58,523 bases of DNA from Nitrospirae bacterium MYbin3 (GTDB lineage: Bacteria > Nitrospirota > Thermodesulfovibrionia > Thermodesulfovibrionales > Dissulfurispiraceae): the NCBI GenBank assembly GCA_002753335.1, contig PEAD01000019.1:1-58523 (forward strand), read 5' to 3'. Numbering within the stretch: position 1 is the first letter of the stretch; each line of letters opens with the position of its first letter. The notes below the pieces were generated by a model. The model ran no database searches and was not told the DNA's origin. It was given only the letters and a program-made list of their open reading frames with translations. The position numbers and the translations under genes were made by a program. Below are positions 1 through 58,523 of this stretch, piece by piece.

Positions 1-59
1 AAATTAAGCGTTAATTATTATTTGCAAATCATCGGAATTTTTGGGGAAAAGGCGGTTCA

Positions 60-1223
60 ATGAAAATCCATGAATATCAGGCAAAGGAATTATTTAGGAA
101 CCACCATATTGCTGTGCCTGAGGGATATGTTGCCGCAAATCCTGATGAGGCCTGTGCAATAGCTGAAAGGCTCGGTAAATTTCCAGTTGTAGTCAAGGCA
201 CAGATTCATGCAGGAGGCCGCGGCAAGGGAGGCGGAGTTAAAATTGCCCGAAGCCTTGATGAAGTGCGGAGCACTGCAGCTAGCATATTAGGCAGGCCGC
301 TTGTGACGCCCCAAACAGGACCTCAAGGCAGAAAAGTTAGCAGGTTACTCGTAGAAGAAGGTCTTAATATTGCTCAAGAGCTTTATTTCTCGATCATCCC
401 GGACAGATCTACAGCAAAAATTATGATTATTGCAAGCCGGGCCGGGGGGATGGATATAGAAGAAGTAGCTGCGGAGCATCCCGAAAAAATAATCAAAACG
501 CTTATTAATCCGCTTACAGGAATAGAGCAAGGTCATTGCAGAGAAATCGTATCCGGCCTCAATCTTGAAGATTCTCTTTCCGAGAAATTTTCTAAACTGG
601 TCGAAAACCTGTACGCGCTTTTTATCGAAGCCGACTGTTCTTTGCTTGAGATTAATCCACTGGTGATTACTGTCCAGGGGGCTTTAATTGCACTGGATGC
701 AAAAATAGACATTGATGACAACGCCCTGTTCAGGCAGAAGGATATTCTGAAATTTAGAGATACCGATGAAGAAGACCCTCTGGAACTGGAGGCCTCGAAA
801 TACAATCTCAATTACATCAACCTGCATGGCAATGTCGGCAATATGGTCAACGGCGCGGGGCTGGCCATGGCCACCATGGATATTATCAAAAGCGCCTGTG
901 CGGAACCTGCCAATTTTCTTGATGTGGGCGGCGGCGCCAATGAAGAGATGGTTGAAAACGGTTTCAGGATCATCTTAAGCGACAGTAATGTCAAAGCGGT
1001 ACTGATCAATATCTTCGGCGGGATTCTAAGATGCGATGTTCTGGCCGAAGGTGTTGTCAAGGCAGCCAAAAAGACAGGGATTAAAGTGCCGGTTGTTATC
1101 CGGCTGCAAGGGACCAATGTTGAAAAAGGCAGAGAAATTCTTGCGGCATCGGGTCTGAATCTTATTACGGCAGCAAACCTGAATGATGCAGCAGAGAAAA
1201 TAGCAGAGATTGTCCGAAATTAA
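60..1223 (+). CDS. sucC: Succinyl-CoA ligase (ADP-forming) subunit beta
   Basis: Nucleotide-binding subunit of succinyl-CoA synthetase, interconverting succinyl-CoA, ADP and phosphate with succinate, CoA and ATP in the cytoplasm. The 387-residue length is normal. The start MKIHEYQAKELF is the family signature, followed by an ATP-grasp domain (about residues 1-230, with GGRGKGGGV near 55) and a C-terminal ligase domain with GGGANEEMVENGF near 290. An AAGGCGG ribosome site precedes the ATG. It is followed after 22 bp by sucD and then by the methylmalonyl-CoA genes, so its likely role here is making or using succinyl-CoA for the propionate route rather than only the TCA cycle. Its promoter is probably upstream of the window; the 59 bases before it show no clear one. 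Confidence 0.97.
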   Translation: MKIHEYQAKELFRNHHIAVPEGYVAANPDEACAIAERLGKFPVVVKAQIHAGGRGKGGGVKIARSLDEVRSTAASILGRPLVTPQTGPQGRKVSRLLVEEGLNIAQELYFSIIPDRSTAKIMIIASRAGGMDIEEVAAEHPEKIIKTLINPLTGIEQGHCREIVSGLNLEDSLSEKFSKLVENLYALFIEADCSLLEINPLVITVQGALIALDAKIDIDDNALFRQKDILKFRDTDEEDPLELEASKYNLNYINLHGNVGNMVNGAGLAMATMDIIKSACAEPANFLDVGGGANEEMVENGFRIILSDSNVKAVLINIFGGILRCDVLAEGVVKAAKKTGIKVPVVIRLQGTNVEKGREILAASGLNLITAANLNDAAEKIAEIVRN

Positions 1224-1245
1224 ATGAGAGTCAGGATAGAATATC

Positions 1246-2115
1246 ATGTCAATATTTGTAAATAAGGAAACAAAACTGCTTGTTCAAGGCATTACCGGTA
1301 GAGAAGGCCAGTTCCATACACGGCAGTGCATTGAATACGGCACACAGGTTGTAGCCGGGGTAACCCCGGGCAAAGGCGGACAGAAGATGGACGATGTGCC
1401 TGTATTTAACTCTGTCCGTGAATCTGTGCGTGAAACCGGCGCGAACTGCAGCATGATTTTTGTACCGCCTGCCTTTGCCGCAAAAGCTATCATGGAAGCG
1501 ATTGACGGAGGTGTTGAACTAATTGTTGCCATAACCGAAGGCATTCCGGTGCTCGACATGATGCGAATCAAAAATTATTTGTATGGAAAACAGGTCAGAC
1601 TTATCGGCCCAAACTGCCCCGGAATAATAACGCCCGGCCAGTGCAAAATCGGTATCATGCCCGGCTTCATCCACAAGCCCGGCGGACCGATCGGCGTTGT
1701 GTCGCGCTCCGGCACCTTGACCTATGAGGTTGTTCATCAATTGACTACAAAGGGAATCGGCCAGACAACCTGCCTCGGCATCGGAGGCGACCCAGTAAAC
1801 GGAACAAACTTTATCGATTGCCTAAAAGCATTTGAAGAAGATCCAGATACAAAGGGGATCGTCCTTGTGGGAGAAATCGGCGGAACTGCAGAGGAAGATG
1901 CAGCTGCCTATATCGCCGAAAAAGTTACTAAACCGGTTGTCGGGTTTATTGCAGGATTAAGCGCTCCCCCCGGCAGGCGTATGGGGCATGCAGGGGCGAT
2001 AGTCAGCGGCAAGAGCGGCACAGCCCAGTCAAAGATAGAGGTAATGAAGAAAGCAGGCATTCATGTATGCGATAATCTCGGCAGGTTCGGCGATTTCTGT
2101 GCCGAAGTTTTTTGA
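1246..2115 (+). CDS. sucD: Succinyl-CoA ligase (ADP-forming) subunit alpha
   Basis: CoA-binding and phospho-accepting subunit that pairs with sucC. The 289 residues match the family. A Rossmann CoA-binding region has GITGREG at about 15-21, [11 protein letters not shown] lies near 121-131, and the active-site histidine that is transiently phosphorylated lies in [13 protein letters not shown] (His248). The gene sits 22 bp after sucC and 34 bp before the B12-binding mutase subunit, so it is co-transcribed with both. Confidence 0.97.
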
Positions 2116-2149
2116 TTTTTAAAAAGTGATTTTCTACACGGGGTATTAA

Positions 2150-2572
2150 ATGGCTGAACAAAAAAAAACATATCGAGTTTTGATCGGAAAGCCTGGCCTT
2201 GACGGCCATGACAGAGGCGCCAAGTTCATTGCACGCGCGCTTCGTGATGCCGGTTTTGAGGTGGTCTATACCGGCATTCGAAGAACTCCGGAAGAAATTG
2301 CTGCTGCTGCTGTTCAGGAAGATGTTTCTGCAGTGGGCCTGTCATTGCTCTCAGGCGCTCATATGAGCCTTTTTCCAGCAGTGGTCAAGGCTCTTAAAAA
2401 TTCCGGTGCTGGAGATATTCCGGTACTTGGCGGCGGAGTTATTCCTGACGAAGATATTGCACTGCTAAAAGAGGCCGGGATTAATGCTGTGTATACTCCG
2501 GGAACCCCTGTGGATAAAATCATTGGTGCTTTTCGCGCTGCCTGTGAAACTCAGAAATCCGGCAGAAACTGA
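2150..2572 (+). CDS. Methylmalonyl-CoA mutase, cobalamin-binding subunit
   Basis: Small B12-binding chain of a split methylmalonyl-CoA mutase (140 residues), which isomerises succinyl-CoA and (R)-methylmalonyl-CoA. The base-off/His-on motif D-x-H-x-x-G is seen as D18-G-H20-D-R-G23, and further cobalamin-fold motifs follow (GLSLLSGAH about 65, LGGGVIPDED about 92). Many bacteria fuse this domain to the catalytic chain; here it is separate and is divided from the catalytic gene at 3529 by meaB. Sometimes called mcmA2. The gene lies inside the 60-9170 operon. Confidence 0.95.
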   Translation: MAEQKKTYRVLIGKPGLDGHDRGAKFIARALRDAGFEVVYTGIRRTPEEIAAAAVQEDVSAVGLSLLSGAHMSLFPAVVKALKNSGAGDIPVLGGGVIPDEDIALLKEAGINAVYTPGTPVDKIIGAFRAACETQKSGRN

Positions 2573-2599
2573 TTTAAATATGCCCGAGCAATTCCAATT

Positions 2600-3523
2600 A
2601 TGATAAGCGAGCAGCTACTTAGGGGATTGAGAGAGCATGACCCAAGAGGAATCGCACGGGCTATTTCCCTTGTTGAAGAAAACGATCCTCTGGCAGATGA
2701 AATACTCTCATCCATTGATGATTCGCTTGTTGATCAGGCAATGGTCTTGGGGATAACCGGTCCTCCGGGCGCCGGAAAATCAACATTGACCGACAGGATT
2801 ATTTCAAAGTACCGCTCGCAGGGGAGTCGGGTGGGAGTTATTGCGGTAGACCCGTCTTCGCCGATTTCGGGCGGCGCTATTCTCGGTGACCGTATAAGGA
2901 TGATGGGACATGCGCTGGATAAGGATGTGGTTGTCCGTTCGATGGCTACAAGGGGGAGACTGGGTGGTTTGTGCGCAGCTGCAGGCGCTGCAGTAAGGAT
3001 ACTTGCCGGAAGCGGCTGCTCCGTAATCATTATAGAAACAGTAGGTGTTGGCCAATCCGAAATGGATATCATCAGACTTGCTGACATCACAGCACTGGTG
3101 CTTGCTCCCGGACTTGGCGACGACATTCAGGCGATGAAGGCAGGACTTCTGGAGGTGGCCGACATCCTTATAGTAAATAAAGCTGACTGTGCAGGGGCAG
3201 AGACCCTTGCTATGGATATGGAGTGTATCGCCCGTGAGGGTGGCAACAAAAAAAATACGACACAGGTCTGCATGACTACGGCCTCTGAAGGCAAGGGAAT
3301 AGACGAACTGCTTGCAGCAATAGAAACTGTTGACGCCTCACACCGTGAAAGCGGTGAACGCAGGACACGCAGGGAAAAAGCTTATGATCTTGAAGTATTG
3401 GACTGGGCCATCGAGATGATAAAACCTTCGATAATCGAGAAGATAGAGAATTTGGGCCATGCCCGAAAAGGGGCCCCTCGCCTGCTAGCTTCAAAACTTC
3501 TGGGGCAGAATAATTTAGGATAA
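2600..3523 (+). CDS. meaB: MeaB/ArgK-type G-protein chaperone of methylmalonyl-CoA mutase
   Basis: P-loop GTPase that protects and reloads the adenosylcobalamin cofactor of methylmalonyl-CoA mutase. The 307 residues show a P-loop GPPGAGKS (about 54-61), DPSSP switch region, ETVGVGQSE and NKADC guanine-recognition motif. The name ArgK is historic; kinase activity is not expected. It lies between the two mutase subunits, 27 bp after the B12 subunit and 5 bp before the catalytic one, which fits a dedicated partner. ATG at 2600 is chosen because an upstream ATG at 2579 is out of frame and stops at once. Confidence 0.95.
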
Positions 3524-3528
3524 TTATA

Positions 3529-5169
3529 ATGGAAAAACATCCTGCACATATAGATTGGGAAAAAGAATTGGCCAAAAACCTCAACCGTTTTCCTGAGAGG
3601 AAAGAGAAGTTCACTAATCACGGTGGTGAGGAAGTTCCGCGGCTCGCCTTGCCTGACAAAATAGATGATGCCTACGTTGAGAATATCGGCTTCCCCGGAC
3701 AATACCCCTATACGCGGGGAGTGCAGCCCACAATGTACCGTGGGCGGTTCTGGACCATGCGCCAGTATGCCGGATTTTCAACCGCAGCAGAATCCAACAA
3801 GCGCTACCGGTATCTGCTGGAGCAGGGAACAACCGGGCTGTCCATTGCATTTGACCTGCCGACACAGATTGGCTACGACTCTGACCACCAGATGGCTGCC
3901 GGCGAAGTGGGGAAAGTTGGTGTGGCGATTGATTCGCTGGCCGACATGGAAATACTTTTTGACCAAATTCCTCTGGATAAGGTATCAACCTCGATGACCA
4001 TAAATGCACCTGCTGCTATACTCCTTGCCATGTATGTGGCCGTAGGTGAACAACAGGGGATCGAAAGCAGCAAGCTCAAAGGAACTATCCAAAACGATAT
4101 CCTAAAAGAATATGTGGCCCGAGGCACATATATCTTTCCGCCCAAGCCGAGTCTACGGCTTATTACCGATATCTTCAAATGGTGCACAGAACATACCCCT
4201 GATTTTAATACAATCTCTATCTCTGGTTATCACATACGTGAGGCCGGATCCACCGCTGTACAGGAAGTGGCGTTCACTCTGGCCAACGGCATAACCTATG
4301 TGCAGGCCGCGCTCGATGCAGGGCTTGAGCTTGATAATTTTGCCCCGAGGCTTTCGTTCTTCTTCAACGCCTCCTCCGATATACTTGAAGAGGTTTCGAA
4401 ATTCAGGGCAGCCAGAAGACTCTGGGCCAGGATAATGAAAGAGCGTTTCAACGCCCAGAAACCCTCAAGCCGTATGCTGCGCTTCCATACACAGACGGCA
4501 GGCTACACGCTTACCGCCCAGCAGATAGACAATAATATTGTAAGAGTCGCGCTTCAGGCTTTGTCTGCAGTGCTTGGCGGCACTCAATCGCTGCATACCA
4601 ATTCTAGAGATGAGGCGCTGGCCCTACCCACCGAGGATTCGGTGCGTACAGCCCTTCGCACACAGCAGGTGATAGCACATGAATCAGGAGTGGCCAGTTC
4701 GGTTGATCCTCTCGCAGGATCTTATTTTATAGAACAGCTTACCGACCGCATCGAGGCTCAGGCCTCTGAACTCATTGCAAAAATCGACAAGGCAGGCGGT
4801 GTGGTTCCTGCAATTGAAGATGGTTTTATACAACGCCAGATAGAAAACAGCGCCTATGAGTACCAGCAGGAGATAGAGAAAGGCGAGCGCATAATCGTCG
4901 GGGTCAATGAGTTTAAGATTGAAGAAAAAACAAAGCCCTCTCTGCTGCGTGTTGATCCTGAAGTCGAAAAGGCTCAGGTTCAGAGCCTAAAAGAACTGCG
5001 TCAGAGGCGTGACAATAGAAAAGTCGAGGAAGCTCTTGCGAATTTGTCAGAATGCGCCCTAAGCTCATCCAACCTGATGCCTGAGATTCTGGCTGCGGTA
5101 AAGACCTATGCTACGCTGGGTGAGATATGCCAAGTCCTGCGTAAGGTATTCGGAGAATACAGAGGATGA
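3529..5169 (+). CDS. Methylmalonyl-CoA mutase, catalytic (large) subunit N-terminal domain
   Basis: Substrate-binding TIM-barrel chain of the split mutase (546 residues, usual for a chain without the B12 domain). Signature motifs include [20 protein letters not shown] near 65, [13 protein letters not shown] near 110, [12 protein letters not shown] near 235 and [12 protein letters not shown] near 380. It acts with the cobalamin subunit at 2150. The gene starts 5 bp after meaB and is followed after 9 bp by the epimerase, a typical propionate cluster. Often called mcmA1. No missing domain is seen apart from the separately encoded B12 domain. Confidence 0.96.
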
Positions 5170-5178
5170 AATGATACT

Positions 5179-5595
5179 ATGATAGAAAAAATTGACCATA
5201 TAGGCATTGCTGTAAAGTCTATCGAGACGGCCCGCAAATTCTATGAAGAGACTCTCGGACTTGTTTGTGAAAAAGAAGAGGTTGTGGTCTCGCAAAAGGT
5301 TCGCACAGCTTTCTTTACGGTTGGAGATATCCATATCGAGCTGCTGGAACCCACATCGGACGACAGTCCGATTGCCGGATTTATCGAGAAAAAAGGTGAG
5401 GGTTTCCATCACATCGCGTACCTTACCGACAACATAGAAAAACAGATCGAAACAGCGCGTGAGCATGGATGCAAGCTGATCAATGAGAAGCCCTTCGAGG
5501 GCGCAGGCGGCAAACAGGTGGCGTTTCTGCACCCGAAGAGCACAAACAGTGTGCTCACCGAGTTTTGCAAACAGAACATTTCTGAGGGGGTGTGA
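5179..5595 (+). CDS. mce: Methylmalonyl-CoA epimerase
   Basis: VOC-superfamily metalloenzyme that interconverts (S)- and (R)-methylmalonyl-CoA, linking the carboxylase product to the mutase substrate. The 138 residues start with the family signature [11 protein letters not shown]; predicted metal ligands are His7, a His in [10 protein letters not shown] (about 77-78) and Glu128 in VLTEFC. The stop overlaps the GTG start of the carboxyltransferase (GTGA), showing translational coupling. Confidence 0.95.
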
Positions 5596-7151
5596 TCGTG
5601 CAGCGTCCGGAACATGACAATCTGACAAAACTTGAATCGATGAAAGAGGAGGCCTTCCTCGGAGGGGGAGTCAAGAGAATAGACGCCCAACACCGCAAGG
5701 GAAAACTCACCGCAAGGGAGCGCATAGACCTGCTGCTCGATGACGGTTCATTTGAGGAGTTTGATCTGCTGATGACCGGCAGGGCCAGCCAGAATACAGG
5801 AATAGGCGAGTTTCCGGGAGACGGTGTTATTACCGGCCACGGCACCATTGACGGACGAGAAGTCTTCATATTCAGTCAGGACTTCACCATCATGGGCGGG
5901 GCGCTCGGAGAAGCCCATGCACAGAAGGTCTGCAAGATAATGGACCATGCAGTGCGGGTCGGCGCGCCGATTATCGGCCTGAACGACTCCGGAGGGGCGC
6001 GCATTCAGGAAGGAGTAGAATCTCTCGCAGCGTATGGCGAGATATTCTACCGCAATGTGCAGGCCAGCGGAGTGGTGCCGCAGATATCATGCATAATGGG
6101 GCCCTGCGCCGGCGGAGCGGTCTACAGCCCCGCAATGACCGATTTCACCTTTATGGTCGAAAACACCTCGTATATGTTTGTGACCGGCCCTAATGTGGTC
6201 AAGACCGTCACCCATCAAGACATTACAGCAGAAGAACTGGGCGGAGCGATGGTGCACAGCAAAAAAAGCGGCGTAGCCCATTTCGCCTTTCCAAATGATA
6301 TTCTCTGCCTGCGAGAGGTGAGGCGTCTGATTAATTATCTGCCCTCAAACAATCGTCAGCAGGCGCCAATTCTTGATTTAAGAGATCCGGCTGAACGCAC
6401 GGACCCTGCCCTCGATTATCTTGTTCCTGCTAACCCTAACCAGACATACGACATGAAGATTCTGATAACAAGCATTCTGGACGGGGCCGAATTTCTCGAG
6501 ATTCATCCCCATTTTGCAAGAAATATAATTGTGGGCTTCGGCCGACTCGGCGGACAGACCATCGGTTTAATTGCAAATCAGCCTGCGGTGCTTGCCGGTG
6601 TCCTTGACGTCCAGGCCTCCGAGAAAGCCGCCCGGTTTGTCCGTTTCTGCGATGCCTTCAATATCCCGCTCGTCTGCTTGGAAGATGTACCCGGATTCAT
6701 GCCCGGCCCGGAGCAGGAGCATGGCGGCATCATACGCCACGGCGCAAAACTGCTGTATGCATTTTCAGAAGCTACGGTGCCGCGCATAACGGTCATTATC
6801 CGGAAGGCATACGGCGGAGCCTATGTGGTTATGAATTCAAAACATATAGGCAGCGATATGAATTTGGCATGGCCCGCAGCAGAAATAGCTGTGCTCGGCC
6901 CAAAAGCCGCGGCACAGATTATTTACCGCAAAGAGATTGAGGATGCCGAAAACTCTGAGGATATGTTAGCCCGAAAGACGGAAGAATATCGCCAGACATA
7001 CGCCAATCCGTTCATGGCAGCAAAAAGAGGGTTCATAGACGATGTCATCAGCCCTCGTGATACAAGGCACCGTCTGATTCGAAGCCTCCAGTTTTTAGAA
7101 AGCAAGCGGAAAATCCGGCCGGAGAGAAAACACGGGAATATCCCACTGTGA
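5592..7151 (+). CDS. Propionyl-CoA carboxylase carboxyltransferase (beta) subunit
   Basis: Carboxyltransferase of 519 residues in the acyl-CoA carboxylase beta family, moving CO2 between biotin and propionyl-CoA to form (S)-methylmalonyl-CoA, or the reverse. Two crotonase-like halves are visible: [11 protein letters not shown] and [13 protein letters not shown] (about 100-145) and [15 protein letters not shown] (about 405-420). The GTG start overlaps the epimerase stop by four bases. Because a biotin carboxylase follows immediately, an ATP-dependent propionyl-CoA carboxylase is more likely than a sodium-pumping decarboxylase, whose membrane subunits are absent. The direction in vivo cannot be read from sequence. 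Confidence 0.92.
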
Positions 7152-7160
7152 GGAGTCACT

Positions 7161-9170
7161 ATGTTTAAAAAGATTCTTATAGCCAACCGGGGTGAAATCG
7201 CGATCCGCATAATGCGGACCTGCAGGAGTTTGAATGTTAAAACAGTTGCGGTTTATTCGGATATTGACGCTCGCTCACTCCATGTCAGGGAGGCTGACGA
7301 GGCCATTCATATAGGGCCGTCGCCCTCAACCTCCTCCTATCTTGTACACGAAAAAATAATAAACGCCGCGGTTGAACAAGGCTGTCAGGCCGTTCATCCG
7401 GGGTATGGCTTCCTTTCCGAAAACTCCGCCTTTGCTGCCGCCGTAGTCAAGGCGGGGCTGACCTTCATCGGTCCTTCATCTGAAGTAATAGCTGCGTTGG
7501 GAGATAAAATTTCGGCTAAAAATATAGCTATGAAGGCCGGGGTTCCGGTGGTGCTCGGCCACAACCTGCCTATTGTCGACATAGAAGAAATCAGGGCCCT
7601 TGCCGTAGAAATAGGTTATCCTGTTCTGCTCAAACCTGCTGCCGGAGGCGGCGGCCGCGGCATGCGCCTCGCTGCCACACCTGATGAGCTTGAATCAGCG
7701 CTTCAGTCGGCGCAAGAGGAGACCCGCAAGGCATTCGGCGACAACAGGATATTTATGGAACGTTTTATCAGCAACCCCCGCCACATCGAGATACAGATCA
7801 TTGCGGACAAGCATGGAAACGTAGTCTCGCTCGGAGAACGGGAATGCTCGATCCAGCGGCGCTACCAGAAGGTGATAGAAGAAGCTCCCTCGATGGCGGT
7901 TGATACCGAACTCAGAGCCCGCATGGGAGAAATGGCCTGCGCGCTTGCCAAACAAGCAGGATACTCAAATGCAGGAACAGTCGAATTCATTATGGACGGC
8001 AATAGAAACTTCTTCTTTATGGAGATGAATACAAGGCTTCAGGTGGAGCATCCGATCACAGAGATGGTCACATCGCTCGATCTTGTCGAACTGCAGCTCC
8101 GGGTTGCGGCAGGAGAGCCTCTGCCGATCTCTCAGAAGGACATCTCTATAAAAGGCTGGTCAATAGAGGCAAGAATCTGCGCCGAGGATTCTTCACGCAA
8201 TTTTCTGCCCTCCACTGGGCTTCTCACAAGATACTCCAATATCAGAGGCAGAAATATCAGGCTCGACAGCGGTGTTGAAGCCGGCAGTTTCATAAGCGTC
8301 TATTACGACTCGCTGCTCTCCAAGGTGATCAGCTGGGGAGAGACCAGAGAAGAGGCGCGAACCGGCCTGATCAATGCACTGAACCGCTATCATATCGAGG
8401 GTGTGACTACCAATTTAGATTTTGCCAACTCAATCCTCAACCACCCTGCCTTTATCAAAGGCGAGCTTTCAACCGGATTCATTGACGAATTTTTTGACAA
8501 TGGCGATGCAAAAATTGACCCTCCAATAGAACAGCTTATAGACATGGTAATAGCCACAACCGTCGTGTACCATTTCTGGAAGAATCTGGTCCGTGAATCG
8601 TTGAAGCCGATGACAGCTAAGGTCGGGCTGTCTCACAAGCCAGCACAGCGGCACTGTTATGTTGTCAAAGGCAATAAGGACATATTCGAAGTTGAACTTC
8701 AGGGACAGGTTTCATCCAGAGACTGGAGCGTCAAGGTAAACGGCAATGAATTTGCTGTCGTTGCACCGGTTTTTGAGTTCTACCGAAGAAGGCTGAAACT
8801 CTCTATAAATGGTGTGAACAAATATTTCAGGCTTCAGTACCGGCAGAATTTCATATGGAATGCACATTGCGGCATCTCCCGTATTTTTGAACTTTATACT
8901 CCGCGGGAATGGGAATTAGCTCAATACATGCCCAAAGAGAAAAAAGGTGCACACGAAAATGTGCTACTCTCGCCCCTTCCCGGCATGGTAGTCAGTATCT
9001 TGGTCAAGCAAGGCGACCGCGTCTACCGCGGGCAGGACTTGGTGGTCATCGAATCGATGAAGATGGAATGCGGCGTTTCATCTCCTTGCGACGGGATCGT
9101 AGAAAAAGTAACTGTAGCCGCCGGCAAAGCGGTAGAAACGGATGAGGTTCTAATAACTTTTACAACCTGA
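7161..9170 (+). CDS. Acyl-CoA (propionyl-CoA) carboxylase, biotin carboxylase and biotin carrier domains
   Basis: Single chain of 669 residues that carboxylates its own biotin with ATP and bicarbonate. The N-terminal biotin carboxylase starts KKILIANRGEIAIRI; the ATP-grasp glycine loop is KPAAGGGGRGMRL near 160, and the catalytic region has MEMNTRLQVEHPITE near 290. The C-terminal carrier domain holds the biotinylation motif ESMKME, with Lys634 as acceptor. A GAGGAG ribosome site precedes the ATG, 9 bp after the carboxyltransferase. It ends the operon; the etf genes converge on it with 13 bp between, and I see no clear hairpin terminator there. Confidence 0.94.
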   Translation: MFKKILIANRGEIAIRIMRTCRSLNVKTVAVYSDIDARSLHVREADEAIHIGPSPSTSSYLVHEKIINAAVEQGCQAVHPGYGFLSENSAFAAAVVKAGLTFIGPSSEVIAALGDKISAKNIAMKAGVPVVLGHNLPIVDIEEIRALAVEIGYPVLLKPAAGGGGRGMRLAATPDELESALQSAQEETRKAFGDNRIFMERFISNPRHIEIQIIADKHGNVVSLGERECSIQRRYQKVIEEAPSMAVDTELRARMGEMACALAKQAGYSNAGTVEFIMDGNRNFFFMEMNTRLQVEHPITEMVTSLDLVELQLRVAAGEPLPISQKDISIKGWSIEARICAEDSSRNFLPSTGLLTRYSNIRGRNIRLDSGVEAGSFISVYYDSLLSKVISWGETREEARTGLINALNRYHIEGVTTNLDFANSILNHPAFIKGELSTGFIDEFFDNGDAKIDPPIEQLIDMVIATTVVYHFWKNLVRESLKPMTAKVGLSHKPAQRHCYVVKGNKDIFEVELQGQVSSRDWSVKVNGNEFAVVAPVFEFYRRRLKLSINGVNKYFRLQYRQNFIWNAHCGISRIFELYTPREWELAQYMPKEKKGAHENVLLSPLPGMVVSILVKQGDRVYRGQDLVVIESMKMECGVSSPCDGIVEKVTVAAGKAVETDEVLITFTT

Positions 9171-9183
9171 TAGATTTATTGAC

Positions 9184-10377
9184 TCAGGCCTTTGATTCCT
9201 TTAATTTCTTAATCATCATAGGAACGACCTCGTACAGGTCCCCGACTATGCCGTAAGTGGCTACACTGAAGATCGGAGCTTCAGGATTTTTATTTATGGC
9301 TATGATTATGTCGGAAGAAGACATGCCAACAATATGCTGTACAGCGCCAGAGATGCCACATGCAATATAAATCTTGGGGCAGACTGTCTTGCCGGTCTGT
9401 CCGACCTGATGGCTGTAAGCTATCCAGCCTTCGTCAACAGCAGCCCTTGATGAACCTAAGGTGCCTCCCAAAAGTCCTGCAAGCTCCTCAAGCATCTTAA
9501 ATCCTTTTGCATCTCCTAATCCTCTGCCTCCAGAAACTATTATCTCGGCATCCTGAAGATTGATCTTGCATGAAGACTCCTCTGTCACTGTTTCGATAAC
9601 CTTGGTCCTGCAGACCGGATTGCCGGACTCGACATTCACTATTTCTCCGGTCCTGTCTTGAATGTATTCGCCCCTTTTCATAACACGAGGTCTTACAGTA
9701 GCGATCTGCGGCCTGTTGTTGGGACAGAGTATAGTGGCCATTATATTGCCGCCAAAAGCAGGTCTGACTTGAAGAAGATTGCCAGTTTCAGAGTCTATCT
9801 CTAAAGATGTGCAATCTGCTGTCAGTCCAGTCCTAAGTTTTGCTGCAACTCTCGGAATGAATGAACGGCCTATAGGCGTAGCTCCGGCAAGCACTATCTC
9901 GGGTTTATGTTCAGTTATAAGCCTCGAAAGAAGTTCAGAGCAGGGCTCATCGTTAAAATCTTTGAAAATAGTGTCTCCGCAGAAATAGATCTTGTCAGCG
10001 CCCCATTTTATAAGCTCTTTCGCTTCAGCTTCGGACGATCCGAAAAGCACCGCAGAAAGGGTTGTCTTTCTTGCATCCGCAAGCTTTCTGCCAACTCCGA
10101 GCAGTTCAAAAGCAACAGACGCTATAAATCCGTGCCTCTGCTCCGCAAAAACCCAAACGCCTTTATAATCAGAAATGTCGGCAGGTTTAACCTTATCCCC
10201 TTCTTCAGCAATTTCAATAATAGCCCCTTCAGGACAGACATTAATGCAGGCCCTGCAGAACTGGCAGTACTCATTTATAAATGCCTTGTCCTCTTTCATA
10301 ACGATCGCTGTGTAAGGACAGGAATCGAGACATAACTGACAGCCTACACATTTTTCTGATCTGACCTCTATACGCAT
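9184..10377 (-). CDS. etfA: Electron transfer flavoprotein alpha subunit with N-terminal ferredoxin domain
   Basis: FAD-carrying ETF subunit (397 residues) with an extra N-terminal 2[4Fe-4S] ferredoxin of about 60 residues; its cysteines lie in CVGCQLCLDSCP and CQFCRACINVCP. The C-terminal FAD domain shows GGRGLGDAKGF near 285 and SHQVGQTGKTVCPKIYIACGISGAVQH near 325. ETFs with this fused ferredoxin occur in bifurcating acyl-CoA dehydrogenase or lactate dehydrogenase complexes such as CarE-type, so ferredoxin-coupled electron transfer is inferred. It overlaps etfB by 10 bp. The dehydrogenase partner is not in the window. Confidence 0.93.
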   Translation of the reverse strand: MRIEVRSEKCVGCQLCLDSCPYTAIVMKEDKAFINEYCQFCRACINVCPEGAIIEIAEEGDKVKPADISDYKGVWVFAEQRHGFIASVAFELLGVGRKLADARKTTLSAVLFGSSEAEAKELIKWGADKIYFCGDTIFKDFNDEPCSELLSRLITEHKPEIVLAGATPIGRSFIPRVAAKLRTGLTADCTSLEIDSETGNLLQVRPAFGGNIMATILCPNNRPQIATVRPRVMKRGEYIQDRTGEIVNVESGNPVCRTKVIETVTEESSCKINLQDAEIIVSGGRGLGDAKGFKMLEELAGLLGGTLGSSRAAVDEGWIAYSHQVGQTGKTVCPKIYIACGISGAVQHIVGMSSSDIIIAINKNPEAPIFSVATYGIVGDLYEVVPMMIKKLKESKA

Positions 10378-11150
10378 TTCATCACCCCCAACTCCTTAAC
10401 CAAAGCGTCCACCTGCTCTTCGAGCGAACCTGACAGCACCTTCCTGTCAACTTTGGACTCCGGAGCAAAAATATTTCTGACCTGAGTGGGCGACCCCTTA
10501 AGCCCGACATTCTCAACCTCAGCGCCTATCGCGTTTATATCCATCTTGGTTATCACAGCTTTTTTCGCAGCCATCTTGCCTTTTAGCGAAGGCAGGCGCG
10601 GAACATTTATCTCCTTTACAACGGTAAGCAGAACAGGCAGCGAAGACTCAACAACATCATAGCCGTCGTCCATCAAACGCTGAACCCTGATTGATTTATC
10701 AGACACATCCTCCACCTTTCTCACATACGCTATGTGAGGAATGTTGAGGAACTCGGCCACCTCAGGCCCGACCTGTGCAGTGTCGCCATCAATAGCCTGT
10801 TTCCCGCAGAGAATTATGTCAAAACCTATTTTCTCGATTGCCTTGTAAAGCGCGTGAGATGTAGCCCATGTGTCGGCCCCTGCAAAGGCCCTGTCAGAAA
10901 CAAGTCTCACATCATCAACTCCCATCGCTATTGTCTCTCTAAGGGCATCTTCGGCTTGAGGAGGCCCCATTGTAATAACCGTAACCTTGGCCCCGTTTTT
11001 ATCCTTTATCTGCAATGCCGCCTCAACAGCATGCGTATCATAAGGATTTATGATGCTAGGAACCCCTTCTCTTATAAGTGTATTCGTCTCAGGATTTATC
11101 CTGACCTCGGCAGTGTCAGGAACCTGTTTTATGCAAACCACAATATTCAC
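10368..11150 (-). CDS. etfB: Electron transfer flavoprotein beta subunit
   Basis: The 260-residue partner of EtfA. The family start MNIVVCIKQVPDTAEVRINPET is followed by NPYDTHAVEAALQIKD (about 36), a nucleotide-binding segment with VTVITMGPPQAEDALRE (about 56) and CGKQAIDGDTAQVGPEVAEFL (about 115), a region conserved in ETF-beta. It precedes etfA with a 10-bp overlap, so the two are made in equal amounts. AcpS follows upstream, 44 bp away, and may belong to the same transcript. Confidence 0.94.
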   Translation of the reverse strand: MNIVVCIKQVPDTAEVRINPETNTLIREGVPSIINPYDTHAVEAALQIKDKNGAKVTVITMGPPQAEDALRETIAMGVDDVRLVSDRAFAGADTWATSHALYKAIEKIGFDIILCGKQAIDGDTAQVGPEVAEFLNIPHIAYVRKVEDVSDKSIRVQRLMDDGYDVVESSLPVLLTVVKEINVPRLPSLKGKMAAKKAVITKMDINAIGAEVENVGLKGSPTQVRNIFAPESKVDRKVLSGSLEEQVDALVKELGVMKCV

Positions 11151-11194
11151 CTAAAACCTCCTTGCTGAAAAAATTAGAATAAAAATTATAATCT

Positions 11195-11560
11195 TTATTT
11201 GTCTTTTCTTTCAAGAACAACCGATGCTATCGCATGGCCTTTTTCGTGGGAAATACTCAGATGGATATTCATGCCAGAATCAATAGACTGAAGAATATTT
11301 ACATAAGGCTTTCCTGATGACTCATTCAATATTTCGATATTTTTAAGACTGCCTATATCCGAAAGCCCGCCGAACGCTTTTATTACAGATTCCTTAGCTG
11401 CAAAGCGTGCGGCAAAGCAGGGATAAGGATTTTTATTTTTACTACAATAGGCGATTTCTGCTGATGTAAAAACCCGATTGAGAAAAGTTTCTCCCCATTT
11501 CTCAACAGAGCTTTTTATCCTGCTTATCTCGACTATGTCTGTGCCGATACCGAATATCAT
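11195..11560 (-). CDS. acpS: Holo-[acyl-carrier-protein] synthase
   Basis: Transfers 4'-phosphopantetheine from CoA to apo-acyl carrier protein, an essential step in fatty-acid synthesis. The 121 residues are the usual trimeric AcpS length. The start MIFGIGTDIVEI carries the magnesium ligand Asp8, and RFAAKESVIKAFGG carries Glu57. Its ATG overlaps the TGA stop of the upstream ParE-like toxin gene (ATGA), so translation of this essential gene is probably coupled to a toxin-antitoxin operon. Confidence 0.95.
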   Translation of the reverse strand: MIFGIGTDIVEISRIKSSVEKWGETFLNRVFTSAEIAYCSKNKNPYPCFAARFAAKESVIKAFGGLSDIGSLKNIEILNESSGKPYVNILQSIDSGMNIHLSISHEKGHAIASVVLERKDK

Positions 11561-11898
11561 TTTTCAGTCCCTTCCAATAATTCACTATCCAGCAACCGAG
11601 TTCCATGCAGCACTCGCAGGATAATTACCCTGTTCCCTGTAATCTTAAAAATGGTTCGGTAATTTCCGGATATCAAATGGCGATAGGCAGTACCGAGCAG
11701 CTCGTTTTCAGGAATAAGCGGGCAGCGCTCTGGGAAGTTCTCAAGCGTGACTATCTGCTCTTCCAGACGCAGGACAAAGGCAGTAGCAGCTTCAGGCTTG
11801 TCGTGGGGGATATACTCCCATATTTCGGAGACATCCTCCTCAGCGGTTGAGGTTATGTTAACGCTGTATTTTTTTGTCACGCTTGAACTCTTTGACAA
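11557..11898 (-). CDS. ParE/RelE-family toxin
   Basis: Type II toxin candidate of 113 residues. After a short N-terminus it has the ParE/RelE pattern: Y-S-V-N-I-T-S-T-A-E-E-D with IWEYIPHDKPEAA helix region, a central NFPERCPLIPE, then YRHLISGNYRTIFKITGNRVIILRVLHGTR, the beta-sheet core carrying basic residues. ParE members poison gyrase while RelE members cleave mRNA; sequence alone does not decide. The listed ATG overlaps the antitoxin by 41 bp; an in-frame GTG at 11880 would give 23 bp. The stop overlaps the acpS start. Confidence 0.85.
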   Translation of the reverse strand: MSKSSSVTKKYSVNITSTAEEDVSEIWEYIPHDKPEAATAFVLRLEEQIVTLENFPERCPLIPENELLGTAYRHLISGNYRTIFKITGNRVIILRVLHGTRLLDSELLEGTEK

Positions 11899-12145
11899 AA
11901 GTCCGCGCAGAGCGGGTGCGACCGCTTTCTATATCGAGTTCCGCCGGGGCGAGCAGCTTTGAAAGATTTGCCGCCCGCAGATGTTTCTCGTAAACATGCA
12001 CGTCCATCAATACGGAGTCAGCCCTGCCGTTGACCGTCAAAACAACCGGTCGTCCGGTAGCATGAATATGGTCAAGAATATCGCGGGTATTTCGCTTCAG
12101 GTCAGTTACGGAGCGGATATCTTCCGATGGACTCATCTGTGTCAT
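11858..12145 (-). CDS. Phd/YefM-family antitoxin
   Basis: Antitoxin of 95 residues. The N-terminal DNA-binding fold matches Phd/YefM: SVTDLKRNTRDILDHIHATGRPVVLTVNGRADSVLMD (about 12-48); the C-terminal tail is charged and probably wraps the toxin. A GGAGG ribosome site six bases before the ATG supports this start. It lies directly upstream of and overlaps the toxin gene, the normal order for this type. Autorepression of the shared promoter is expected; a small ATAG/CTAT palindrome near the predicted -10 could be an operator. Confidence 0.88.
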   Translation of the reverse strand: MTQMSPSEDIRSVTDLKRNTRDILDHIHATGRPVVLTVNGRADSVLMDVHVYEKHLRAANLSKLLAPAELDIESGRTRSARTFVKEFKRDKKIQR

Positions 12146-12178
12146 TGTGCGCCTCCTATGATGCTTAATTTCATACTA

Positions 12179-12207
12179 AATATAGCACTATTTATAATGT
12201 TCTGCAA
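12179..12207 (-). promoter_or_regulatory. Possible promoter of the Phd/ParE-acpS operon
   Basis: On the minus strand, TTGCAG (12207-12202) is followed by a 17-bp spacer and TATATT (12184-12179), about 30 bp before the antitoxin start. The -10 matches consensus at five of six bases, the -35 at only three. ATAGTGCTAT next to the -10 is an imperfect palindrome that could bind the antitoxin. Confidence 0.35.
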
Positions 12208-12238
12208 CTGCTGCCCATTTCTTTGTCAAGCCAACACT

Positions 12239-13645
12239 TCATTTTACAACCTCTGCCGTAAACGAATACAACTGAGCGGTTCTCCATGCATCCGGAGGCA
12301 GTCCGGCCTTTTGAGAAAGCTGTTCAAGAAATGTATTCACATTCCACTTCAACTCTTCCGCAACCTGAGGCAGCAACAATCCGCTCCTGTCGCCCTTGAC
12401 GATTACAAGGCCATGTTTTCCTACAACTATATTTTTAATATCATTTAACGGTTCTATGGGAGACAATATCGTAACCTCAACCTCGATATCTTTCAACTCA
12501 TTTTTTGTCATCGGCGTGAAACGAGGGTCTCTTACTGCAGCAGATATTGCGTTTGTGATAACCGATTTGTAAAGCGGCATAATCGGCTGTGTATTGCCTA
12601 TGCAGCCGCGCAGTTCACCATGTTTTTTTATGGTCACGAAGGTGGCGCCGTTTGCAAGCATATTGGGATTCGTAATATTCAGCTCAGGCGTTTTTCCGGT
12701 CGACACATAATTACTCACCGTCTTTTTGGCGATTTCAAGAAGCTGGGTCTTTTCTTCTTGCGTAAGAGAGGTTTTATATAGTCCCATTGCAGCGTAGCCT
12801 ACAACACGCTCTTTATCGCCGGTCACATCTCCCGAATTTGCGTATCTGTATAGTTCGCCCCGCGTGGCTCCCATATTGCGGGCAACAGCCATCGTGAAAA
12901 TTACAGGAAAACCTCCGCACATCTCTCCCTTTCCTGTCAGTAGATTCTGTTCCACCTCTTCATAAGACATCCTGAGAACAGAGTCGATAACACTGTTGTC
13001 CATCCCCCTCGCTGTTCCGTCATCATGATAATGCGACAGGTCTGTGCTTGCGATTATTATGGCGCGGGAGTCTTTACGAAGAACGTTGGTCAAAACATCT
13101 GCCAGATGGCGGAATGATTCTCTCGTAGGAGTTCCCACAAGCACAGGCACTATCGTAAAGTTTTTCAGGCTGCGCTGAAGAAACGGCAGCTGCACTTCAA
13201 GAGAATGCTCTTTTTCGAACGCGCTCGCATCAAAGAAAACATTAGCCTTCTCATCAAGAAGCAGCTTTGCCAACTTTTCGTTGATTTTTATCTTGCCAAG
13301 CGGAGTGCGCATACTGCCTTTTGCATAAACAGAAACGCCTGTGTACGCCTTGTGATGGCTTGCACCTATAAGTATTACGGTATTTATGTCAGAATCCTGA
13401 ATCTGCTTATATGTGTAAGCGGCTACATGACCAGAATACTGATACCCGGCATGCGGCGATATTAAAGCGATGGGGCGGCCAGCAGACTTAGATTTTTCGG
13501 CCTTTGATAAAAAACCATCAACCATTTCTCGAACTATCTTTTCTTCAGCAGGATAAAAGCTTCCGGCAACAGCAGGCTCTTTTACGCTTTCTGAACATGC
13601 CGGCACAAGCAGCATAACCACTAACAAAAACGCGCTAAACTTCAT
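12239..13645 (-). CDS. AmmeMemoRadiSam system proteins B and A fused (Memo-AMMECR1), probable lipoprotein
   Basis: Fusion of a Memo-family domain (about residues 20-290; SPHAGYQYSGHVAAYTYKQI, VILIGASHHKAYTG, EHSLEVQLPFLQ) with a C-terminal AMMECR1 domain (about 300-468; LRGCIGNTQP, VEVTILSPIEPL). The reaction is not established; the family is named for its genomic association. ATG at 13645 is preferred over the GTG at 13651 because GGAGGAG abuts the GTG but lies seven bases before the ATG. The N-terminus, ending LLVPAC near residue 17, looks like a lipoprotein signal, so it would be anchored outside the cytoplasm. It follows a small ORF that follows the radical SAM gene. Confidence 0.88.
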   Translation of the reverse strand: MKFSAFLLVVMLLVPACSESVKEPAVAGSFYPAEEKIVREMVDGFLSKAEKSKSAGRPIALISPHAGYQYSGHVAAYTYKQIQDSDINTVILIGASHHKAYTGVSVYAKGSMRTPLGKIKINEKLAKLLLDEKANVFFDASAFEKEHSLEVQLPFLQRSLKNFTIVPVLVGTPTRESFRHLADVLTNVLRKDSRAIIIASTDLSHYHDDGTARGMDNSVIDSVLRMSYEEVEQNLLTGKGEMCGGFPVIFTMAVARNMGATRGELYRYANSGDVTGDKERVVGYAAMGLYKTSLTQEEKTQLLEIAKKTVSNYVSTGKTPELNITNPNMLANGATFVTIKKHGELRGCIGNTQPIMPLYKSVITNAISAAVRDPRFTPMTKNELKDIEVEVTILSPIEPLNDIKNIVVGKHGLVIVKGDRSGLLLPQVAEELKWNVNTFLEQLSQKAGLPPDAWRTAQLYSFTAEVVK

Positions 13646-13760
13646 CCGCACTCCTCCAAAACCTTGCCCTTACAGGCTTTTCATCATAAAGAAACTTTTT
13701 AAACAAAAAGCCTGCGAATCCGCCCACAGCAAAGAAAAAAATCAAATCACGCCGCGTCAT
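13635..13760 (-). CDS. Small 41-residue protein with twin-arginine-like N-terminus and one hydrophobic segment
   Basis: Unrecognised small ORF. It starts two bases after the radical SAM stop with a GGGGGT ribosome site five bases before ATG, and its end overlaps the start of the Memo-AMMECR1 gene by 11 bp, so it is tightly coupled to both. The start MTRRDLIFFFAVGGFAGF has twin arginines and a hydrophobic stretch; the tail RARFWRSADEV is charged. It resembles the Tat/anchor and linker that precede the CxLCP region in many secreted AmmeMemoRadiSam radical SAM proteins, here as a separate gene. This likeness is inference from memory of the family. Confidence 0.6.
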   Translation of the reverse strand: MTRRDLIFFFAVGGFAGFLFKKFLYDEKPVRARFWRSADEV

Positions 13761-13762
13761 AA

Positions 13763-14752
13763 TTACCCCCAGACTCCAGCGATCTTTGCTCTGCAAAAAC
13801 CGCACCCGCCGTTTATTATATTATTCTGCTTTATAAAATAAATCTCACGCTCTATAAGAAGCTTCTTGCATTTGGGGCAGTATGTGTTTTCGGCATCGCT
13901 GCGTGCGTTTCCGACATAAACATATTTAAGCCCAGCATCAAGAGCCGTTTTCCGCACAGACATCAAAGTTTCAATAGGTGTAGGCGGCAGATTTTTAAGT
14001 TTGTAATTCGGATGGAACCTCGAAAAATGTATCGGAACATCAGTGCCTAAATTCTTGGCTATCCATCCACACATCTCTTTTATTTTACCTAAATCATCGT
14101 TAAGCGTGGGAATCACCAGATTGGTTATCTCAAGCCAGACCCCGCTTTCTTTAAGCGATACAAGTGAATCAAGAACAGGTTTCAGCCTGCCGCCGCATAT
14201 CCTGCTGTAAAACTCTTCGGTGAAAGCCTTTAAATCAACATCCGCAGCGTCCATATATCTCGCGAGTTCTTTAAGCGGCTTTTTAGTCATATAGCCGCAG
14301 GTGTGCATGGTATTCTTTATGCCGTAGCGCTTCGCAAGCACCGCGGTGTCGTACATGTATTCATAAAAAACAGCAGGCTCTGTGTATGTGTATGTAATCG
14401 AGCGGCAGCCGTATGAATAAGCGTTCCTCACCACCTGCTCAGGCGGAAGGTCATGCACATCAACATCCTCCGGCTTTGCCTGGGATATCTGCCAGTTCTG
14501 GCAAAACTTGCAGTCCAACACGCATCCTGCTGTTGCGATAGAAAAGGCCTTCGTAGCCGGCAGAAAATGAAAGAAAGGTTTTTTCTCGATAGGGTCTATA
14601 GCTACTGCACAAGGTTTGCCATATACAAGGCTGTATAAGACTCCGTCTTTGTTAATGCGAGTGCGGCATCCTCCAACCTGATAATTGTCCAGCTCACATT
14701 CGGTTGGGCAGAGTTCACATATAACTTTGCTTCCCATCTTGGTATAACGCAA
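13763..14752 (-). CDS. amrS: AmmeMemoRadiSam system radical SAM enzyme
   Basis: Radical SAM protein of up to 329 residues. The [4Fe-4S]-binding motif C-x3-C-x2-C is CVLDCKFC near 96; CELCPTEC near 13 and CPKC...CGFC at the C-terminus are extra metal-binding-like pairs. GKPCAVAIDPIEKKPFFHFLPAT is characteristic of the AmmeMemoRadiSam subfamily. The product is unknown. TTG at 14752 directly follows the upstream HD-GYP stop; ATG at 14737 is an alternative, but family similarity (RYTKMGSKVICELCP) seems to reach the TTG. No signal peptide is attached, unlike many homologues; see the small ORF at 13635. Confidence 0.9.
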   Translation of the reverse strand: MRYTKMGSKVICELCPTECELDNYQVGGCRTRINKDGVLYSLVYGKPCAVAIDPIEKKPFFHFLPATKAFSIATAGCVLDCKFCQNWQISQAKPEDVDVHDLPPEQVVRNAYSYGCRSITYTYTEPAVFYEYMYDTAVLAKRYGIKNTMHTCGYMTKKPLKELARYMDAADVDLKAFTEEFYSRICGGRLKPVLDSLVSLKESGVWLEITNLVIPTLNDDLGKIKEMCGWIAKNLGTDVPIHFSRFHPNYKLKNLPPTPIETLMSVRKTALDAGLKYVYVGNARSDAENTYCPKCKKLLIEREIYFIKQNNIINGGCGFCRAKIAGVWG

Positions 14753-15736
14753 TCAGGTAAAAAGCAGTACAAATTTATCGAATATTTCCTTATGAAAATG
14801 GTTTATCATGTTTTCCTTCATTATCTTAAGGGCATCAAACGGGTTGAGTTTAGCCTTGTATGAACGCTCCGCAGTCAGTGCATCATAAACATCCGCAATA
14901 CAGCCAACCCTTCCGTAAGTGTGTATCTCGTCACCTTTCAGCCTCATCGGGTAGCCTGTGCCGTCCTCGCGCTCGTGGTGCTGCATTGCGATGATAGCGC
15001 ATTCATCGGTCAAGGCATTGGCCTCTTTCATAATCTTGTAGCTCTGGTAAGGATGAATCCTCATCCTCTTCATCTCCTCGTCTGTCAACCTTCCGGGCTT
15101 ATTGATTATTGCCGGATCTACCCGTATCTTGCCCATGTCATGAAGGAAAAAACCTGCGCCGAGTTCATGCATATCATGTTTGTCAGAGCTGCCAAAAAGA
15201 GATTTGCAAAGCAATATCGACAAAACACCTACGTTCACCGAATGAGTGTACGTGTAAAAATCATGGGCAGTGATCCTAAGCAGATTCTTGGCTGTGGCCT
15301 GATCCGAAACAACAAGATTTACAACCTCGGCAATGCCGCCTTTTGCTTCTTTAATATTTTCGGCCTTGGGATCATCCAGAAGTCTCCGCATCAACTCTAC
15401 CGAAGAGCTATAGACGATAGAAGCCTTTTTCTCGGAAGTAAGATTTTTGTCATTAACCGCTTCGAGAAGCTCATCAGGCACAACATTTTTGGTCTCCCAT
15501 TTTTCTGGAGGCTTTATATCCTCTTTGCCATGCGACACCTCTTCGGCTTCTGTAAAAGGTATGCCTAAAGACGTGTCAATAGATATATCATCGAAGCCGC
15601 TCTCGATTATCCTTTTAATTTCATCTTTATACCTGATCGTAAAACGGCTGCGAAGAAAAGAATGATCCACCCATGCGCCCGGAAGTATCACATGCATTCC
15701 GATTCGGAGATTTTTTGTCTTTATCTTCTGGATCAT
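14753..15736 (-). CDS. HD-GYP domain protein with N-terminal DUF3391-like region
   Basis: Putative cyclic di-GMP phosphodiesterase, 327 residues. The N-terminal 120 residues (KNLRIGMHVILPGAWVDHSFLRS) match the DUF3391 region often fused to HD-GYP domains. The catalytic part has HSVNVGVLSILL near 165, LHDMGKI near 200 and the GYP signature HHEREDGTGYP near 250. The last codon before the stop is in frame with, and immediately adjacent to, the radical SAM gene. It lies between that gene and a GAF protein, probably in one transcript. Confidence 0.92.
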   Translation of the reverse strand: MIQKIKTKNLRIGMHVILPGAWVDHSFLRSRFTIRYKDEIKRIIESGFDDISIDTSLGIPFTEAEEVSHGKEDIKPPEKWETKNVVPDELLEAVNDKNLTSEKKASIVYSSSVELMRRLLDDPKAENIKEAKGGIAEVVNLVVSDQATAKNLLRITAHDFYTYTHSVNVGVLSILLCKSLFGSSDKHDMHELGAGFFLHDMGKIRVDPAIINKPGRLTDEEMKRMRIHPYQSYKIMKEANALTDECAIIAMQHHEREDGTGYPMRLKGDEIHTYGRVGCIADVYDALTAERSYKAKLNPFDALKIMKENMINHFHKEIFDKFVLLFT

Positions 15737-15746
15737 ATTTTTTATC

Positions 15747-16952
15747 TTAATCTTTTTTCAGTCGTCCGGTCAGCATGTTCATCATCATAAGGCCGTCCGA
15801 CTTAAGCTGATCATACATTCTGGCGTTCTCGATAGCCAATCCGCACATATGAGCCAGAGAGGCAGAGAACACAATATCCTCTTCAGAAAAATGGCGCGGC
15901 CTGTCAGAAAAAAGCCTCAATATTCCTATAAGCTTCCTGTTCCTTCCTTCGATAGCCAAAGTCAGCATGCTCCCTATCCCCTCTTCATCAGCCTCCTTCG
16001 GATACAGCACGCGGGAATCGGAACCAACATCATATATCACTATTGGCCCTTGTTTCAGCAGTTCCTTTATCCCTGTATCCATATCGACCGGGCCTTTGTT
16101 AAGATATTTTTCGCTCAGACCATGTGATGCAACAATATCAAGCCTTATGCCTTTTTCATCCAGAAACCTTATGGCCGCCCCTTTCAATCTCATCTCGCCC
16201 GGGATTTTCTGGACTATAAGATTCAACAGTTCATCAAGATTCAAGGCTGAACTTACCGCGCTCGACACCTCATAAAACACCCGTAAATACTCTCTTGCAC
16301 GCGACACAGTGTTTTCAAAGGTGCGGGCGTTTACTATCGCAATAGCGGCCTGCTCAGCGATAGCGGCCATGAACTTCAAATCTTCGTCCTTGTACTTGAC
16401 AGGCTCTGCCGTGTACATTCTCAGCGCACCTATCACCTCTTTTTTGAATTTTACAGGGATAGACAGTATGCTCCTTATTCCTTCCCCATCAGCCTCTGCC
16501 CTGTACTTGGAATCGGAGTCGGACATTATGTCGTATATTGATACCGCCTTGCCGGTCAGAGCGTCCTCGATGCTTTTGTCATAATCAACAGGGCCCTTGT
16601 TCACATACTTTTCTGATAACCCATAATGTGCCGCAACCTCAAGCTTCTGCGTCTCTTTATTTAGAAGCCTCAGCATGCTCGCCTTTACGCTCATAACCTT
16701 CACAACATTTGTCACCACCAGATTCAACACTTCGTCCAGAGATATGCTCGAACTTATCGCCTTGCATATATTCTGGTAGCTCTCGAGGTATAACTTCTTT
16801 TCGAATATCTTGTCCGCACAGTCAGGGCACATGCTGTGAGTGAATACGCCAAAGCCCTCGTTCGTCAGATACTGCTCTATCTGCTCCCACGACTCGTCAT
16901 GCAGGCGTATCTTTTTGCACCACGAACAGATAGGGATTAATTCTTCTTTCAT
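15747..16952 (-). CDS. Double GAF-domain protein with N-terminal Cys-pair motif
   Basis: Soluble sensor-like protein of 401 residues. An N-terminal segment of about 45 residues has two Cys pairs, ICSWCKKIR and CPDCADK, a zinc-ribbon-like motif often found in front of sensory kinases. Two GAF domains follow (about 60-200 and 215-380), recognisable by repeated LNLDELLNLIV, LSEKYLNKGPVD and GIxSMLTL/SILSIPV motifs; they look like tandem copies. There is no output domain, so it may signal through its HD-GYP neighbour, 10 bp downstream. The ligand is unknown. Confidence 0.85.
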   Translation of the reverse strand: MKEELIPICSWCKKIRLHDESWEQIEQYLTNEGFGVFTHSMCPDCADKIFEKKLYLESYQNICKAISSSISLDEVLNLVVTNVVKVMSVKASMLRLLNKETQKLEVAAHYGLSEKYVNKGPVDYDKSIEDALTGKAVSIYDIMSDSDSKYRAEADGEGIRSILSIPVKFKKEVIGALRMYTAEPVKYKDEDLKFMAAIAEQAAIAIVNARTFENTVSRAREYLRVFYEVSSAVSSALNLDELLNLIVQKIPGEMRLKGAAIRFLDEKGIRLDIVASHGLSEKYLNKGPVDMDTGIKELLKQGPIVIYDVGSDSRVLYPKEADEEGIGSMLTLAIEGRNRKLIGILRLFSDRPRHFSEEDIVFSASLAHMCGLAIENARMYDQLKSDGLMMMNMLTGRLKKD

Positions 16953-16978
16953 AAGATTATTATAACCTAACGACCGGC

Positions 16979-19345
16979 CTATGCCAGCGTTACAACCGTA
17001 ACCCCGGCGCCGCCTTCGTTGGGTTCGCCTCGTCTGAACGATTTTATCAGAAGATGTCTTTTTAGATGCGTGTGTATTCCTTTGGCAAGGGCTCCTGTGC
17101 CTATTCCGTGTATTACGACTATTTCGTTTAAGCCGTCGAGAGAGGCATGGTTCAAGAAAGGCTCAAGCTGAGAAATAGCCTCCTCAACACGCATTCCCAC
17201 AAGGTTTATCCTGTATGTTTCAACAGTATCATTCTTGGAATCTTCATGTGGTCGTTTCTTTATTTCTTCCAATCGTCTTCCCTTTTTTACCGCTACATCA
17301 GTAATCGGAACCTCTATTTCCTTTCCGCCTGCGATTACCTTTATCCGATCATTTTTAAGATTTATTTCGACTATCTGAGCATCGCAGCCAAGTGTTATCA
17401 CATAAACTATATCTCCCTCGGACAAACTATCCGGCATAGCTGCATCGTCTATATTTTGAAGCTCATGCAGCTTTTTTGATGCCTCTTTCTGCAAATCTCC
17501 AATCTGTTTAAGGGAATTTTTTATAGCCGACTTTTCATTCTTTTTGATTTCTTCGAGACATGCGTTCATCTGAATCTTGGTTTCAGAAATTATTTTTATT
17601 GATTGATTATACGCATCAGCGAGAGTCTGTTTTTTAGCGGCTTCGGCCTCGGCCAATTTTTTGTCCAGCACAGCAACATTCTCTTTCAACTCCATTCTCT
17701 CGGTTGCGAGTTCGGCAATCAAATGTTCATAGTGAGACCTCTTATCGTTCAGGTCAGCTATCAGTTTGTCGAACTCCACCCTTACGCCGCCCAGCAGCCT
17801 CTTTGCCGATTCGATAATTGAGTCGGGCAGCCCATATTTGCGGGCTATTTCGAGTGCATGCGACTGTCCGGGCTCTCCTGTCCTTAAACGATAAAGAGGG
17901 GTCATGGTTTTAATGTCGAATTCCATCGAGGCGTTGATCATGCCTTCTGTCCTGTGAACGTAGCCTTTGATATCCATAAGATGGGTGGTGGAAAATACAA
18001 GCGCCCTACTTTCTCTCAGCTCACTAAGCACCGCGCAGGCTAACGCCGCGCCTTCTGCAGGGTCTGTGCCTGTGCCAAGCTCGTCTATAAGCACAAGGGT
18101 TTCTTCTGATGCAGCCTTGAGAATAGCTGATATATTGGATACATGCGCCGAGAATGTGGAGAGATTGCTTTCTATAGACTGTTCATCGCCTATGTCGATG
18201 AGAATGTCTTTTATGACAGGAAACATCGAGCCGGAATCGGCAGCCACAGGCAGGCCGGTAAGCGCCATAGCAAATAAAATTCCGATTGTTTTTATCGCAA
18301 CTGTTTTGCCGCCAGCATTTGAGCCGGTTATAACCATTACATTAGCATCTTCGCCTATCTTCACATCCAACGGCACAACAGTTCTGCCGTCATCCGTTCG
18401 AATAAACGAGATATAAAGAAGCGGATGCCTGCCGCCTATAATCGACAATCCGCCGGAGCTCTCAACCTGCGGCATATTCATATGGTAAAGAAACCCTAAC
18501 TTTGCAGCAGCATTCATTACATCAATATCCACAAGCAGATTGAACTGCAACAGGAGCTGATCGGTATTAAGGCGTATCTTGGAGCTTATCTCCCTCAGTA
18601 TGCGTATCTCTTCTGCCTTATGTTCGGCCAGAAGATTCTCGTGTTCATTGGCGTAGCTGATAATAGAAAGCGGTTCTATAAATGCGGTCTCTCCAGATTT
18701 TGATACGTCATGGACCACGCCTGATATTTCGCCTTTTGAATCCATCCTAATCGGGATGACCCATCTGCCGGACCTCATCGTGATGAAATCATCCTGAAGA
18801 AATACCGACACGCTGGAATCTTTCATTATGTCTTCAAGCTTCTTGCGTATCCGGCCCTCTATTTTTCTAATCTTCTCGCGCAGATCCGACAACAAAAACG
18901 AAGCTGAATCGAGTATATTGCCGTTTTCATCCAAAGAGCGTTTGAGAATTTTTATAAGGTCAGGAAATCCGGTCAGTGATGCACCTAAAGATGCAAGGCG
19001 AGGCAGATCCTGCCTGCTGTTTAACTCTTCATGCAACATTGTTATCATTTCGATAACCGGAATAAAAGCGGCCAACTCGCTGCCATCCAGAACAGCTCCA
19101 GCAGGTCGGGCCTTTGCAAGCAAAGGCTCAATATCCTTAAAACTCCACAGAGAAAGCTTCTGGCCCTCAGAGAATATCCGCATTATTTCCGAAACCAATT
19201 CCTGCCGCAGACGTATTTCTTCAATATGTTGGGACGGTCTCAGCGCATTCGCCTTGTTCTTCGATGCTTCACAGTGGGTGAAGTTAGAGATTATAGCAAG
19301 CAGCTTTGGAAAATCGAGGAGCCCGAGAGACTGTTCATTTATCAT
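16979..19345 (-). CDS. mutS2: Endonuclease MutS2
   Basis: MutS-family ATPase of 788 residues, the usual MutS2 length, which acts in suppressing recombination or in ribosome rescue rather than in mismatch repair. A Walker A GSNAGGKT lies near 340, a Walker B LVLIDELGTGTDPAEG near 420 and STTHLMDIKGY near 455. A coiled coil (about 510-600) precedes the C-terminal Smr nuclease domain with EIVVIHGIGTGALAKGIH near 745. The N-terminal mismatch-recognition domain of MutS is absent, as expected. It heads the leftward gene series 19345 to 12239. Confidence 0.95.
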   Translation of the reverse strand: MINEQSLGLLDFPKLLAIISNFTHCEASKNKANALRPSQHIEEIRLRQELVSEIMRIFSEGQKLSLWSFKDIEPLLAKARPAGAVLDGSELAAFIPVIEMITMLHEELNSRQDLPRLASLGASLTGFPDLIKILKRSLDENGNILDSASFLLSDLREKIRKIEGRIRKKLEDIMKDSSVSVFLQDDFITMRSGRWVIPIRMDSKGEISGVVHDVSKSGETAFIEPLSIISYANEHENLLAEHKAEEIRILREISSKIRLNTDQLLLQFNLLVDIDVMNAAAKLGFLYHMNMPQVESSGGLSIIGGRHPLLYISFIRTDDGRTVVPLDVKIGEDANVMVITGSNAGGKTVAIKTIGILFAMALTGLPVAADSGSMFPVIKDILIDIGDEQSIESNLSTFSAHVSNISAILKAASEETLVLIDELGTGTDPAEGAALACAVLSELRESRALVFSTTHLMDIKGYVHRTEGMINASMEFDIKTMTPLYRLRTGEPGQSHALEIARKYGLPDSIIESAKRLLGGVRVEFDKLIADLNDKRSHYEHLIAELATERMELKENVAVLDKKLAEAEAAKKQTLADAYNQSIKIISETKIQMNACLEEIKKNEKSAIKNSLKQIGDLQKEASKKLHELQNIDDAAMPDSLSEGDIVYVITLGCDAQIVEINLKNDRIKVIAGGKEIEVPITDVAVKKGRRLEEIKKRPHEDSKNDTVETYRINLVGMRVEEAISQLEPFLNHASLDGLNEIVVIHGIGTGALAKGIHTHLKRHLLIKSFRRGEPNEGGAGVTVVTLA

Positions 19346-19425
19346 CGTTTAAGCTTATCAAATGGTGCAATGCACAGTAAACCTTGTTATAATTTGAGAA
19401 GTTTAGCGTATCAAGGAGGATCAGC

Positions 19426-20028
19426 ATGGTCAAATACAACGGAATCAATCATCTTGCGCTTGTTACTGGCGACATGGACAAAACCATAAGGTTCTGGAGA
19501 GACCTGCTCGGCTTCAGGCTGATTGTGGGCATGGGCTCAACCGGGTACAAACATTATTTTTTCGAGGTTTCGGACAAAGACATGATAGCCTTTTTTGAGT
19601 GGAATGATGTTGAGCCTTTGCATGAAAAAGAGCACGGCAGACCGGCATCAGGCAGGATCGCCTTCGATCATGTTTCTATCGGAGTTGAAACCGAAGATGA
19701 CCTGTATGAAATTAAAGACAGGCTTGATGCTGCCGACATATGGGTTTCGGAAGTTATCGACCACGGATTCATACATTCTATTTATTCTTTCGACCCCAAC
19801 GGAATAGCCATAGAATTCAGCCGCAGCATTTCCGAAAATGATGTACGCGGCAAACCCAAGATTGTTGATAAAAACCCCTCGGCCATTACACTCGAAGGCT
19901 CTGAACCACAACATGGCAAATGGCCTGAAATTGAAACGACTAGTCCTGAAGAAAACCGAAGAGCTTACAGAGGCGCAGGAAGCGAACTTTTTCAGGGCAA
20001 AAAGATACCCAACCGGCTTGACGATTGA
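19426..20028 (+). CDS. VOC-family (glyoxalase/dioxygenase-like) protein
   Basis: The 200-residue protein begins with a clear VOC fold: NGINHLALVTGDMDKTIRFWRDLLGF, then FDHVSIGVETEDDLYEIKDRL and YSFDPNGIAIEFS (residues about 4-130). Probable metal ligands are His8, the His in FDHVSIGV and Glu in IEFS. The remaining 70 residues are polar and unrecognised. An AAGGAGG ribosome site supports the ATG. It starts 80 bp from mutS2, divergently. Substrate cannot be inferred. Confidence 0.85.
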   Translation: MVKYNGINHLALVTGDMDKTIRFWRDLLGFRLIVGMGSTGYKHYFFEVSDKDMIAFFEWNDVEPLHEKEHGRPASGRIAFDHVSIGVETEDDLYEIKDRLDAADIWVSEVIDHGFIHSIYSFDPNGIAIEFSRSISENDVRGKPKIVDKNPSAITLEGSEPQHGKWPEIETTSPEENRRAYRGAGSELFQGKKIPNRLDD

Positions 20029-20091
20029 AAACAATCTTCTTTATGGTTATAATTGATTAACTTTAATGATTATATCTTCAGGAGGCAATAT

Positions 20092-20808
20092 ATGACTATT
20101 GTAAAAAGAGCTTTGAAAAACTTAACCGGAGTCGTGATAATATTTTCTGCAACATTGCTTCTTGCTGCCGGACTTGCTTACGCAGAAAAGACAACCACCG
20201 TCACCGCAAAAAATGAGTTTGGCGGCAAAACAACCAAAACAGTTTTTGTCCAGGGAGATAAAAATTCAGAAATGTTTGCCGAGCATTTAGTTTATTACAA
20301 TGCCGAAGGCCGGAAAGCAAAAGAAGAATATTCATACACCGACAAAATAAAGACAGAGCGCGGCTTTAAAAGAGCTGCCGCATACTATAATCCTGCCACC
20401 GAAAAGGTAGCAAAACAGGAATACGAATATACGGATGCTGTATCTTCAACCAGCGGGCTTGCAAAGAACATAGACCATTACGGAAGCGCCGGCACGTTTG
20501 TGAGACGAGAGGCTATCTACACCGAAAAATATGCAAATGCTAACGCCATGATAAAGCATATTGATTATTACGAAAGCAACAGGATTGCCTATCGCGAATA
20601 CTATTACACAGACAAGCATGCCGAAACAAAGGGCTACTATAAGTTTACGGTAACCTACGGAGCTGCAAACGTCGTTGCTACAAGAGCGTTTGACTACACC
20701 GAAAAATATGCAAAAGAAAGCGGCTATGACAAGCTGATAAATTATTTTGATGCAACAGGTAAACAAATCAAGCAGGAATTCTACAAAAACAATAAACTTG
20801 TAAAATAA
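20092..20808 (+). CDS. Secreted protein with five approximately 30-residue YT[DE]K repeats, function unknown
   Basis: Not recognised. GGAGG eight bases upstream places the start at ATG 20092, giving 238 residues and a clean signal peptide (hydrophobic 11-29, ending LAYAEK). The mature part is built of repeats with Y-T-[DE]-K/A at residues 82, 113, 143, 172 and 202, spaced 29-31; each unit carries aromatic pairs (YY, HY, YF) and Lys/Glu. The regular spacing and Tyr content suggest stacked beta-strands. It is followed by a strong hairpin shared with the converging cytochrome gene. A surface or periplasmic binding role is only a guess. Confidence 0.75.
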   Translation: MTIVKRALKNLTGVVIIFSATLLLAAGLAYAEKTTTVTAKNEFGGKTTKTVFVQGDKNSEMFAEHLVYYNAEGRKAKEEYSYTDKIKTERGFKRAAAYYNPATEKVAKQEYEYTDAVSSTSGLAKNIDHYGSAGTFVRREAIYTEKYANANAMIKHIDYYESNRIAYREYYYTDKHAETKGYYKFTVTYGAANVVATRAFDYTEKYAKESGYDKLINYFDATGKQIKQEFYKNNKLVK

Positions 20809-20816
20809 CTACTACT

Positions 20817-20863
20817 AAAAAAATAGAGGAGCAGACTGTTTAAGTCTGCTCCTCTATTTTTTT
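20817..20863. terminator. Bidirectional intrinsic terminator
   Basis: A perfect inverted repeat of 17 bp (20821-20837 and 20843-20859) around a GTTTA loop, with A-runs on the left and T-runs on the right that extend the pairing by up to four bases. It lies between the converging repeat-protein and cytochrome genes and should stop transcription from both sides. Confidence 0.92.
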
Positions 20864-20883
20864 ATACATTCTACGAAACAAGT

Positions 20884-21195
20884 CTACATTTTATGGCATT
20901 TGCTGCAGTTGCTCATACCCTTTGAATCAAAAGCCATCTTTCCATTATGGCAGGCTCCGCAAAACTTGCCCTGATATATAGCCTCCATAGTCATCTTTGA
21001 GGCGCCCTTTTTCATCTCGAATATACCGCTATGGCAGTTATTGCAGTCCATACCTCTGTCGGCATGAAGCTTTCCGTCAATAGTGACATTGCCGAACTTC
21101 ATTACGTCTCCCGGCGGTACAGCCGATACGATAGAAGAAAAAACAACCAATGCCATAGATACAATTAAAATTCTGAATAACACTTTTATACTCAC
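20884..21195 (-). CDS. Triheme c7-type cytochrome
   Basis: Periplasmic electron carrier of 103 residues. An N-terminal signal peptide (ILIVSMALVVFSSIVSA) precedes a mature part of about 78 residues with three CxxCH haem sites: CNNCH, CGACH and CSKCH, the last close to the C-terminus. Other histidines (for example in GKLHADRG) are candidate sixth ligands. The size and haem number fit the c7 triheme domain common in metal- and sulfur-respiring bacteria. A GGAGG site precedes the ATG. It is monocistronic, bounded by the terminator at 20817. Confidence 0.9.
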   Translation of the reverse strand: MSIKVLFRILIVSMALVVFSSIVSAVPPGDVMKFGNVTIDGKLHADRGMDCNNCHSGIFEMKKGASKMTMEAIYQGKFCGACHNGKMAFDSKGMSNCSKCHKM

Positions 21196-21248
21196 CTCCT
21201 TTTAGCAGATATTTTAAAAAAATCACAGCTCAGTAATCAAATTCAACA

Positions 21249-22493
21249 TTAGTTTTTTAGAACCTGAACAAGAAGCGCTATGTTCAGACCTGAAACAATA
21301 AGCGCTGTAAGTCCAAGCATTATATTGTCCTTTAAGGAGTTTGCAAACCCGCCCATCACTTTTTTAGAGGAGGTTAGAAATATAAGGCCGAAGATCGACA
21401 AAGGAAGCTGTATGCTCAGCAGTATCTGGCTCCATATTATTCCCTGAAAAGGATCTTTAAGAAAGAATATCACCAAAAGCCCGCCAAGCACCGTCAACAG
21501 AACACCTGTTTTTGAGTGGCTGTCTTTTAGGTCAAAAGGTTCCATAAATATTCCTGCGTAAATGCTGCCGCCCGCCATCCCGGCAGTAACTGAAGATGAA
21601 AGCCCTGCCATTAAAAGGGCAACAGCAAACACAACTGCGGCCGGGTTTCCGATTAGGGGGCGCAAAGTCTCCTGTGCCTGCTGAAGCTCTGTTACAGCTA
21701 TTCCGCTGTTGAAAAAAACCGCTGCCGCTACAAGTATCATCGCGCTGTTTATCGCCCATCCGGTAAGCATAGCTGCCAATGTATCCAAAAACTCGTACTT
21801 GAGCTGGCGCTTAATTATCGACTCGCTCTCAAGGTTCCACTGCCTGCTTTGTATTACTTCGGAATGCAAAAAAAGATTGTGCGGCATAACCACCGCCCCA
21901 AGCACGCTCATAATTATTGGAAGTGAACCGGCAGGCATTGACGGCACAATCCAGCCTTTGCCGGCTTCGAGCCAGTTCAGATTAACAATGCTGAGCTCAA
22001 AGAGAAATGACAGTCCTATCAATGACACAAAGCCTATAATCCATTTCTCTATTTTTCTATAGCTGTTTGTCAAAAGCATCGTTAGGGTAAAGATTGAAGT
22101 GAGCACTGCTCCAATGTTAAGGGGCAGATTGAAAAGCATATTCAGCCCTATCGCACCGCCCAGAATTTCGGCAAGAGCGGTTGAAACACAGGCCAGCATT
22201 GCGCTCCCTAAAAACACGGTGCTTATCCATTTAGGAAAAAATTTGGCTGCAGCCTCAGATATGCACAATCCGGTTGCTATTCCTAAATGAGCTGCATTGT
22301 GCTGAAGAAGAATAAGCATACCAGTAGAAAGAGTGACCATCCATAAAAGAGAGTATCCGTATTGAGAGCCTGCCGCTATATTGGCTGCCCAGTTTCCGGG
22401 GTCTATAAAACCGACCGTCACCAGAAACCCCGGTCCTATGTACTTAAGTATCTCTCTGGCGCCAAAAACAGGCGAGTGTGGCAGATTCTTCAT
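21249..22493 (-). CDS. Nramp-family divalent metal transporter
   Basis: Inner-membrane proton-coupled importer of Mn(II)/Fe(II), with about eleven hydrophobic segments in 414 residues. Both family hallmarks are present: GFIDPGNWAAN (first segment, metal ligands Asp and Asn) and VMPHNLFLHSEV (sixth segment, Met and His region). ATG at 22493 (MKNLPHSPVF) is preferred; a TTG at 22502 is possible. It lies a few bases after the HD-domain gene and could be co-transcribed. No Fur or MntR site was recognised. Confidence 0.92.
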   Translation of the reverse strand: MKNLPHSPVFGAREILKYIGPGFLVTVGFIDPGNWAANIAAGSQYGYSLLWMVTLSTGMLILLQHNAAHLGIATGLCISEAAAKFFPKWISTVFLGSAMLACVSTALAEILGGAIGLNMLFNLPLNIGAVLTSIFTLTMLLTNSYRKIEKWIIGFVSLIGLSFLFELSIVNLNWLEAGKGWIVPSMPAGSLPIIMSVLGAVVMPHNLFLHSEVIQSRQWNLESESIIKRQLKYEFLDTLAAMLTGWAINSAMILVAAAVFFNSGIAVTELQQAQETLRPLIGNPAAVVFAVALLMAGLSSSVTAGMAGGSIYAGIFMEPFDLKDSHSKTGVLLTVLGGLLVIFFLKDPFQGIIWSQILLSIQLPLSIFGLIFLTSSKKVMGGFANSLKDNIMLGLTALIVSGLNIALLVQVLKN

Positions 22494-22512
22494 TAAAGGC
22501 AAGGTGGACAGC

Positions 22513-23442
22513 CTAAGCCAATTTTATCTGATGCCAGCGCTGCACTATCCCGCCGCGCTTCAAATAGTTGAGAATATTTTCTTCAGAGTCGTTAATTATC
22601 CTGTTAAGATATTTTAAATTGTTTTTCATAGCGGTTTCGTAAAGGTTATCTTTTATCTGCCAGCGAGCCTTAAAATGATACTTCAGGTATTTGTCAACGC
22701 CTCCGAGGTTGTCGGACAATCGTTTTTTTGCGAAATCAAAAAAGCCGACCGTTTTCTTAAGCAAATCCAGCTCATCAGTAAAACCTGCTACATTGCCTTC
22801 TTGAAACTCTTTATACAAGTAAAGCAGTTTTTCGAGATACACCCTGTCTGCCATCTGCCCCACGAGATCGGCTGCAGCCAGCATCTTAGCAACATTTGCT
22901 ATTTCTTCGGTCTCGAATTTCATATCCTCTATCTTAGAGCTAAGGCTTGTAGCCATTATCATATCCGTACATTTCTCAACATAACCGACCGGACAACCTA
23001 TGCGAGAAAAATAATTTCTCATAAATTCTACGCTTCTCTCAACATGGCTGAGTGTGTATTTGCCGCCTGTTCCTGTACCATCATCTTTTTTCTGGATATA
23101 GCCTGCGTCATGCATCAGGGCGCTTATGAGCCCGAGCATTGCAGCCTCCTCAGAAATTTTGATTTTCTTTATCGCCGCCCCATGCAAAAGTCTTGCAAAA
23201 CAGAGCAAAACATCGGTGGTATGCATTAGGTCATGGTATTCGGTATTGCAGCTTTTGTAATCGTCCCATTTACCCTTGAAAAGATCAACGATATCGTAAT
23301 ATATTTTTTTAAAAACATCGTCGAAAAGTTTGCAGCCTGTTTTAGAATACATGAGAGAATTGATATGCCTGACCTCATCACAAACAGCCTTGGCGTCGTC
23401 CATATTTATAAGGTCTGAAAGGAGTTTTATGTCATTTGGCAT
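22513..23442 (-). CDS. HD-domain metal-dependent phosphohydrolase
   Basis: The 309-residue protein starts at ATG 23442 (MPNDIKLLSDLIN), with AGGTG upstream; the longer frame to 23628 reads an atypical Cys/His-rich leader across the divergent intergenic region and is rejected. The HD core shows TEYHDLMHTTDVLLC (about 75), ALMHDAGYIQ (about 115) and AAADLVGQMADRVY (about 205), arranged as in cyclic-nucleotide-phosphodiesterase-like HD proteins. The substrate is unknown. Confidence 0.82.
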   Translation of the reverse strand: MPNDIKLLSDLINMDDAKAVCDEVRHINSLMYSKTGCKLFDDVFKKIYYDIVDLFKGKWDDYKSCNTEYHDLMHTTDVLLCFARLLHGAAIKKIKISEEAAMLGLISALMHDAGYIQKKDDGTGTGGKYTLSHVERSVEFMRNYFSRIGCPVGYVEKCTDMIMATSLSSKIEDMKFETEEIANVAKMLAAADLVGQMADRVYLEKLLYLYKEFQEGNVAGFTDELDLLKKTVGFFDFAKKRLSDNLGGVDKYLKYHFKARWQIKDNLYETAMKNNLKYLNRIINDSEENILNYLKRGGIVQRWHQIKLA

Positions 23443-23518
23443 ATACACCTCGTGTAGTTTTATAAAGAATATTCTATCATAATGAATTGTTTTTAAGTGC
23501 AAAGGAGCATGGATATAT

Positions 23519-25126
23519 ATGAAAGAACACGCCGAGAAATACGCAATTCCATCAGGCAAATGGATAGGAGCCAGAAGGTTCGTCACAAATCTGCAAAACT
23601 GGAAGATTTCTAACTTCCCCGGCGGCATATATTTTCTGACACAGGATGCGACAGTTGAGGAATTAAGGGTTATTCTGAATGTTTACAGAGAAGACAAATG
23701 CTGCGAAAGATTTATATCTGATGCGTATCCTAAAGATGGACCCTCTGGCAATTCAGGTATCTGGCACGCAGATCACCTGCCGATTTTCCCGTATGAAAGC
23801 CTGCATGGCAGAGTGACACATATCGCATTTGCCTATTTTATTCGCAGGGATGGCAAGGCAATTTCTTCAAAATATGAATATTATTTCGGTGTGCTCGAAG
23901 ATTTTTACAGGGAGAGAGTCCAGGAAGATGATTTCGACAATTCTCTTTTCAAAAAACTTAACGATTATACGCCTGAAACAGTTGATCGCCCTTCATTGCA
24001 AAAAGCTCTGGCAATAATTTATCGTAAAAAACAGCTTCCGGTGAAGCCGTTTTTTACGAGGGGCAATGCCTTCGATACGTCACATCCTGTGAACGAGATA
24101 CACAGGCTTATAGATTGGGTCATAAACAGAAAAGCAAAAGATCCTGATGGCAGACATTACATAAAGCTGGCCCTCTTTGATTTTGACAACCAGCATATTG
24201 CTGACCACCTTGTTTATGCTTTTCAAAAAGGAGTAGAGGTTGAGTGTGTAGGTGATTGGGCCTCTGTAAGCTCGATGAACTGTTCAGAATATATTGCAAC
24301 GCTTAGGCGTGCAGGCATCCCTATTTACGGGGTTGTCCGTAATACGCCGGGTGACCCGGCAGCCGGCATAGCAAGCATGCATACAAAAATAATAATCTTC
24401 GATGGAGAAGCAGCCCATTCTTCATCCTACAATCTTCACTTTCATCTTTGGGGGGGCAACTGGGAAAACGCCCTATTCTATTATTCAAAAGATTTTGCCT
24501 TGCTTTACGAAAGCATCTACAATTATGTCAAAGGCTCAGTTGTTCAGGAACTAAGCATAAAACCTCAGGCAAAGCACAACTCATATTATAGTTTTGGCAA
24601 GTATAATGCACACAAAAAAAATAGTGCTTTATTCAGGCCTCAAGATGCAATCCTAACAGAAATAACGGCAGCGCGCGAGTCTATAGTGGTCTGCATGTTT
24701 GACATGGATTTTCTTTCGGGCATTCCGCTTGGAGAAAAAAATGAGTCTGATGTTGTAAGCGCTCTTATCTCAGCTCGTGATAGGGGCGTGAAAGTAAAGG
24801 TTATATTAAACGGAATGATTGCGCATACAGGCAAGCTTCCTGAGGCATGGGACAAAAACTTCAAAAGACCTCTGAAAGAGCACGTAAAAAAACTCAGAGA
24901 CTCATGGATGGATGTTTCGCTCGTCTATTACCATGAGAGCATATATTCCCCGCTCCATCACAAGTTTGCGGTAATTGATTGTGAAACGGTCATCACCGGC
25001 TCATACAACTGGTACACTCACAGCATTTATTCGGACGAAATACTGACCGTACTAAGAGACAAAAAAATAGCGCTGGAGTTCCTCAATGAAGCACGGATAA
25101 TCTGCGAAAAGTTCAGGCTGGGGTAG
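23519..25126 (+). CDS. Phospholipase D-like protein with two HKD motifs
   Basis: The 535-residue protein has two PLD catalytic motifs: MHTKIIIFDGEAAHSSSYN near 285 and LHHKFAVIDCETVITGSYNW near 480, the two-HKD layout of an enzyme with one composite active site. The N-terminal 170 residues are unlike standard PLD and unrecognised. There is no signal peptide, so a cytoplasmic lipase or nuclease is more likely than a secreted one. It is divergent from the HD gene with 76 bp between. The substrate (phospholipid or nucleic acid) cannot be decided. Confidence 0.85.
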   Translation: MKEHAEKYAIPSGKWIGARRFVTNLQNWKISNFPGGIYFLTQDATVEELRVILNVYREDKCCERFISDAYPKDGPSGNSGIWHADHLPIFPYESLHGRVTHIAFAYFIRRDGKAISSKYEYYFGVLEDFYRERVQEDDFDNSLFKKLNDYTPETVDRPSLQKALAIIYRKKQLPVKPFFTRGNAFDTSHPVNEIHRLIDWVINRKAKDPDGRHYIKLALFDFDNQHIADHLVYAFQKGVEVECVGDWASVSSMNCSEYIATLRRAGIPIYGVVRNTPGDPAAGIASMHTKIIIFDGEAAHSSSYNLHFHLWGGNWENALFYYSKDFALLYESIYNYVKGSVVQELSIKPQAKHNSYYSFGKYNAHKKNSALFRPQDAILTEITAARESIVVCMFDMDFLSGIPLGEKNESDVVSALISARDRGVKVKVILNGMIAHTGKLPEAWDKNFKRPLKEHVKKLRDSWMDVSLVYYHESIYSPLHHKFAVIDCETVITGSYNWYTHSIYSDEILTVLRDKKIALEFLNEARIICEKFRLG

Positions 25127-25151
25127 ATTTTTGAAACGTAGCACGGATTTT

Positions 25152-25802
25152 TCAGACAAACCATTTATTCATATAATCAATCGTTGTCTTGCTTATTTTC
25201 CGCGTATCCTTCCCGGTGTAAAGCCCTAATTTCAAAAGGCTTACGAGGTTTTCGTGAGTCACTTCCTCATAGAATTCGGTATAGCACGAACCTATTTCTG
25301 ACGGATAATGAGCGTCCGAACCACCGGTAAACGGGCATCCTATACGCTTTGCCGCCTCCACCGCCTTAAGATTGTAAGCCTGCATATTACAGCCGTTGTA
25401 GCCCTCGATGGCGCAGATACCGGACAATTTAAAAACAATGTCGTCAAGGCTGTTTACTTTTCTATAGGGATGAGAAGGAATTACAACACCGCCCAGATAA
25501 TTTACACTTTTAATAACATCGACTATCGGCGTATGTTTTTGAAGCAGTTTGTCGGTGTCAACTCCAAAAACAAGACAGTGCCCTTCTAGCGCCGAAAATT
25601 CAACCCCCCTAAATATCTTGATAACATCTTTGTATTTTTCTTTGAGCCGCTCGGCATGTTCGGAGGCCCCGTAAGAGTAATGCTCGGTAAAAGCCATACC
25701 GTCAAGTTTTTTTCTTATAGCTTCTATAACAATTTCTTCGGGATCCGCATTATTGTCACCGCTGAAATGCGAATGCGCATGAAGGTCTATCTTGAAGCTC
25801 AT
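25152..25802 (-). CDS. PHP-domain metal-dependent phosphoesterase
   Basis: The 216-residue protein begins IDLHAHSHFSGDNNADPEEIV, the first metal-binding motif of PHP phosphoesterases, followed by FTEHYSYG near 39, a central GVVIPSHPYR near 108 and GGSDAHYPSEIG near 160. These His and Asp residues form a trinuclear metal site. The substrate is unknown; nucleotide or histidinol-phosphate-like molecules are typical. Its ATG overlaps the clpA stop by four bases, coupling it to the clpS-clpA operon. Confidence 0.88.
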   Translation of the reverse strand: MSFKIDLHAHSHFSGDNNADPEEIVIEAIRKKLDGMAFTEHYSYGASEHAERLKEKYKDVIKIFRGVEFSALEGHCLVFGVDTDKLLQKHTPIVDVIKSVNYLGGVVIPSHPYRKVNSLDDIVFKLSGICAIEGYNGCNMQAYNLKAVEAAKRIGCPFTGGSDAHYPSEIGSCYTEFYEEVTHENLVSLLKLGLYTGKDTRKISKTTIDYMNKWFV

Positions 25803-28051
25803 GCAGAAATGCAGTCTAAGCTTATTTTCCCCTCTTTAAAATCTATCTGCGCTTTTCCGCCGCGCATAAGTTTTCCGAACAGCACCTCTTCAGTAAGGCT
25901 GTCCTTGACCTCTTCCTGTATAACTCTCGCAAGCGGACGGGCGCCGAATTTAGGGTCAAAGCCCTTTTGGGCAAGCCATTCCCTTGCGCTGGCAGAAAGC
26001 GATATTTCGACCTTCTTATCGTTCAACTGTCCCTGAAGCTCAGAGATAAACTTATTCACCACCTGCTGCATTATCTCGACAGTAAGCTGGTTAAACTGTA
26101 TGATAGCGTCAAGCCTGTTCCTGAACTCCGGGCTGAAAAGCCTTTTTACTGCATCGGTACCCTTTGCCTGAGTATCGCTGCTTCTGTCTCCGAAGCCGAT
26201 AGTGCTTCTGTCCATATCCTGTGCCCCTGCATTTGAGGTCATAACCAGAATCACGTTTCTAAAGTCAGCCTTTTTGCCGTTGTTGTCGGTGAGTGTCGCA
26301 TAATCCATTACCTGCAACAGCAGGCTGAATATATCGGGATGCGCCTTTTCTATCTCGTCCATCAAAATCACGCTGTACGGATGTTTGCGAACCGAATCGG
26401 TCAGGAGCCCCGCCTGATCAAATCCAACATATCCTGGAGGCGCTCCAATAAGCCTTGCCACAGTATGTTTTTCCATATATTCGCTCATGTCAAAACGAAT
26501 AAATTTTACACCGAGTATATTTGCGAGCTGTTTTGAAACCTCGGTCTTACCAACACCAGTCGGGCCGGTAAAGAGAAAAGAGCCGACAGGTTTTTCAGGA
26601 CTGCCCAGCCCAGCCCTTGACCTTTTGATAGCCGAAGCAAGGGAATGAATAGCGCCGTCCTGCCCGAAAACAACCGACTTCAGTTCGTTTTCAAGCGTCT
26701 TGAGCTTTTCGATGTCATTTGTGGATACGGTGCGAGGCGGTATTTTAGCAATATCGGCCACAACCTTTTCGACCTCGATATTGCCCACAGTCTTCTTGAG
26801 CTTGTATTGCGGAGAAAGTTTAAGCCGCGCTCCTGCTTCGTCAATAACGTCAATCGCCTTGTCAGGCAGAAATCTGTCGTTGATGTATTTTGAGGCAAGC
26901 TCTGCAGCTGTCTTTATCGCTCCTGAAGTGTAGTGAACACCATGAAATTTTTCATAATAGGATTTCAGCCCTTTAAGAATATTGATAGTTTCATTTACAG
27001 CAGGCTCCTGAATCTCTATCTTCTGGAAGCGCCTCGAAAGCGCCCTGTCTTTTTCAAAATGATTTTTGAACTCCTCGTACGTGCTCGCCCCGATGCAGCG
27101 CATTCTGCCTGAATTGAGCACAGGCTTAAGTATATTCGAGGCATCCATGGACCCGCCTGATGTTGCACCGGCTCCGACTATGGTGTGTATCTCGTCAATA
27201 AACAGAATCGCCCCATCTATCTTTTCAACCGCCGCTATCGTGGCTTTAAGACGAGCCTCAAAATCACCCCGGTATTTGGTGCCTGCCAAAATAGAGCCCA
27301 TGTCAAGAGAGAATATGCGGGAAGCATTCAGGGCAGCAGGCACCTCGCCCTTATGCATTTTAAGCGCAAGGCCTTCAACTATAGCTGTCTTGCCCACACC
27401 AGGCTCGCCAACAAAAATAACATTGTTCTTTCTGCGCCTGCTTAAAACCTGAATAGTTCTTTTTATCTCGGATTCTCTGCTCACAAGAGGGTCTATCTGT
27501 CCGCTCTTTGCTTTTTCGATAAGGTCAACGGTAAAGGCCTGAAGCGGGTCTTTACCCTGTTTTTTCTCATGCTTAATGCCGGGGTCGGTTTCTGTGGCTC
27601 CAGAAGATGGATCGGTGTTGTATTTTGATATGCCATGCGATATGAAGTTCAGAACATCTATCCGTGTTATGCCCTCGTTTTTAAGCAGATGTTCGGCATG
27701 AGATTCCTCTTCAAGAAAAATTGAAGCCAAGATATCGCCTGAATCAGCCTCAGGCTTTGCCGCTGACTTAACATGCAGCAGCGCTCTGCGTATCACCTTC
27801 TGAAAGGCTACTGTGGGCTGTGGCTGAGCCTTTTCGGACTGAGGTATCAGCGGTATGTGCCTGCTGAAGAACTCTTCGACATTCGCCTTAAGCCTCTCTA
27901 CATCACCTCCGCAGCCAATGATTATCTCGATGCCCCATTCATCATGGAGTATCGCGTACAGCAGATGCTCAACAGTAAGGTATTCATGGCGCCGCGTACT
28001 TGCGTCTTTTATTGTTGCTTCAATAGTGAGTTCAAGTTCTTTGTTTATCAT
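25799..28051 (-). CDS. clpA: ATP-dependent Clp protease ATP-binding subunit ClpA
   Basis: AAA+ unfoldase of 750 residues that feeds substrates to ClpP. The N-domain (EYLTVEHLLYAIL) is followed by a first ATPase domain with GEPGVGKTA near 215 and LFIDEIHTIVGAG, and a second with GPTGVGKTE near 490 and LMDEIEKAHPD. ATG at 28051 is chosen: it forms an ATGA overlap with the clpS stop and starts the conserved MINKELELTI. The clpS-clpA order makes it ClpA rather than ClpB or ClpC. Confidence 0.96.
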   Translation of the reverse strand: MINKELELTIEATIKDASTRRHEYLTVEHLLYAILHDEWGIEIIIGCGGDVERLKANVEEFFSRHIPLIPQSEKAQPQPTVAFQKVIRRALLHVKSAAKPEADSGDILASIFLEEESHAEHLLKNEGITRIDVLNFISHGISKYNTDPSSGATETDPGIKHEKKQGKDPLQAFTVDLIEKAKSGQIDPLVSRESEIKRTIQVLSRRRKNNVIFVGEPGVGKTAIVEGLALKMHKGEVPAALNASRIFSLDMGSILAGTKYRGDFEARLKATIAAVEKIDGAILFIDEIHTIVGAGATSGGSMDASNILKPVLNSGRMRCIGASTYEEFKNHFEKDRALSRRFQKIEIQEPAVNETINILKGLKSYYEKFHGVHYTSGAIKTAAELASKYINDRFLPDKAIDVIDEAGARLKLSPQYKLKKTVGNIEVEKVVADIAKIPPRTVSTNDIEKLKTLENELKSVVFGQDGAIHSLASAIKRSRAGLGSPEKPVGSFLFTGPTGVGKTEVSKQLANILGVKFIRFDMSEYMEKHTVARLIGAPPGYVGFDQAGLLTDSVRKHPYSVILMDEIEKAHPDIFSLLLQVMDYATLTDNNGKKADFRNVILVMTSNAGAQDMDRSTIGFGDRSSDTQAKGTDAVKRLFSPEFRNRLDAIIQFNQLTVEIMQQVVNKFISELQGQLNDKKVEISLSASAREWLAQKGFDPKFGARPLARVIQEEVKDSLTEEVLFGKLMRGGKAQIDFKEGKISLDCISA

Positions 28052-28362
28052 TCTTTCTCCATAGAGCATTTTAACGGGAATTTGGTTTGAGCAGCCAGTT
28101 CGTGAACAGATGCTATCTTGGTCTCTGCAATATCTTTCGTGTAAATTCCGGCAAGCCCCCTACCGTTTTTATGAACATGAAGCATTATTCGCATAGCTTC
28201 GGGCGGCTGCTTGTGAAAAATCTTTTCGAGCACATGAATTACAAACTCCATAGTCGTATAATCGTCGTTGAGCAGAAAAACCCTGTACAGCGAAGGGGTC
28301 TTGGTGTCCTGCCGCTCTTTTGTTGCGGTATCTTCTGAATATTTTGGATTCACAGTACTCAT
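28048..28362 (-). CDS. clpS: ATP-dependent Clp protease adaptor ClpS
   Basis: Adaptor that delivers N-degron substrates to ClpA. The 104 residues have the core YRVFLLNDDYTTMEFVIHVLEKIFHK, whose Asn-Asp-Asp region binds the destabilising N-terminal residue, then HVHKNGRGLAGIYTKDIAE. The first 25 residues are a flexible linker. It overlaps clpA by four bases. The upstream region is shared with the divergent UMF1 transporter. Confidence 0.95.
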   Translation of the reverse strand: MSTVNPKYSEDTATKERQDTKTPSLYRVFLLNDDYTTMEFVIHVLEKIFHKQPPEAMRIMLHVHKNGRGLAGIYTKDIAETKIASVHELAAQTKFPLKCSMEKE

Positions 28363-28445
28363 AGTATTTTCTATATTTTAACATGCCAACGATTTTACAG
28401 AGAACAAGAAAAAATATTTTGCGGCAATAAGCCGCTACCCTTGAA

Positions 28446-28465
28446 TATGCTATTATGTGAGCATA
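28446..28465. repeat. Inverted repeat TATGCT-8-AGCATA upstream of the UMF1 gene
   Basis: TATGCT (28446-28451) and AGCATA (28460-28465) are exact inverted arms with an 8-nt spacer, 28 bp before the transporter start. A similar tighter palindrome lies at 29715, and both are followed by ACA. It could be a regulator-binding site. Confidence 0.3.
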
Positions 28466-28493
28466 ACATCATAAAAAACCGGTTTTATAATCT

Positions 28494-29687
28494 ATGAACA
28501 AACGCATCTTTTCATGGTGTCTTTTTGATTTTGCTAATTCCAGCTACTCGGCCGTAATAGCCGCTGTAATATTCCCTGTTTATTACACCAACGTCGTTGT
28601 CGGCAACGATGCAGGGCAAGGCGACCTCTGGTGGGGGCGGGCAATTTCCCTAAGCATGGCTATAGTGGCTTTAACATCACCTATCCTGGGCCGTCTGGCC
28701 GACTATTCAGGCCTCAGGAAAAAACTGCTCGGCCTTTACACTTTAATCTGCGCACTAGCCGTAGCGTCCTTATCGCTAATAGAAAAGGGAATGTTTCCCG
28801 AAGGATTTGTCCTTATAGTCATAGCCAATATCGGTATGGAGGGCGGGCTCGTTTTTTACAACTCATTCCTTCCTGTAATAGCCTCGCCTTCTGTTCAGGG
28901 AAGAGTCTCTGCATGGGGCTTCGCAATAGGCTATGCCGGCTCTATACTCTCGCTGATTTTTGCGCTGCTGCTCATCAAACAAAATCTGCTCAACTACGTT
29001 TGGCCTATGGTCTCTGCCTTCTTCATAATCTTTGCGCTGCCTTCATTTTTACTGCTGCCGACAGATGAACGGATTAAGCGGAATATGCCGCCAATCCTGT
29101 ATTCATTCAAAAAAATATTGAAAGAAAGAGAGGTAAGAAAGTTTCTCCTATCCTACCTCATTTATGAGGATGGGGTTAACACCGTAATAGTATTTTCGAG
29201 CATTTTCGCAGCCACAACACTCAAATTTTCGAGCGAAGAACTGATTATCCTTTATCTGCTCGTGCAGGTTACTGCCTTATCAGGTGCATTCGGTTTCGCA
29301 AAGGCCATAGATACTGCAGGCCCAAAGAAAGTGGTAATGCTTTCACTGGTATTATGGACTGCGGTTTCTTTTGGAGCAGCATTTGTTCACCAAAAAACAG
29401 CGTTTATGATTATCGCGGCGATTGCCGGAATCGGATTGGGAACTGTGCAGGCGGCCAGCAGAGCGCTTTACTCACGTTTTATTCCCGAAGGGCATGAAGC
29501 CGAATATTTCGGTGTTTATTCTCTCGTGGGGAAATCTTCGGCGGTGGCAGGCCCTCTTGTCTTTGGAGTTCTATCATCATTATTCGGCAGCCAAAGGCCT
29601 GCTGTTCTTGCGATAGCTCTGTTTTTCGTATCCGGACTGCTTATATTAAACAGGGTCAAGACCGGCTCGCCAAACAAAATAATTTAA
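28494..29687 (+). CDS. UMF1-family MFS transporter
   Basis: The 397-residue membrane protein has about twelve hydrophobic segments and begins SWCLFDFANSSYSAVIAAVIFPVYY, the UMF1 (Atg22-like) signature. GRLADYSGLRKKLLG near 65 is the typical loop between segments 2 and 3, and a long cytoplasmic loop around 195-215 separates the halves. Transported substrates are not known for most members; amino acids are a guess. It stands alone, divergent from clpS and 106 bp before the signalling cluster. Confidence 0.88.
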   Translation: MNKRIFSWCLFDFANSSYSAVIAAVIFPVYYTNVVVGNDAGQGDLWWGRAISLSMAIVALTSPILGRLADYSGLRKKLLGLYTLICALAVASLSLIEKGMFPEGFVLIVIANIGMEGGLVFYNSFLPVIASPSVQGRVSAWGFAIGYAGSILSLIFALLLIKQNLLNYVWPMVSAFFIIFALPSFLLLPTDERIKRNMPPILYSFKKILKEREVRKFLLSYLIYEDGVNTVIVFSSIFAATTLKFSSEELIILYLLVQVTALSGAFGFAKAIDTAGPKKVVMLSLVLWTAVSFGAAFVHQKTAFMIIAAIAGIGLGTVQAASRALYSRFIPEGHEAEYFGVYSLVGKSSAVAGPLVFGVLSSLFGSQRPAVLAIALFFVSGLLILNRVKTGSPNKII

Positions 29688-29714
29688 CAACTATCTTTTC
29701 GACCTGAATAGTGG

Positions 29715-29757
29715 TATGCTTTAGCATAACAGAAAATAGGCTATACCTCTTGGTATA
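29715..29757. promoter_or_regulatory. Two palindromes upstream of the signalling cluster
   Basis: TATGCT-TT-AGCATA (29715-29728) and TATACC-TCTT-GGTATA (29742-29757) are exact palindromes in the 106-bp gap before the CheB-CheR gene. Both could be operators; the second might also be a weak hairpin, but it lacks a T-run. No convincing -35/-10 pair was found. Confidence 0.35.
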
Positions 29758-29793
29758 TAAAGTTCAAAAACATTCCCTACAAAGAGGTTTAGC

Positions 29794-32436
29794 ATGACAA
29801 AGCAGCATAAAGCAGAACAAAAAAAGAAAAATTCCATAAACGTCAACCAACCATCAATACTAACAGATACAGCGTTAGAGACTAAAGAAGCAGAAATCGC
29901 TTTCCCGATAGTCGGCATCGGCGCATCGGCTGGAGGCCTTGAAGCACTGGAACAGTTTCTCAGCCATGTGCCGAAAAAAAGCGGCGCTGCGTTTGTGATT
30001 GTGCAGCATCTCGACCCCACACACAAGGGCATGATGACCGAACTCCTTCAGCGCTGCACCACCATGAAGGTCACGCAGGTCAAAGACCGCATGAAAATTG
30101 AACCTGATTGCGTATATGTAATTCCGCCTAACAGAGACATGTCCATACTGCACGGAACCCTTCACCTGATTGAACCTGTTGAACCGCGGGGCCTGCGTTT
30201 GCCCATAGACTCATTTTTCCGCTCATTGGCCGAAGACATGAGACACCTCAGCATCGGCGTAATACTTTCTGGCATGGGCAGCGACGGCACAAGAGGACTT
30301 GCAGCTATCAAAGAAAAAGCAGGGCTTGCCTTAGTGCAGGAACCCTCGACAGCCAGATTCGACGGCATGCCCCGAAGTGCAATAGATGCCGGATTTGCTG
30401 ATATTACAGCTTCCGCAGACAGTCTGCCCGAAAAACTGATGCAATACCTGAACACGGCCCATAGCATTAATAGAATTAATCCTGTGATTGAAGGCAAAAC
30501 AAAAAGCGCACTCGAAAAGGCTGTAATCCTTTTGCGCAGCAAAACAGGCAACGACTTTTCTCTGTACAAAAAGAGCACCGTTTACCGCAGGATAGAGCGT
30601 CGCATGAGCATTCACCAGATAGACAAAATAGATGTTTACATACATTATCTACAGGAAAACCCGAATGAGCTGGAGCTGCTGTTCAAAGAGCTGTTAATCG
30701 GGGTGACCAGTTTTTTTCGCGATCCCGCAGCGTGGGACAATCTAAAAACAAAGCTGATTCCTGAACTCATTTCAAAACGAAACAGCAACTATACCCTTCG
30801 GGCATGGATTCCTGGCTGTTCAACAGGAGAGGAGGCCTATTCACTTGCTATGGTGTTTAAAGAGGCGCTTGAAGAGGTCAATCCGAAAAAGATATTCTCT
30901 TTTCAGATATACGCGACCGACCTTGACCGCGATGCAATAGAGAAGGCGCGTCAGGGATTCTTCTCGGCAAATATAGCAACAGAGGTTTCTTCCGAACGAC
31001 TAAGACGTTTTTTTGTGAAGGAAGAAAACGGCTATCGCGTAAACAGAGAGATCCGCGAAATGGTGGTATTTGCCCCCCAGAATGTCATTATGGATCCCCC
31101 CTTCACAAAACTGGACATACTCTGCTGTAGAAACCTTCTGATATACTTCACCACAGAACTACAGAAGAAACTCATACCGATTTTCCATTACAGCCTTAAT
31201 CCGGGCGGCATCCTTTTTTTGGGGAGCGCCGAAACCATAGGCAGCTTTACGGATATGTTTGTGCCATGTGAGGGCAAGGACAGACTTTACAAGAAAAAAG
31301 AATCGGCTGTGGGCTCCAATCAGATAGAGTTTCCAACAGCATTCTTTCCATCAACTATCGACAATAACGCAAAAGGCATTGTCCACAAACCAGTAGAAAA
31401 CCTTCAATCTCTGGCTGACCAACTGCTGCTTCAAAGTTTTTCACCGCCTGCAGTACTGGTTACGCAACAGGGTGACATCCTATACATCAGCGGAAAGACC
31501 GGCAAATACCTTGAGCCTGCTGCCGGAAAGGCGAACTGGAATATCTTTGCGATGGCGCGCGAGGGGCTGCGCTACCACCTCGCAGCAGCATTCAAAAAAG
31601 CGCTCAAACAGCAGGAGCTTCTCAAGGTCAGGGGAGTAAAACTGGAAACCGAGGGAAGAACTCAGCTTGTTAACCTTACTCTGCAGGTTATCAGCGAGCC
31701 TGAATCGCTCAAGGGAATGGTGATGATAGTATTTGAGGATGCCTCTGAGCTCACAAAAACAAAGAGACATTCCGGCAGCAGAAAAATCTCTGACCATGAG
31801 GAAGCGGTTGAAGAACTCAAGCGCCAACTGCAGGAGGCGCGCCATGAACTGCAGTCTGCCCGCGAAGAGATGCAGTCTTCTCAGGAAGAGCTCAAGTCCT
31901 CCAATGAAGAGATGCAGTCCACAAATGAGGAACTCCAATCCACAAACGAAGAACTGACAACCTCAAAGGAAGAAATGCAGTCCCTCAATGAAGAGCTGCA
32001 GACGGTCAACGCCGAACTGCAGGCCAAGATAGACGAGCTTTCTCGCACAAGCGACGATATGAAGAACCTTCTAAACAGCACCGACATTGCAACATTGTTT
32101 CTGGACAACAACCTCAATGTGCGAAGGTTCACCACACAGGCAACCAATATTATCAAGCTTATTCCGGGTGATGTTGGCCGACCTGTTACAGATATTGTTT
32201 CTGACCTTCAGTATCCGACCTTGCCTGAGGATGCCCGCGAAGTATTGAGAACTCTTGTATTCACAAATAAAGAAGTCCCGGCAACAGATGGACGCTGGTT
32301 TGCGGTGCGCATAATGCCTTACCGTACGCAGGAGAGCATTATAGACGGTGTGGTCATAACATTCATGGAAATTACTACAGCTAAAAAACTTGAGGCCGAG
32401 CTGAGACGAGCCAATGACCAAACATCAGCGGCCTAA
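29794..32436 (+). CDS. CheB-CheR fusion (methylesterase/methyltransferase) with coiled coil and PAS domain
   Basis: The 880-residue chemotaxis-type protein has a CheB methylesterase domain (about 35-215; GIGASAGGLEALEQF with catalytic Ser, VIVQHLDP, LSGMGSDGTRG) and a CheR SAM methyltransferase domain (about 240-500; AWIPGCSTGEEAYSLAM, RNLLIYF). It continues with a long coiled coil (about 665-755) of repeated EE[ML]QS[ST]NEEL units and a C-terminal PAS domain. No receptor, CheA or CheW is nearby, so it probably serves the adjacent kinases or a distant receptor. Its end overlaps the next kinase by 23 bp. Confidence 0.93.
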   Translation: MTKQHKAEQKKKNSINVNQPSILTDTALETKEAEIAFPIVGIGASAGGLEALEQFLSHVPKKSGAAFVIVQHLDPTHKGMMTELLQRCTTMKVTQVKDRMKIEPDCVYVIPPNRDMSILHGTLHLIEPVEPRGLRLPIDSFFRSLAEDMRHLSIGVILSGMGSDGTRGLAAIKEKAGLALVQEPSTARFDGMPRSAIDAGFADITASADSLPEKLMQYLNTAHSINRINPVIEGKTKSALEKAVILLRSKTGNDFSLYKKSTVYRRIERRMSIHQIDKIDVYIHYLQENPNELELLFKELLIGVTSFFRDPAAWDNLKTKLIPELISKRNSNYTLRAWIPGCSTGEEAYSLAMVFKEALEEVNPKKIFSFQIYATDLDRDAIEKARQGFFSANIATEVSSERLRRFFVKEENGYRVNREIREMVVFAPQNVIMDPPFTKLDILCCRNLLIYFTTELQKKLIPIFHYSLNPGGILFLGSAETIGSFTDMFVPCEGKDRLYKKKESAVGSNQIEFPTAFFPSTIDNNAKGIVHKPVENLQSLADQLLLQSFSPPAVLVTQQGDILYISGKTGKYLEPAAGKANWNIFAMAREGLRYHLAAAFKKALKQQELLKVRGVKLETEGRTQLVNLTLQVISEPESLKGMVMIVFEDASELTKTKRHSGSRKISDHEEAVEELKRQLQEARHELQSAREEMQSSQEELKSSNEEMQSTNEELQSTNEELTTSKEEMQSLNEELQTVNAELQAKIDELSRTSDDMKNLLNSTDIATLFLDNNLNVRRFTTQATNIIKLIPGDVGRPVTDIVSDLQYPTLPEDAREVLRTLVFTNKEVPATDGRWFAVRIMPYRTQESIIDGVVITFMEITTAKKLEAELRRANDQTSAA

Positions 32437-34024
32437 ACCCGGACAAGAAGGTGCAGATTTGAGCAAAAATAAAACTGACAACAGTCTGCGCACCTCGGCA
32501 GAAAAGATGTTGAAAAAGAAAAATCTCATGCCTTTCCACGAGATGTCTGACGGACATGCCAATCTGCTTATGCATGAACTTCAGGTGCATCAGATAGAAC
32601 TTGAGCTGCAGAATGAAGAACTTACCCGGATGAGGGCTGAGCTTGAGGCAACTCTGGGCAACTACACCTCTCTTTATGATTTTGCGCCTGTGGGATATTT
32701 TGTGTTTGATGCATCCGGTGTTATCCGTTCGGTAAATCTTACCGGCGCAACCATGCTTGGTATTGAGAGATCGCTCATCATTAAAAAACGCTTCGGGAGT
32801 TTTGTTGATGAAGCTGACCTTCCGAAATGGAACAGTCACATAATAAACGTACAACAAAATGTAGAAAAACAGACCTGCGAATTGAAAATCAAGAGAGATG
32901 ATGGCACCAGTTTCTATGCCAGGCTTGAAAGTATAAGGGTGGATTCAGGTGATAAAGTCTTTGTAATTCGCACAGCAGTGAGTGATGTTTCTGAGAGCAA
33001 ACAAATGGAGAAGGCACTTAGGAAAAGCGAATATCTACTACAGACAATCATTGACACAGAACCTCAATGTGTAAAAATGCTTGATGCTGATGCCAACCTT
33101 ATCATGATGAATAAGGCAGGCCTTAAAATGATACAGGTTGATTCTCTTGATCAGGTAAAAGGCCAATGTGTCCGGCCGTTGATAGTATCTGAGCATTGGG
33201 AATCGTTCATGAACCTTACAAAGCGGGTGTTCATGGGAGAATCCGGCAGCTTGGTTTTCGAGATAACCGGGTTTAAAGGCAGACATTTATGGCTTGAAAC
33301 TCATGCCGTTCCTTTTAGAAACGAACAGAATGAAATTGTTGCCCTTCTCAGCGTAACTCTTAACATAACCGCGCGCAGGCAGGCGGATGAAAAAATCAGA
33401 AACCTTCTTGCCGAAAAAGATCTCATCCTCAAAGAGGTTCACCACCGCATAAAGAACAACATGAATGTCATTGCGGGCCTGCTCTCCTTGCAGGCCAATA
33501 TGCTCGAAAACCAAGAAGCTGTTGCGGCATTGAATGACTCTAAATCCCGTGTAATAAGCATGATGGCTTTGTACGACAAACTTTACCGCTCTGAATGCTT
33601 TTTAGAAGTATCGTTTAAGGGATACGCCACACTTCTTATAAACGAAATTACCGCAAACTTCGCAAACCGTAAAAAAGTCAGAATCGAAATCCATATTGAA
33701 GACTTTATTATCAGCGCAAAGTTGTTATCAACGGTCGGAATAATTATTAATGAAATTGTAACCAATGCGATGAAGCACGCCTTTTCGGGCAGAAAAGACT
33801 GCCTGCTGTCAGTATCAGCAGCGCTTAAGAATCAATACATTACCCTTGTTATAGAGGACAATGGGGTTGGTCTTCCTGAATTTATTGACATTCATGAGCC
33901 AAAAGGATTTGGGCTTCAGCTTCTCAAAATGCTTACAAAGCAGCTTGGAGGCAGCATGAAAATAGAACGGGAGCAGGGAACAAGGTTTATTTTAAAATTC
34001 AAACAACAACCGCAGGGTGAATAG
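32414..34024 (+). CDS. PAS-domain sensor histidine kinase, HisKA_2 type
   Basis: Soluble sensor kinase of 536 residues. A short N-terminal coiled coil (HELQVHQIELELQNEEL) is followed by two PAS domains (about 75-195 and 205-330), then the HisKA_2 phosphoacceptor EVHHRIKNNMNVIAGLLSLQ near 345, and an ATPase domain with NEIVTNAMKHAF and EDNGVGLPE. No membrane segment is visible. HisKA_2 kinases usually pair with stand-alone receivers, of which two lie downstream. Overlap with the CheB-CheR gene indicates translational coupling. Confidence 0.92.
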   Translation: MTKHQRPKPGQEGADLSKNKTDNSLRTSAEKMLKKKNLMPFHEMSDGHANLLMHELQVHQIELELQNEELTRMRAELEATLGNYTSLYDFAPVGYFVFDASGVIRSVNLTGATMLGIERSLIIKKRFGSFVDEADLPKWNSHIINVQQNVEKQTCELKIKRDDGTSFYARLESIRVDSGDKVFVIRTAVSDVSESKQMEKALRKSEYLLQTIIDTEPQCVKMLDADANLIMMNKAGLKMIQVDSLDQVKGQCVRPLIVSEHWESFMNLTKRVFMGESGSLVFEITGFKGRHLWLETHAVPFRNEQNEIVALLSVTLNITARRQADEKIRNLLAEKDLILKEVHHRIKNNMNVIAGLLSLQANMLENQEAVAALNDSKSRVISMMALYDKLYRSECFLEVSFKGYATLLINEITANFANRKKVRIEIHIEDFIISAKLLSTVGIIINEIVTNAMKHAFSGRKDCLLSVSAALKNQYITLVIEDNGVGLPEFIDIHEPKGFGLQLLKMLTKQLGGSMKIEREQGTRFILKFKQQPQGE

Positions 34025-34029
34025 TTTAG

Positions 34030-35391
34030 ATGGATGATATAGACAAGACCGGCAACCTCAGGCGGAAAGCAGAGGAAGAGTTTAAAAAGAGGAAGAAACT
34101 TTCTTCTTTTGAGCAAAAGGAGAAGGTTGACCTTCAGGCCATGGTCCACGAACTGCAGGTGCGGCAGAGTGAGCTTGAACTTCAGAACGAGGAGCTTATA
34201 CAGGCCCGTGAGAAAGAGCATAAACTCGAAGAGCAGCTCCGTCAGTCACAGAAGATGGAGGCCATCGGCGTGCTTGCAGCGGGCGTGGCGCATGACTTCA
34301 ACAACATTCTTACCGCAATAATCGGCTTTGGAGCTATGGCAAAAAAGAGGCTTAAAGAGGATTCCATATCCAAAGAATATATCGAAGAAATGCTTGCCGG
34401 AGCAGAGCGTGCGGCTGAACTCACACGAGGGCTTCTTGCCTTCAGCAGAAAACAGGTAATAATTCCAAAACTACAAAACCTTAACACTATAGTATTCACC
34501 ATCGAAAAGATGCTCAGCAGGCTTCTAAGGGAGAACATAGAATTTAAAACCGTTCTTAGCAGCAGCGATATTATTGTAAAGGTTGATGCATCGCAGATAG
34601 AGCAGGTGCTGCTGAACCTTGCGACCAATGCCCGCGATGCTATGCCTGACGGAGGGTATCTAATCATAGAGACAGGGGTTGCGGATATAGACAAACATTA
34701 CGCGGAGGCTAATCTTTTCGAAAATCCAGGCAGATATGCAGTGCTGACAGTATCAGATACAGGAATAGGGATGGCCCCCAAAACAAGCCTGAACATTTTT
34801 GAGCCGTTTTACACAACCAAGGAAGTCGGCAAAGGCACCGGACTTGGGTTGGCGATAGTTTACGGGGTCATCAAACAGCACGGCGGCAATATCAATGTGT
34901 ACAGCGAACCGGGCAAAGGCACAACCTTCAGGATATATCTGCCCTTGCTACAGTCAGCAGAAGATATAAAGCCCGAAATAGTCGAGGCAATACCTATGGG
35001 CAAGGGAGAAACGATACTGATAGCCGAGGATGAACCTAATGTAAGAAAAGTCAGCAGAATGTACCTTCAGGAATATGGCTACAAGACAATAGAAGCCGAC
35101 AATGGAGGGGAAGCTGTCAAAAAGTATAAAGAGAATGCTGATAAAGTTTCTCTTCTCCTTTTTGATATTATAATGCCTATAAAGAACGGCAGAGATGCCT
35201 ACGAAGAGATAAATAAACTCAACCATACTGTTAAGGTAATATTCATGAGCGGCTATACGGATGACATCGTCGCAAAGAAAGGAATACTGGAAGATGGCTT
35301 CGAATTTTTATCTAAGCCGCTCAATCTTGATACTCTGCTGAGGAAAGTAAGGGGGGTTTTGGACAGACAAAATGCTTTTAAAGAACAGTAA
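34030..35391 (+). CDS. Hybrid histidine kinase with C-terminal receiver
   Basis: Cytoplasmic kinase of 453 residues: an N-terminal coiled coil sharing ELQVRQSELELQNEEL with the upstream kinase, an NtrB-like phosphoacceptor (GVLAAGVAHDFNNILTAI, His near 91), an ATPase domain (NLATNARDAMPDGG, DTGIGM, GKGTGLGLAIVYG) and a C-terminal receiver with LIAEDEP, phosphoacceptor Asp in LLLFDIIMPIKNG and Lys in LSKPL. It has no sensory domain of its own, so input probably comes through the coiled coil. It starts 5 bp after its neighbour. Confidence 0.92.
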   Translation: MDDIDKTGNLRRKAEEEFKKRKKLSSFEQKEKVDLQAMVHELQVRQSELELQNEELIQAREKEHKLEEQLRQSQKMEAIGVLAAGVAHDFNNILTAIIGFGAMAKKRLKEDSISKEYIEEMLAGAERAAELTRGLLAFSRKQVIIPKLQNLNTIVFTIEKMLSRLLRENIEFKTVLSSSDIIVKVDASQIEQVLLNLATNARDAMPDGGYLIIETGVADIDKHYAEANLFENPGRYAVLTVSDTGIGMAPKTSLNIFEPFYTTKEVGKGTGLGLAIVYGVIKQHGGNINVYSEPGKGTTFRIYLPLLQSAEDIKPEIVEAIPMGKGETILIAEDEPNVRKVSRMYLQEYGYKTIEADNGGEAVKKYKENADKVSLLLFDIIMPIKNGRDAYEEINKLNHTVKVIFMSGYTDDIVAKKGILEDGFEFLSKPLNLDTLLRKVRGVLDRQNAFKEQ

Positions 35392-38104
35392 TATGCCTTT
35401 TTACAAAAAATTACATTATGTTGTTTTTATTATCTGTATTCTTAGCACGCTTCTTGTCTGGTATTTCTCTTCAAGCTATATCAGACAACAGGCTAAACAA
35501 AGATTTCTCGCACGGACAGGCCAGATTACAGATCAGCTCGTTGAAAGGATGTATGCGAACAGAACAATTCTGCGTGGCGCTGCAGCGCTGTTCGATGCCT
35601 CTGACGATGTAACTCGCAAAGACTGGCGCACTTATGTTGAGAGCCTTCGAATCCACGAACATTATCCGGGGATACAGGGCATCGGATTTTCGCAGTTCAT
35701 AAAGCCTTCTGAATTGCGATCACACATTTCAAAAATCAGGTCTGAAGGTTTCCCAAACTATACTGTCCGTCCTGAAGGCGACCGTCAGGGATATACCTCT
35801 ATCATTTATCTGGAGCCCTTTGATGAACGAAACCAGAGGGCGTTCGGCTATGACATGTTCAGCGAACCTGTGCGCCGCAGAGCAATGGAAAGGTCAAGAG
35901 ACACGAATACAACGGTCATAACGAGCAAGGTTAAGCTTGTGCAGGAAACAGAGAAGGATGTTCAGAATGGTTTTCTTATGTATGTGCCTGTTTACAAAAA
36001 AAGCATGCCGGTTAACGATGAGCAGGAACGGCGGCTTGCTCTTTCAGGATATGTTTACAGTCCATTTCGCATCAAGGACCTCATGAATGCGCTTTTCAAA
36101 GGGGCGCTGCTTGATGTTGACCTCGAAATATATGACGGCAATGAAATATCAATAGAAAATAAATTATATGACAGCAACAATGATGGTTATGGACTATCAA
36201 AAGACAGTCATCGTTCATTTATCGAAAAGAAAGTTGTGAATATGCATGGGCATAAATGGACGCTCGTTTATTCTCCTTTAGAACCGTTTGTATTAGCTTC
36301 AGAATCATATCTGCCTGCAGGCGTTATCCCGATCGGGTTGATAATAAGTTTTTCTCTTGCACTGTTAATGTGGCTGCAGGAAAGGTCCCGTGAACAGGCG
36401 CTCGCTATGGCCGCTTTGGGCAATGAGATGCGGCTGCTTTTGGAGGCAAGTGGGGAAGGGATTTATGGCATCGACCTGAACGGGTGCTGCACATTCATAA
36501 ACAATTCTGCATTAAAGATGCTGGGCTACGATCTGCCCGAGGACCTGCTGGGCAGAAATATGCATGATATGATCCATCACAGCAGAAATGACGGCTCGCC
36601 TTATCCTGTTGACGAGTGTCCTATTTTCATTGCCTTTAAAATAGGAGAGGCTTGTAGTATTGAGGATGAGGTGTTCTGGCGCAAGGACGGTACAGCTTTC
36701 TATACAATATATTCATCTAATCCACTCTTCGAAAAGGGCGCAATAAAGGGCGCTGTTGTGACATTCTCGGACATCACCGAACGCAAGCTGGCAGAAGAAA
36801 GAATCCTGGAATTGAACACAACTTTAGAGAATCGTGTACTGGAACGCACAGAGCAATTAAACTCGATGATTGACGAGCTGCAAGAGGAGATTGACTACCG
36901 CAAGAAAGCAGAAAAGGATCTGACCGAGAGTGAAGCCCGCTACCGGCAGATTACCAAGACGGTCACCGATTATATCTATACGGTGAGTGTTGAAAACGGT
37001 GTGGTGGTGAATACGGTTCACGGCGAGGGCTGCCAGTCTATAACAGGCTACTTGCCAGATGAATTCGATTCTGATCAATATCTGTGGCTTAACATGGTGT
37101 TTATTGATGACCGTGATGAGGTGTTGAGACGAACCAAGAAAATATTATCAGGAGCGGCAGTGCCTGCTATCGAACATCGCATTATAAAGAAAGACGGGGC
37201 TTTGCGATGGGTCAGAAGCACCTGCGTTCAAAAATATGACGATAAAGGCAGGCTCCAGTCATACGATGGATTAATTCAGGATATAACCGAGCGCAAACTT
37301 GTGGAGTCCGAACTTTTGCATGACCGCGACTATCTGGAAAAGGTTGTTGCTGAACGGACCAAACAGTTGGAGGAGGCTCGGGATGCTGCCGAATCTGCCA
37401 ATATTGCCAAATCCGAATTTCTTGCGAACATGAGCCACGAACTGAGAACACCGCTGAACTCGATAATAGGCTTTTCTGAGGTGCTTCAAGACGAGTTCTC
37501 GGGCCCCTTGAACGAACAGCAGAAGGACTACCTGAACGATATACGCTCAAGCGGCAAGCATCTGCTGAGCCTGATCAACGACATCCTCGATCTTTCGAAA
37601 GTGGAAGCAGGAAAGATGGAGCTGGAACTGGGCAGCGTTCATGTAAGAGAGGTGCTGGGCCATTCTCTGTCGATGTTAAAGGAAAAGGCGGTTAAAGGCG
37701 GTATAATACTGAAACTGGATGTTGCGCCTGATGCGGATATAGAGATCGCGGCAGACGAGAGGAAGCTGAAGCAGATAATCTTCAATCTTCTAAGCAACGC
37801 GGTAAAGTTCACGTCTAACGGAGGAAGGGTTACCGTATCTGCGAGACGGGTTGAGGACTTCATAGAAATAGCGGTTACCGATACCGGGATTGGGATAAAA
37901 CCTGAGGACATAGCAAAACTTTTCCATGAGTTTTCGCAGCTGGAATCAACATATGAGAAAAAATATGAGGGCTCAGGGCTGGGACTGGCACTGACCAAGA
38001 GGCTTGTGGAGCTTCACGGAGGAAGCATACGCCTTGAAAGCGAATACGGCAAGGGAAGCAGTTTTGTGTTTAAAATTCCGGCAGGGCGATCGGAGGATAA
38101 ATAA
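35372..38104 (+). CDS. CHASE-PAS-PAS sensor histidine kinase
   Basis: Membrane kinase of 910 residues. A first membrane helix (about 17-35) and a second (about 322-342) flank a periplasmic CHASE domain with GIQGIGFSQF and TSIIYLEPFDERNQRAFGYDM. Two PAS/PAC domains follow (about 355-475, 530-650), separated by a coiled coil, then the phosphoacceptor [13 protein letters not shown] near 690 and an ATPase domain. ATG 35372 overlaps the preceding gene by 20 bp; ATG 35393, two bases after its stop, is an alternative. A 74-bp stretch of its catalytic region is identical to the kinase at 38474. Confidence 0.93.
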   Translation: MLLKNSNMPFYKKLHYVVFIICILSTLLVWYFSSSYIRQQAKQRFLARTGQITDQLVERMYANRTILRGAAALFDASDDVTRKDWRTYVESLRIHEHYPGIQGIGFSQFIKPSELRSHISKIRSEGFPNYTVRPEGDRQGYTSIIYLEPFDERNQRAFGYDMFSEPVRRRAMERSRDTNTTVITSKVKLVQETEKDVQNGFLMYVPVYKKSMPVNDEQERRLALSGYVYSPFRIKDLMNALFKGALLDVDLEIYDGNEISIENKLYDSNNDGYGLSKDSHRSFIEKKVVNMHGHKWTLVYSPLEPFVLASESYLPAGVIPIGLIISFSLALLMWLQERSREQALAMAALGNEMRLLLEASGEGIYGIDLNGCCTFINNSALKMLGYDLPEDLLGRNMHDMIHHSRNDGSPYPVDECPIFIAFKIGEACSIEDEVFWRKDGTAFYTIYSSNPLFEKGAIKGAVVTFSDITERKLAEERILELNTTLENRVLERTEQLNSMIDELQEEIDYRKKAEKDLTESEARYRQITKTVTDYIYTVSVENGVVVNTVHGEGCQSITGYLPDEFDSDQYLWLNMVFIDDRDEVLRRTKKILSGAAVPAIEHRIIKKDGALRWVRSTCVQKYDDKGRLQSYDGLIQDITERKLVESELLHDRDYLEKVVAERTKQLEEARDAAESANIAKSEFLANMSHELRTPLNSIIGFSEVLQDEFSGPLNEQQKDYLNDIRSSGKHLLSLINDILDLSKVEAGKMELELGSVHVREVLGHSLSMLKEKAVKGGIILKLDVAPDADIEIAADERKLKQIIFNLLSNAVKFTSNGGRVTVSARRVEDFIEIAVTDTGIGIKPEDIAKLFHEFSQLESTYEKKYEGSGLGLALTKRLVELHGGSIRLESEYGKGSSFVFKIPAGRSEDK

Positions 38105-38481
38105 TGAAAAGCAAGATACTAATCGTGGAGGATAATCCCAAGAACAGGAAACTAATGGCAGATATCCTGAGGCACTACAGTTTTGATGTCATAGAGGCCG
38201 AAGATGGCGCAAAAGGGATAGAGGCTGCCAAAAAGCATATCCCTGACCTGATCTTCATGGATATACAGATGCCCGGAATAAGCGGGTTTGAAGCTATCAA
38301 GGCTCTGAAGGAGAATATGGAAACCAAGCATATAAAAATCATTGCTGTAACATCCTTTGCGATGAGTGGCGACAAGGAAAAAATACTTGCGGCAGGCGCT
38401 GACGGCTATATATCAAAGCCGATAGACACGCGTGAACTGCCGAAAATCGCAAAAGAGAATATGCCGGACATAAATGGATAA
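38104..38481 (+). CDS. Single-domain response regulator (CheY/DivK-like)
   Basis: Receiver of 125 residues with no output domain: [13 protein letters not shown] (acidic pair), phosphoacceptor Asp in [13 protein letters not shown], Thr/Ser in VTSFAMSG and Lys in GYISKPID. Its ATG shares one base with the stop of the CHASE kinase, and its end overlaps the next kinase by 8 bp. It is the natural phosphotransfer target of those two neighbours. Confidence 0.94.
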
Positions 38482-40003
38482 GACACTTGATAAGATAGAC
38501 ACCATGAGCATCCTGTTTCTTGGATTCTCTCTGGCAGCGCTTTATGTGGTCAGCCTACATAATTACCTGCTGTTTCACAGCATCGCTGAACTGTTCAGCA
38601 TAGTCATCGCCTATGCACTTTCGATAGTTGCCTGGAATTCACGCAGATATTACCAAAACAACTATCTTCTTTTCATAGGCATCGCCTATTTCTTTGTGGC
38701 GTCCCTTGATGTGCTGCATACGCTTGCATATAAAGGCATGGGTGTATTCAAGAGTTTTGACGACAACAATCTGCCCCCACAGATATGGATAGCAGCCCGG
38801 TTTCTCGAAAGCCTTGTACTTCTTATAGCTCCTGTTTTTTTCAGGAAAAGACTGCGGATTGCTCCGACAATAGCTGCCTTTGCCCTGATAATGGTGTTTT
38901 TGCTTTTAACTATATTTTACTGGCGAGTCTTTCCGGACTGTTTTGTTACAGGTGTGGGGCTCACCGCATTCAAGATACAAAGCGAACACATTATCGTCGC
39001 GGTTCTGATAGCAGCACTCGCTTTGCTTCTGCAAAACAGAAATCAGTTCGAAAAGAATGTGCTCAATCTCTTGATGCTGTCGATAGTGGCCACAATAATA
39101 ACCGAGATCTGCTTCACCTTTTATGTGAACCTCTACGGCAAATCGAACCTTATCGGTCATATGTTCAAAATACTGTCCTTCTACTTTATGTACAAGGCGA
39201 TCATACAGACCGGCCTCACAGAGCCTTACGCGCTCTTGTTTAGAGACCTCAAGAAAAACGAGGAGCGCCTGGAAATAGCCCTGCTTCAAGCAGAATCTGC
39301 AAGCAGGGCAAAATCCGAATTCCTTGCGAACATGAGCCACGAACTGCGGACCCCTTTGAATTCAATAATAGGCTTTTCTGAGGTGCTTCAGGATCAACTG
39401 TTCGGAAAACTGAACGAACAGCAGAAAGATTACATCGGTGATATAAAATCAAGCGGCAAGCATCTGCTGAGCCTGATCAACGACATCCTCGATCTTTCGA
39501 AAGTGGAAGCAGGAAAGATGGATATGGAGCAGAATGTTGTTCAACTGAAAAAAGCTTTAGAGCAATCAGTGTCCATTTTGAAGGAAAAAGCATTAAAGGG
39601 CGGTGCAAACCTGGAACTTTATGTCGCGCCCGAGGCGGATATCGAAATCATTGCAGATGAAAGAAAGCTGAAGCAGATAATGTTCAACCTGTTAAGCAAT
39701 GCAGTAAAGTTCACGCCCGAAGGCGGCAGCGTTACCGTGAAAGCAGAACGGTTAGATGATTTTATAGAAATATCGGTAACTGACACCGGAATCGGGATAA
39801 AATCTGAAGATATGCACAAACTATTTCAGGAGTTTTCGCAGTTGGAGTCACCTTACCATAAAAAATACGAAGGCACCGGTCTGGGATTGGCTTTGACCAA
39901 GAAACTGATAGAGCTTCATGGCGGCACTATTCGCCTTGAGAGTGAATACTGCAAAGGAAGCGTATTTGTGGTTAAGCTTCCTTTAAGACAACAGCACAAA
40001 TGA
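38474..40003 (+). CDS. MASE3-domain membrane histidine kinase
   Basis: Kinase of 509 residues with an N-terminal MASE3 membrane sensor domain of about seven hydrophobic segments (residues 12-245, including the typical [20 protein letters not shown]). A short linker precedes the phosphoacceptor [19 protein letters not shown] near 290 and an ATPase domain ending [18 protein letters not shown]. Its catalytic half closely resembles the CHASE kinase, including 74 identical bases, so the two arose by duplication or were homogenised. It overlaps the upstream receiver by 8 bp. Confidence 0.93.
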
Positions 40004-40013
40004 GAAGGACTCA

Positions 40014-40397
40014 ATGAATATAAAAAAAAGAGTGTTGTGCGTGGACGATGATTTTATGAGCCAAAAGATTCTTAAGGCGCTCCTTTCTGCAGGCGGTGTT
40101 GATGTTGTTATTGCAGAGAACGGAGAATCAGCTCTGGAGTTGGTAAATAAAGAAGCAATAGACTTGATTTTTATGGATGCGCTTATGCCCGGCATCAGCG
40201 GGTTTGAGGCCTGTAAAATACTTAAGTCAACCGAACAGCACAAACATATTCCGGTGATTATGCTTACAGGATTGAGCTCCTCAGATAGTGAACGCATGAG
40301 CAAAGAAGCTGGAGCTGATGGATGGCTAGAAAAACCGATTGATAAAAAACGCTTGACCGAAAAACTCGATACCCATCTTAAAAAGGAGCTGAGATGA
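40014..40397 (+). CDS. Single-domain response regulator
   Basis: Second stand-alone receiver, 127 residues: RVLCVDDDFMSQKI, phosphoacceptor Asp in LIFMDALMPGISG, MLTGLSSSD and Lys in GWLEKPID. It starts 10 bp after the MASE3 kinase and overlaps the REC-HD-GYP gene by four bases. Presumably it receives phosphate from one of the upstream kinases. Confidence 0.93.
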   Translation: MNIKKRVLCVDDDFMSQKILKALLSAGGVDVVIAENGESALELVNKEAIDLIFMDALMPGISGFEACKILKSTEQHKHIPVIMLTGLSSSDSERMSKEAGADGWLEKPIDKKRLTEKLDTHLKKELR

Positions 40398-41911
40398 AAG
40401 AAAGCAGGTACAGAATTTTATGCGTAGATGATGAACAGTCCAATCTTAAGCTGCTGGATGCTATTTTGCTTCCGAGAGGCTTTGAGGTTGTAAAAGCCTC
40501 AAACGGCAAAGAGGCGATGCTTATAGTTCTAAAAGAAAAAATAGATCTCATGCTTCTGGATGTGATGATGCCGGAGATGAATGGCTTTGAAGTGTGCAGG
40601 ACTATACGAGATGTGGATGAGGTTAGACATATACCGGTTGTGCTGATTACCGCGCTCCACGACAAAATGGACAGGATCAAGGGCATTGAGGCAGGCGCCG
40701 ATGACTTTGTTTCCAAGCCCTTTGACAAAGACGAACTGCTTGCAAGGGTAAACATGCTTCTGACGATGAGAAACCTTAATGCGAGGCTCAATACAGCATA
40801 CGAGGGGATGAAAAATATTACCCAGCATGGCCGGGAACTTCTGAAGCATTTTGACCCTCTTAATTTCGACCTTATATTCGAGATAGACAGAGTTGTTAAT
40901 AAGTTTCTGCGTATTGAAGAAAAGGATGCTGACAAGCCCCAAATGATAATTGTGGGTGCGGTCATTGAGAATTATAAAATGACATGGTATGTGTATGAGG
41001 CTTTGTCGGGCAGGATAGAAAAAAGATTGATTGATATACCATATAAGGATGCGGCGAATCTGCCTGTTAATTCAAAGGCGCTTTTTTTCAATGAAGACTA
41101 TATGGAGCAGAGCGGCTTGATGCCTGTTCTGGAAAAGATACCGGGTATAGTGCATCCGATCGAAAATATTGTTTGCTATATCGGCAGCGATATATGTTTT
41201 ATAGCGCTCAACTATGGCAGAATGGTCGGCTCATATGACGCAACGGTGCTGGATTCTTTTGTCTTTCAGACACTGCTGCTAAAGGCTATCTCAGGACAGA
41301 TAAAAGCGGTAGAAGATGCCTTTGAATATGTGGTAAAAGCTCTTGCACGGGCATCGGAAGCAAATGATGAAGACACAGGGAATCACATTCTAAGGGTGGC
41401 CGAAAACTGTGTTGTACTTGCCGAAAAATTAGGGTGTGACAATAAATTCATCAATGAGATAAGGTTTCAGGCGATTATGCACGACGTGGGCAAGATAAGC
41501 ATACCTTCGGGGATACTGAAGAAGCCGGGCAAATTGACGGAAGAAGAGTTTGAGGAGATGAAGAAGCATCCTCTTTACGGCGCGAAGATACTGGGCGACC
41601 ACCCCATGCTAAAAATGGCAAAGGTAATAGCCCTGACTCATCACGAGAAATGGGATGGGAGCGGCTATCCGTATGGGTTTGTAGAAAAGATGACGCCTAT
41701 CGAGGGCAGGATTATGGCTATTGCCGATATCTACGATGCACTCAGAAATGCTCGTGTGTACAAACCGGCTTTTGATCACGAGAAAACCTGCAGAATAATA
41801 CTTGAAGGCGACGGAAGAACTATGCCTTCGCACTTTGACCCTGCGGTGCTGAAAGCCTTTGAGGAATGCGCTCCGAAATTCAAGGAGATATACGAAAGGC
41901 TAAAAGACTAA
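40394..41911 (+). CDS. Response regulator with C-terminal HD-GYP domain
   Basis: Output protein of the cluster, 505 residues. The receiver (1-125; LLDVMMPEMNG with the phosphoacceptor) is followed by a middle region (about 170-310) resembling DUF3369-type linkers, then an HD-GYP domain with HILRVAENC near 330, IMHDVGKISIP near 360 and HHEKWDGSGYP near 417. A cyclic di-GMP phosphodiesterase controlled by phosphorylation is predicted. It ends the overlapping series that starts at 29794, and 13 bp separate it from the converging deacetylase gene. Confidence 0.92.
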   Translation: MKESRYRILCVDDEQSNLKLLDAILLPRGFEVVKASNGKEAMLIVLKEKIDLMLLDVMMPEMNGFEVCRTIRDVDEVRHIPVVLITALHDKMDRIKGIEAGADDFVSKPFDKDELLARVNMLLTMRNLNARLNTAYEGMKNITQHGRELLKHFDPLNFDLIFEIDRVVNKFLRIEEKDADKPQMIIVGAVIENYKMTWYVYEALSGRIEKRLIDIPYKDAANLPVNSKALFFNEDYMEQSGLMPVLEKIPGIVHPIENIVCYIGSDICFIALNYGRMVGSYDATVLDSFVFQTLLLKAISGQIKAVEDAFEYVVKALARASEANDEDTGNHILRVAENCVVLAEKLGCDNKFINEIRFQAIMHDVGKISIPSGILKKPGKLTEEEFEEMKKHPLYGAKILGDHPMLKMAKVIALTHHEKWDGSGYPYGFVEKMTPIEGRIMAIADIYDALRNARVYKPAFDHEKTCRIILEGDGRTMPSHFDPAVLKAFEECAPKFKEIYERLKD

Positions 41912-41924
41912 CGTTATTTTTGAA

Positions 41925-42860
41925 CTAAACCCCAAGCAACTCTTCTACAGTTATCCTCACAGATTCTGCGAGCGCAGTCAAATCGTATCCTCCCTCTAAA
42001 GCAAAAACAAACGGAACCTCGGCAGACAACAGAATGCTCCGCACAATGCTGCGTATCCCCTCACTAGAAACTGTCAAGCCCGAAAGCGGGTCTCTTCTGT
42101 GAATATCGTAGCCTGCCGAAACCATTACCATATCAGGAGCGAATTTTTTTATGAGTTCAGGAACTGTGCGGCCGTAAATCTGAGAAAACAGATCGTCGCC
42201 GGAGCCATATCCGAGAGGAATGTTGCATGTGTATCCTAACCCCTTGCCGATGCCTTTTTCTGACTCGCCCCCTGTGCCCGGATAATGGGGATGCTGATGG
42301 GTGCTGAAATAAAAAACTGTGTCGTCATCTTCAAACATATGCTGAGTACCGTTGCCGTGATGAACATCAAAATCTATTATAAAAATCTTTTTGTATCCGA
42401 GCTTCTGCGCATATCGTGCACCTATAGCCACATTATTGAAAATGCAAAAACCCATGGCCCTGCCCGCTTCTGCATGGTGTCCGGGCGGCCTGACCGCACA
42501 GAACGCCCTGTCAATTTCACCTGACCTGCGGGTTTCGACAGCCTCTATAACAGCTCCGGCAGCAAATAGCGCCGCTTCGAGAGTATCTTTTGAAATGTAT
42601 GTGTCAGGGTCAAAATGACCGGTCCCAAAATTCTTAATCTTCTGTATATAAGATTCTTTATGAACCAAAGCTATATCAGTAAAATCAGCCTTGCGAGGTT
42701 TAAAGCAATAAAGATAGTTCCAATGAGGTGATGACTTTAAAGACTCCATTATGCTTACAAGCCTTTGCTTTGATTCGGGATGCCCCGCAGGCATATCATG
42801 CCTGAGATAAATGTCATCGTATAGCAAACCCACTTTCCGGATAGGAACAATATCCCTCAC
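41925..42860 (-). CDS. Histone deacetylase family protein (AcuC/acetylpolyamine amidohydrolase-like)
   Basis: Zinc-dependent deacetylase fold, 311 residues. Active-site motifs are visible: RPPGHHAEAGRAMGFCIFNN near 130 (His pair), IIDFDVHHGNGTQHMF near 175 (zinc Asp and His), and VSAGYDIHRRDPLSG near 250 (second zinc Asp). Bacterial members remove acetyl groups from small molecules such as polyamines or from proteins such as acetyl-CoA synthetase. Its start overlaps the TPR-like gene by four bases, so it is the third gene of a three-gene operon. Confidence 0.9.
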   Translation of the reverse strand: MRDIVPIRKVGLLYDDIYLRHDMPAGHPESKQRLVSIMESLKSSPHWNYLYCFKPRKADFTDIALVHKESYIQKIKNFGTGHFDPDTYISKDTLEAALFAAGAVIEAVETRRSGEIDRAFCAVRPPGHHAEAGRAMGFCIFNNVAIGARYAQKLGYKKIFIIDFDVHHGNGTQHMFEDDDTVFYFSTHQHPHYPGTGGESEKGIGKGLGYTCNIPLGYGSGDDLFSQIYGRTVPELIKKFAPDMVMVSAGYDIHRRDPLSGLTVSSEGIRSIVRSILLSAEVPFVFALEGGYDLTALAESVRITVEELLGV

Positions 42861-43774
42861 TTGGAGATAACCTCCTTAAGCAGTTTTTCGAGCTCGGCAG
42901 AAGTGGTGTCCTTATCAACTGCGGATGGCTTCTGTTGCTTTTTAGGAGGAACTTTGCCTTCCCCGAACTTCTGAAATATATCTTTGAAGGGCGGCGGTTC
43001 AGTCTTTGCTCCGTCTCTATCAGTCTTGCCCTTATGAAGCTCTGACAGCTTTTTATGCGCAGCTGAAGAGTTGTCAGCAGCAGGGGATTTCTTGACAGGA
43101 GACTTTCTAATAACTCTCTTCTTTGTCTTTTTCTTCGCAGGTTCCAAGACCTTTTCGGGCTCCTTAACATCCTGCTTAACAATAACAGGAGCCTCTATCA
43201 CAGGTGAAGGAGGCGGTTTATTCAGCTCTTCCTGCATCTTCTCATCGATCTTTTTCTCTTCGTCAGCATCATAACGGCTGCCTACAGATTTAACGAGTTC
43301 GAGCCTGCTGCTATCTGAGCTTATCTCTTTTTCTATGTCGCTTACATCAACCGCTCTCGCCTTCGCCTCTGCCAAGCTTTTATAGGCAAGATCAACATAG
43401 TATGCATCAAGGGTTCTGCCCTTTGCTTTCAGGTAATATGCCCTGCCCTTGCCCCTGTACATTTCACCCTGAAGCCTCCTATTCTTTGTGGAGTCTATAA
43501 CCCTGCCGTATGAAACAATGGCCCTGTCATAATCTCTCAGCGCTATATAGCATTCGGATGCAGAGTGATAAAATCCCCATACTTCACTAAACTGCCTGTG
43601 CTGTTTTGCAAGTTTGTAGTTATCTATGGCCCCGGCGCAATCGCCCTCACCTTTACGCTTGTTGCCTTCTGCAATATAGTTCACGCTTGATGCGCTTACT
43701 GATGCAGGGAATGACAAAACAACCGCTAATGCGCACGCAATGCAGATTTTTAGAAAATCAATGCTGTGGCTCAT
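42857..43774 (-). CDS. Exported TPR-like protein with Lys/Pro-rich C-terminus
   Basis: Not a named family. Of the 305 residues, the first 28 form a signal peptide (IACALAVVLSFPASVSAS). The next 130 look like tetratricopeptide repeats: IDNYKLAKQHRQFSEVWGFYHSASECY and YDRAIVSYGRVIDSTKNRRLQGEMYRGKGRAYY. From about 180 the chain is low-complexity, rich in Lys, Pro and Glu (EKVLEPAKKKTKKRVIRK), probably disordered. It overlaps both neighbours by four bases, so the three genes are translationally coupled. Confidence 0.75.
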   Translation of the reverse strand: MSHSIDFLKICIACALAVVLSFPASVSASSVNYIAEGNKRKGEGDCAGAIDNYKLAKQHRQFSEVWGFYHSASECYIALRDYDRAIVSYGRVIDSTKNRRLQGEMYRGKGRAYYLKAKGRTLDAYYVDLAYKSLAEAKARAVDVSDIEKEISSDSSRLELVKSVGSRYDADEEKKIDEKMQEELNKPPPSPVIEAPVIVKQDVKEPEKVLEPAKKKTKKRVIRKSPVKKSPAADNSSAAHKKLSELHKGKTDRDGAKTEPPPFKDIFQKFGEGKVPPKKQQKPSAVDKDTTSAELEKLLKEVISK

Positions 43775-44367
43775 TTCAATAAAAATTCACTAATCTCGGA
43801 AATTGCTTTATGGGTCTGGGCTGCAAGGCCGTTCAGCGCAACACCTACAGGTGTACTTTGAAACCCCGGGCTTGTGGTTGGAATAGTTTTTGTTCGCCAT
43901 ATAACATCTACAACCGAATTATGTTTCAAATAGATATCGGAGGTATCAGCATTAACCGTTCGCTTTATCTCTCTGCCTCTGGCTGCGCAGCTCACCTCGG
44001 ATATGGCCCACGCCCTTTTGTAAATCCAGCTTAGAAGCCCGTCTGCCTTAGCCTCATTAACCTCGATAAGCCTCACACCGCATTCAATATCAGATGAAAC
44101 CTGAAGTTCTGAAACCATTCCGGACTTCTGCATCAAACCAGAAAGACGTCCGAAGAAATAATTGCCAAAAGCTTGAGGATAATTCCCGTATATGCCGGAA
44201 CGGCTCTCTGTGCGGATTTCACCGTTGTTATGTTTCAAAACAACTTTGATTCCGGTAGAGTTGTCATCAGCGCAGCTAACAGACAGAAAAGAGACAAAAA
44301 CAAAAATACCTATAAGAAAAATTATCAGAAATGGACCGGCAGGTAATATTCCAATTCTCTTTGTCAT
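43771..44367 (-). CDS. Putative lipoprotein, function unknown
   Basis: First gene of the leftward three-gene operon; 198 residues. The N-terminus has a long hydrophobic stretch ending VSFLSVSCADD, a plausible lipobox with Cys near 32. The mature part has no recognised domain; it contains scattered Cys (ECGVRL, EVSCAARGRE) that could form a disulfide. Its coupling to the TPR-like protein suggests an outer-membrane or periplasmic assembly role, which is only inference. Confidence 0.65.
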   Translation of the reverse strand: MTKRIGILPAGPFLIIFLIGIFVFVSFLSVSCADDNSTGIKVVLKHNNGEIRTESRSGIYGNYPQAFGNYFFGRLSGLMQKSGMVSELQVSSDIECGVRLIEVNEAKADGLLSWIYKRAWAISEVSCAARGREIKRTVNADTSDIYLKHNSVVDVIWRTKTIPTTSPGFQSTPVGVALNGLAAQTHKAISEISEFLLK

Positions 44368-44511
44368 TTGAAGATATTAGCATAAACACAATACAAGGGC
44401 AAATCAAAAACTCAAATAGTGCTAAAACTTCTTGAGAATCAATGAAAAAATTGACTTTTCAGTCTGCAGGGGCTTATTATTTTTAAAGGTTCTTTTCATT
44501 TAGGAGGAGCA

Positions 44512-44736
44512 ATGATAACGAAAGAACAGATAGTTGGCGCACTCGAAAAAGTGAGGGTTGGGCTGAAGGCAGAGGGCGGAGACATTGAACTTGTAGAAAT
44601 AAAAGACGATATAGTATATGTGAAACTAACAGGCGCGTGCGGCAGTTGCCCTATGTCAACGCTGACGCTAAAAAATTGGGTGGAAACCACTATAAAAAAG
44701 GAAGTGCCGGGAACCAAGGCGGTTCAGGCCATATAA
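44512..44736 (+). CDS. NifU C-terminal-domain (Nfu-like) iron-sulfur carrier
   Basis: Small protein of 74 residues equal to the Nfu domain alone. It starts ITKEQIVGALEKVRVGLKAEGGDIELV and carries the CxxC motif in GACGSCPMSTLTLK that holds a bridging [4Fe-4S] cluster in the dimer. It delivers clusters to apoproteins; here it might help the hydrogenase or ferredoxin proteins, but nothing in the context shows that. An AGGAGG site precedes the ATG. Confidence 0.93.
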   Translation: MITKEQIVGALEKVRVGLKAEGGDIELVEIKDDIVYVKLTGACGSCPMSTLTLKNWVETTIKKEVPGTKAVQAI

Positions 44737-44740
44737 GGTA

Positions 44741-46129
44741 TTGCGGTACAAAGCTACTGATTTAAAAAAACACGCGAGTTTGAATCTGCTTTTCTTTCTT
44801 TTCTGTTTTTTCATAATGCCAAACCTCTCATTTGCCAATGATCCGATCGAGGTCAAAGGCATTAGACACTGGACAGGCGCCGATAATATGCGCATAGCCA
44901 TTGACCTGAGCGGGCCTGTGGAATTCTCAAAAGCAACCCTGTCAAACCCTGAAAGGCTTTTTTTTGACCTCAAAAACGCCAAGTTGCAAAAGGGTCTGCA
45001 GCCCAACTATCAGATAAACGACAGGCTGGTCAAGTCCATTAGATTAGGCCAAAACACAGCAACTACTGTCAGAATCGTATTCGACCTTGAATCCAGTGAA
45101 TACGAATTCAAGGTGCTTAATTTAGACGATCCGCCAAGGCTTGTTATAGATATTTTGCATAAGGGCTCTAAGATACAGCCAAAACCGGATAAAGAAAAAG
45201 TGAAAGAACGTGAGCCTGCTCCGGAACGCGAAAAAGAAAAAAGAGTCCCGGACAAAACCGAAGCAAGGCCTGCATATAAAAGAATCGTGCTTGATCCCGG
45301 ACACGGCGGACATGATCCGGGTGCGGTTGGGCCGAAAGGACTTTATGAGAAAGATGTGGTTCTGGATGTTGCGCTTAAAACACGTGAAAAGATGAAGATG
45401 GACCATCCGGAATATGAGATAATCCTGACGAGAGAGAAGGATATTTTCATCCCCCTTAGAGAGCGTGCAGAGATAGCAAACAAAAGCAGCGCAGACCTAT
45501 TCATTTCGATACATGCAAACGCCAGTCCGAACAGGCAGGCCCGCGGCATAGAAACTTATCTGCTGAACTGGACCGACGATGCCGAAGCCCTGCGTGTAGC
45601 TGCAAGAGAAAATGACATATCCGTAAAAGAGATGAAAAAAGCGCAGGGCGAGCTCGGGGTAATACTTACCGCCCTAGAAAGAGAAAGCAAGCGTGACGAA
45701 TCTGTAAAGGTGGCTGGCTATGTTCAGAACTCGCTTGTGGCCAATATCACATCAGAGTATCCTGAAGTTTCAAACCACGGAGTAAAGCAGGCTTTGTTCT
45801 ATGTTCTGGTGGGAGCAAAGATGCCATCTGCGCTTGTGGAGGTTTCATTCATAAGCAATAGAGATGAAGAAAAGCTCCTCACAACAGGCGAATACAGAGA
45901 GCGGTTGGCTAATTCTATTGCGTCCGGCATCAACTCTTATTTTTCTACAGCCACACCCCATACTCTTGTTTCATACAAAACGCCGTATAGAAACGGATAC
46001 GACATAAAACCTGCTAAAGAAACAAAATTGACAAAGAAAAATTCTAAGGTAAAAAAAGCATCATCTGCAGCAAAAAAAGGCAAAAAGAAAAAAAGCAAGA
46101 GCGACTTGCAAAACTCCCGCAGAATATAG
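44741..46129 (+). CDS. N-acetylmuramoyl-L-alanine amidase with N-terminal AMIN domain
   Basis: Periplasmic peptidoglycan amidase, 462 residues, starting at TTG 44741, four bases after the Nfu gene. A signal peptide (LNLLFFLFCFFIMPNLSFA) is followed by an AMIN domain (about 35-135; MRIAIDLSGPVEFSKA), a Lys/Glu-rich linker, an Amidase_3 domain (about 175-400; VLDPGHGGHDPGAVG with a zinc His, FISIHANAS, and ALVEVSFISNRDEE with the catalytic Glu) and a very basic Lys-rich tail. It is AmiC-like, for cell separation. Confidence 0.93.
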   Translation: MRYKATDLKKHASLNLLFFLFCFFIMPNLSFANDPIEVKGIRHWTGADNMRIAIDLSGPVEFSKATLSNPERLFFDLKNAKLQKGLQPNYQINDRLVKSIRLGQNTATTVRIVFDLESSEYEFKVLNLDDPPRLVIDILHKGSKIQPKPDKEKVKEREPAPEREKEKRVPDKTEARPAYKRIVLDPGHGGHDPGAVGPKGLYEKDVVLDVALKTREKMKMDHPEYEIILTREKDIFIPLRERAEIANKSSADLFISIHANASPNRQARGIETYLLNWTDDAEALRVAARENDISVKEMKKAQGELGVILTALERESKRDESVKVAGYVQNSLVANITSEYPEVSNHGVKQALFYVLVGAKMPSALVEVSFISNRDEEKLLTTGEYRERLANSIASGINSYFSTATPHTLVSYKTPYRNGYDIKPAKETKLTKKNSKVKKASSAAKKGKKKKSKSDLQNSRRI

Positions 46130-46156
46130 GTTTATAGCCGCCGCCCTTTTTTACAA

Positions 46157-47722
46157 ATGCTCGATTATTTAATCAAAAACAGCGCTATTATAGACGGCAC
46201 AGGAAATGAACCTTTCGAGGCCAACCTCGGCATCGAAGCAAACACCATAGTTTTTTTAGGTGACGACTCACCTAAAGCCAAATATGAAATAGACGCAACA
46301 GGTCTCTTCACATGCCCCGGACTTATCGATACCCACGCACATTCCGAATTCACGTTATTGGCGGACGGCAGGGCTGAAGGCAAGCTTTCACAGGGCGTTA
46401 CAACAGAGATTAACGGCAACTGCGGTCTTTCGGCAGCCCCGCTTTTAGGAGAAGCCTTTGAACGCAGACAGGCTGACATGAATGAGCTCGGCATCAAAGA
46501 GCGGTGGCACACCTTTGATGAATATTTCTCCCTGCTCGAAAAAAAAGGCATAGCTATAAACTTTGCCACACTTTGCGGCCACGGAAACATACGCGGTTCT
46601 GTAGTGGGATACAAAAATATTCCGGCCGATAAAAATGAACAGATAAAGATGAATGCACTGCTTGAAGATGCCATGAACTCGGGCTCAAGAGGGCTCTCCA
46701 CAGGCCTCATATATCCTCCTGGCATTTTCTCGAATACGGATGAACTTGTAGAACTTGCAAAAACCGCCGCATCAAAAGGCGGGATATACGCGTCGCATAT
46801 GAGAAGCGAAGGCGACAGGCTTATCGAATCAATTGATGAGACAATAGAGATAGGCCGCAAATCAGGCATCCCTGTTCACATATCGCATATAAAAACAGCG
46901 GGCGAGCGCAACTGGATGAAGGCTGACGATGCCATCTCTGCAATCGAAGAAGCAAAAAAATATGGCATCAGACTGACCTGCGACCGTTATCCATACATCG
47001 CATCCAGCACAGATCTCGACACAGTGCTTCCGTCGTGGGTGTATGAAGGCGGTTATGAAGACGAGCTTAAAAGGCTTAAGTCTCCGGATACGCTGAAAAA
47101 AATAAAAGCAGAACTATCAGCAAATGACGAGAAATACTGGGGCAAAATATATGTGGCCACCACCGTAAAAGAGCATAACCGCTGGATGGAAGGCGAAAGC
47201 ATATCGGCAATAGCCGCGAAGCTCGGCAAAAGACCTGATGATGCGCTGATCGAAATACTTATAGACGAAGAGGTAAGGACCAGCGCGGTTTTCTTTTCTA
47301 TGAACGAGGACAACCTGAGAAAATTTCTTCGCCTCCCCTATTCGATGATAGGCTCTGACAGCTCGGTGCGTTCGTTTACAGGAGTTACAAGCAGCGGGAA
47401 ACCGCATCCTAGGGGATTTGGCAGCTTTCCAAAAGTAATAGCAACCTATGCACGGGATGAAAAACTCTTTTCGCTGCAGGAAGCGATAAAAAGAATGACT
47501 TCATTGTCAGCAGAAACATTCAAACTGCAAAAACGCGGCCTCTTAAAGACAGGTTTTTTCGCCGACATTTTAGTATTCGATTACAACAAAATACGCGACA
47601 CCGAGATATTCAAACAACCATTCACCAAGGCCGAAGGTGTTGAGCATGTTTTTGTAAACGGCATTCACGCGCTGAATCACGGCGAATTTACCGGCAGCCT
47701 CTCTGGAAGGATACTGAGATAA
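46157..47722 (+). CDS. N-acyl-D-amino-acid deacylase (D-aminoacylase) family amidohydrolase
   Basis: Amidohydrolase of 521 residues. The metal site begins GLIDTHAHSEFTLL near 56-70; NGNCGLSAAPL near 92 holds a Cys typical of D-aminoacylases; later metal ligands lie in YASHMRSEGD near 220 and VHISHIKTAG near 247; GSDSSVRSF near 398 is the catalytic Asp region. Cytoplasmic release of D-amino acids from N-acyl or cell-wall-derived compounds is likely. It lies between the amidase and a peptidase C26, suggesting a peptidoglycan or peptide salvage set. Confidence 0.9.
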   Translation: MLDYLIKNSAIIDGTGNEPFEANLGIEANTIVFLGDDSPKAKYEIDATGLFTCPGLIDTHAHSEFTLLADGRAEGKLSQGVTTEINGNCGLSAAPLLGEAFERRQADMNELGIKERWHTFDEYFSLLEKKGIAINFATLCGHGNIRGSVVGYKNIPADKNEQIKMNALLEDAMNSGSRGLSTGLIYPPGIFSNTDELVELAKTAASKGGIYASHMRSEGDRLIESIDETIEIGRKSGIPVHISHIKTAGERNWMKADDAISAIEEAKKYGIRLTCDRYPYIASSTDLDTVLPSWVYEGGYEDELKRLKSPDTLKKIKAELSANDEKYWGKIYVATTVKEHNRWMEGESISAIAAKLGKRPDDALIEILIDEEVRTSAVFFSMNEDNLRKFLRLPYSMIGSDSSVRSFTGVTSSGKPHPRGFGSFPKVIATYARDEKLFSLQEAIKRMTSLSAETFKLQKRGLLKTGFFADILVFDYNKIRDTEIFKQPFTKAEGVEHVFVNGIHALNHGEFTGSLSGRILR

Positions 47723-48390
47723 AACCGCTTATCGGCATCACGTCCGATATGGACGATGACTTCTTTAAACTCAAACACGGATATGTATCTGCAATCGAAA
47801 ATAATGGCGGAATTCCGATAATTTTAGCACCGCAAAAGAATATAACAGAGCTTGCGTACAAAATAGACGGCCTGCTTATCTCGGGCGGCAGCGACATAAT
47901 TCCTGAATATTACGGAGAATCAATCTCTGTGCCTCTTGAATGCCTCAAGTTTGCAAAAAAAGAAAGAACCGATTTTGAACTTGCATTGCTTAAGGAATGC
48001 TTGAAGAGAGAAGTCCCAATTTTTGCGATCTGCTACGGTATGCAGCTCATCAATGTGGCATTCGGCGGCAGTATCTACCAAGACATAAGCCATACTATGC
48101 CCAATGCGTTAGAGCACAAGAACAACATGCACGAAATAAAACTCGAGCCTGTATTGGGGTTTCAGGCACGGACAGCCACAGTCAACTCATCGCATCATCA
48201 GGCGCTAAAAACAGTCGCTAATGGTTTTGCGGTGTTCGCTGCTTCTGAAGACGGCATAGTTGAAGGCATTATCAAAAAAGACTATACTTTCATGGTAGGT
48301 GCTCAATGGCATCCTGAACGTATTCAGGATGAAGCTCTTTCTGCATCGCTTTTTAGGTCGTTCATAAATAAAGCTCAAGGGATAAGATAA
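47719..48390 (+). CDS. Peptidase C26 / gamma-glutamyl-gamma-aminobutyrate hydrolase, probable non-ATG start
   Basis: Class I glutamine-amidotransferase fold hydrolase. The nucleophile Cys is in FAICYGMQLINVAFGG, with the catalytic His in AQWHPERIQ; LLISGGSDIIPEYY is the N-terminal family motif. The conserved first strand (KPLIGITSDMDDDF) is encoded upstream of the first ATG (47749), in frame back to an ATA at 47719 with GGAAGG eight bases before it and no ATG, GTG or TTG available. The ATA overlaps the upstream stop. A shorter protein from 47749 would lack the first strand. Confidence 0.8.
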   Translation: MKPLIGITSDMDDDFFKLKHGYVSAIENNGGIPIILAPQKNITELAYKIDGLLISGGSDIIPEYYGESISVPLECLKFAKKERTDFELALLKECLKREVPIFAICYGMQLINVAFGGSIYQDISHTMPNALEHKNNMHEIKLEPVLGFQARTATVNSSHHQALKTVANGFAVFAASEDGIVEGIIKKDYTFMVGAQWHPERIQDEALSASLFRSFINKAQGIR

Positions 48391-48395
48391 AAAAT

Positions 48396-49466
48396 ATGCA
48401 AACCAACAGATTCTATATTTTAGCCAGCACAGCCTTGCTGCTACTGCTCGGCTACCTGACCTATGGAATACTTCAGCCCTTCCTTGCCCCGCTCGCATGG
48501 GCAATTGTTATTTCAATAGTCTTCTATCCTGTTTATGCCTATATTCTGAGATACTTAAAATGGCCTGTTGCTGCATCCCTTGCAGTGCTTTTGCTTATAA
48601 CCATAGTCCTTATAGGTCCATTTTCATACACATTTTATCTGCTGATTGATGAAGCCCGGAGCCTTTCGGAATCCTTCGACAGGGGGCAGCTGGAATCTGT
48701 AAAAAATGTTTTAAACCATCCAACAATAAATAAGGTGACCAGAAACATCGGACGGATTTTCAATCTATCTCTTGCTGACGTACAGATGCAGAAGCAACTG
48801 ACAGAGAGCCTGTCAAAGGTCGGAAAAACCATCATCAGCATGATACCCACCGGCATAGGAAACGTAATGTCTGCATTGGTCAACTTTGTATTCATGATGT
48901 TCGCGGTATTCTTTATTCTTAAAGACGGCTCAAGTTTCATGAAGAAGCTGCGTGATTATCTCCCGTTCTCGGAAGAAAATAAAAACACGCTTACCGTTCA
49001 GGTCAAAGACGTAGTAGTGTCAACCATCTACGGAGGTGTAGTTGTAGCAATTGTACAAGGCATAATAGGCGGCATAACCTACGCGCTTCTCGGAACCCAC
49101 TCTCCAGTCTTGTGGGGGCTTGCAACCGCCATATCATCATTCATCCCGCTTGTAGGAACCTTTGCGGTATGGGGCGTTATAGCAGCCTATTTTTTCATAC
49201 AAGGCACGATTTGGAAAGGTGTTGTAATGATTGTTGTGGGAGTGTTAGGGATCAGCATGGTGGACAATGTTCTAAAACCGATTATCATCGGCAGCAAAAC
49301 CAAAATGCATATTCTTGTCATTTTCTTCAGCGTGCTCGGAGGAATAAACTTTTTCGGACTCATAGGGCTTATAATGGGGCCTCTTGTTGTGGCGGTATTT
49401 ATTTCTGTATTGAAAATATTCAAAGACATCGAAAGCGGCCAGAGTTCGCTGACCGAGAAAAGTTAA
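48396..49466 (+). CDS. AI-2E-family (PerM-like) membrane transporter
   Basis: The 356-residue inner-membrane protein has about seven to eight hydrophobic segments. Family landmarks are the start FYILASTALLLLLGYLTYGILQPFLAPLAWAIVISIVFYPVY, a cytoplasmic or periplasmic loop about 85-145, and the conserved tail VDNVLKPIIIGSKTKMH with FFGLIGLIMGPLVVAV. Some members move autoinducer-2 or act as Na+/H+ antiporters; the substrate here is unknown. It lies 5 bp after the peptidase and ends overlapping the converging UroD-family gene by four bases. Confidence 0.9.
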   Translation: MQTNRFYILASTALLLLLGYLTYGILQPFLAPLAWAIVISIVFYPVYAYILRYLKWPVAASLAVLLLITIVLIGPFSYTFYLLIDEARSLSESFDRGQLESVKNVLNHPTINKVTRNIGRIFNLSLADVQMQKQLTESLSKVGKTIISMIPTGIGNVMSALVNFVFMMFAVFFILKDGSSFMKKLRDYLPFSEENKNTLTVQVKDVVVSTIYGGVVVAIVQGIIGGITYALLGTHSPVLWGLATAISSFIPLVGTFAVWGVIAAYFFIQGTIWKGVVMIVVGVLGISMVDNVLKPIIIGSKTKMHILVIFFSVLGGINFFGLIGLIMGPLVVAVFISVLKIFKDIESGQSSLTEKS

Positions 49467-50482
49467 TACACTCTGTCGGCGCAGGCAAGAAATTCCTTTA
49501 CATTGCCCAGCGGAGTATCAAGAGGAATATCACAGGACGGCATAAGAATTAGTTCCTGAAACGGATCAGAAATTCCGGCAATACAATCCGCAACAGCCTT
49601 ACGTATCAAGGCAGCATCCCCAGCCAGAACGGTATTAATGACATCCACGTTTCCTGCCGTAACGGTGGTTTCATGATACATCTTATAGACCTCGCCTATT
49701 GATACGCCTGCATCAAGAGAGATGCAATCAGCTCCGGTTTCAGTATATAGATCGAGCTGGTGCCTGATATCCCCGCATTGATGCAGAAAACATGCAATGC
49801 CATATTTTTTTGCCTTCTCAAAAAGCTTCCTTTCACAGGGAAGAACAATCTCCACGTAAAGATCGTTTGGAATCAGCGTTACAGCGCCATCAGGTATTGC
49901 AATGCCGTCAATAATACGCCGCTCCATAAGCGGCTCTAAAAAAGCGGAAGAGAGTCGCACACCAAGCTCGCACACTTCACGAACAAAATTCTTGTCCGAT
50001 ACAACCTTGTCACGAAGAAGATTCCATTCACAGAGAATCATCGCCCATGTAAAAGGTCCCCATGATGTGACGCAAAGAAACCTGTCAGGCAGGCGTTTTC
50101 TCAAATGCGTTATCATTTCAACCAATGCCGCTGTATGCGGAGAATGAGATATATCAACCTCTTCAAGGCAGCGGGCATCCTCGGCTTTTTGAATTATAGG
50201 AAAAGAAAGCAGAGGCGCCTGTTCACCCTTAAATGCAAGATCTCCGCCGATCGCCTCTGCAGGAAAAGTATTAAGACCGGATCCGGCAAAGATTATATCG
50301 GTATCAAGGCCTTCAAACAAATCAGAAAGTCTTTCTGCAGAATAATCAGGCTTTTCTTTCAGTTGTTCGATCTTCAAGCAGGCCTGACGATATGCCCATC
50401 GCCCTCCCCCAAACAAAGCCCTCGGTATTCGGTCGCTGCGCATTCCGCTTAAAACCTGTTTTATAAACTCTCTCCGTTCCAC
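49463..50482 (-). CDS. Uroporphyrinogen decarboxylase-family protein, likely corrinoid-linked methyltransferase
   Basis: The 339-residue protein has the UroD TIM-barrel, but with zinc-ligand-like residues of the MtaA/CmuA branch: HQCGDIRHQ (His-x-Cys) near 245 and PSCDIPLDTP (Cys) near 320. True UroD has other active-site residues, so methyl transfer from a corrinoid to a thiol is more likely than haem synthesis. The start is GTG at 50482. No corrinoid protein or reductive activator is beside it. It is convergent with the AI-2E transporter. Confidence 0.75.
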   Translation of the reverse strand: MERREFIKQVLSGMRSDRIPRALFGGGRWAYRQACLKIEQLKEKPDYSAERLSDLFEGLDTDIIFAGSGLNTFPAEAIGGDLAFKGEQAPLLSFPIIQKAEDARCLEEVDISHSPHTAALVEMITHLRKRLPDRFLCVTSWGPFTWAMILCEWNLLRDKVVSDKNFVREVCELGVRLSSAFLEPLMERRIIDGIAIPDGAVTLIPNDLYVEIVLPCERKLFEKAKKYGIACFLHQCGDIRHQLDLYTETGADCISLDAGVSIGEVYKMYHETTVTAGNVDVINTVLAGDAALIRKAVADCIAGISDPFQELILMPSCDIPLDTPLGNVKEFLACADRVY

Positions 50483-50574
50483 CTTCGGCAGTATAACACA
50501 GGAATTGCAACACCATATATTCCATGACTCTATTTATTATCTGCGGCTAAGGCAAATGGATTATCTAGCCAGAA

Positions 50575-50593
50575 AAAAATAGAACCGTCAGGG
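50575..50593 (+). repeat. Left copy of 19-bp direct repeat flanking a toxin-antitoxin module
   Basis: AAAAATAGAACCGTCAGGG at 50575-50593 recurs at 51314-51332 with one mismatch. The copies flank the VapBC-like genes; the right copy contains the toxin's stop codon. Confidence 0.6.
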
Positions 50594-50634
50594 CATCTCC
50601 TTCATTCACCAGTATTCTGCCCCCAAATTTCAAG

Positions 50635-50663
50635 TTGACTAACCCATTAGTTTAAGATAATAT
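50635..50663 (+). promoter_or_regulatory. Promoter and operator of the VapBC-like module
   Basis: TTGACT (50635-50640), 17 bp, TAATAT (50658-50663) form a good sigma70 promoter 20 bp before the antitoxin. Between them ACTAA-CCCA-TTAGT (50638-50651) is an exact palindrome overlapping the -35, the expected place for autorepression by the antitoxin. Confidence 0.6.
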
Positions 50664-50683
50664 AAAACAATGGAGGTGTAGCG

Positions 50684-50914
50684 ATGAACACTGTCAATAT
50701 ACATGAGGCAAAAACCCACCTTTCTTCCATTCTTAAGCGTGTAGAGAGCGGTGAAGATATCCTTATTGCCAAAGCAGGACATCCGATTGCCTGCATATCT
50801 CCACTGCCTCAAGCTTCTGCCAAACGAAAACCGGGCAGCGCAAAAGGCAAGATAACTATAAGCAAATCTTTTATGGAGCCATTGCCAAGCGGCATTCTCA
50901 AAGGTTTTAAATAA
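50684..50914 (+). CDS. Phd/YefM-type antitoxin of a VapBC-like module
   Basis: Antitoxin of 76 residues: NTVNIHEAKTHLSSILKRVESGEDILIAKAGHPIACISPL (1-45) is the Phd/YefM DNA-binding fold; the rest is a basic tail that probably binds the toxin. GGAGGTG lies before the ATG. The stop shares one base with the toxin start, so the two are coupled. Confidence 0.9.
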   Translation: MNTVNIHEAKTHLSSILKRVESGEDILIAKAGHPIACISPLPQASAKRKPGSAKGKITISKSFMEPLPSGILKGFK

Positions 50915-51321
50915 TGAAGGCGCTGCTTGACACCCATGTATTTTTATGGTGGGTTATGGATGATGAGCGGCTTACAATCTTTGTCCGTGATTTTATTTCT
51001 AACGAGAAAAACGAACTATTCCTGAGCGCTGCAAGCTGCTGGGAGATGATGATAAAAGCAAAACTCGGCCGTATCAAATTTCCGGATTCGGCCGAAAAAT
51101 TTATCCCGGCGCAAATGAGACAAAACAACATCAACGGGCTGCCTGTCCATATATCACATGCGCTCCATATGTATAGCCTTCCTGACAAACACAAAGACCC
51201 TTTTGACCGGATACTTATAGCGCAGGCTCAGGCTGAAAGAATACCCATTGTTACAAACGACAGCCTTATCGCTGACTATGATATAAGGGTCATTTGGGAT
51301 AAGAAAGCAAGGCAAAAATAG
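50914..51321 (+). CDS. PIN-domain toxin (VapC-like)
   Basis: Ribonuclease toxin of 135 residues. The PIN acidic residues are in LLDTHVFLWWVMDDE (Asp6), CWEMMIKAKLGR (Glu near 44), KDPFDRILIAQAQAE (Asp near 92) and VTNDSLIADYDI (Asp near 110). With its antitoxin it forms a type II pair; members of this family cleave tRNA or rRNA. It sits between 19-bp direct repeats and upstream of a methyltransferase. Confidence 0.92.
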   Translation: MKALLDTHVFLWWVMDDERLTIFVRDFISNEKNELFLSAASCWEMMIKAKLGRIKFPDSAEKFIPAQMRQNNINGLPVHISHALHMYSLPDKHKDPFDRILIAQAQAERIPIVTNDSLIADYDIRVIWDKKARQK

Positions 51322-51332
51322 AGCCGTCAGGG
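51314..51332 (+). repeat. Right copy of 19-bp direct repeat flanking a toxin-antitoxin module
   Basis: AAAAATAGAGCCGTCAGGG at 51314-51332 matches 50575-50593 with one mismatch; 739 bp separate the copies. Confidence 0.6.
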
Positions 51333-51341
51333 GGACAGACA

Positions 51342-52298
51342 ATGACACCGAATGACCTTTTGGAATTCAGAAGAATGTATATGGGATTCACCTCAGCAAG
51401 AGTTGTATTGACCGCAAACAATCTAGGTATATTTGAGCACCTGAGAAAATCTTCCTCTGCCCTTGAAATCTCAAAAAAGATTAAGACCGACCTTAGGGCA
51501 ACAACGATACTTCTTGACGCGCTTGCAGGCTTAGGTCTGATCTTAAAAAACAAAGACGGCCTTTACCTCAACGCTAAGATAAGTTTCAGATATCTTGTTA
51601 AAGGCGCCGCTCTTTATCAGGGTGACATTATCAAGCATGCATCAACCATGTGGCAGAACTTTTCCGCTCTGGATGAAGTGCTAAAAACAGGCCGTCCTGC
51701 AAGGCGGGGCTTTGACCATGAAGCGTTTATCATGGGGATGCACAACCTGACCATACTCCGCACCGAAAGTCTGATTAAAGCAGTTGGTCTTAAAGGTGTA
51801 AAGAGTATGCTTGATTTGGGCGGCGGCCCGGGAACAAACGCTATCGCGATGGCACAAAAAGGCATTAAGGCCACAACCTTTGATATGCCCGAAACTATCA
51901 AGATAGCCAAAAGGGTCGCAAAAAAAGATGGCGCAAAAAATATGAGCTTTATTTCTGGAGATTTTCATATTGACAGTTTTGGCTCAGGTTATGACCTAAT
52001 ACTTGTAAGCCAGATATTTCATGCCTATTCTGTCGATGAAAATATCGCGCTGCTCTATAAATGCAGGACTGCCTTAAATCCGGGAGGAAGAGTTGTTGTG
52101 CAGGAGTTCCCGATAAACGATGCCCTGACCTCGCCTTCCCACAGCGCAATCTTCTCTGTAAACATGCTTGTAGGAACAGAAAAAGGCCGCTGTTACAGCC
52201 CTAATGAAATAAAAAAATGGCTGCACGAAACAGGTTTTAAATATATTGCGGTAAAAAATCTTCCCGAAACCGTTCTTGTGATAGGTGCAAAAAAATGA
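51342..52298 (+). CDS. SAM-dependent O-methyltransferase (family 2, COMT/BchU-like)
   Basis: The 318-residue protein has an N-terminal dimerisation winged helix (FTSARVVLTANNLGIFEHL... LLDALAGLGLI) and a C-terminal Rossmann domain. The SAM-binding loop is MLDLGGGPGTNAI near 162, with FDMPETIKIAKR and LVSQIFHAYSVDEN later. Such enzymes methylate hydroxyl groups on aromatic or pigment intermediates; the substrate is unknown. Its end overlaps the exonuclease start (ATGA). Confidence 0.9.
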   Translation: MTPNDLLEFRRMYMGFTSARVVLTANNLGIFEHLRKSSSALEISKKIKTDLRATTILLDALAGLGLILKNKDGLYLNAKISFRYLVKGAALYQGDIIKHASTMWQNFSALDEVLKTGRPARRGFDHEAFIMGMHNLTILRTESLIKAVGLKGVKSMLDLGGGPGTNAIAMAQKGIKATTFDMPETIKIAKRVAKKDGAKNMSFISGDFHIDSFGSGYDLILVSQIFHAYSVDENIALLYKCRTALNPGGRVVVQEFPINDALTSPSHSAIFSVNMLVGTEKGRCYSPNEIKKWLHETGFKYIAVKNLPETVLVIGAKK

Positions 52299-53212
52299 AC
52301 CTCTATCTTATCGACGGCAACTCATATTTCTACCGCGCATATCATGCGATAAAAAGCCTGACCAATTCAAAAGGCCTGCCGACCAACGCAATATATGGCT
52401 TCACAACGATGCTGATGAAAATATTGAAAGAAAAAAAGCCAGATGCGGTCGCCATCGCCTTTGACACAAAGGCCCCCACAGAAAGACATAGAATGTACGA
52501 GGAATACAAAGCACACCGCCCTGACACTCCAGACGATCTGATTACACAGATTCCTTATATGAAAAGCGTTGTAGAAGCCCTGAACATAGCTGCCTTTGAA
52601 ATGCCCGGATTTGAGGCGGACGATATAATCGGCACCATAGCAAAAAAATCAGCAGCGCATGGCATGCAGGTGTTCATAGTCAGTGGCGACAAAGATATGA
52701 TGCAGCTTGTGAGCAGCAGCATAAAGATATACGACCCTATGAAAGACTCAACAATTGATTATCCTGCAGTCATGGCCCGCTTTGGGCTGCCTCCCGAAAG
52801 AATACCTGAAGTGATGGCGCTTACAGGAGATGTTGCTGACAACATTCCGGGCGCAAAAGGCATTGGAGAGAAGACCGCAAAAGACCTGCTGAAAAATACC
52901 GCGCTCGACAGCCTCATCGCTGATACTGCCCAGATAAAAAATGAACGCATCAGAAAAATATTCAATGAAAGTCTGGAATCCATAAAACTGAGCAGAACGC
53001 TGGCTACAATAGATACCGATGTGCCTGTTGCCTTCGACTCCTTATCGCTGAAATCGAAAACTCCTGACTGGGAAAAACTCAACACAATGTTCGTTGAACT
53101 TGATTTTAAAAGCCTTCTGAAAATCATACCGCACACAGCACGACAGGCAAGAGCAGAATATTTTTTGATAAATGACAGCGATGAACTTTTGGCTTTTTTA
53201 GGGAAATCCTGA
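52295..53212 (+). CDS. DNA polymerase I 5'-nuclease domain, with a 3'-5' exonuclease stub (truncated polA)
   Basis: The 305 residues equal the 5'-3' exonuclease domain of DNA polymerase I: LYLIDGNSYFYRAYHA start, AFDTKAPTERHRMYEEYKAHR near 55, EADDIIGTIAKKS near 108, SGDKDMMQLV near 130 and a helix-hairpin-helix DNIPGAKGIGEKTAKDLL near 182. The last 20 residues (AEYFLINDSDELLAFLGK) resemble the first strand and helix of the following 3'-5' exonuclease domain, then TGA and, two codons later, TAA. The polymerase domain is missing; hypC follows on the other strand after 2 bp. Flap or RNA-primer removal is possible alone. Confidence 0.88.
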   Translation: MNLYLIDGNSYFYRAYHAIKSLTNSKGLPTNAIYGFTTMLMKILKEKKPDAVAIAFDTKAPTERHRMYEEYKAHRPDTPDDLITQIPYMKSVVEALNIAAFEMPGFEADDIIGTIAKKSAAHGMQVFIVSGDKDMMQLVSSSIKIYDPMKDSTIDYPAVMARFGLPPERIPEVMALTGDVADNIPGAKGIGEKTAKDLLKNTALDSLIADTAQIKNERIRKIFNESLESIKLSRTLATIDTDVPVAFDSLSLKSKTPDWEKLNTMFVELDFKSLLKIIPHTARQARAEYFLINDSDELLAFLGKS

Positions 53213-53214
53213 GA

Positions 53215-53493
53215 TTAAGAACCTTGCGGAGGGCCTTGTGTAATGCTTTTGAAGGCTTCTTCATCAGCCGACTCAAGAAGTTCGGCATATTCGCGTAACA
53301 GATTCAGAGAATCAAGAGCAGCAGCCTCATCTATCTTCTGAATGGCAAAGCCGGCATGCACAAGCACATACTCACCTATCTGCGCCTCTTCCGGCAGCAG
53401 TATAAGGCTTACATCCCTTCTTGCTCCCATAACATCAACAGTGGCAAGAAGATTATCTATGCTGATAACTTTTGAGGGGACCGCAAGACACAT
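53215..53493 (-). CDS. hypC: Hydrogenase assembly chaperone HypC/HupF
   Basis: Chaperone of 92 residues that brings the Fe(CN)2CO unit to the large subunit. The N-terminus MCLAVPSKVISID carries the essential Cys2, which fixes this start although it overlaps the protease gene by 37 bp. GEYVLVHAGFAIQKIDE near 45-62 is the second family motif. It is the last gene of the hydrogenase operon; hypA, B, D, E and F are not in the window. Confidence 0.95.
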   Translation of the reverse strand: MCLAVPSKVISIDNLLATVDVMGARRDVSLILLPEEAQIGEYVLVHAGFAIQKIDEAAALDSLNLLREYAELLESADEEAFKSITQGPPQGS

Positions 53494-53954
53494 TTTACAT
53501 TCAACTCCTGTAGTGTTTCTATTATAACCTGCACAAAGCGGGGAAATTTCTCTTTAAGGGTGTCTGTCATTTCGATGCCGACTTCGGTTGACAGAATCTG
53601 AATGCCCACAAGCCTCATTTTAGACGGCATCCTGTCCATCAGCTTCGTTGCTGCAACAACATCGTTAAGGCCTATATTATGAACCGAAAGCTTGGCCATA
53701 AGAACAGACGGGATGTCATCGTCTTCAATAACTCCGATAAACCCTGTCTCTTTGCCAAAGTTTACGGCATCGGCGATTACTATATTGTCGCGGTCTTCAA
53801 AATACGGAAGAAGGTCAAGGCCCAGCGTGCCTCCGTCGATTATCTCTATTTCGGGAGAGAATGAGTATCTCTCCCGAATATAGTTTGCCGCATGAACCCC
53901 GATGCCTTCATCCATCAGCAGGATATTTCCCAATCCTATGAGGGTTGTCTTCAA
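53457..53954 (-). CDS. Hydrogenase maturation protease (HyaD/HybD-like)
   Basis: Endopeptidase of 165 residues that removes the C-terminal tail of the large subunit after nickel insertion. GLGNILLMDEGIGVHAANY holds Glu16, ADAVNFG Asp62 and VHNIGL His92, the three predicted nickel-sensing ligands. Its target here is the tail after His554 of the large subunit. It starts 4 bp after the cytochrome gene. Confidence 0.93.
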   Translation of the reverse strand: MKTTLIGLGNILLMDEGIGVHAANYIRERYSFSPEIEIIDGGTLGLDLLPYFEDRDNIVIADAVNFGKETGFIGVIEDDDIPSVLMAKLSVHNIGLNDVVAATKLMDRMPSKMRLVGIQILSTEVGIEMTDTLKEKFPRFVQVIIETLQELNVKCVLRSPQKLSA

Positions 53955-53958
53955 AAAA

Positions 53959-54609
53959 TTACTTATCCCCCTTAGTCTTGTAACCGTTGAAAATAGATGT
54001 CAAAAGCCCGTTCTTCTCTATCATGTTATTGTGCAGAACAATGTAGATATGAGTTATGAAATACACAATAACAGCCCACATAATCAGATGGTGAACAAGT
54101 CTTACACCCGAACCGCTGCTCCCTGCAGGAACGAGCCAGCCACCCATAAGCGTCCAGAAAATACCGCCGTCATGAGACTGTGAATACAAGCCAAAGCCTG
54201 TCTGTATCGCAACAAAGAAAAGCGTGTACAAGACAGCGTATGTCAGTCCGGCAAGGGCAGTATGCCCGGCATAATGTCCGCAGTCTCCCTTGAGAAAACA
54301 GTAAAACTGCGCGGTCTCGGTAAGATTCTGACGGCGTTCGCTGCTAAGCGGCAGATACTGGTTGAACTTTACATACTTGTTGCCTGCGAAAGCCCAGTAT
54401 ATCCTTACGAAAAACGCTACGGTGAATACATAAGCGAACACAAAATGCAGAAATCTCATACTCGCCATTATGGATGAGTTTTCTGAACTGCCCAATATAT
54501 AGGGGCTTGCGATATAAAAACCGGTTACTGACAACACTACGATGGACAGGACATCCAACCAGTGGTTTACCCTTACCGGCAATTCCCAGACATATTCTTT
54601 ATTCGCCAT
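53959..54609 (-). CDS. Ni/Fe-hydrogenase b-type cytochrome subunit
   Basis: Membrane cytochrome b of 216 residues with four hydrophobic segments; it passes electrons from the hydrogenase small subunit to quinone. Likely haem histidines are in VRVNHWLDVLSIV (segment 1), FLHFVFAYVF (segment 2) and LVHHLIMWAVIVYFITHIYIVLH (segment 4). A GGAGG site precedes the ATG, nine bases after the large-subunit stop. Its presence places the enzyme at the periplasmic face of the membrane as an uptake-type hydrogenase. Confidence 0.93.
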   Translation of the reverse strand: MANKEYVWELPVRVNHWLDVLSIVVLSVTGFYIASPYILGSSENSSIMASMRFLHFVFAYVFTVAFFVRIYWAFAGNKYVKFNQYLPLSSERRQNLTETAQFYCFLKGDCGHYAGHTALAGLTYAVLYTLFFVAIQTGFGLYSQSHDGGIFWTLMGGWLVPAGSSGSGVRLVHHLIMWAVIVYFITHIYIVLHNNMIEKNGLLTSIFNGYKTKGDK

Positions 54610-54617
54610 GGCCCCTC

Positions 54618-56327
54618 CTATTTCACTTTGACTTTAAACAGCTCTTTTCCCTCTGAGTCCACAAGATGCACCGCGCAAGCCATGCAGGGGTCAAAAGAGT
54701 GTATGGTTCTCAAAATCTCGACAGGCTTGTTCGGATCGGCCACCGGCGTGCCTATCAAGGCTTCTTCAAAAGGTCCCCTCTGGTTCTTGGCATCTCTTGG
54801 CGAAGAGTTCCATCCACCTGGAACTACGCACTGATAGTTGGCAACCTTTTTGTCTTTAATCACTACCCAATGGCAGAGCGTGCCGCGCGGGGCTTCATGG
54901 AAGCCGTATCCCTTAGCCTCTGCAGGCCATGTGGAAGGATCCCATTTGTCGCCGTTGTGTATTTTGTAGTCGCCTTTTTTGATATTTGCAGCCAGATCAT
55001 TAATCCAGACAGGCAGCATCTCTGCGGTTACAAGACTAACTACGCCGCGGGCTGCTGTTCTGCCAAGTGTGGAAAATAAAGCCGTAGGCCCTACTCCGAG
55101 TTTGCCAAGCACGCTGTTTACAACCTCAACAATCCTCTTGTGGCCTGAAGCGTAAGCGACCAGAATTCTTGAGAGAGGTCCAACCTCGGTCGAAAGGCCG
55201 TCATATCTGACCGACTTAACCCAGCTGTATTTCTTGTCGGTCTCGAGCCATTCGTAAGGAGGCTTGGGCCCTGTGTAGTTCGGAGTGGTTTCGCCCTCAA
55301 ACGGATGTCTGCCCTTCTTGTCATCATCACTGTATTTGTACCACGCATGAGCAACATCTTCGGTAATCTTCTTATGGTCAATCGGCTCGACCTTAGAAAG
55401 ATTCTTGCCTCTAATAAATCCTGCAGGCAGCCAGCAGTTGGTTGAGTTGCTGACGTTGTCCTTCTGGAAGTCGCCGCAAGAGAGGAAATTGCCTACGCCT
55501 GCGCCGATCCCTGCCCATTCCTTATAGAAGGATGCAACCGCAAGCAGATCAGGAATATAAACCTTCTCGACAAATTCCTGCGCCTTCTGCGCGTAGCCGA
55601 GCATCATCGCGATAGTTCCTGCGTTTATCGCGTTCTGGCTGTTGGGGTCTATCGGAATCGACATTCCACCCACTAAAAATGTCTGAGGATGAGGATTCTT
55701 TGCTCCAAGGAACGCCTGCATCTTGATCACGTCCCTCTGCCATTCAAGAGCCTCAAGGTAATGCGCAACAGCCATAAGGTTAGCTTCGGCAGGAAGCTTA
55801 TAAACAGAATGCCCCCAATATCCGTTGGCAAATATGCCCAACTGTCCGCTCTCTACAAGTGTCTTAACCTTGCTCTGTACGGTCTTGAAATAAGCGGCAG
55901 AAGAGTTGTGCCAGTCTGATATGGACTGAGCCAAAGCAGAGGTCTTAGCCGGGTCGGCCTTCAATGCGCTTACAACATCAACCCAGTCTAATGCGTGCAG
56001 ATGATAAAAATGGATAACATGGTCCTGAACATACTGGATGCCCGAAATAAGATTTCTTATAATCCTTGCGTTGTCAGGAATCGTAATATTAAGTGCGTTT
56101 TCGACAGCCCTCACGGAGCTGGTGGAGTGAACCGTTGTTCAGACGCCTCATATACGGGACAGAAGCGCCCACACCTCCCTAGGATCTCTGTTCTTCACAA
56201 TAAGTTCGATGCCTCTCCACATGGTGCTCGAAGACCATGCGTCAACAACTTTGCCGCCTTCTATCTGGGCTTCTATTCTCAGATGCCCTTCAATTCTGGT
56301 CAAAGGGTCAATAGCTATTTTTGCCAT
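54618..56327 (-). CDS. [NiFe] hydrogenase large subunit with two in-frame TGA codons (predicted selenocysteines 60 and 63)
   Basis: Catalytic subunit, 569 residues if both TGA codons are read. ATG 56327 has AGGAGG seven bases upstream and opens the normal N-terminus MAKIAIDPLTRIEGHLRIEA. The frame then stays conserved through MWRGIELIVKNRDPREVWAL to the N-terminal nickel motif R58-I-x-G-V-x-T-T-V-H67. Codons 60 (56150-56148) and 63 (56141-56139) are TGA where the family has Cys. Downstream the frame is open to the C-terminal nickel motif D546-P-C-M-A-C551-A-V-H554, encoded by ordinary Cys codons, with a 15-residue tail for the maturation protease. An annotation beginning at GTG 56114 would lose the first 71 residues. 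It follows the small subunit by 16 bp. A pseudogene is possible but unlikely. Confidence 0.88.
56105..56121 (-). promoter_or_regulatory. Candidate SECIS stem-loop in the hydrogenase large-subunit mRNA
   Basis: Read on the minus strand, CAGCTC (56121-56116) pairs with GGGCTG (56110-56105) around a CGTGA loop: six pairs, one of them G-U. It lies 17 nt after the second TGA and 26 nt after the first, so the loop starts about 23 and 32 nt downstream. The loop has G as its second base. These fit the general form of a bacterial SECIS element that binds SelB. Confidence 0.5.
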
Positions 56328-56343
56328 TCTATATCCTCCTCAA

Positions 56344-57414
56344 TTATTTTTTATCTTCGGACTTGGATTTTGAAGACCTGATCGCAGCATGCACCGCAAC
56401 ACCTGCTGCTGCAGCGGCAGCAACACCCAGACCGATCTTGTCGGCTGTAGTCTGGTAGCCCGAGCCCGGAACATTAGGCAGTCTGGTGTACATAGAGCCC
56501 AACGCATCCCAACTCTGCGGCTGTCCGCAGGCAATGCAGCCATGACCTGCCATTACCGGCCAGCTCGTGCCTTCATTCCATCGTATGGTCGGGCAGTTCA
56601 TGTATGACTGAGGACCTTTGCAGCCCATCTCGTATAAGCACCAGCCCTTTCTGTGGCCGTCATCGCCCCACTTCCTGACAAACTGGCCTGCATCAAAATG
56701 TGTACGCCTCTCACAATTGTCATGGATTCTTTTTCCGTAAGCAAATAAGGGGCGGCCTTCCTTGTCGCACTGAGGAAGTGCGCCGAAGGTAAGATAATGG
56801 ACCACAGTAGCCGTAAGGTTTTCGCTGTTCATCGGACAGCCCGGCAGATTTATTACGGTAGCGTTAGGCACAGCCTGCTTTACGCTGACAGCGCCGGTAG
56901 GATTAGGAGCAGCCGCAGCCACTCCGCCATAACTGGCGCAGGAACCCACAGCTATTGTTGCGAGGGCGTTTCCACAAACCTCTTTTGCCATATCAATGGC
57001 GGTCTTGCCGCCAATACAGCAATAAACGCCGCCATCTTTCATAGGGATAGAACCCTCCACAATAGCTATATACTTGCCTTTGTGGTTCTTTACAACATCG
57101 TTCAAAGACTTCTCTGCATTCTTCCCTGACGGAGCCATAATCGTTTCATGGTACTCAAGAGAAATCACATCGAGCACCAACTGCGCGATGGTAGGCTTTG
57201 TTGACCTGAGAATCGATTCTGAATCCCCCGCACAATCCTGAAACTCAAGCCAAACAACATACGGTTTCTGCTTCTTTTCCAGAGCTTCTGCTATCTGTGG
57301 AACTACGGTTGACTGCAAACCAAGCGTCGCAGCCATTGTACTGCAGAAGGTCAGAAAATTTCTTCTTGAGATCCCCCGCTTGGAAAGATCACTAAAGAGG
57401 CTTTCATCCTGCAT
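56344..57414 (-). CDS. [NiFe] hydrogenase small subunit, Tat-exported, with Asp in the proximal-cluster motif
   Basis: Electron-transfer subunit of 356 residues. The Tat signal is S-R-R-N-F-L-T-F near 17-23. The proximal [4Fe-4S] site normally reads C-T-G-C; here it is C61-A-G-D64, with the other ligands C159 (VGSCASYGG) and C193 (PGCPMNSEN) in place. Distal ligands are H231, C234, C259 and C265; medial ligands C274, C293 and C296. A hydrophobic C-terminus (330-345) anchors it to the membrane near the cytochrome b. A three-Cys, one-Asp proximal cluster is known from group 1h (actinobacterial-type) hydrogenases. It is the first gene of the operon. Confidence 0.94.
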   Translation of the reverse strand: MQDESLFSDLSKRGISRRNFLTFCSTMAATLGLQSTVVPQIAEALEKKQKPYVVWLEFQDCAGDSESILRSTKPTIAQLVLDVISLEYHETIMAPSGKNAEKSLNDVVKNHKGKYIAIVEGSIPMKDGGVYCCIGGKTAIDMAKEVCGNALATIAVGSCASYGGVAAAAPNPTGAVSVKQAVPNATVINLPGCPMNSENLTATVVHYLTFGALPQCDKEGRPLFAYGKRIHDNCERRTHFDAGQFVRKWGDDGHRKGWCLYEMGCKGPQSYMNCPTIRWNEGTSWPVMAGHGCIACGQPQSWDALGSMYTRLPNVPGSGYQTTADKIGLGVAAAAAAGVAVHAAIRSSKSKSEDKK

Positions 57415-57449
57415 GCTCCCCTCCTATAAAGAAAATTTATTTATAGATA

Positions 57450-57478
57450 AGGATATGCGAACGCAAAGAAATTGTCAA
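57450..57478 (-). promoter_or_regulatory. Promoter of the hydrogenase operon
   Basis: On the minus strand, TTGACA (57478-57473), a 17-bp spacer, then TATCCT (57455-57450), about 35 bp before the small-subunit ATG. The -35 is perfect and the -10 matches four of six bases. It lies between the S1 gene and the hydrogenase, so the operon has its own promoter. Just upstream is a short tandem repeat, TTTTAGCC(G/T)AA twice, near 57480-57503. Confidence 0.6.
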
Positions 57479-57518
57479 GATTTTTAGCCGAATTTTAGCC
57501 TAATTTTTTGCTGTTTTT

Positions 57519-58520
57519 TTAAGCTGATCCGTTCTTCACATCCAGAACGCTCTTAAGTTTTTCGCCGAGCACGCCAAGTTCAGGATCATTATTGTCGCTT
57601 TTTTTCATTGATTCAACATAGGTCTTGTATTCGTCCTGCTCTTCTCTGGACTTGACCGCCTTGAGGCTGATAGTTACCTTGCCGTTTTCTGCATCAACAT
57701 CGATAACAGCAGCCTGCAGCTTGCTGCCTGCCGTAAATATCTTGTTATGGTCAGACCCTTTTGGCGTCCCTGCTTCGGAGTTCGGGATTAAAGCTGTCAG
57801 ATCATCGCTCAACTTAACAAAAATTCCGAAGTTCATAACCTTTTCAACCACTCCCTCTACCATGTCTCCAACTTTAGGATAATCTATCTGCTTGGGCTTG
57901 CTTTCGGGCTGAAGAGAAACAGATATTTTTCTGCTCGCAATGTCCACCGAAAGAATATAGCCCTCAACCTCTTGACCAACATCAACCACATCGCGGGGAT
58001 GCTTTATCCTTCTTCCTGCGCCTAAATTCGATATATGAATAAGACCGTCAATGCCATCCTCAAGCGTCACAAAAACTCCAAACGGCAAAAGCCGCGCAAT
58101 TTTGCCCTTTATCTTGCTGCCTGGCTGATAACGCTCTTCGGCCCCCGCCCATGGATCAGCGCTCAAAGCCTTGATGCTGAGCGAAACCCTTCTCTTGTCC
58201 CAATCTATGCCGATAACTTTGACCTTGACGTCCTGTCCCTGAGAAAGCACGGATGCAGGATTCTCTATCCTTCCCCATGACATCTCACTGATAGGGATAA
58301 GACCGTCGATTCCTCCGATGTCCACAAATGCCCCAAAATTCTGCAAAGAACGGACTTTGCCCGAAACTTCCTTTCCTACCGTCAAAGTTTCTCTGAGCTT
58401 GTCGAACTTTGACTTATTCTCCTCCTCAAGCAGCGCACGCCTTGAAAGCACTACATTCCTGCCGCGGTCATCGCACTCTAATACCTTAAAAGAAAAGGTC
58501 TTTCCAACATAACCTCCGCT
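57519..58520 (-). CDS. rpsA: 30S ribosomal protein S1, N-terminally incomplete
   Basis: Protein with three complete S1 RNA-binding repeats: GKVRSLQNFGAFVDIGGIDGLIPISEMSWG, GKIARLLPFGVFVTLEDGIDGLIHISNLG and GVVEKVMNFGIFVKLSDDLTALIPNSEAG. Before them the frame continues as GGYVGKTFSFKVLECDDRGR and NVVLSRRALLEEENK, the usual end of a preceding S1 repeat, so the GTG at 58451 is internal and the true start lies beyond the window. The last three bases of the window (58523-58521) read TGA in this frame; this may be a window-edge or sequence error, or a truncation. Confidence 0.85.
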   Translation of the reverse strand, partial: SGGYVGKTFSFKVLECDDRGRNVVLSRRALLEEENKSKFDKLRETLTVGKEVSGKVRSLQNFGAFVDIGGIDGLIPISEMSWGRIENPASVLSQGQDVKVKVIGIDWDKRRVSLSIKALSADPWAGAEERYQPGSKIKGKIARLLPFGVFVTLEDGIDGLIHISNLGAGRRIKHPRDVVDVGQEVEGYILSVDIASRKISVSLQPESKPKQIDYPKVGDMVEGVVEKVMNFGIFVKLSDDLTALIPNSEAGTPKGSDHNKIFTAGSKLQAAVIDVDAENGKVTISLKAVKSREEQDEYKTYVESMKKSDNNDPELGVLGEKLKSVLDVKNGSA

Positions 58521-58523
58521 TCA

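What the first reader, a model, noticed from the sequence alone, without database searches (positions are those of the whole stretch)
56139..56150. Two TGA codons replace both N-terminal nickel-binding cysteines of a [NiFe] hydrogenase
The large-subunit frame from ATG 56327 is conserved throughout and broken only by TGA at codons 60 and 63. These are exactly the two Cys of the R-I-C-G-V-C motif, giving R-I-U-G-V-U if read as selenocysteine. A chance pair of nonsense changes hitting only these two codons, with everything else intact, is very unlikely. Described [NiFeSe] enzymes carry a single Sec in the C-terminal D-P-C-x-x-C motif; here that motif is all Cys. Nickel would be held by two Sec and two Cys, including one bridging Sec. 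Ordinary gene callers start at GTG 56114 and lose the motif.
Basis: partly seen in the sequence, partly recalled or inferred. Interest (0 to 1): 0.97.

Follow-up and report, generated by a model that had tools for sequence, protein, structure and literature searches.

The report
Hydrogenase with paired nickel-binding selenocysteines
A bacterial hydrogen-splitting enzyme gene carries two UGA codons exactly where two of its four nickel-holding cysteines should be, the same pair recurs in dozens of other genomes, nearly all of those checked carrying selenocysteine machinery, and the enzyme is therefore predicted to hold its nickel with two selenium atoms at positions where the reviews read here list none in nature.

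Summary
Confirmed and extended. The minus-strand large-subunit frame (56327-54618) is open except for TGA at codons 60 and 63, both cysteines of the N-terminal nickel motif (RIUGVU); the C-terminal motif is all Cys. It is conserved, not decay: of 92 hydrogenase loci read from this genome and relatives, 59 are UxxU, 15 CxxU, 18 CxxC. A capped scan of public genomes fetched 80 matches: 65 are hydrogenases (28 UxxU, 37 CxxU; nine repeat genes of the first set), from several phyla. The genome carries SelA, SelB, a Sec-bearing SelD and one tRNA-Sec, the only UCA anticodon among its tRNA hits. A covarying hairpin follows, its loop 23-24 nt after the second UGA and 32-33 nt after the first, both inside the published bSECIS range; CxxC relatives do not conserve it. 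The genome's second, Mvh-type hydrogenase has CxxU there. Most likely this is an uptake [NiFe] hydrogenase with nickel held by two Sec and two Cys, including a Ni-Se-Fe bridge, one SECIS serving both codons. Decoding as Sec is inferred; no protein or reads were available. Ten paper searches, with passages read from fourteen papers, showed no natural N-terminal Sec in a hydrogenase.

The parts
56344..57414 (-). Hydrogenase small subunit, Tat signal, 356 aa
   Evidence: TIGR00391 hydA and Tat signal domain TIGR01409 over cut-off; PF14720, PF01058; nearest solved chains Hyd-2/Hyd-1 type small subunits
54618..56327 (-). [NiFe] hydrogenase large subunit, 569 aa with two UGA codons read through
56148..56150 (-). 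TGA codon 60, predicted Sec, position of the N-terminal terminal nickel ligand
   Evidence: terminal role recalled from solved [NiFe] hydrogenases
56139..56141 (-). TGA codon 63, predicted Sec, position of the N-terminal ligand that bridges Ni and Fe
   Evidence: bridging role recalled from solved [NiFe] hydrogenases
56105..56121 (-). Candidate bSECIS hairpin. Family register: 6-bp stem, loop CGUGA (56115-56111), 23 nt after UGA 63 and 32 nt after UGA 60. In the window itself the lowest-energy register is loop GUGA (56114-56111) with one bulged U, 24 and 33 nt. The GTG that ORF callers use as start (56114) lies in the loop
   Evidence: control; published model
56133..56135 (-). Thr codon ACG (sixth codon counted from the first UGA); its silent G tracks the first UGA across relatives
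   Evidence: noticed after the fact
54675..54686 (-). C-terminal nickel-ligand codons Cys548 to Cys551 (CMAC), all cysteine
53959..54609 (-). Ni/Fe-hydrogenase b-type cytochrome subunit
   Evidence: TIGR02125 over cut-off
53457..53954 (-). HyaD/HybD-type hydrogenase maturation protease
   Evidence: TIGR00072 over cut-off; TIGR00140 140.5 bits, under its cut-off of 151.8

Best explanation
This is a [NiFe] hydrogenase operon whose large-subunit gene carries in-frame UGA at both N-terminal nickel-ligand codons, and both UGAs are most likely decoded as selenocysteine through one shared downstream hairpin (a predicted SECIS), so that nickel would be held by two selenolates, one terminal and one bridging to iron, and by the two C-terminal cysteine thiolates. 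Shown by sequence: the two UGAs, their conservation in other genomes, the Sec machinery genes, and a conserved covarying hairpin. Inferred: SelB carries Sec-tRNA to each UGA in turn, docked on the hairpin whose loop lies 23-24 nt after the second and 32-33 nt after the first. Inferred: the Tat-signalled small subunit and b-type cytochrome make it a membrane-bound enzyme that passes electrons from H2 to quinone. Inferred: the selenolates make the site harder to damage irreversibly by oxidation, or tune its redox chemistry, as Sec does in classical [NiFeSe] enzymes. The bridging Sec probably came first, since CxxU relatives are common and UxxC was not found.
For: Frame and motif. Relatives: with motif counts (92 loci: 59 UU, 15 CU, 18 CC; 58 of the 86 genomes covered carry UU). 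Public genomes: 65 of 80 fetched matches are hydrogenases (28 UU, 37 CU; nine are identical over 63 nt to loci of the first set, leaving 21 UU and 35 CU) in Chloroflexota, Nitrospirota, Thermodesulfobacteriota, Bacillota, Krumholzibacteriota and others. Sec machinery. All 34 general tRNA hits were typed by ARAGORN and none has anticodon UCA; tRNA-Cys is GCA; the tRNA-Sec locus alone has UCA. SelA is over cut-off in 69 of 72 genomes with a UxxU or CxxU hydrogenase, partial in one, absent in two. Hairpin: on 85 U-bearing sequences 87.8% of cells pair against 82.3% in shuffles (0 of 500 as high), covariation 0.165 against 0.090 (0 of 500), with A-U/U-A/G-C, G-C/C-G and C-G/U-A swaps; 14 CxxC relatives show 58.3%, as their shuffles do, and no double change. 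Hairpin at -5 kcal/mol or lower within 16-37 nt, one bulge allowed: group 1 CU 33 of 33, UU 73 of 79, other CU 16 of 16, group 1 CC 7 of 14, against 27%, 42%, 30% and 35% in synonymous resampling. Silent third bases: GTG at codon 13 in 76 of 77 UU against 3 of 14 CC. Second hydrogenase of the same genome: RICGVU.
Against: No reads, transcript, peptide or selenium measurement. Rfam gives no SECIS match at this place. RNAalifold on 85 U-bearing sequences keeps only the three inner pairs, as one subgroup pairs in a shifted register with a bulge. On the named helix the number of further pair types does not exceed shuffles (5 against 6.9), and the number of pairs with a change on both sides does so only weakly (3 against 2.1; 55 of 500 shuffles as high). 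The first version of the hairpin test, without bulges, passed only 63% of UU at -5 kcal/mol (21% resampled). Synonymous-codon z-scores for UU are modest (median -1.03; 3 of 77 under -2). Six of 79 UU sequences have no hairpin at -5 or lower, and 7 of 14 CxxC have some hairpin that strong, mostly elsewhere. SelA was not found in G086 (UxxU) and G097 (CxxU), though both have SelD. That a single hairpin serves both UGAs rests on distance alone. Function, membrane location and O2 role are inferred from relatives.
Confidence: 0.88

Rival explanations
1. Only the second UGA (bridging position) is decoded efficiently as Sec; the first UGA mostly terminates translation, so full-length UxxU enzyme is rare or selenium-regulated.
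For: In CxxU relatives a hairpin at the same place follows the second codon alone. The first UGA lies 32-33 nt from the loop, near the upper end of the published 16-37 nt range.
Against: The first UGA is kept in 87 of 157 motif loci (78 of 145 after removing stretches identical over 63 nt), in at least two phyla, and both flanks of the UGA pair are under purifying selection. A silent base (codon 6 ACG) goes with the first UGA in about 7 of 9 independent switches and on average in none against, which suggests selection for decoding it.
Confidence: 0.07
2. UGA is read as cysteine (or another residue) by a suppressor tRNA, so the protein is an ordinary four-cysteine enzyme.
For: Opal tRNA-Cys genes that resemble tRNA-Sec have been reported in deltaproteobacteria (recalled; the paper was not held). 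Cys is the residue in CxxC relatives.
Against: All 34 general tRNA hits of this genome were typed and none has anticodon UCA; tRNA-Cys is GCA; only the tRNA-Sec has UCA (the genome is 93.7% complete, so a missing gene is possible). A SECIS-like hairpin tracks the UGA. SelD in this genome is a canonical Sec SelD.
Confidence: 0.03
3. Pseudogene or assembly error: two nonsense changes in a dying gene.
For: The window is a contig of a fragmented assembly (66 contigs, 93.7% complete).
Against: Same two codons in 59 of 92 loci from separate assemblies, one of them a single-contig genome (G006). Frame otherwise open. pN/pS about 0.2 on both sides.
Confidence: 0.01
4. The annotated 498-aa product from GTG 56114 is the real protein, a hydrogenase-like subunit without the N-terminal nickel ligands.
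For: Protein databases list it so: 63 of the 120 nearest database proteins are under 510 aa and start after the motif (120 listed of 8000 scored).
Against: The codons upstream are conserved in frame as protein, and residues such as R11, E13, G14, H15, R38, G39, E41, P49 and R58 are invariant in 34 aligned sequences. The GTG lies in the hairpin loop.
Confidence: 0.01

Closest known systems
Classical [NiFeSe] hydrogenases (HysA of Desulfovibrio, Dm. baculatum; VhuU/VhuA and FrhA of methanogens)
   Different: Known alpha subunits carry one Sec, in a UxxC motif (2026 review table), which is the C-terminal one (recalled). Here two Sec are predicted in the N-terminal motif and the C-terminal motif is CxxC. 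Sequence is far nearer to Cys-type group 1 enzymes (685 bits to 3myr_B, 322 to the best [NiFeSe] chain). HysA and NiFeSe NCBIfam models are under cut-off.
Membrane-bound group 1 [NiFe] hydrogenases (Allochromatium vinosum 3myr, E. coli Hyd-2 and Hyd-1)
   Different: Two nickel ligands are UGA-encoded; the second Cys of the small subunit's proximal-cluster motif is Asp (CAGD against CTGC).
Laboratory Cys-to-Sec variants of E. coli Hyd-1 and Hyd-2
   Same: Each of the four nickel Cys, N-terminal ones included, was replaced singly by Sec and studied (passages in PMC11212049 and PMC13111528).
   Different: Those are engineered single replacements; here evolution appears to have made a double one, kept in many lineages.
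Other UxxU selenoproteins (Prx-like thiol:disulfide oxidoreductase, metal-binding protein, FmdB family in the review table)
   Same: Two Sec three residues apart.
   Different: They are not listed as hydrogenases or nickel-site ligands.

Membership tests
Group 1 [NiFe] hydrogenase large subunit | Sequence and fold of the nickel-dependent hydrogenase family | tested here: met
Group 1 [NiFe] hydrogenase large subunit | Four cysteine nickel ligands in two CxxC motifs | tested here: not met
   N-terminal pair is UGA-encoded, C-terminal pair is Cys; member by descent, variant at the ligand set
Group 1 [NiFe] hydrogenase large subunit | Operon with Tat-signalled small subunit and membrane cytochrome b | tested here: met
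   TIGR00391, TIGR01409, TIGR02125 over cut-off
Classical [NiFeSe] hydrogenase | Sec at the first position of the C-terminal motif | tested here: not met
   DPCMAC in the window; DPCxxC in each relative whose C-terminal motif was found
Classical [NiFeSe] hydrogenase | Match to curated NiFeSe models | tested here: not met
   NF033181 530 bits against 600; NF045518 389 against 780
Classical [NiFeSe] hydrogenase | Selenium bound to nickel in the purified enzyme | not testable with these tools
   needs protein
Bacterial selenoprotein | In-frame UGA aligned with Cys in homologues and conserved | tested here: met
Bacterial selenoprotein | Complete Sec trait in the genome (SelA, SelB, SelD, tRNA-Sec) | tested here: met
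Bacterial selenoprotein | bSECIS: 4-16 bp stem, 3-9 nt loop with G in first two positions, 16-37 nt from UGA, MFE at most -7.5 kcal/mol (model in PMC13188914, passage) | tested here: met
   6 bp; loop CGUGA at 23 and 32 nt, or in the window's own lowest-energy register GUGA with a bulged U at 24 and 33 nt; fold of 50 nt downstream -9.1 kcal/mol, the hairpin alone -7.1, so the energy limit is met by the stretch and just missed by the hairpin taken alone
Bacterial selenoprotein | Match to a curated Rfam SECIS family | tested here: not met
   no SECIS family among matches up to E 10 in window 55950-56350; the review says many putative bSECIS resemble neither each other nor the E. coli ones
Bacterial selenoprotein | Sec found in the protein | not testable with these tools
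   needs mass spectrometry

The most novel reading that the evidence does not exclude
Nature has built a [NiFeSe2] hydrogenase: both N-terminal nickel ligands are selenocysteine, one of them a Ni-Se-Fe bridge, inserted twice, nine bases apart, from a single SECIS. The class is widespread in Nitrospirota and Chloroflexota, with single bridging-Sec (CxxU) enzymes of both group 1 and Mvh type in many more phyla, and has been hidden because gene callers cut the protein after the motif.
Probability: 0.8. Interest if true: 0.95.

Novelty: new variant of a known kind. Interest (0 to 1): 0.92.

Why it matters
If true, the nickel site of [NiFe] hydrogenases naturally accepts selenium at positions that, in the papers seen here, were changed only in the laboratory, including the ligand that bridges nickel and iron, and accepts two at once. 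That gives evolved answers to how ligand chemistry sets oxygen resistance and bias of hydrogen catalysts. It also means that hydrogenases of this kind are cut short in protein databases, and it offers a natural test of how a single SECIS can direct two Sec insertions nine bases apart.

Tried and rejected
Chance or decay: rejected by conservation and selection. Cys-inserting suppressor: no second UCA tRNA among the tRNA hits. UxxC (terminal Sec alone): a pattern scan of 395 genomes gave 0, and none of 157 motif loci shows it (the 65 public loci among them were found with a pattern that demands UGA at the second position and could not have shown it). Link of the small-subunit Cys-to-Asp change with Sec: rejected, because CxxC relatives (G010, G014, G023) also have CxxD and Chloroflexota UxxU enzymes have CxxC (the script read the motif in only part of the loci); it looks like a clade trait. 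Rfam for a known SECIS: nothing. RNAalifold alone was weak, so the named helix was counted with controls. The independent-pair test for the hairpin-loop codon GTG against the second UGA had only 3 pairs and is uninformative. The codon 6 association was picked after looking at 21 codon columns, so its p of 0.016 is uncorrected. A census of another phylum by the genome search was not possible. Papers: ten searches; I read only passages, of fourteen papers, no whole text and no supplement. The PNAS 2021 variant paper and the tRNA paper were not held. One passage (PMC8318568) mentions Sec in a methyl-viologen-reducing hydrogenase of a deltaproteobacterium without giving the position in the text shown, so single N-terminal Sec in Mvh-type enzymes could already be listed there or elsewhere.

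Full report

It is conserved. In 150 genomes (149 relatives of the same order and the own one), orthologues at 65-96% identity keep two in-frame TGA. I read the motif in 92 loci (three of the own genome, 89 of relatives; not every match was fetched, and some loci are fragments or second copies): 59 UxxU, 15 CxxU, 18 CxxC, none UxxC. By genome, 58 of the 86 covered have UxxU. A pattern for TGA at the second position, with Cys or TGA at the first, matches 83 of 395 genomes of the phylum, and the reversed pattern 0 of 395; the UxxC pattern matches 0 of 395. Nine of the 65 are identical over 63 nt to loci of the first set, so 56 are further genes (21 UxxU, 35 CxxU). Of the 65, UxxU: 14 Chloroflexota, 10 Nitrospirota, 4 of other or unplaced label. 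CxxU: Thermodesulfobacteriota 10, Chloroflexota 6, Bacillota 6, Nitrospirota 5, Krumholzibacteriota 3, others 7. Contigs of equal length link G handles to named Nitrospirae records (for example G132:C73 and L151, 93505 bases; G100:C49 and L165, 117812 bases), so the window's phylum is most likely Nitrospirota (inference).

It is under selection as protein on both sides. Against L001, 81 UxxU sequences give pN/pS 0.22 over 57 codons before and into the motif and 0.18 over 30 codons after it, pN<pS in 81 of 81 each (some sequences are the same gene from two collections, and synonymous differences upstream are near saturation). A quick maximum-likelihood tree of 145 sequences, the two codons masked, needs 15 changes among UU, CU and CC, so the state switched several times (quick method, some long branches).

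The cell can make Sec. The genome (2.93 Mb, 66 contigs, 93.7% complete) has tRNA-Sec (71.3 bits against cut-off 47; ARAGORN anticodon tca), SelB (368.8 against 242.25), SelA (617.5 against 267.9) and SelD (361 against 125), and SelD has Sec in SCAGUAAK. All 34 general tRNA hits were typed: none has UCA, and tRNA-Cys is GCA. Among 72 genomes with UxxU or CxxU, SelA is over cut-off in 69, partial in G105 and absent in G086 and G097, which both have SelD. SelA is common in the order (129 of 150 over cut-off), and 10 of the 14 genomes in which only CxxC was read also have it, so this is a consistency check rather than a strong contrast.

A SECIS-like hairpin follows. In the window it is CAGCUC-CGUGA-GGGCUG, 56121-56105. 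In the family register the loop CGUGA lies 23 nt after UGA 63 and 32 nt after UGA 60; in the window's own lowest-energy register the loop is GUGA with one bulged U, 24 and 33 nt. [quoted passage not shown] 50 nt downstream of UGA 63 fold at -9.1, the hairpin alone at -7.1. On 85 of 110 distinct VH-type U-bearing sequences (25, mostly with a differently built stem, were left out before the count) 87.8% of pair cells are standard, against 82.3% in shuffles (0 of 500), and 33-57% when slid; three pairs show double changes (A-U 35, U-A 10, G-C 9; G-C 56, C-G 9; C-G 81, U-A 3), though the number of such pairs (3 against 2.1) and of pair types (5 against 6.9) does not stand out from shuffles. Fourteen CxxC relatives give 58.3%, equal to shuffles, and no double change. 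Allowing one bulge, a hairpin of -5 kcal/mol or lower with its loop 16-37 nt after the second codon occurs in 33 of 33 group 1 CxxU (one of them, L178, is Mvh-like but sorted here by my VH rule), 73 of 79 UxxU, 16 of 16 other CxxU (14 Mvh type, two of a further type), 7 of 14 group 1 CxxC and 2 of 4 other CxxC; synonymous resampling gives 27%, 42%, 30%, 35% and 23%. In 73 of 79 UxxU sequences that loop lies within 16-37 nt of both UGAs; of the CxxC hairpins only 2 do. Without bulges UxxU gives 63% against 21%, CxxU 91% against 15%, CxxC 14% against 17%. Silent sites agree: codon 13 is GTG in 76 of 77 UxxU, 28 of 33 CxxU and 3 of 14 CxxC. RNAalifold keeps only the three inner pairs and Rfam has no match.

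A second silent signal. The Thr codon ACG, sixth from the first UGA, is ACG in 73 of 77 UxxU, 6 of 33 CxxU and 3 of 14 CxxC. On the tree it goes with the first UGA in on average 6.9 of 9 independent switches among sequences that all have the second UGA, and on average in none against it (median p 0.016; chosen after seeing the data). This hints at an RNA requirement peculiar to the double insertion; its nature is unexplained.

Why it was missed. Of the 120 nearest database proteins listed (8000 scored) 63 are under 510 aa and begin after the motif; of the 57 longer ones the motif was read in 52, each CxxC. No NCBIfam model matched by the large subunit reaches its cut-off.

How it probably works. 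Small subunit with Tat signal and b-type cytochrome suggest a membrane-bound enzyme on the outer face that feeds electrons from H2 to quinone (inference and known group 1 enzymes). Sec at one nickel position in classical [NiFeSe] enzymes is associated with protection from irreversible oxidation (PMC10298544, PMC13188914, passages). The same genome has an oxidase subunit with a COX1 domain near the second hydrogenase, so contact with oxygen is plausible. Which property the double Sec changes is not shown.

Comparison and novelty. The 2026 review table lists Sec in hydrogenase alpha subunits as UxxC, one per protein, and other reviews describe one Sec ligand (passages). Engineered E. coli enzymes have each of the four nickel Cys replaced singly (passages). 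I found no report of natural N-terminal Sec in ten searches of an open-access library, which lacks most subscription papers; supplements were not open to me, and PMC8318568 names a Sec-bearing methyl-viologen-reducing hydrogenase without position in the passage seen. It works like a [NiFeSe] hydrogenase (inference), is by descent a group 1 [NiFe] hydrogenase, and fails the defining C-terminal Sec of the classical [NiFeSe] family.

Noticed in passing
L002 / L289 (G000:C63, about 29437-34801): The same genome's second hydrogenase is an Mvh-type large subunit with RICGVU (single UGA at the bridging position), in a small subunit-large subunit-protease-HdrA-like-MvhD cluster; its C-terminal motif is DPCLSC.
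   Followed up: partly
window 57225-57223 (small subunit residue 64): The second cysteine of the proximal iron-sulphur cluster motif is Asp (CAGD); Asp or Asn is common in this clade, also in some CxxC relatives. A 3Cys-1Asp proximal cluster is recalled for an actinobacterial-type hydrogenase (5aa5).
   Followed up: partly
window 56135-56133: Silent base of Thr codon ACG tracks the first UGA across relatives in independent switches.
   Followed up: partly
G000:C46:39158-40081 (L290): SelD of this genome is itself a selenoprotein (SCAGUAAK).
   Followed up: yes
L148, L150: A further hydrogenase type in Bacillota (Desulfopertinax and a Firmicutes MAG) has RICGVU-PISH with C-terminal DPCIAC, another lineage with UGA at the bridging position.
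   Followed up: no
L147 (Desulfotruncus alcoholivorax DSM 16058): A strain with a culture-collection number carries an Mvh-type CxxU hydrogenase, a practical organism for testing.
   Followed up: no
L289 13717-17326: A COX1-domain oxidase subunit and a FixG-like protein near the second hydrogenase suggest that the organism can respire oxygen.
   Followed up: partly
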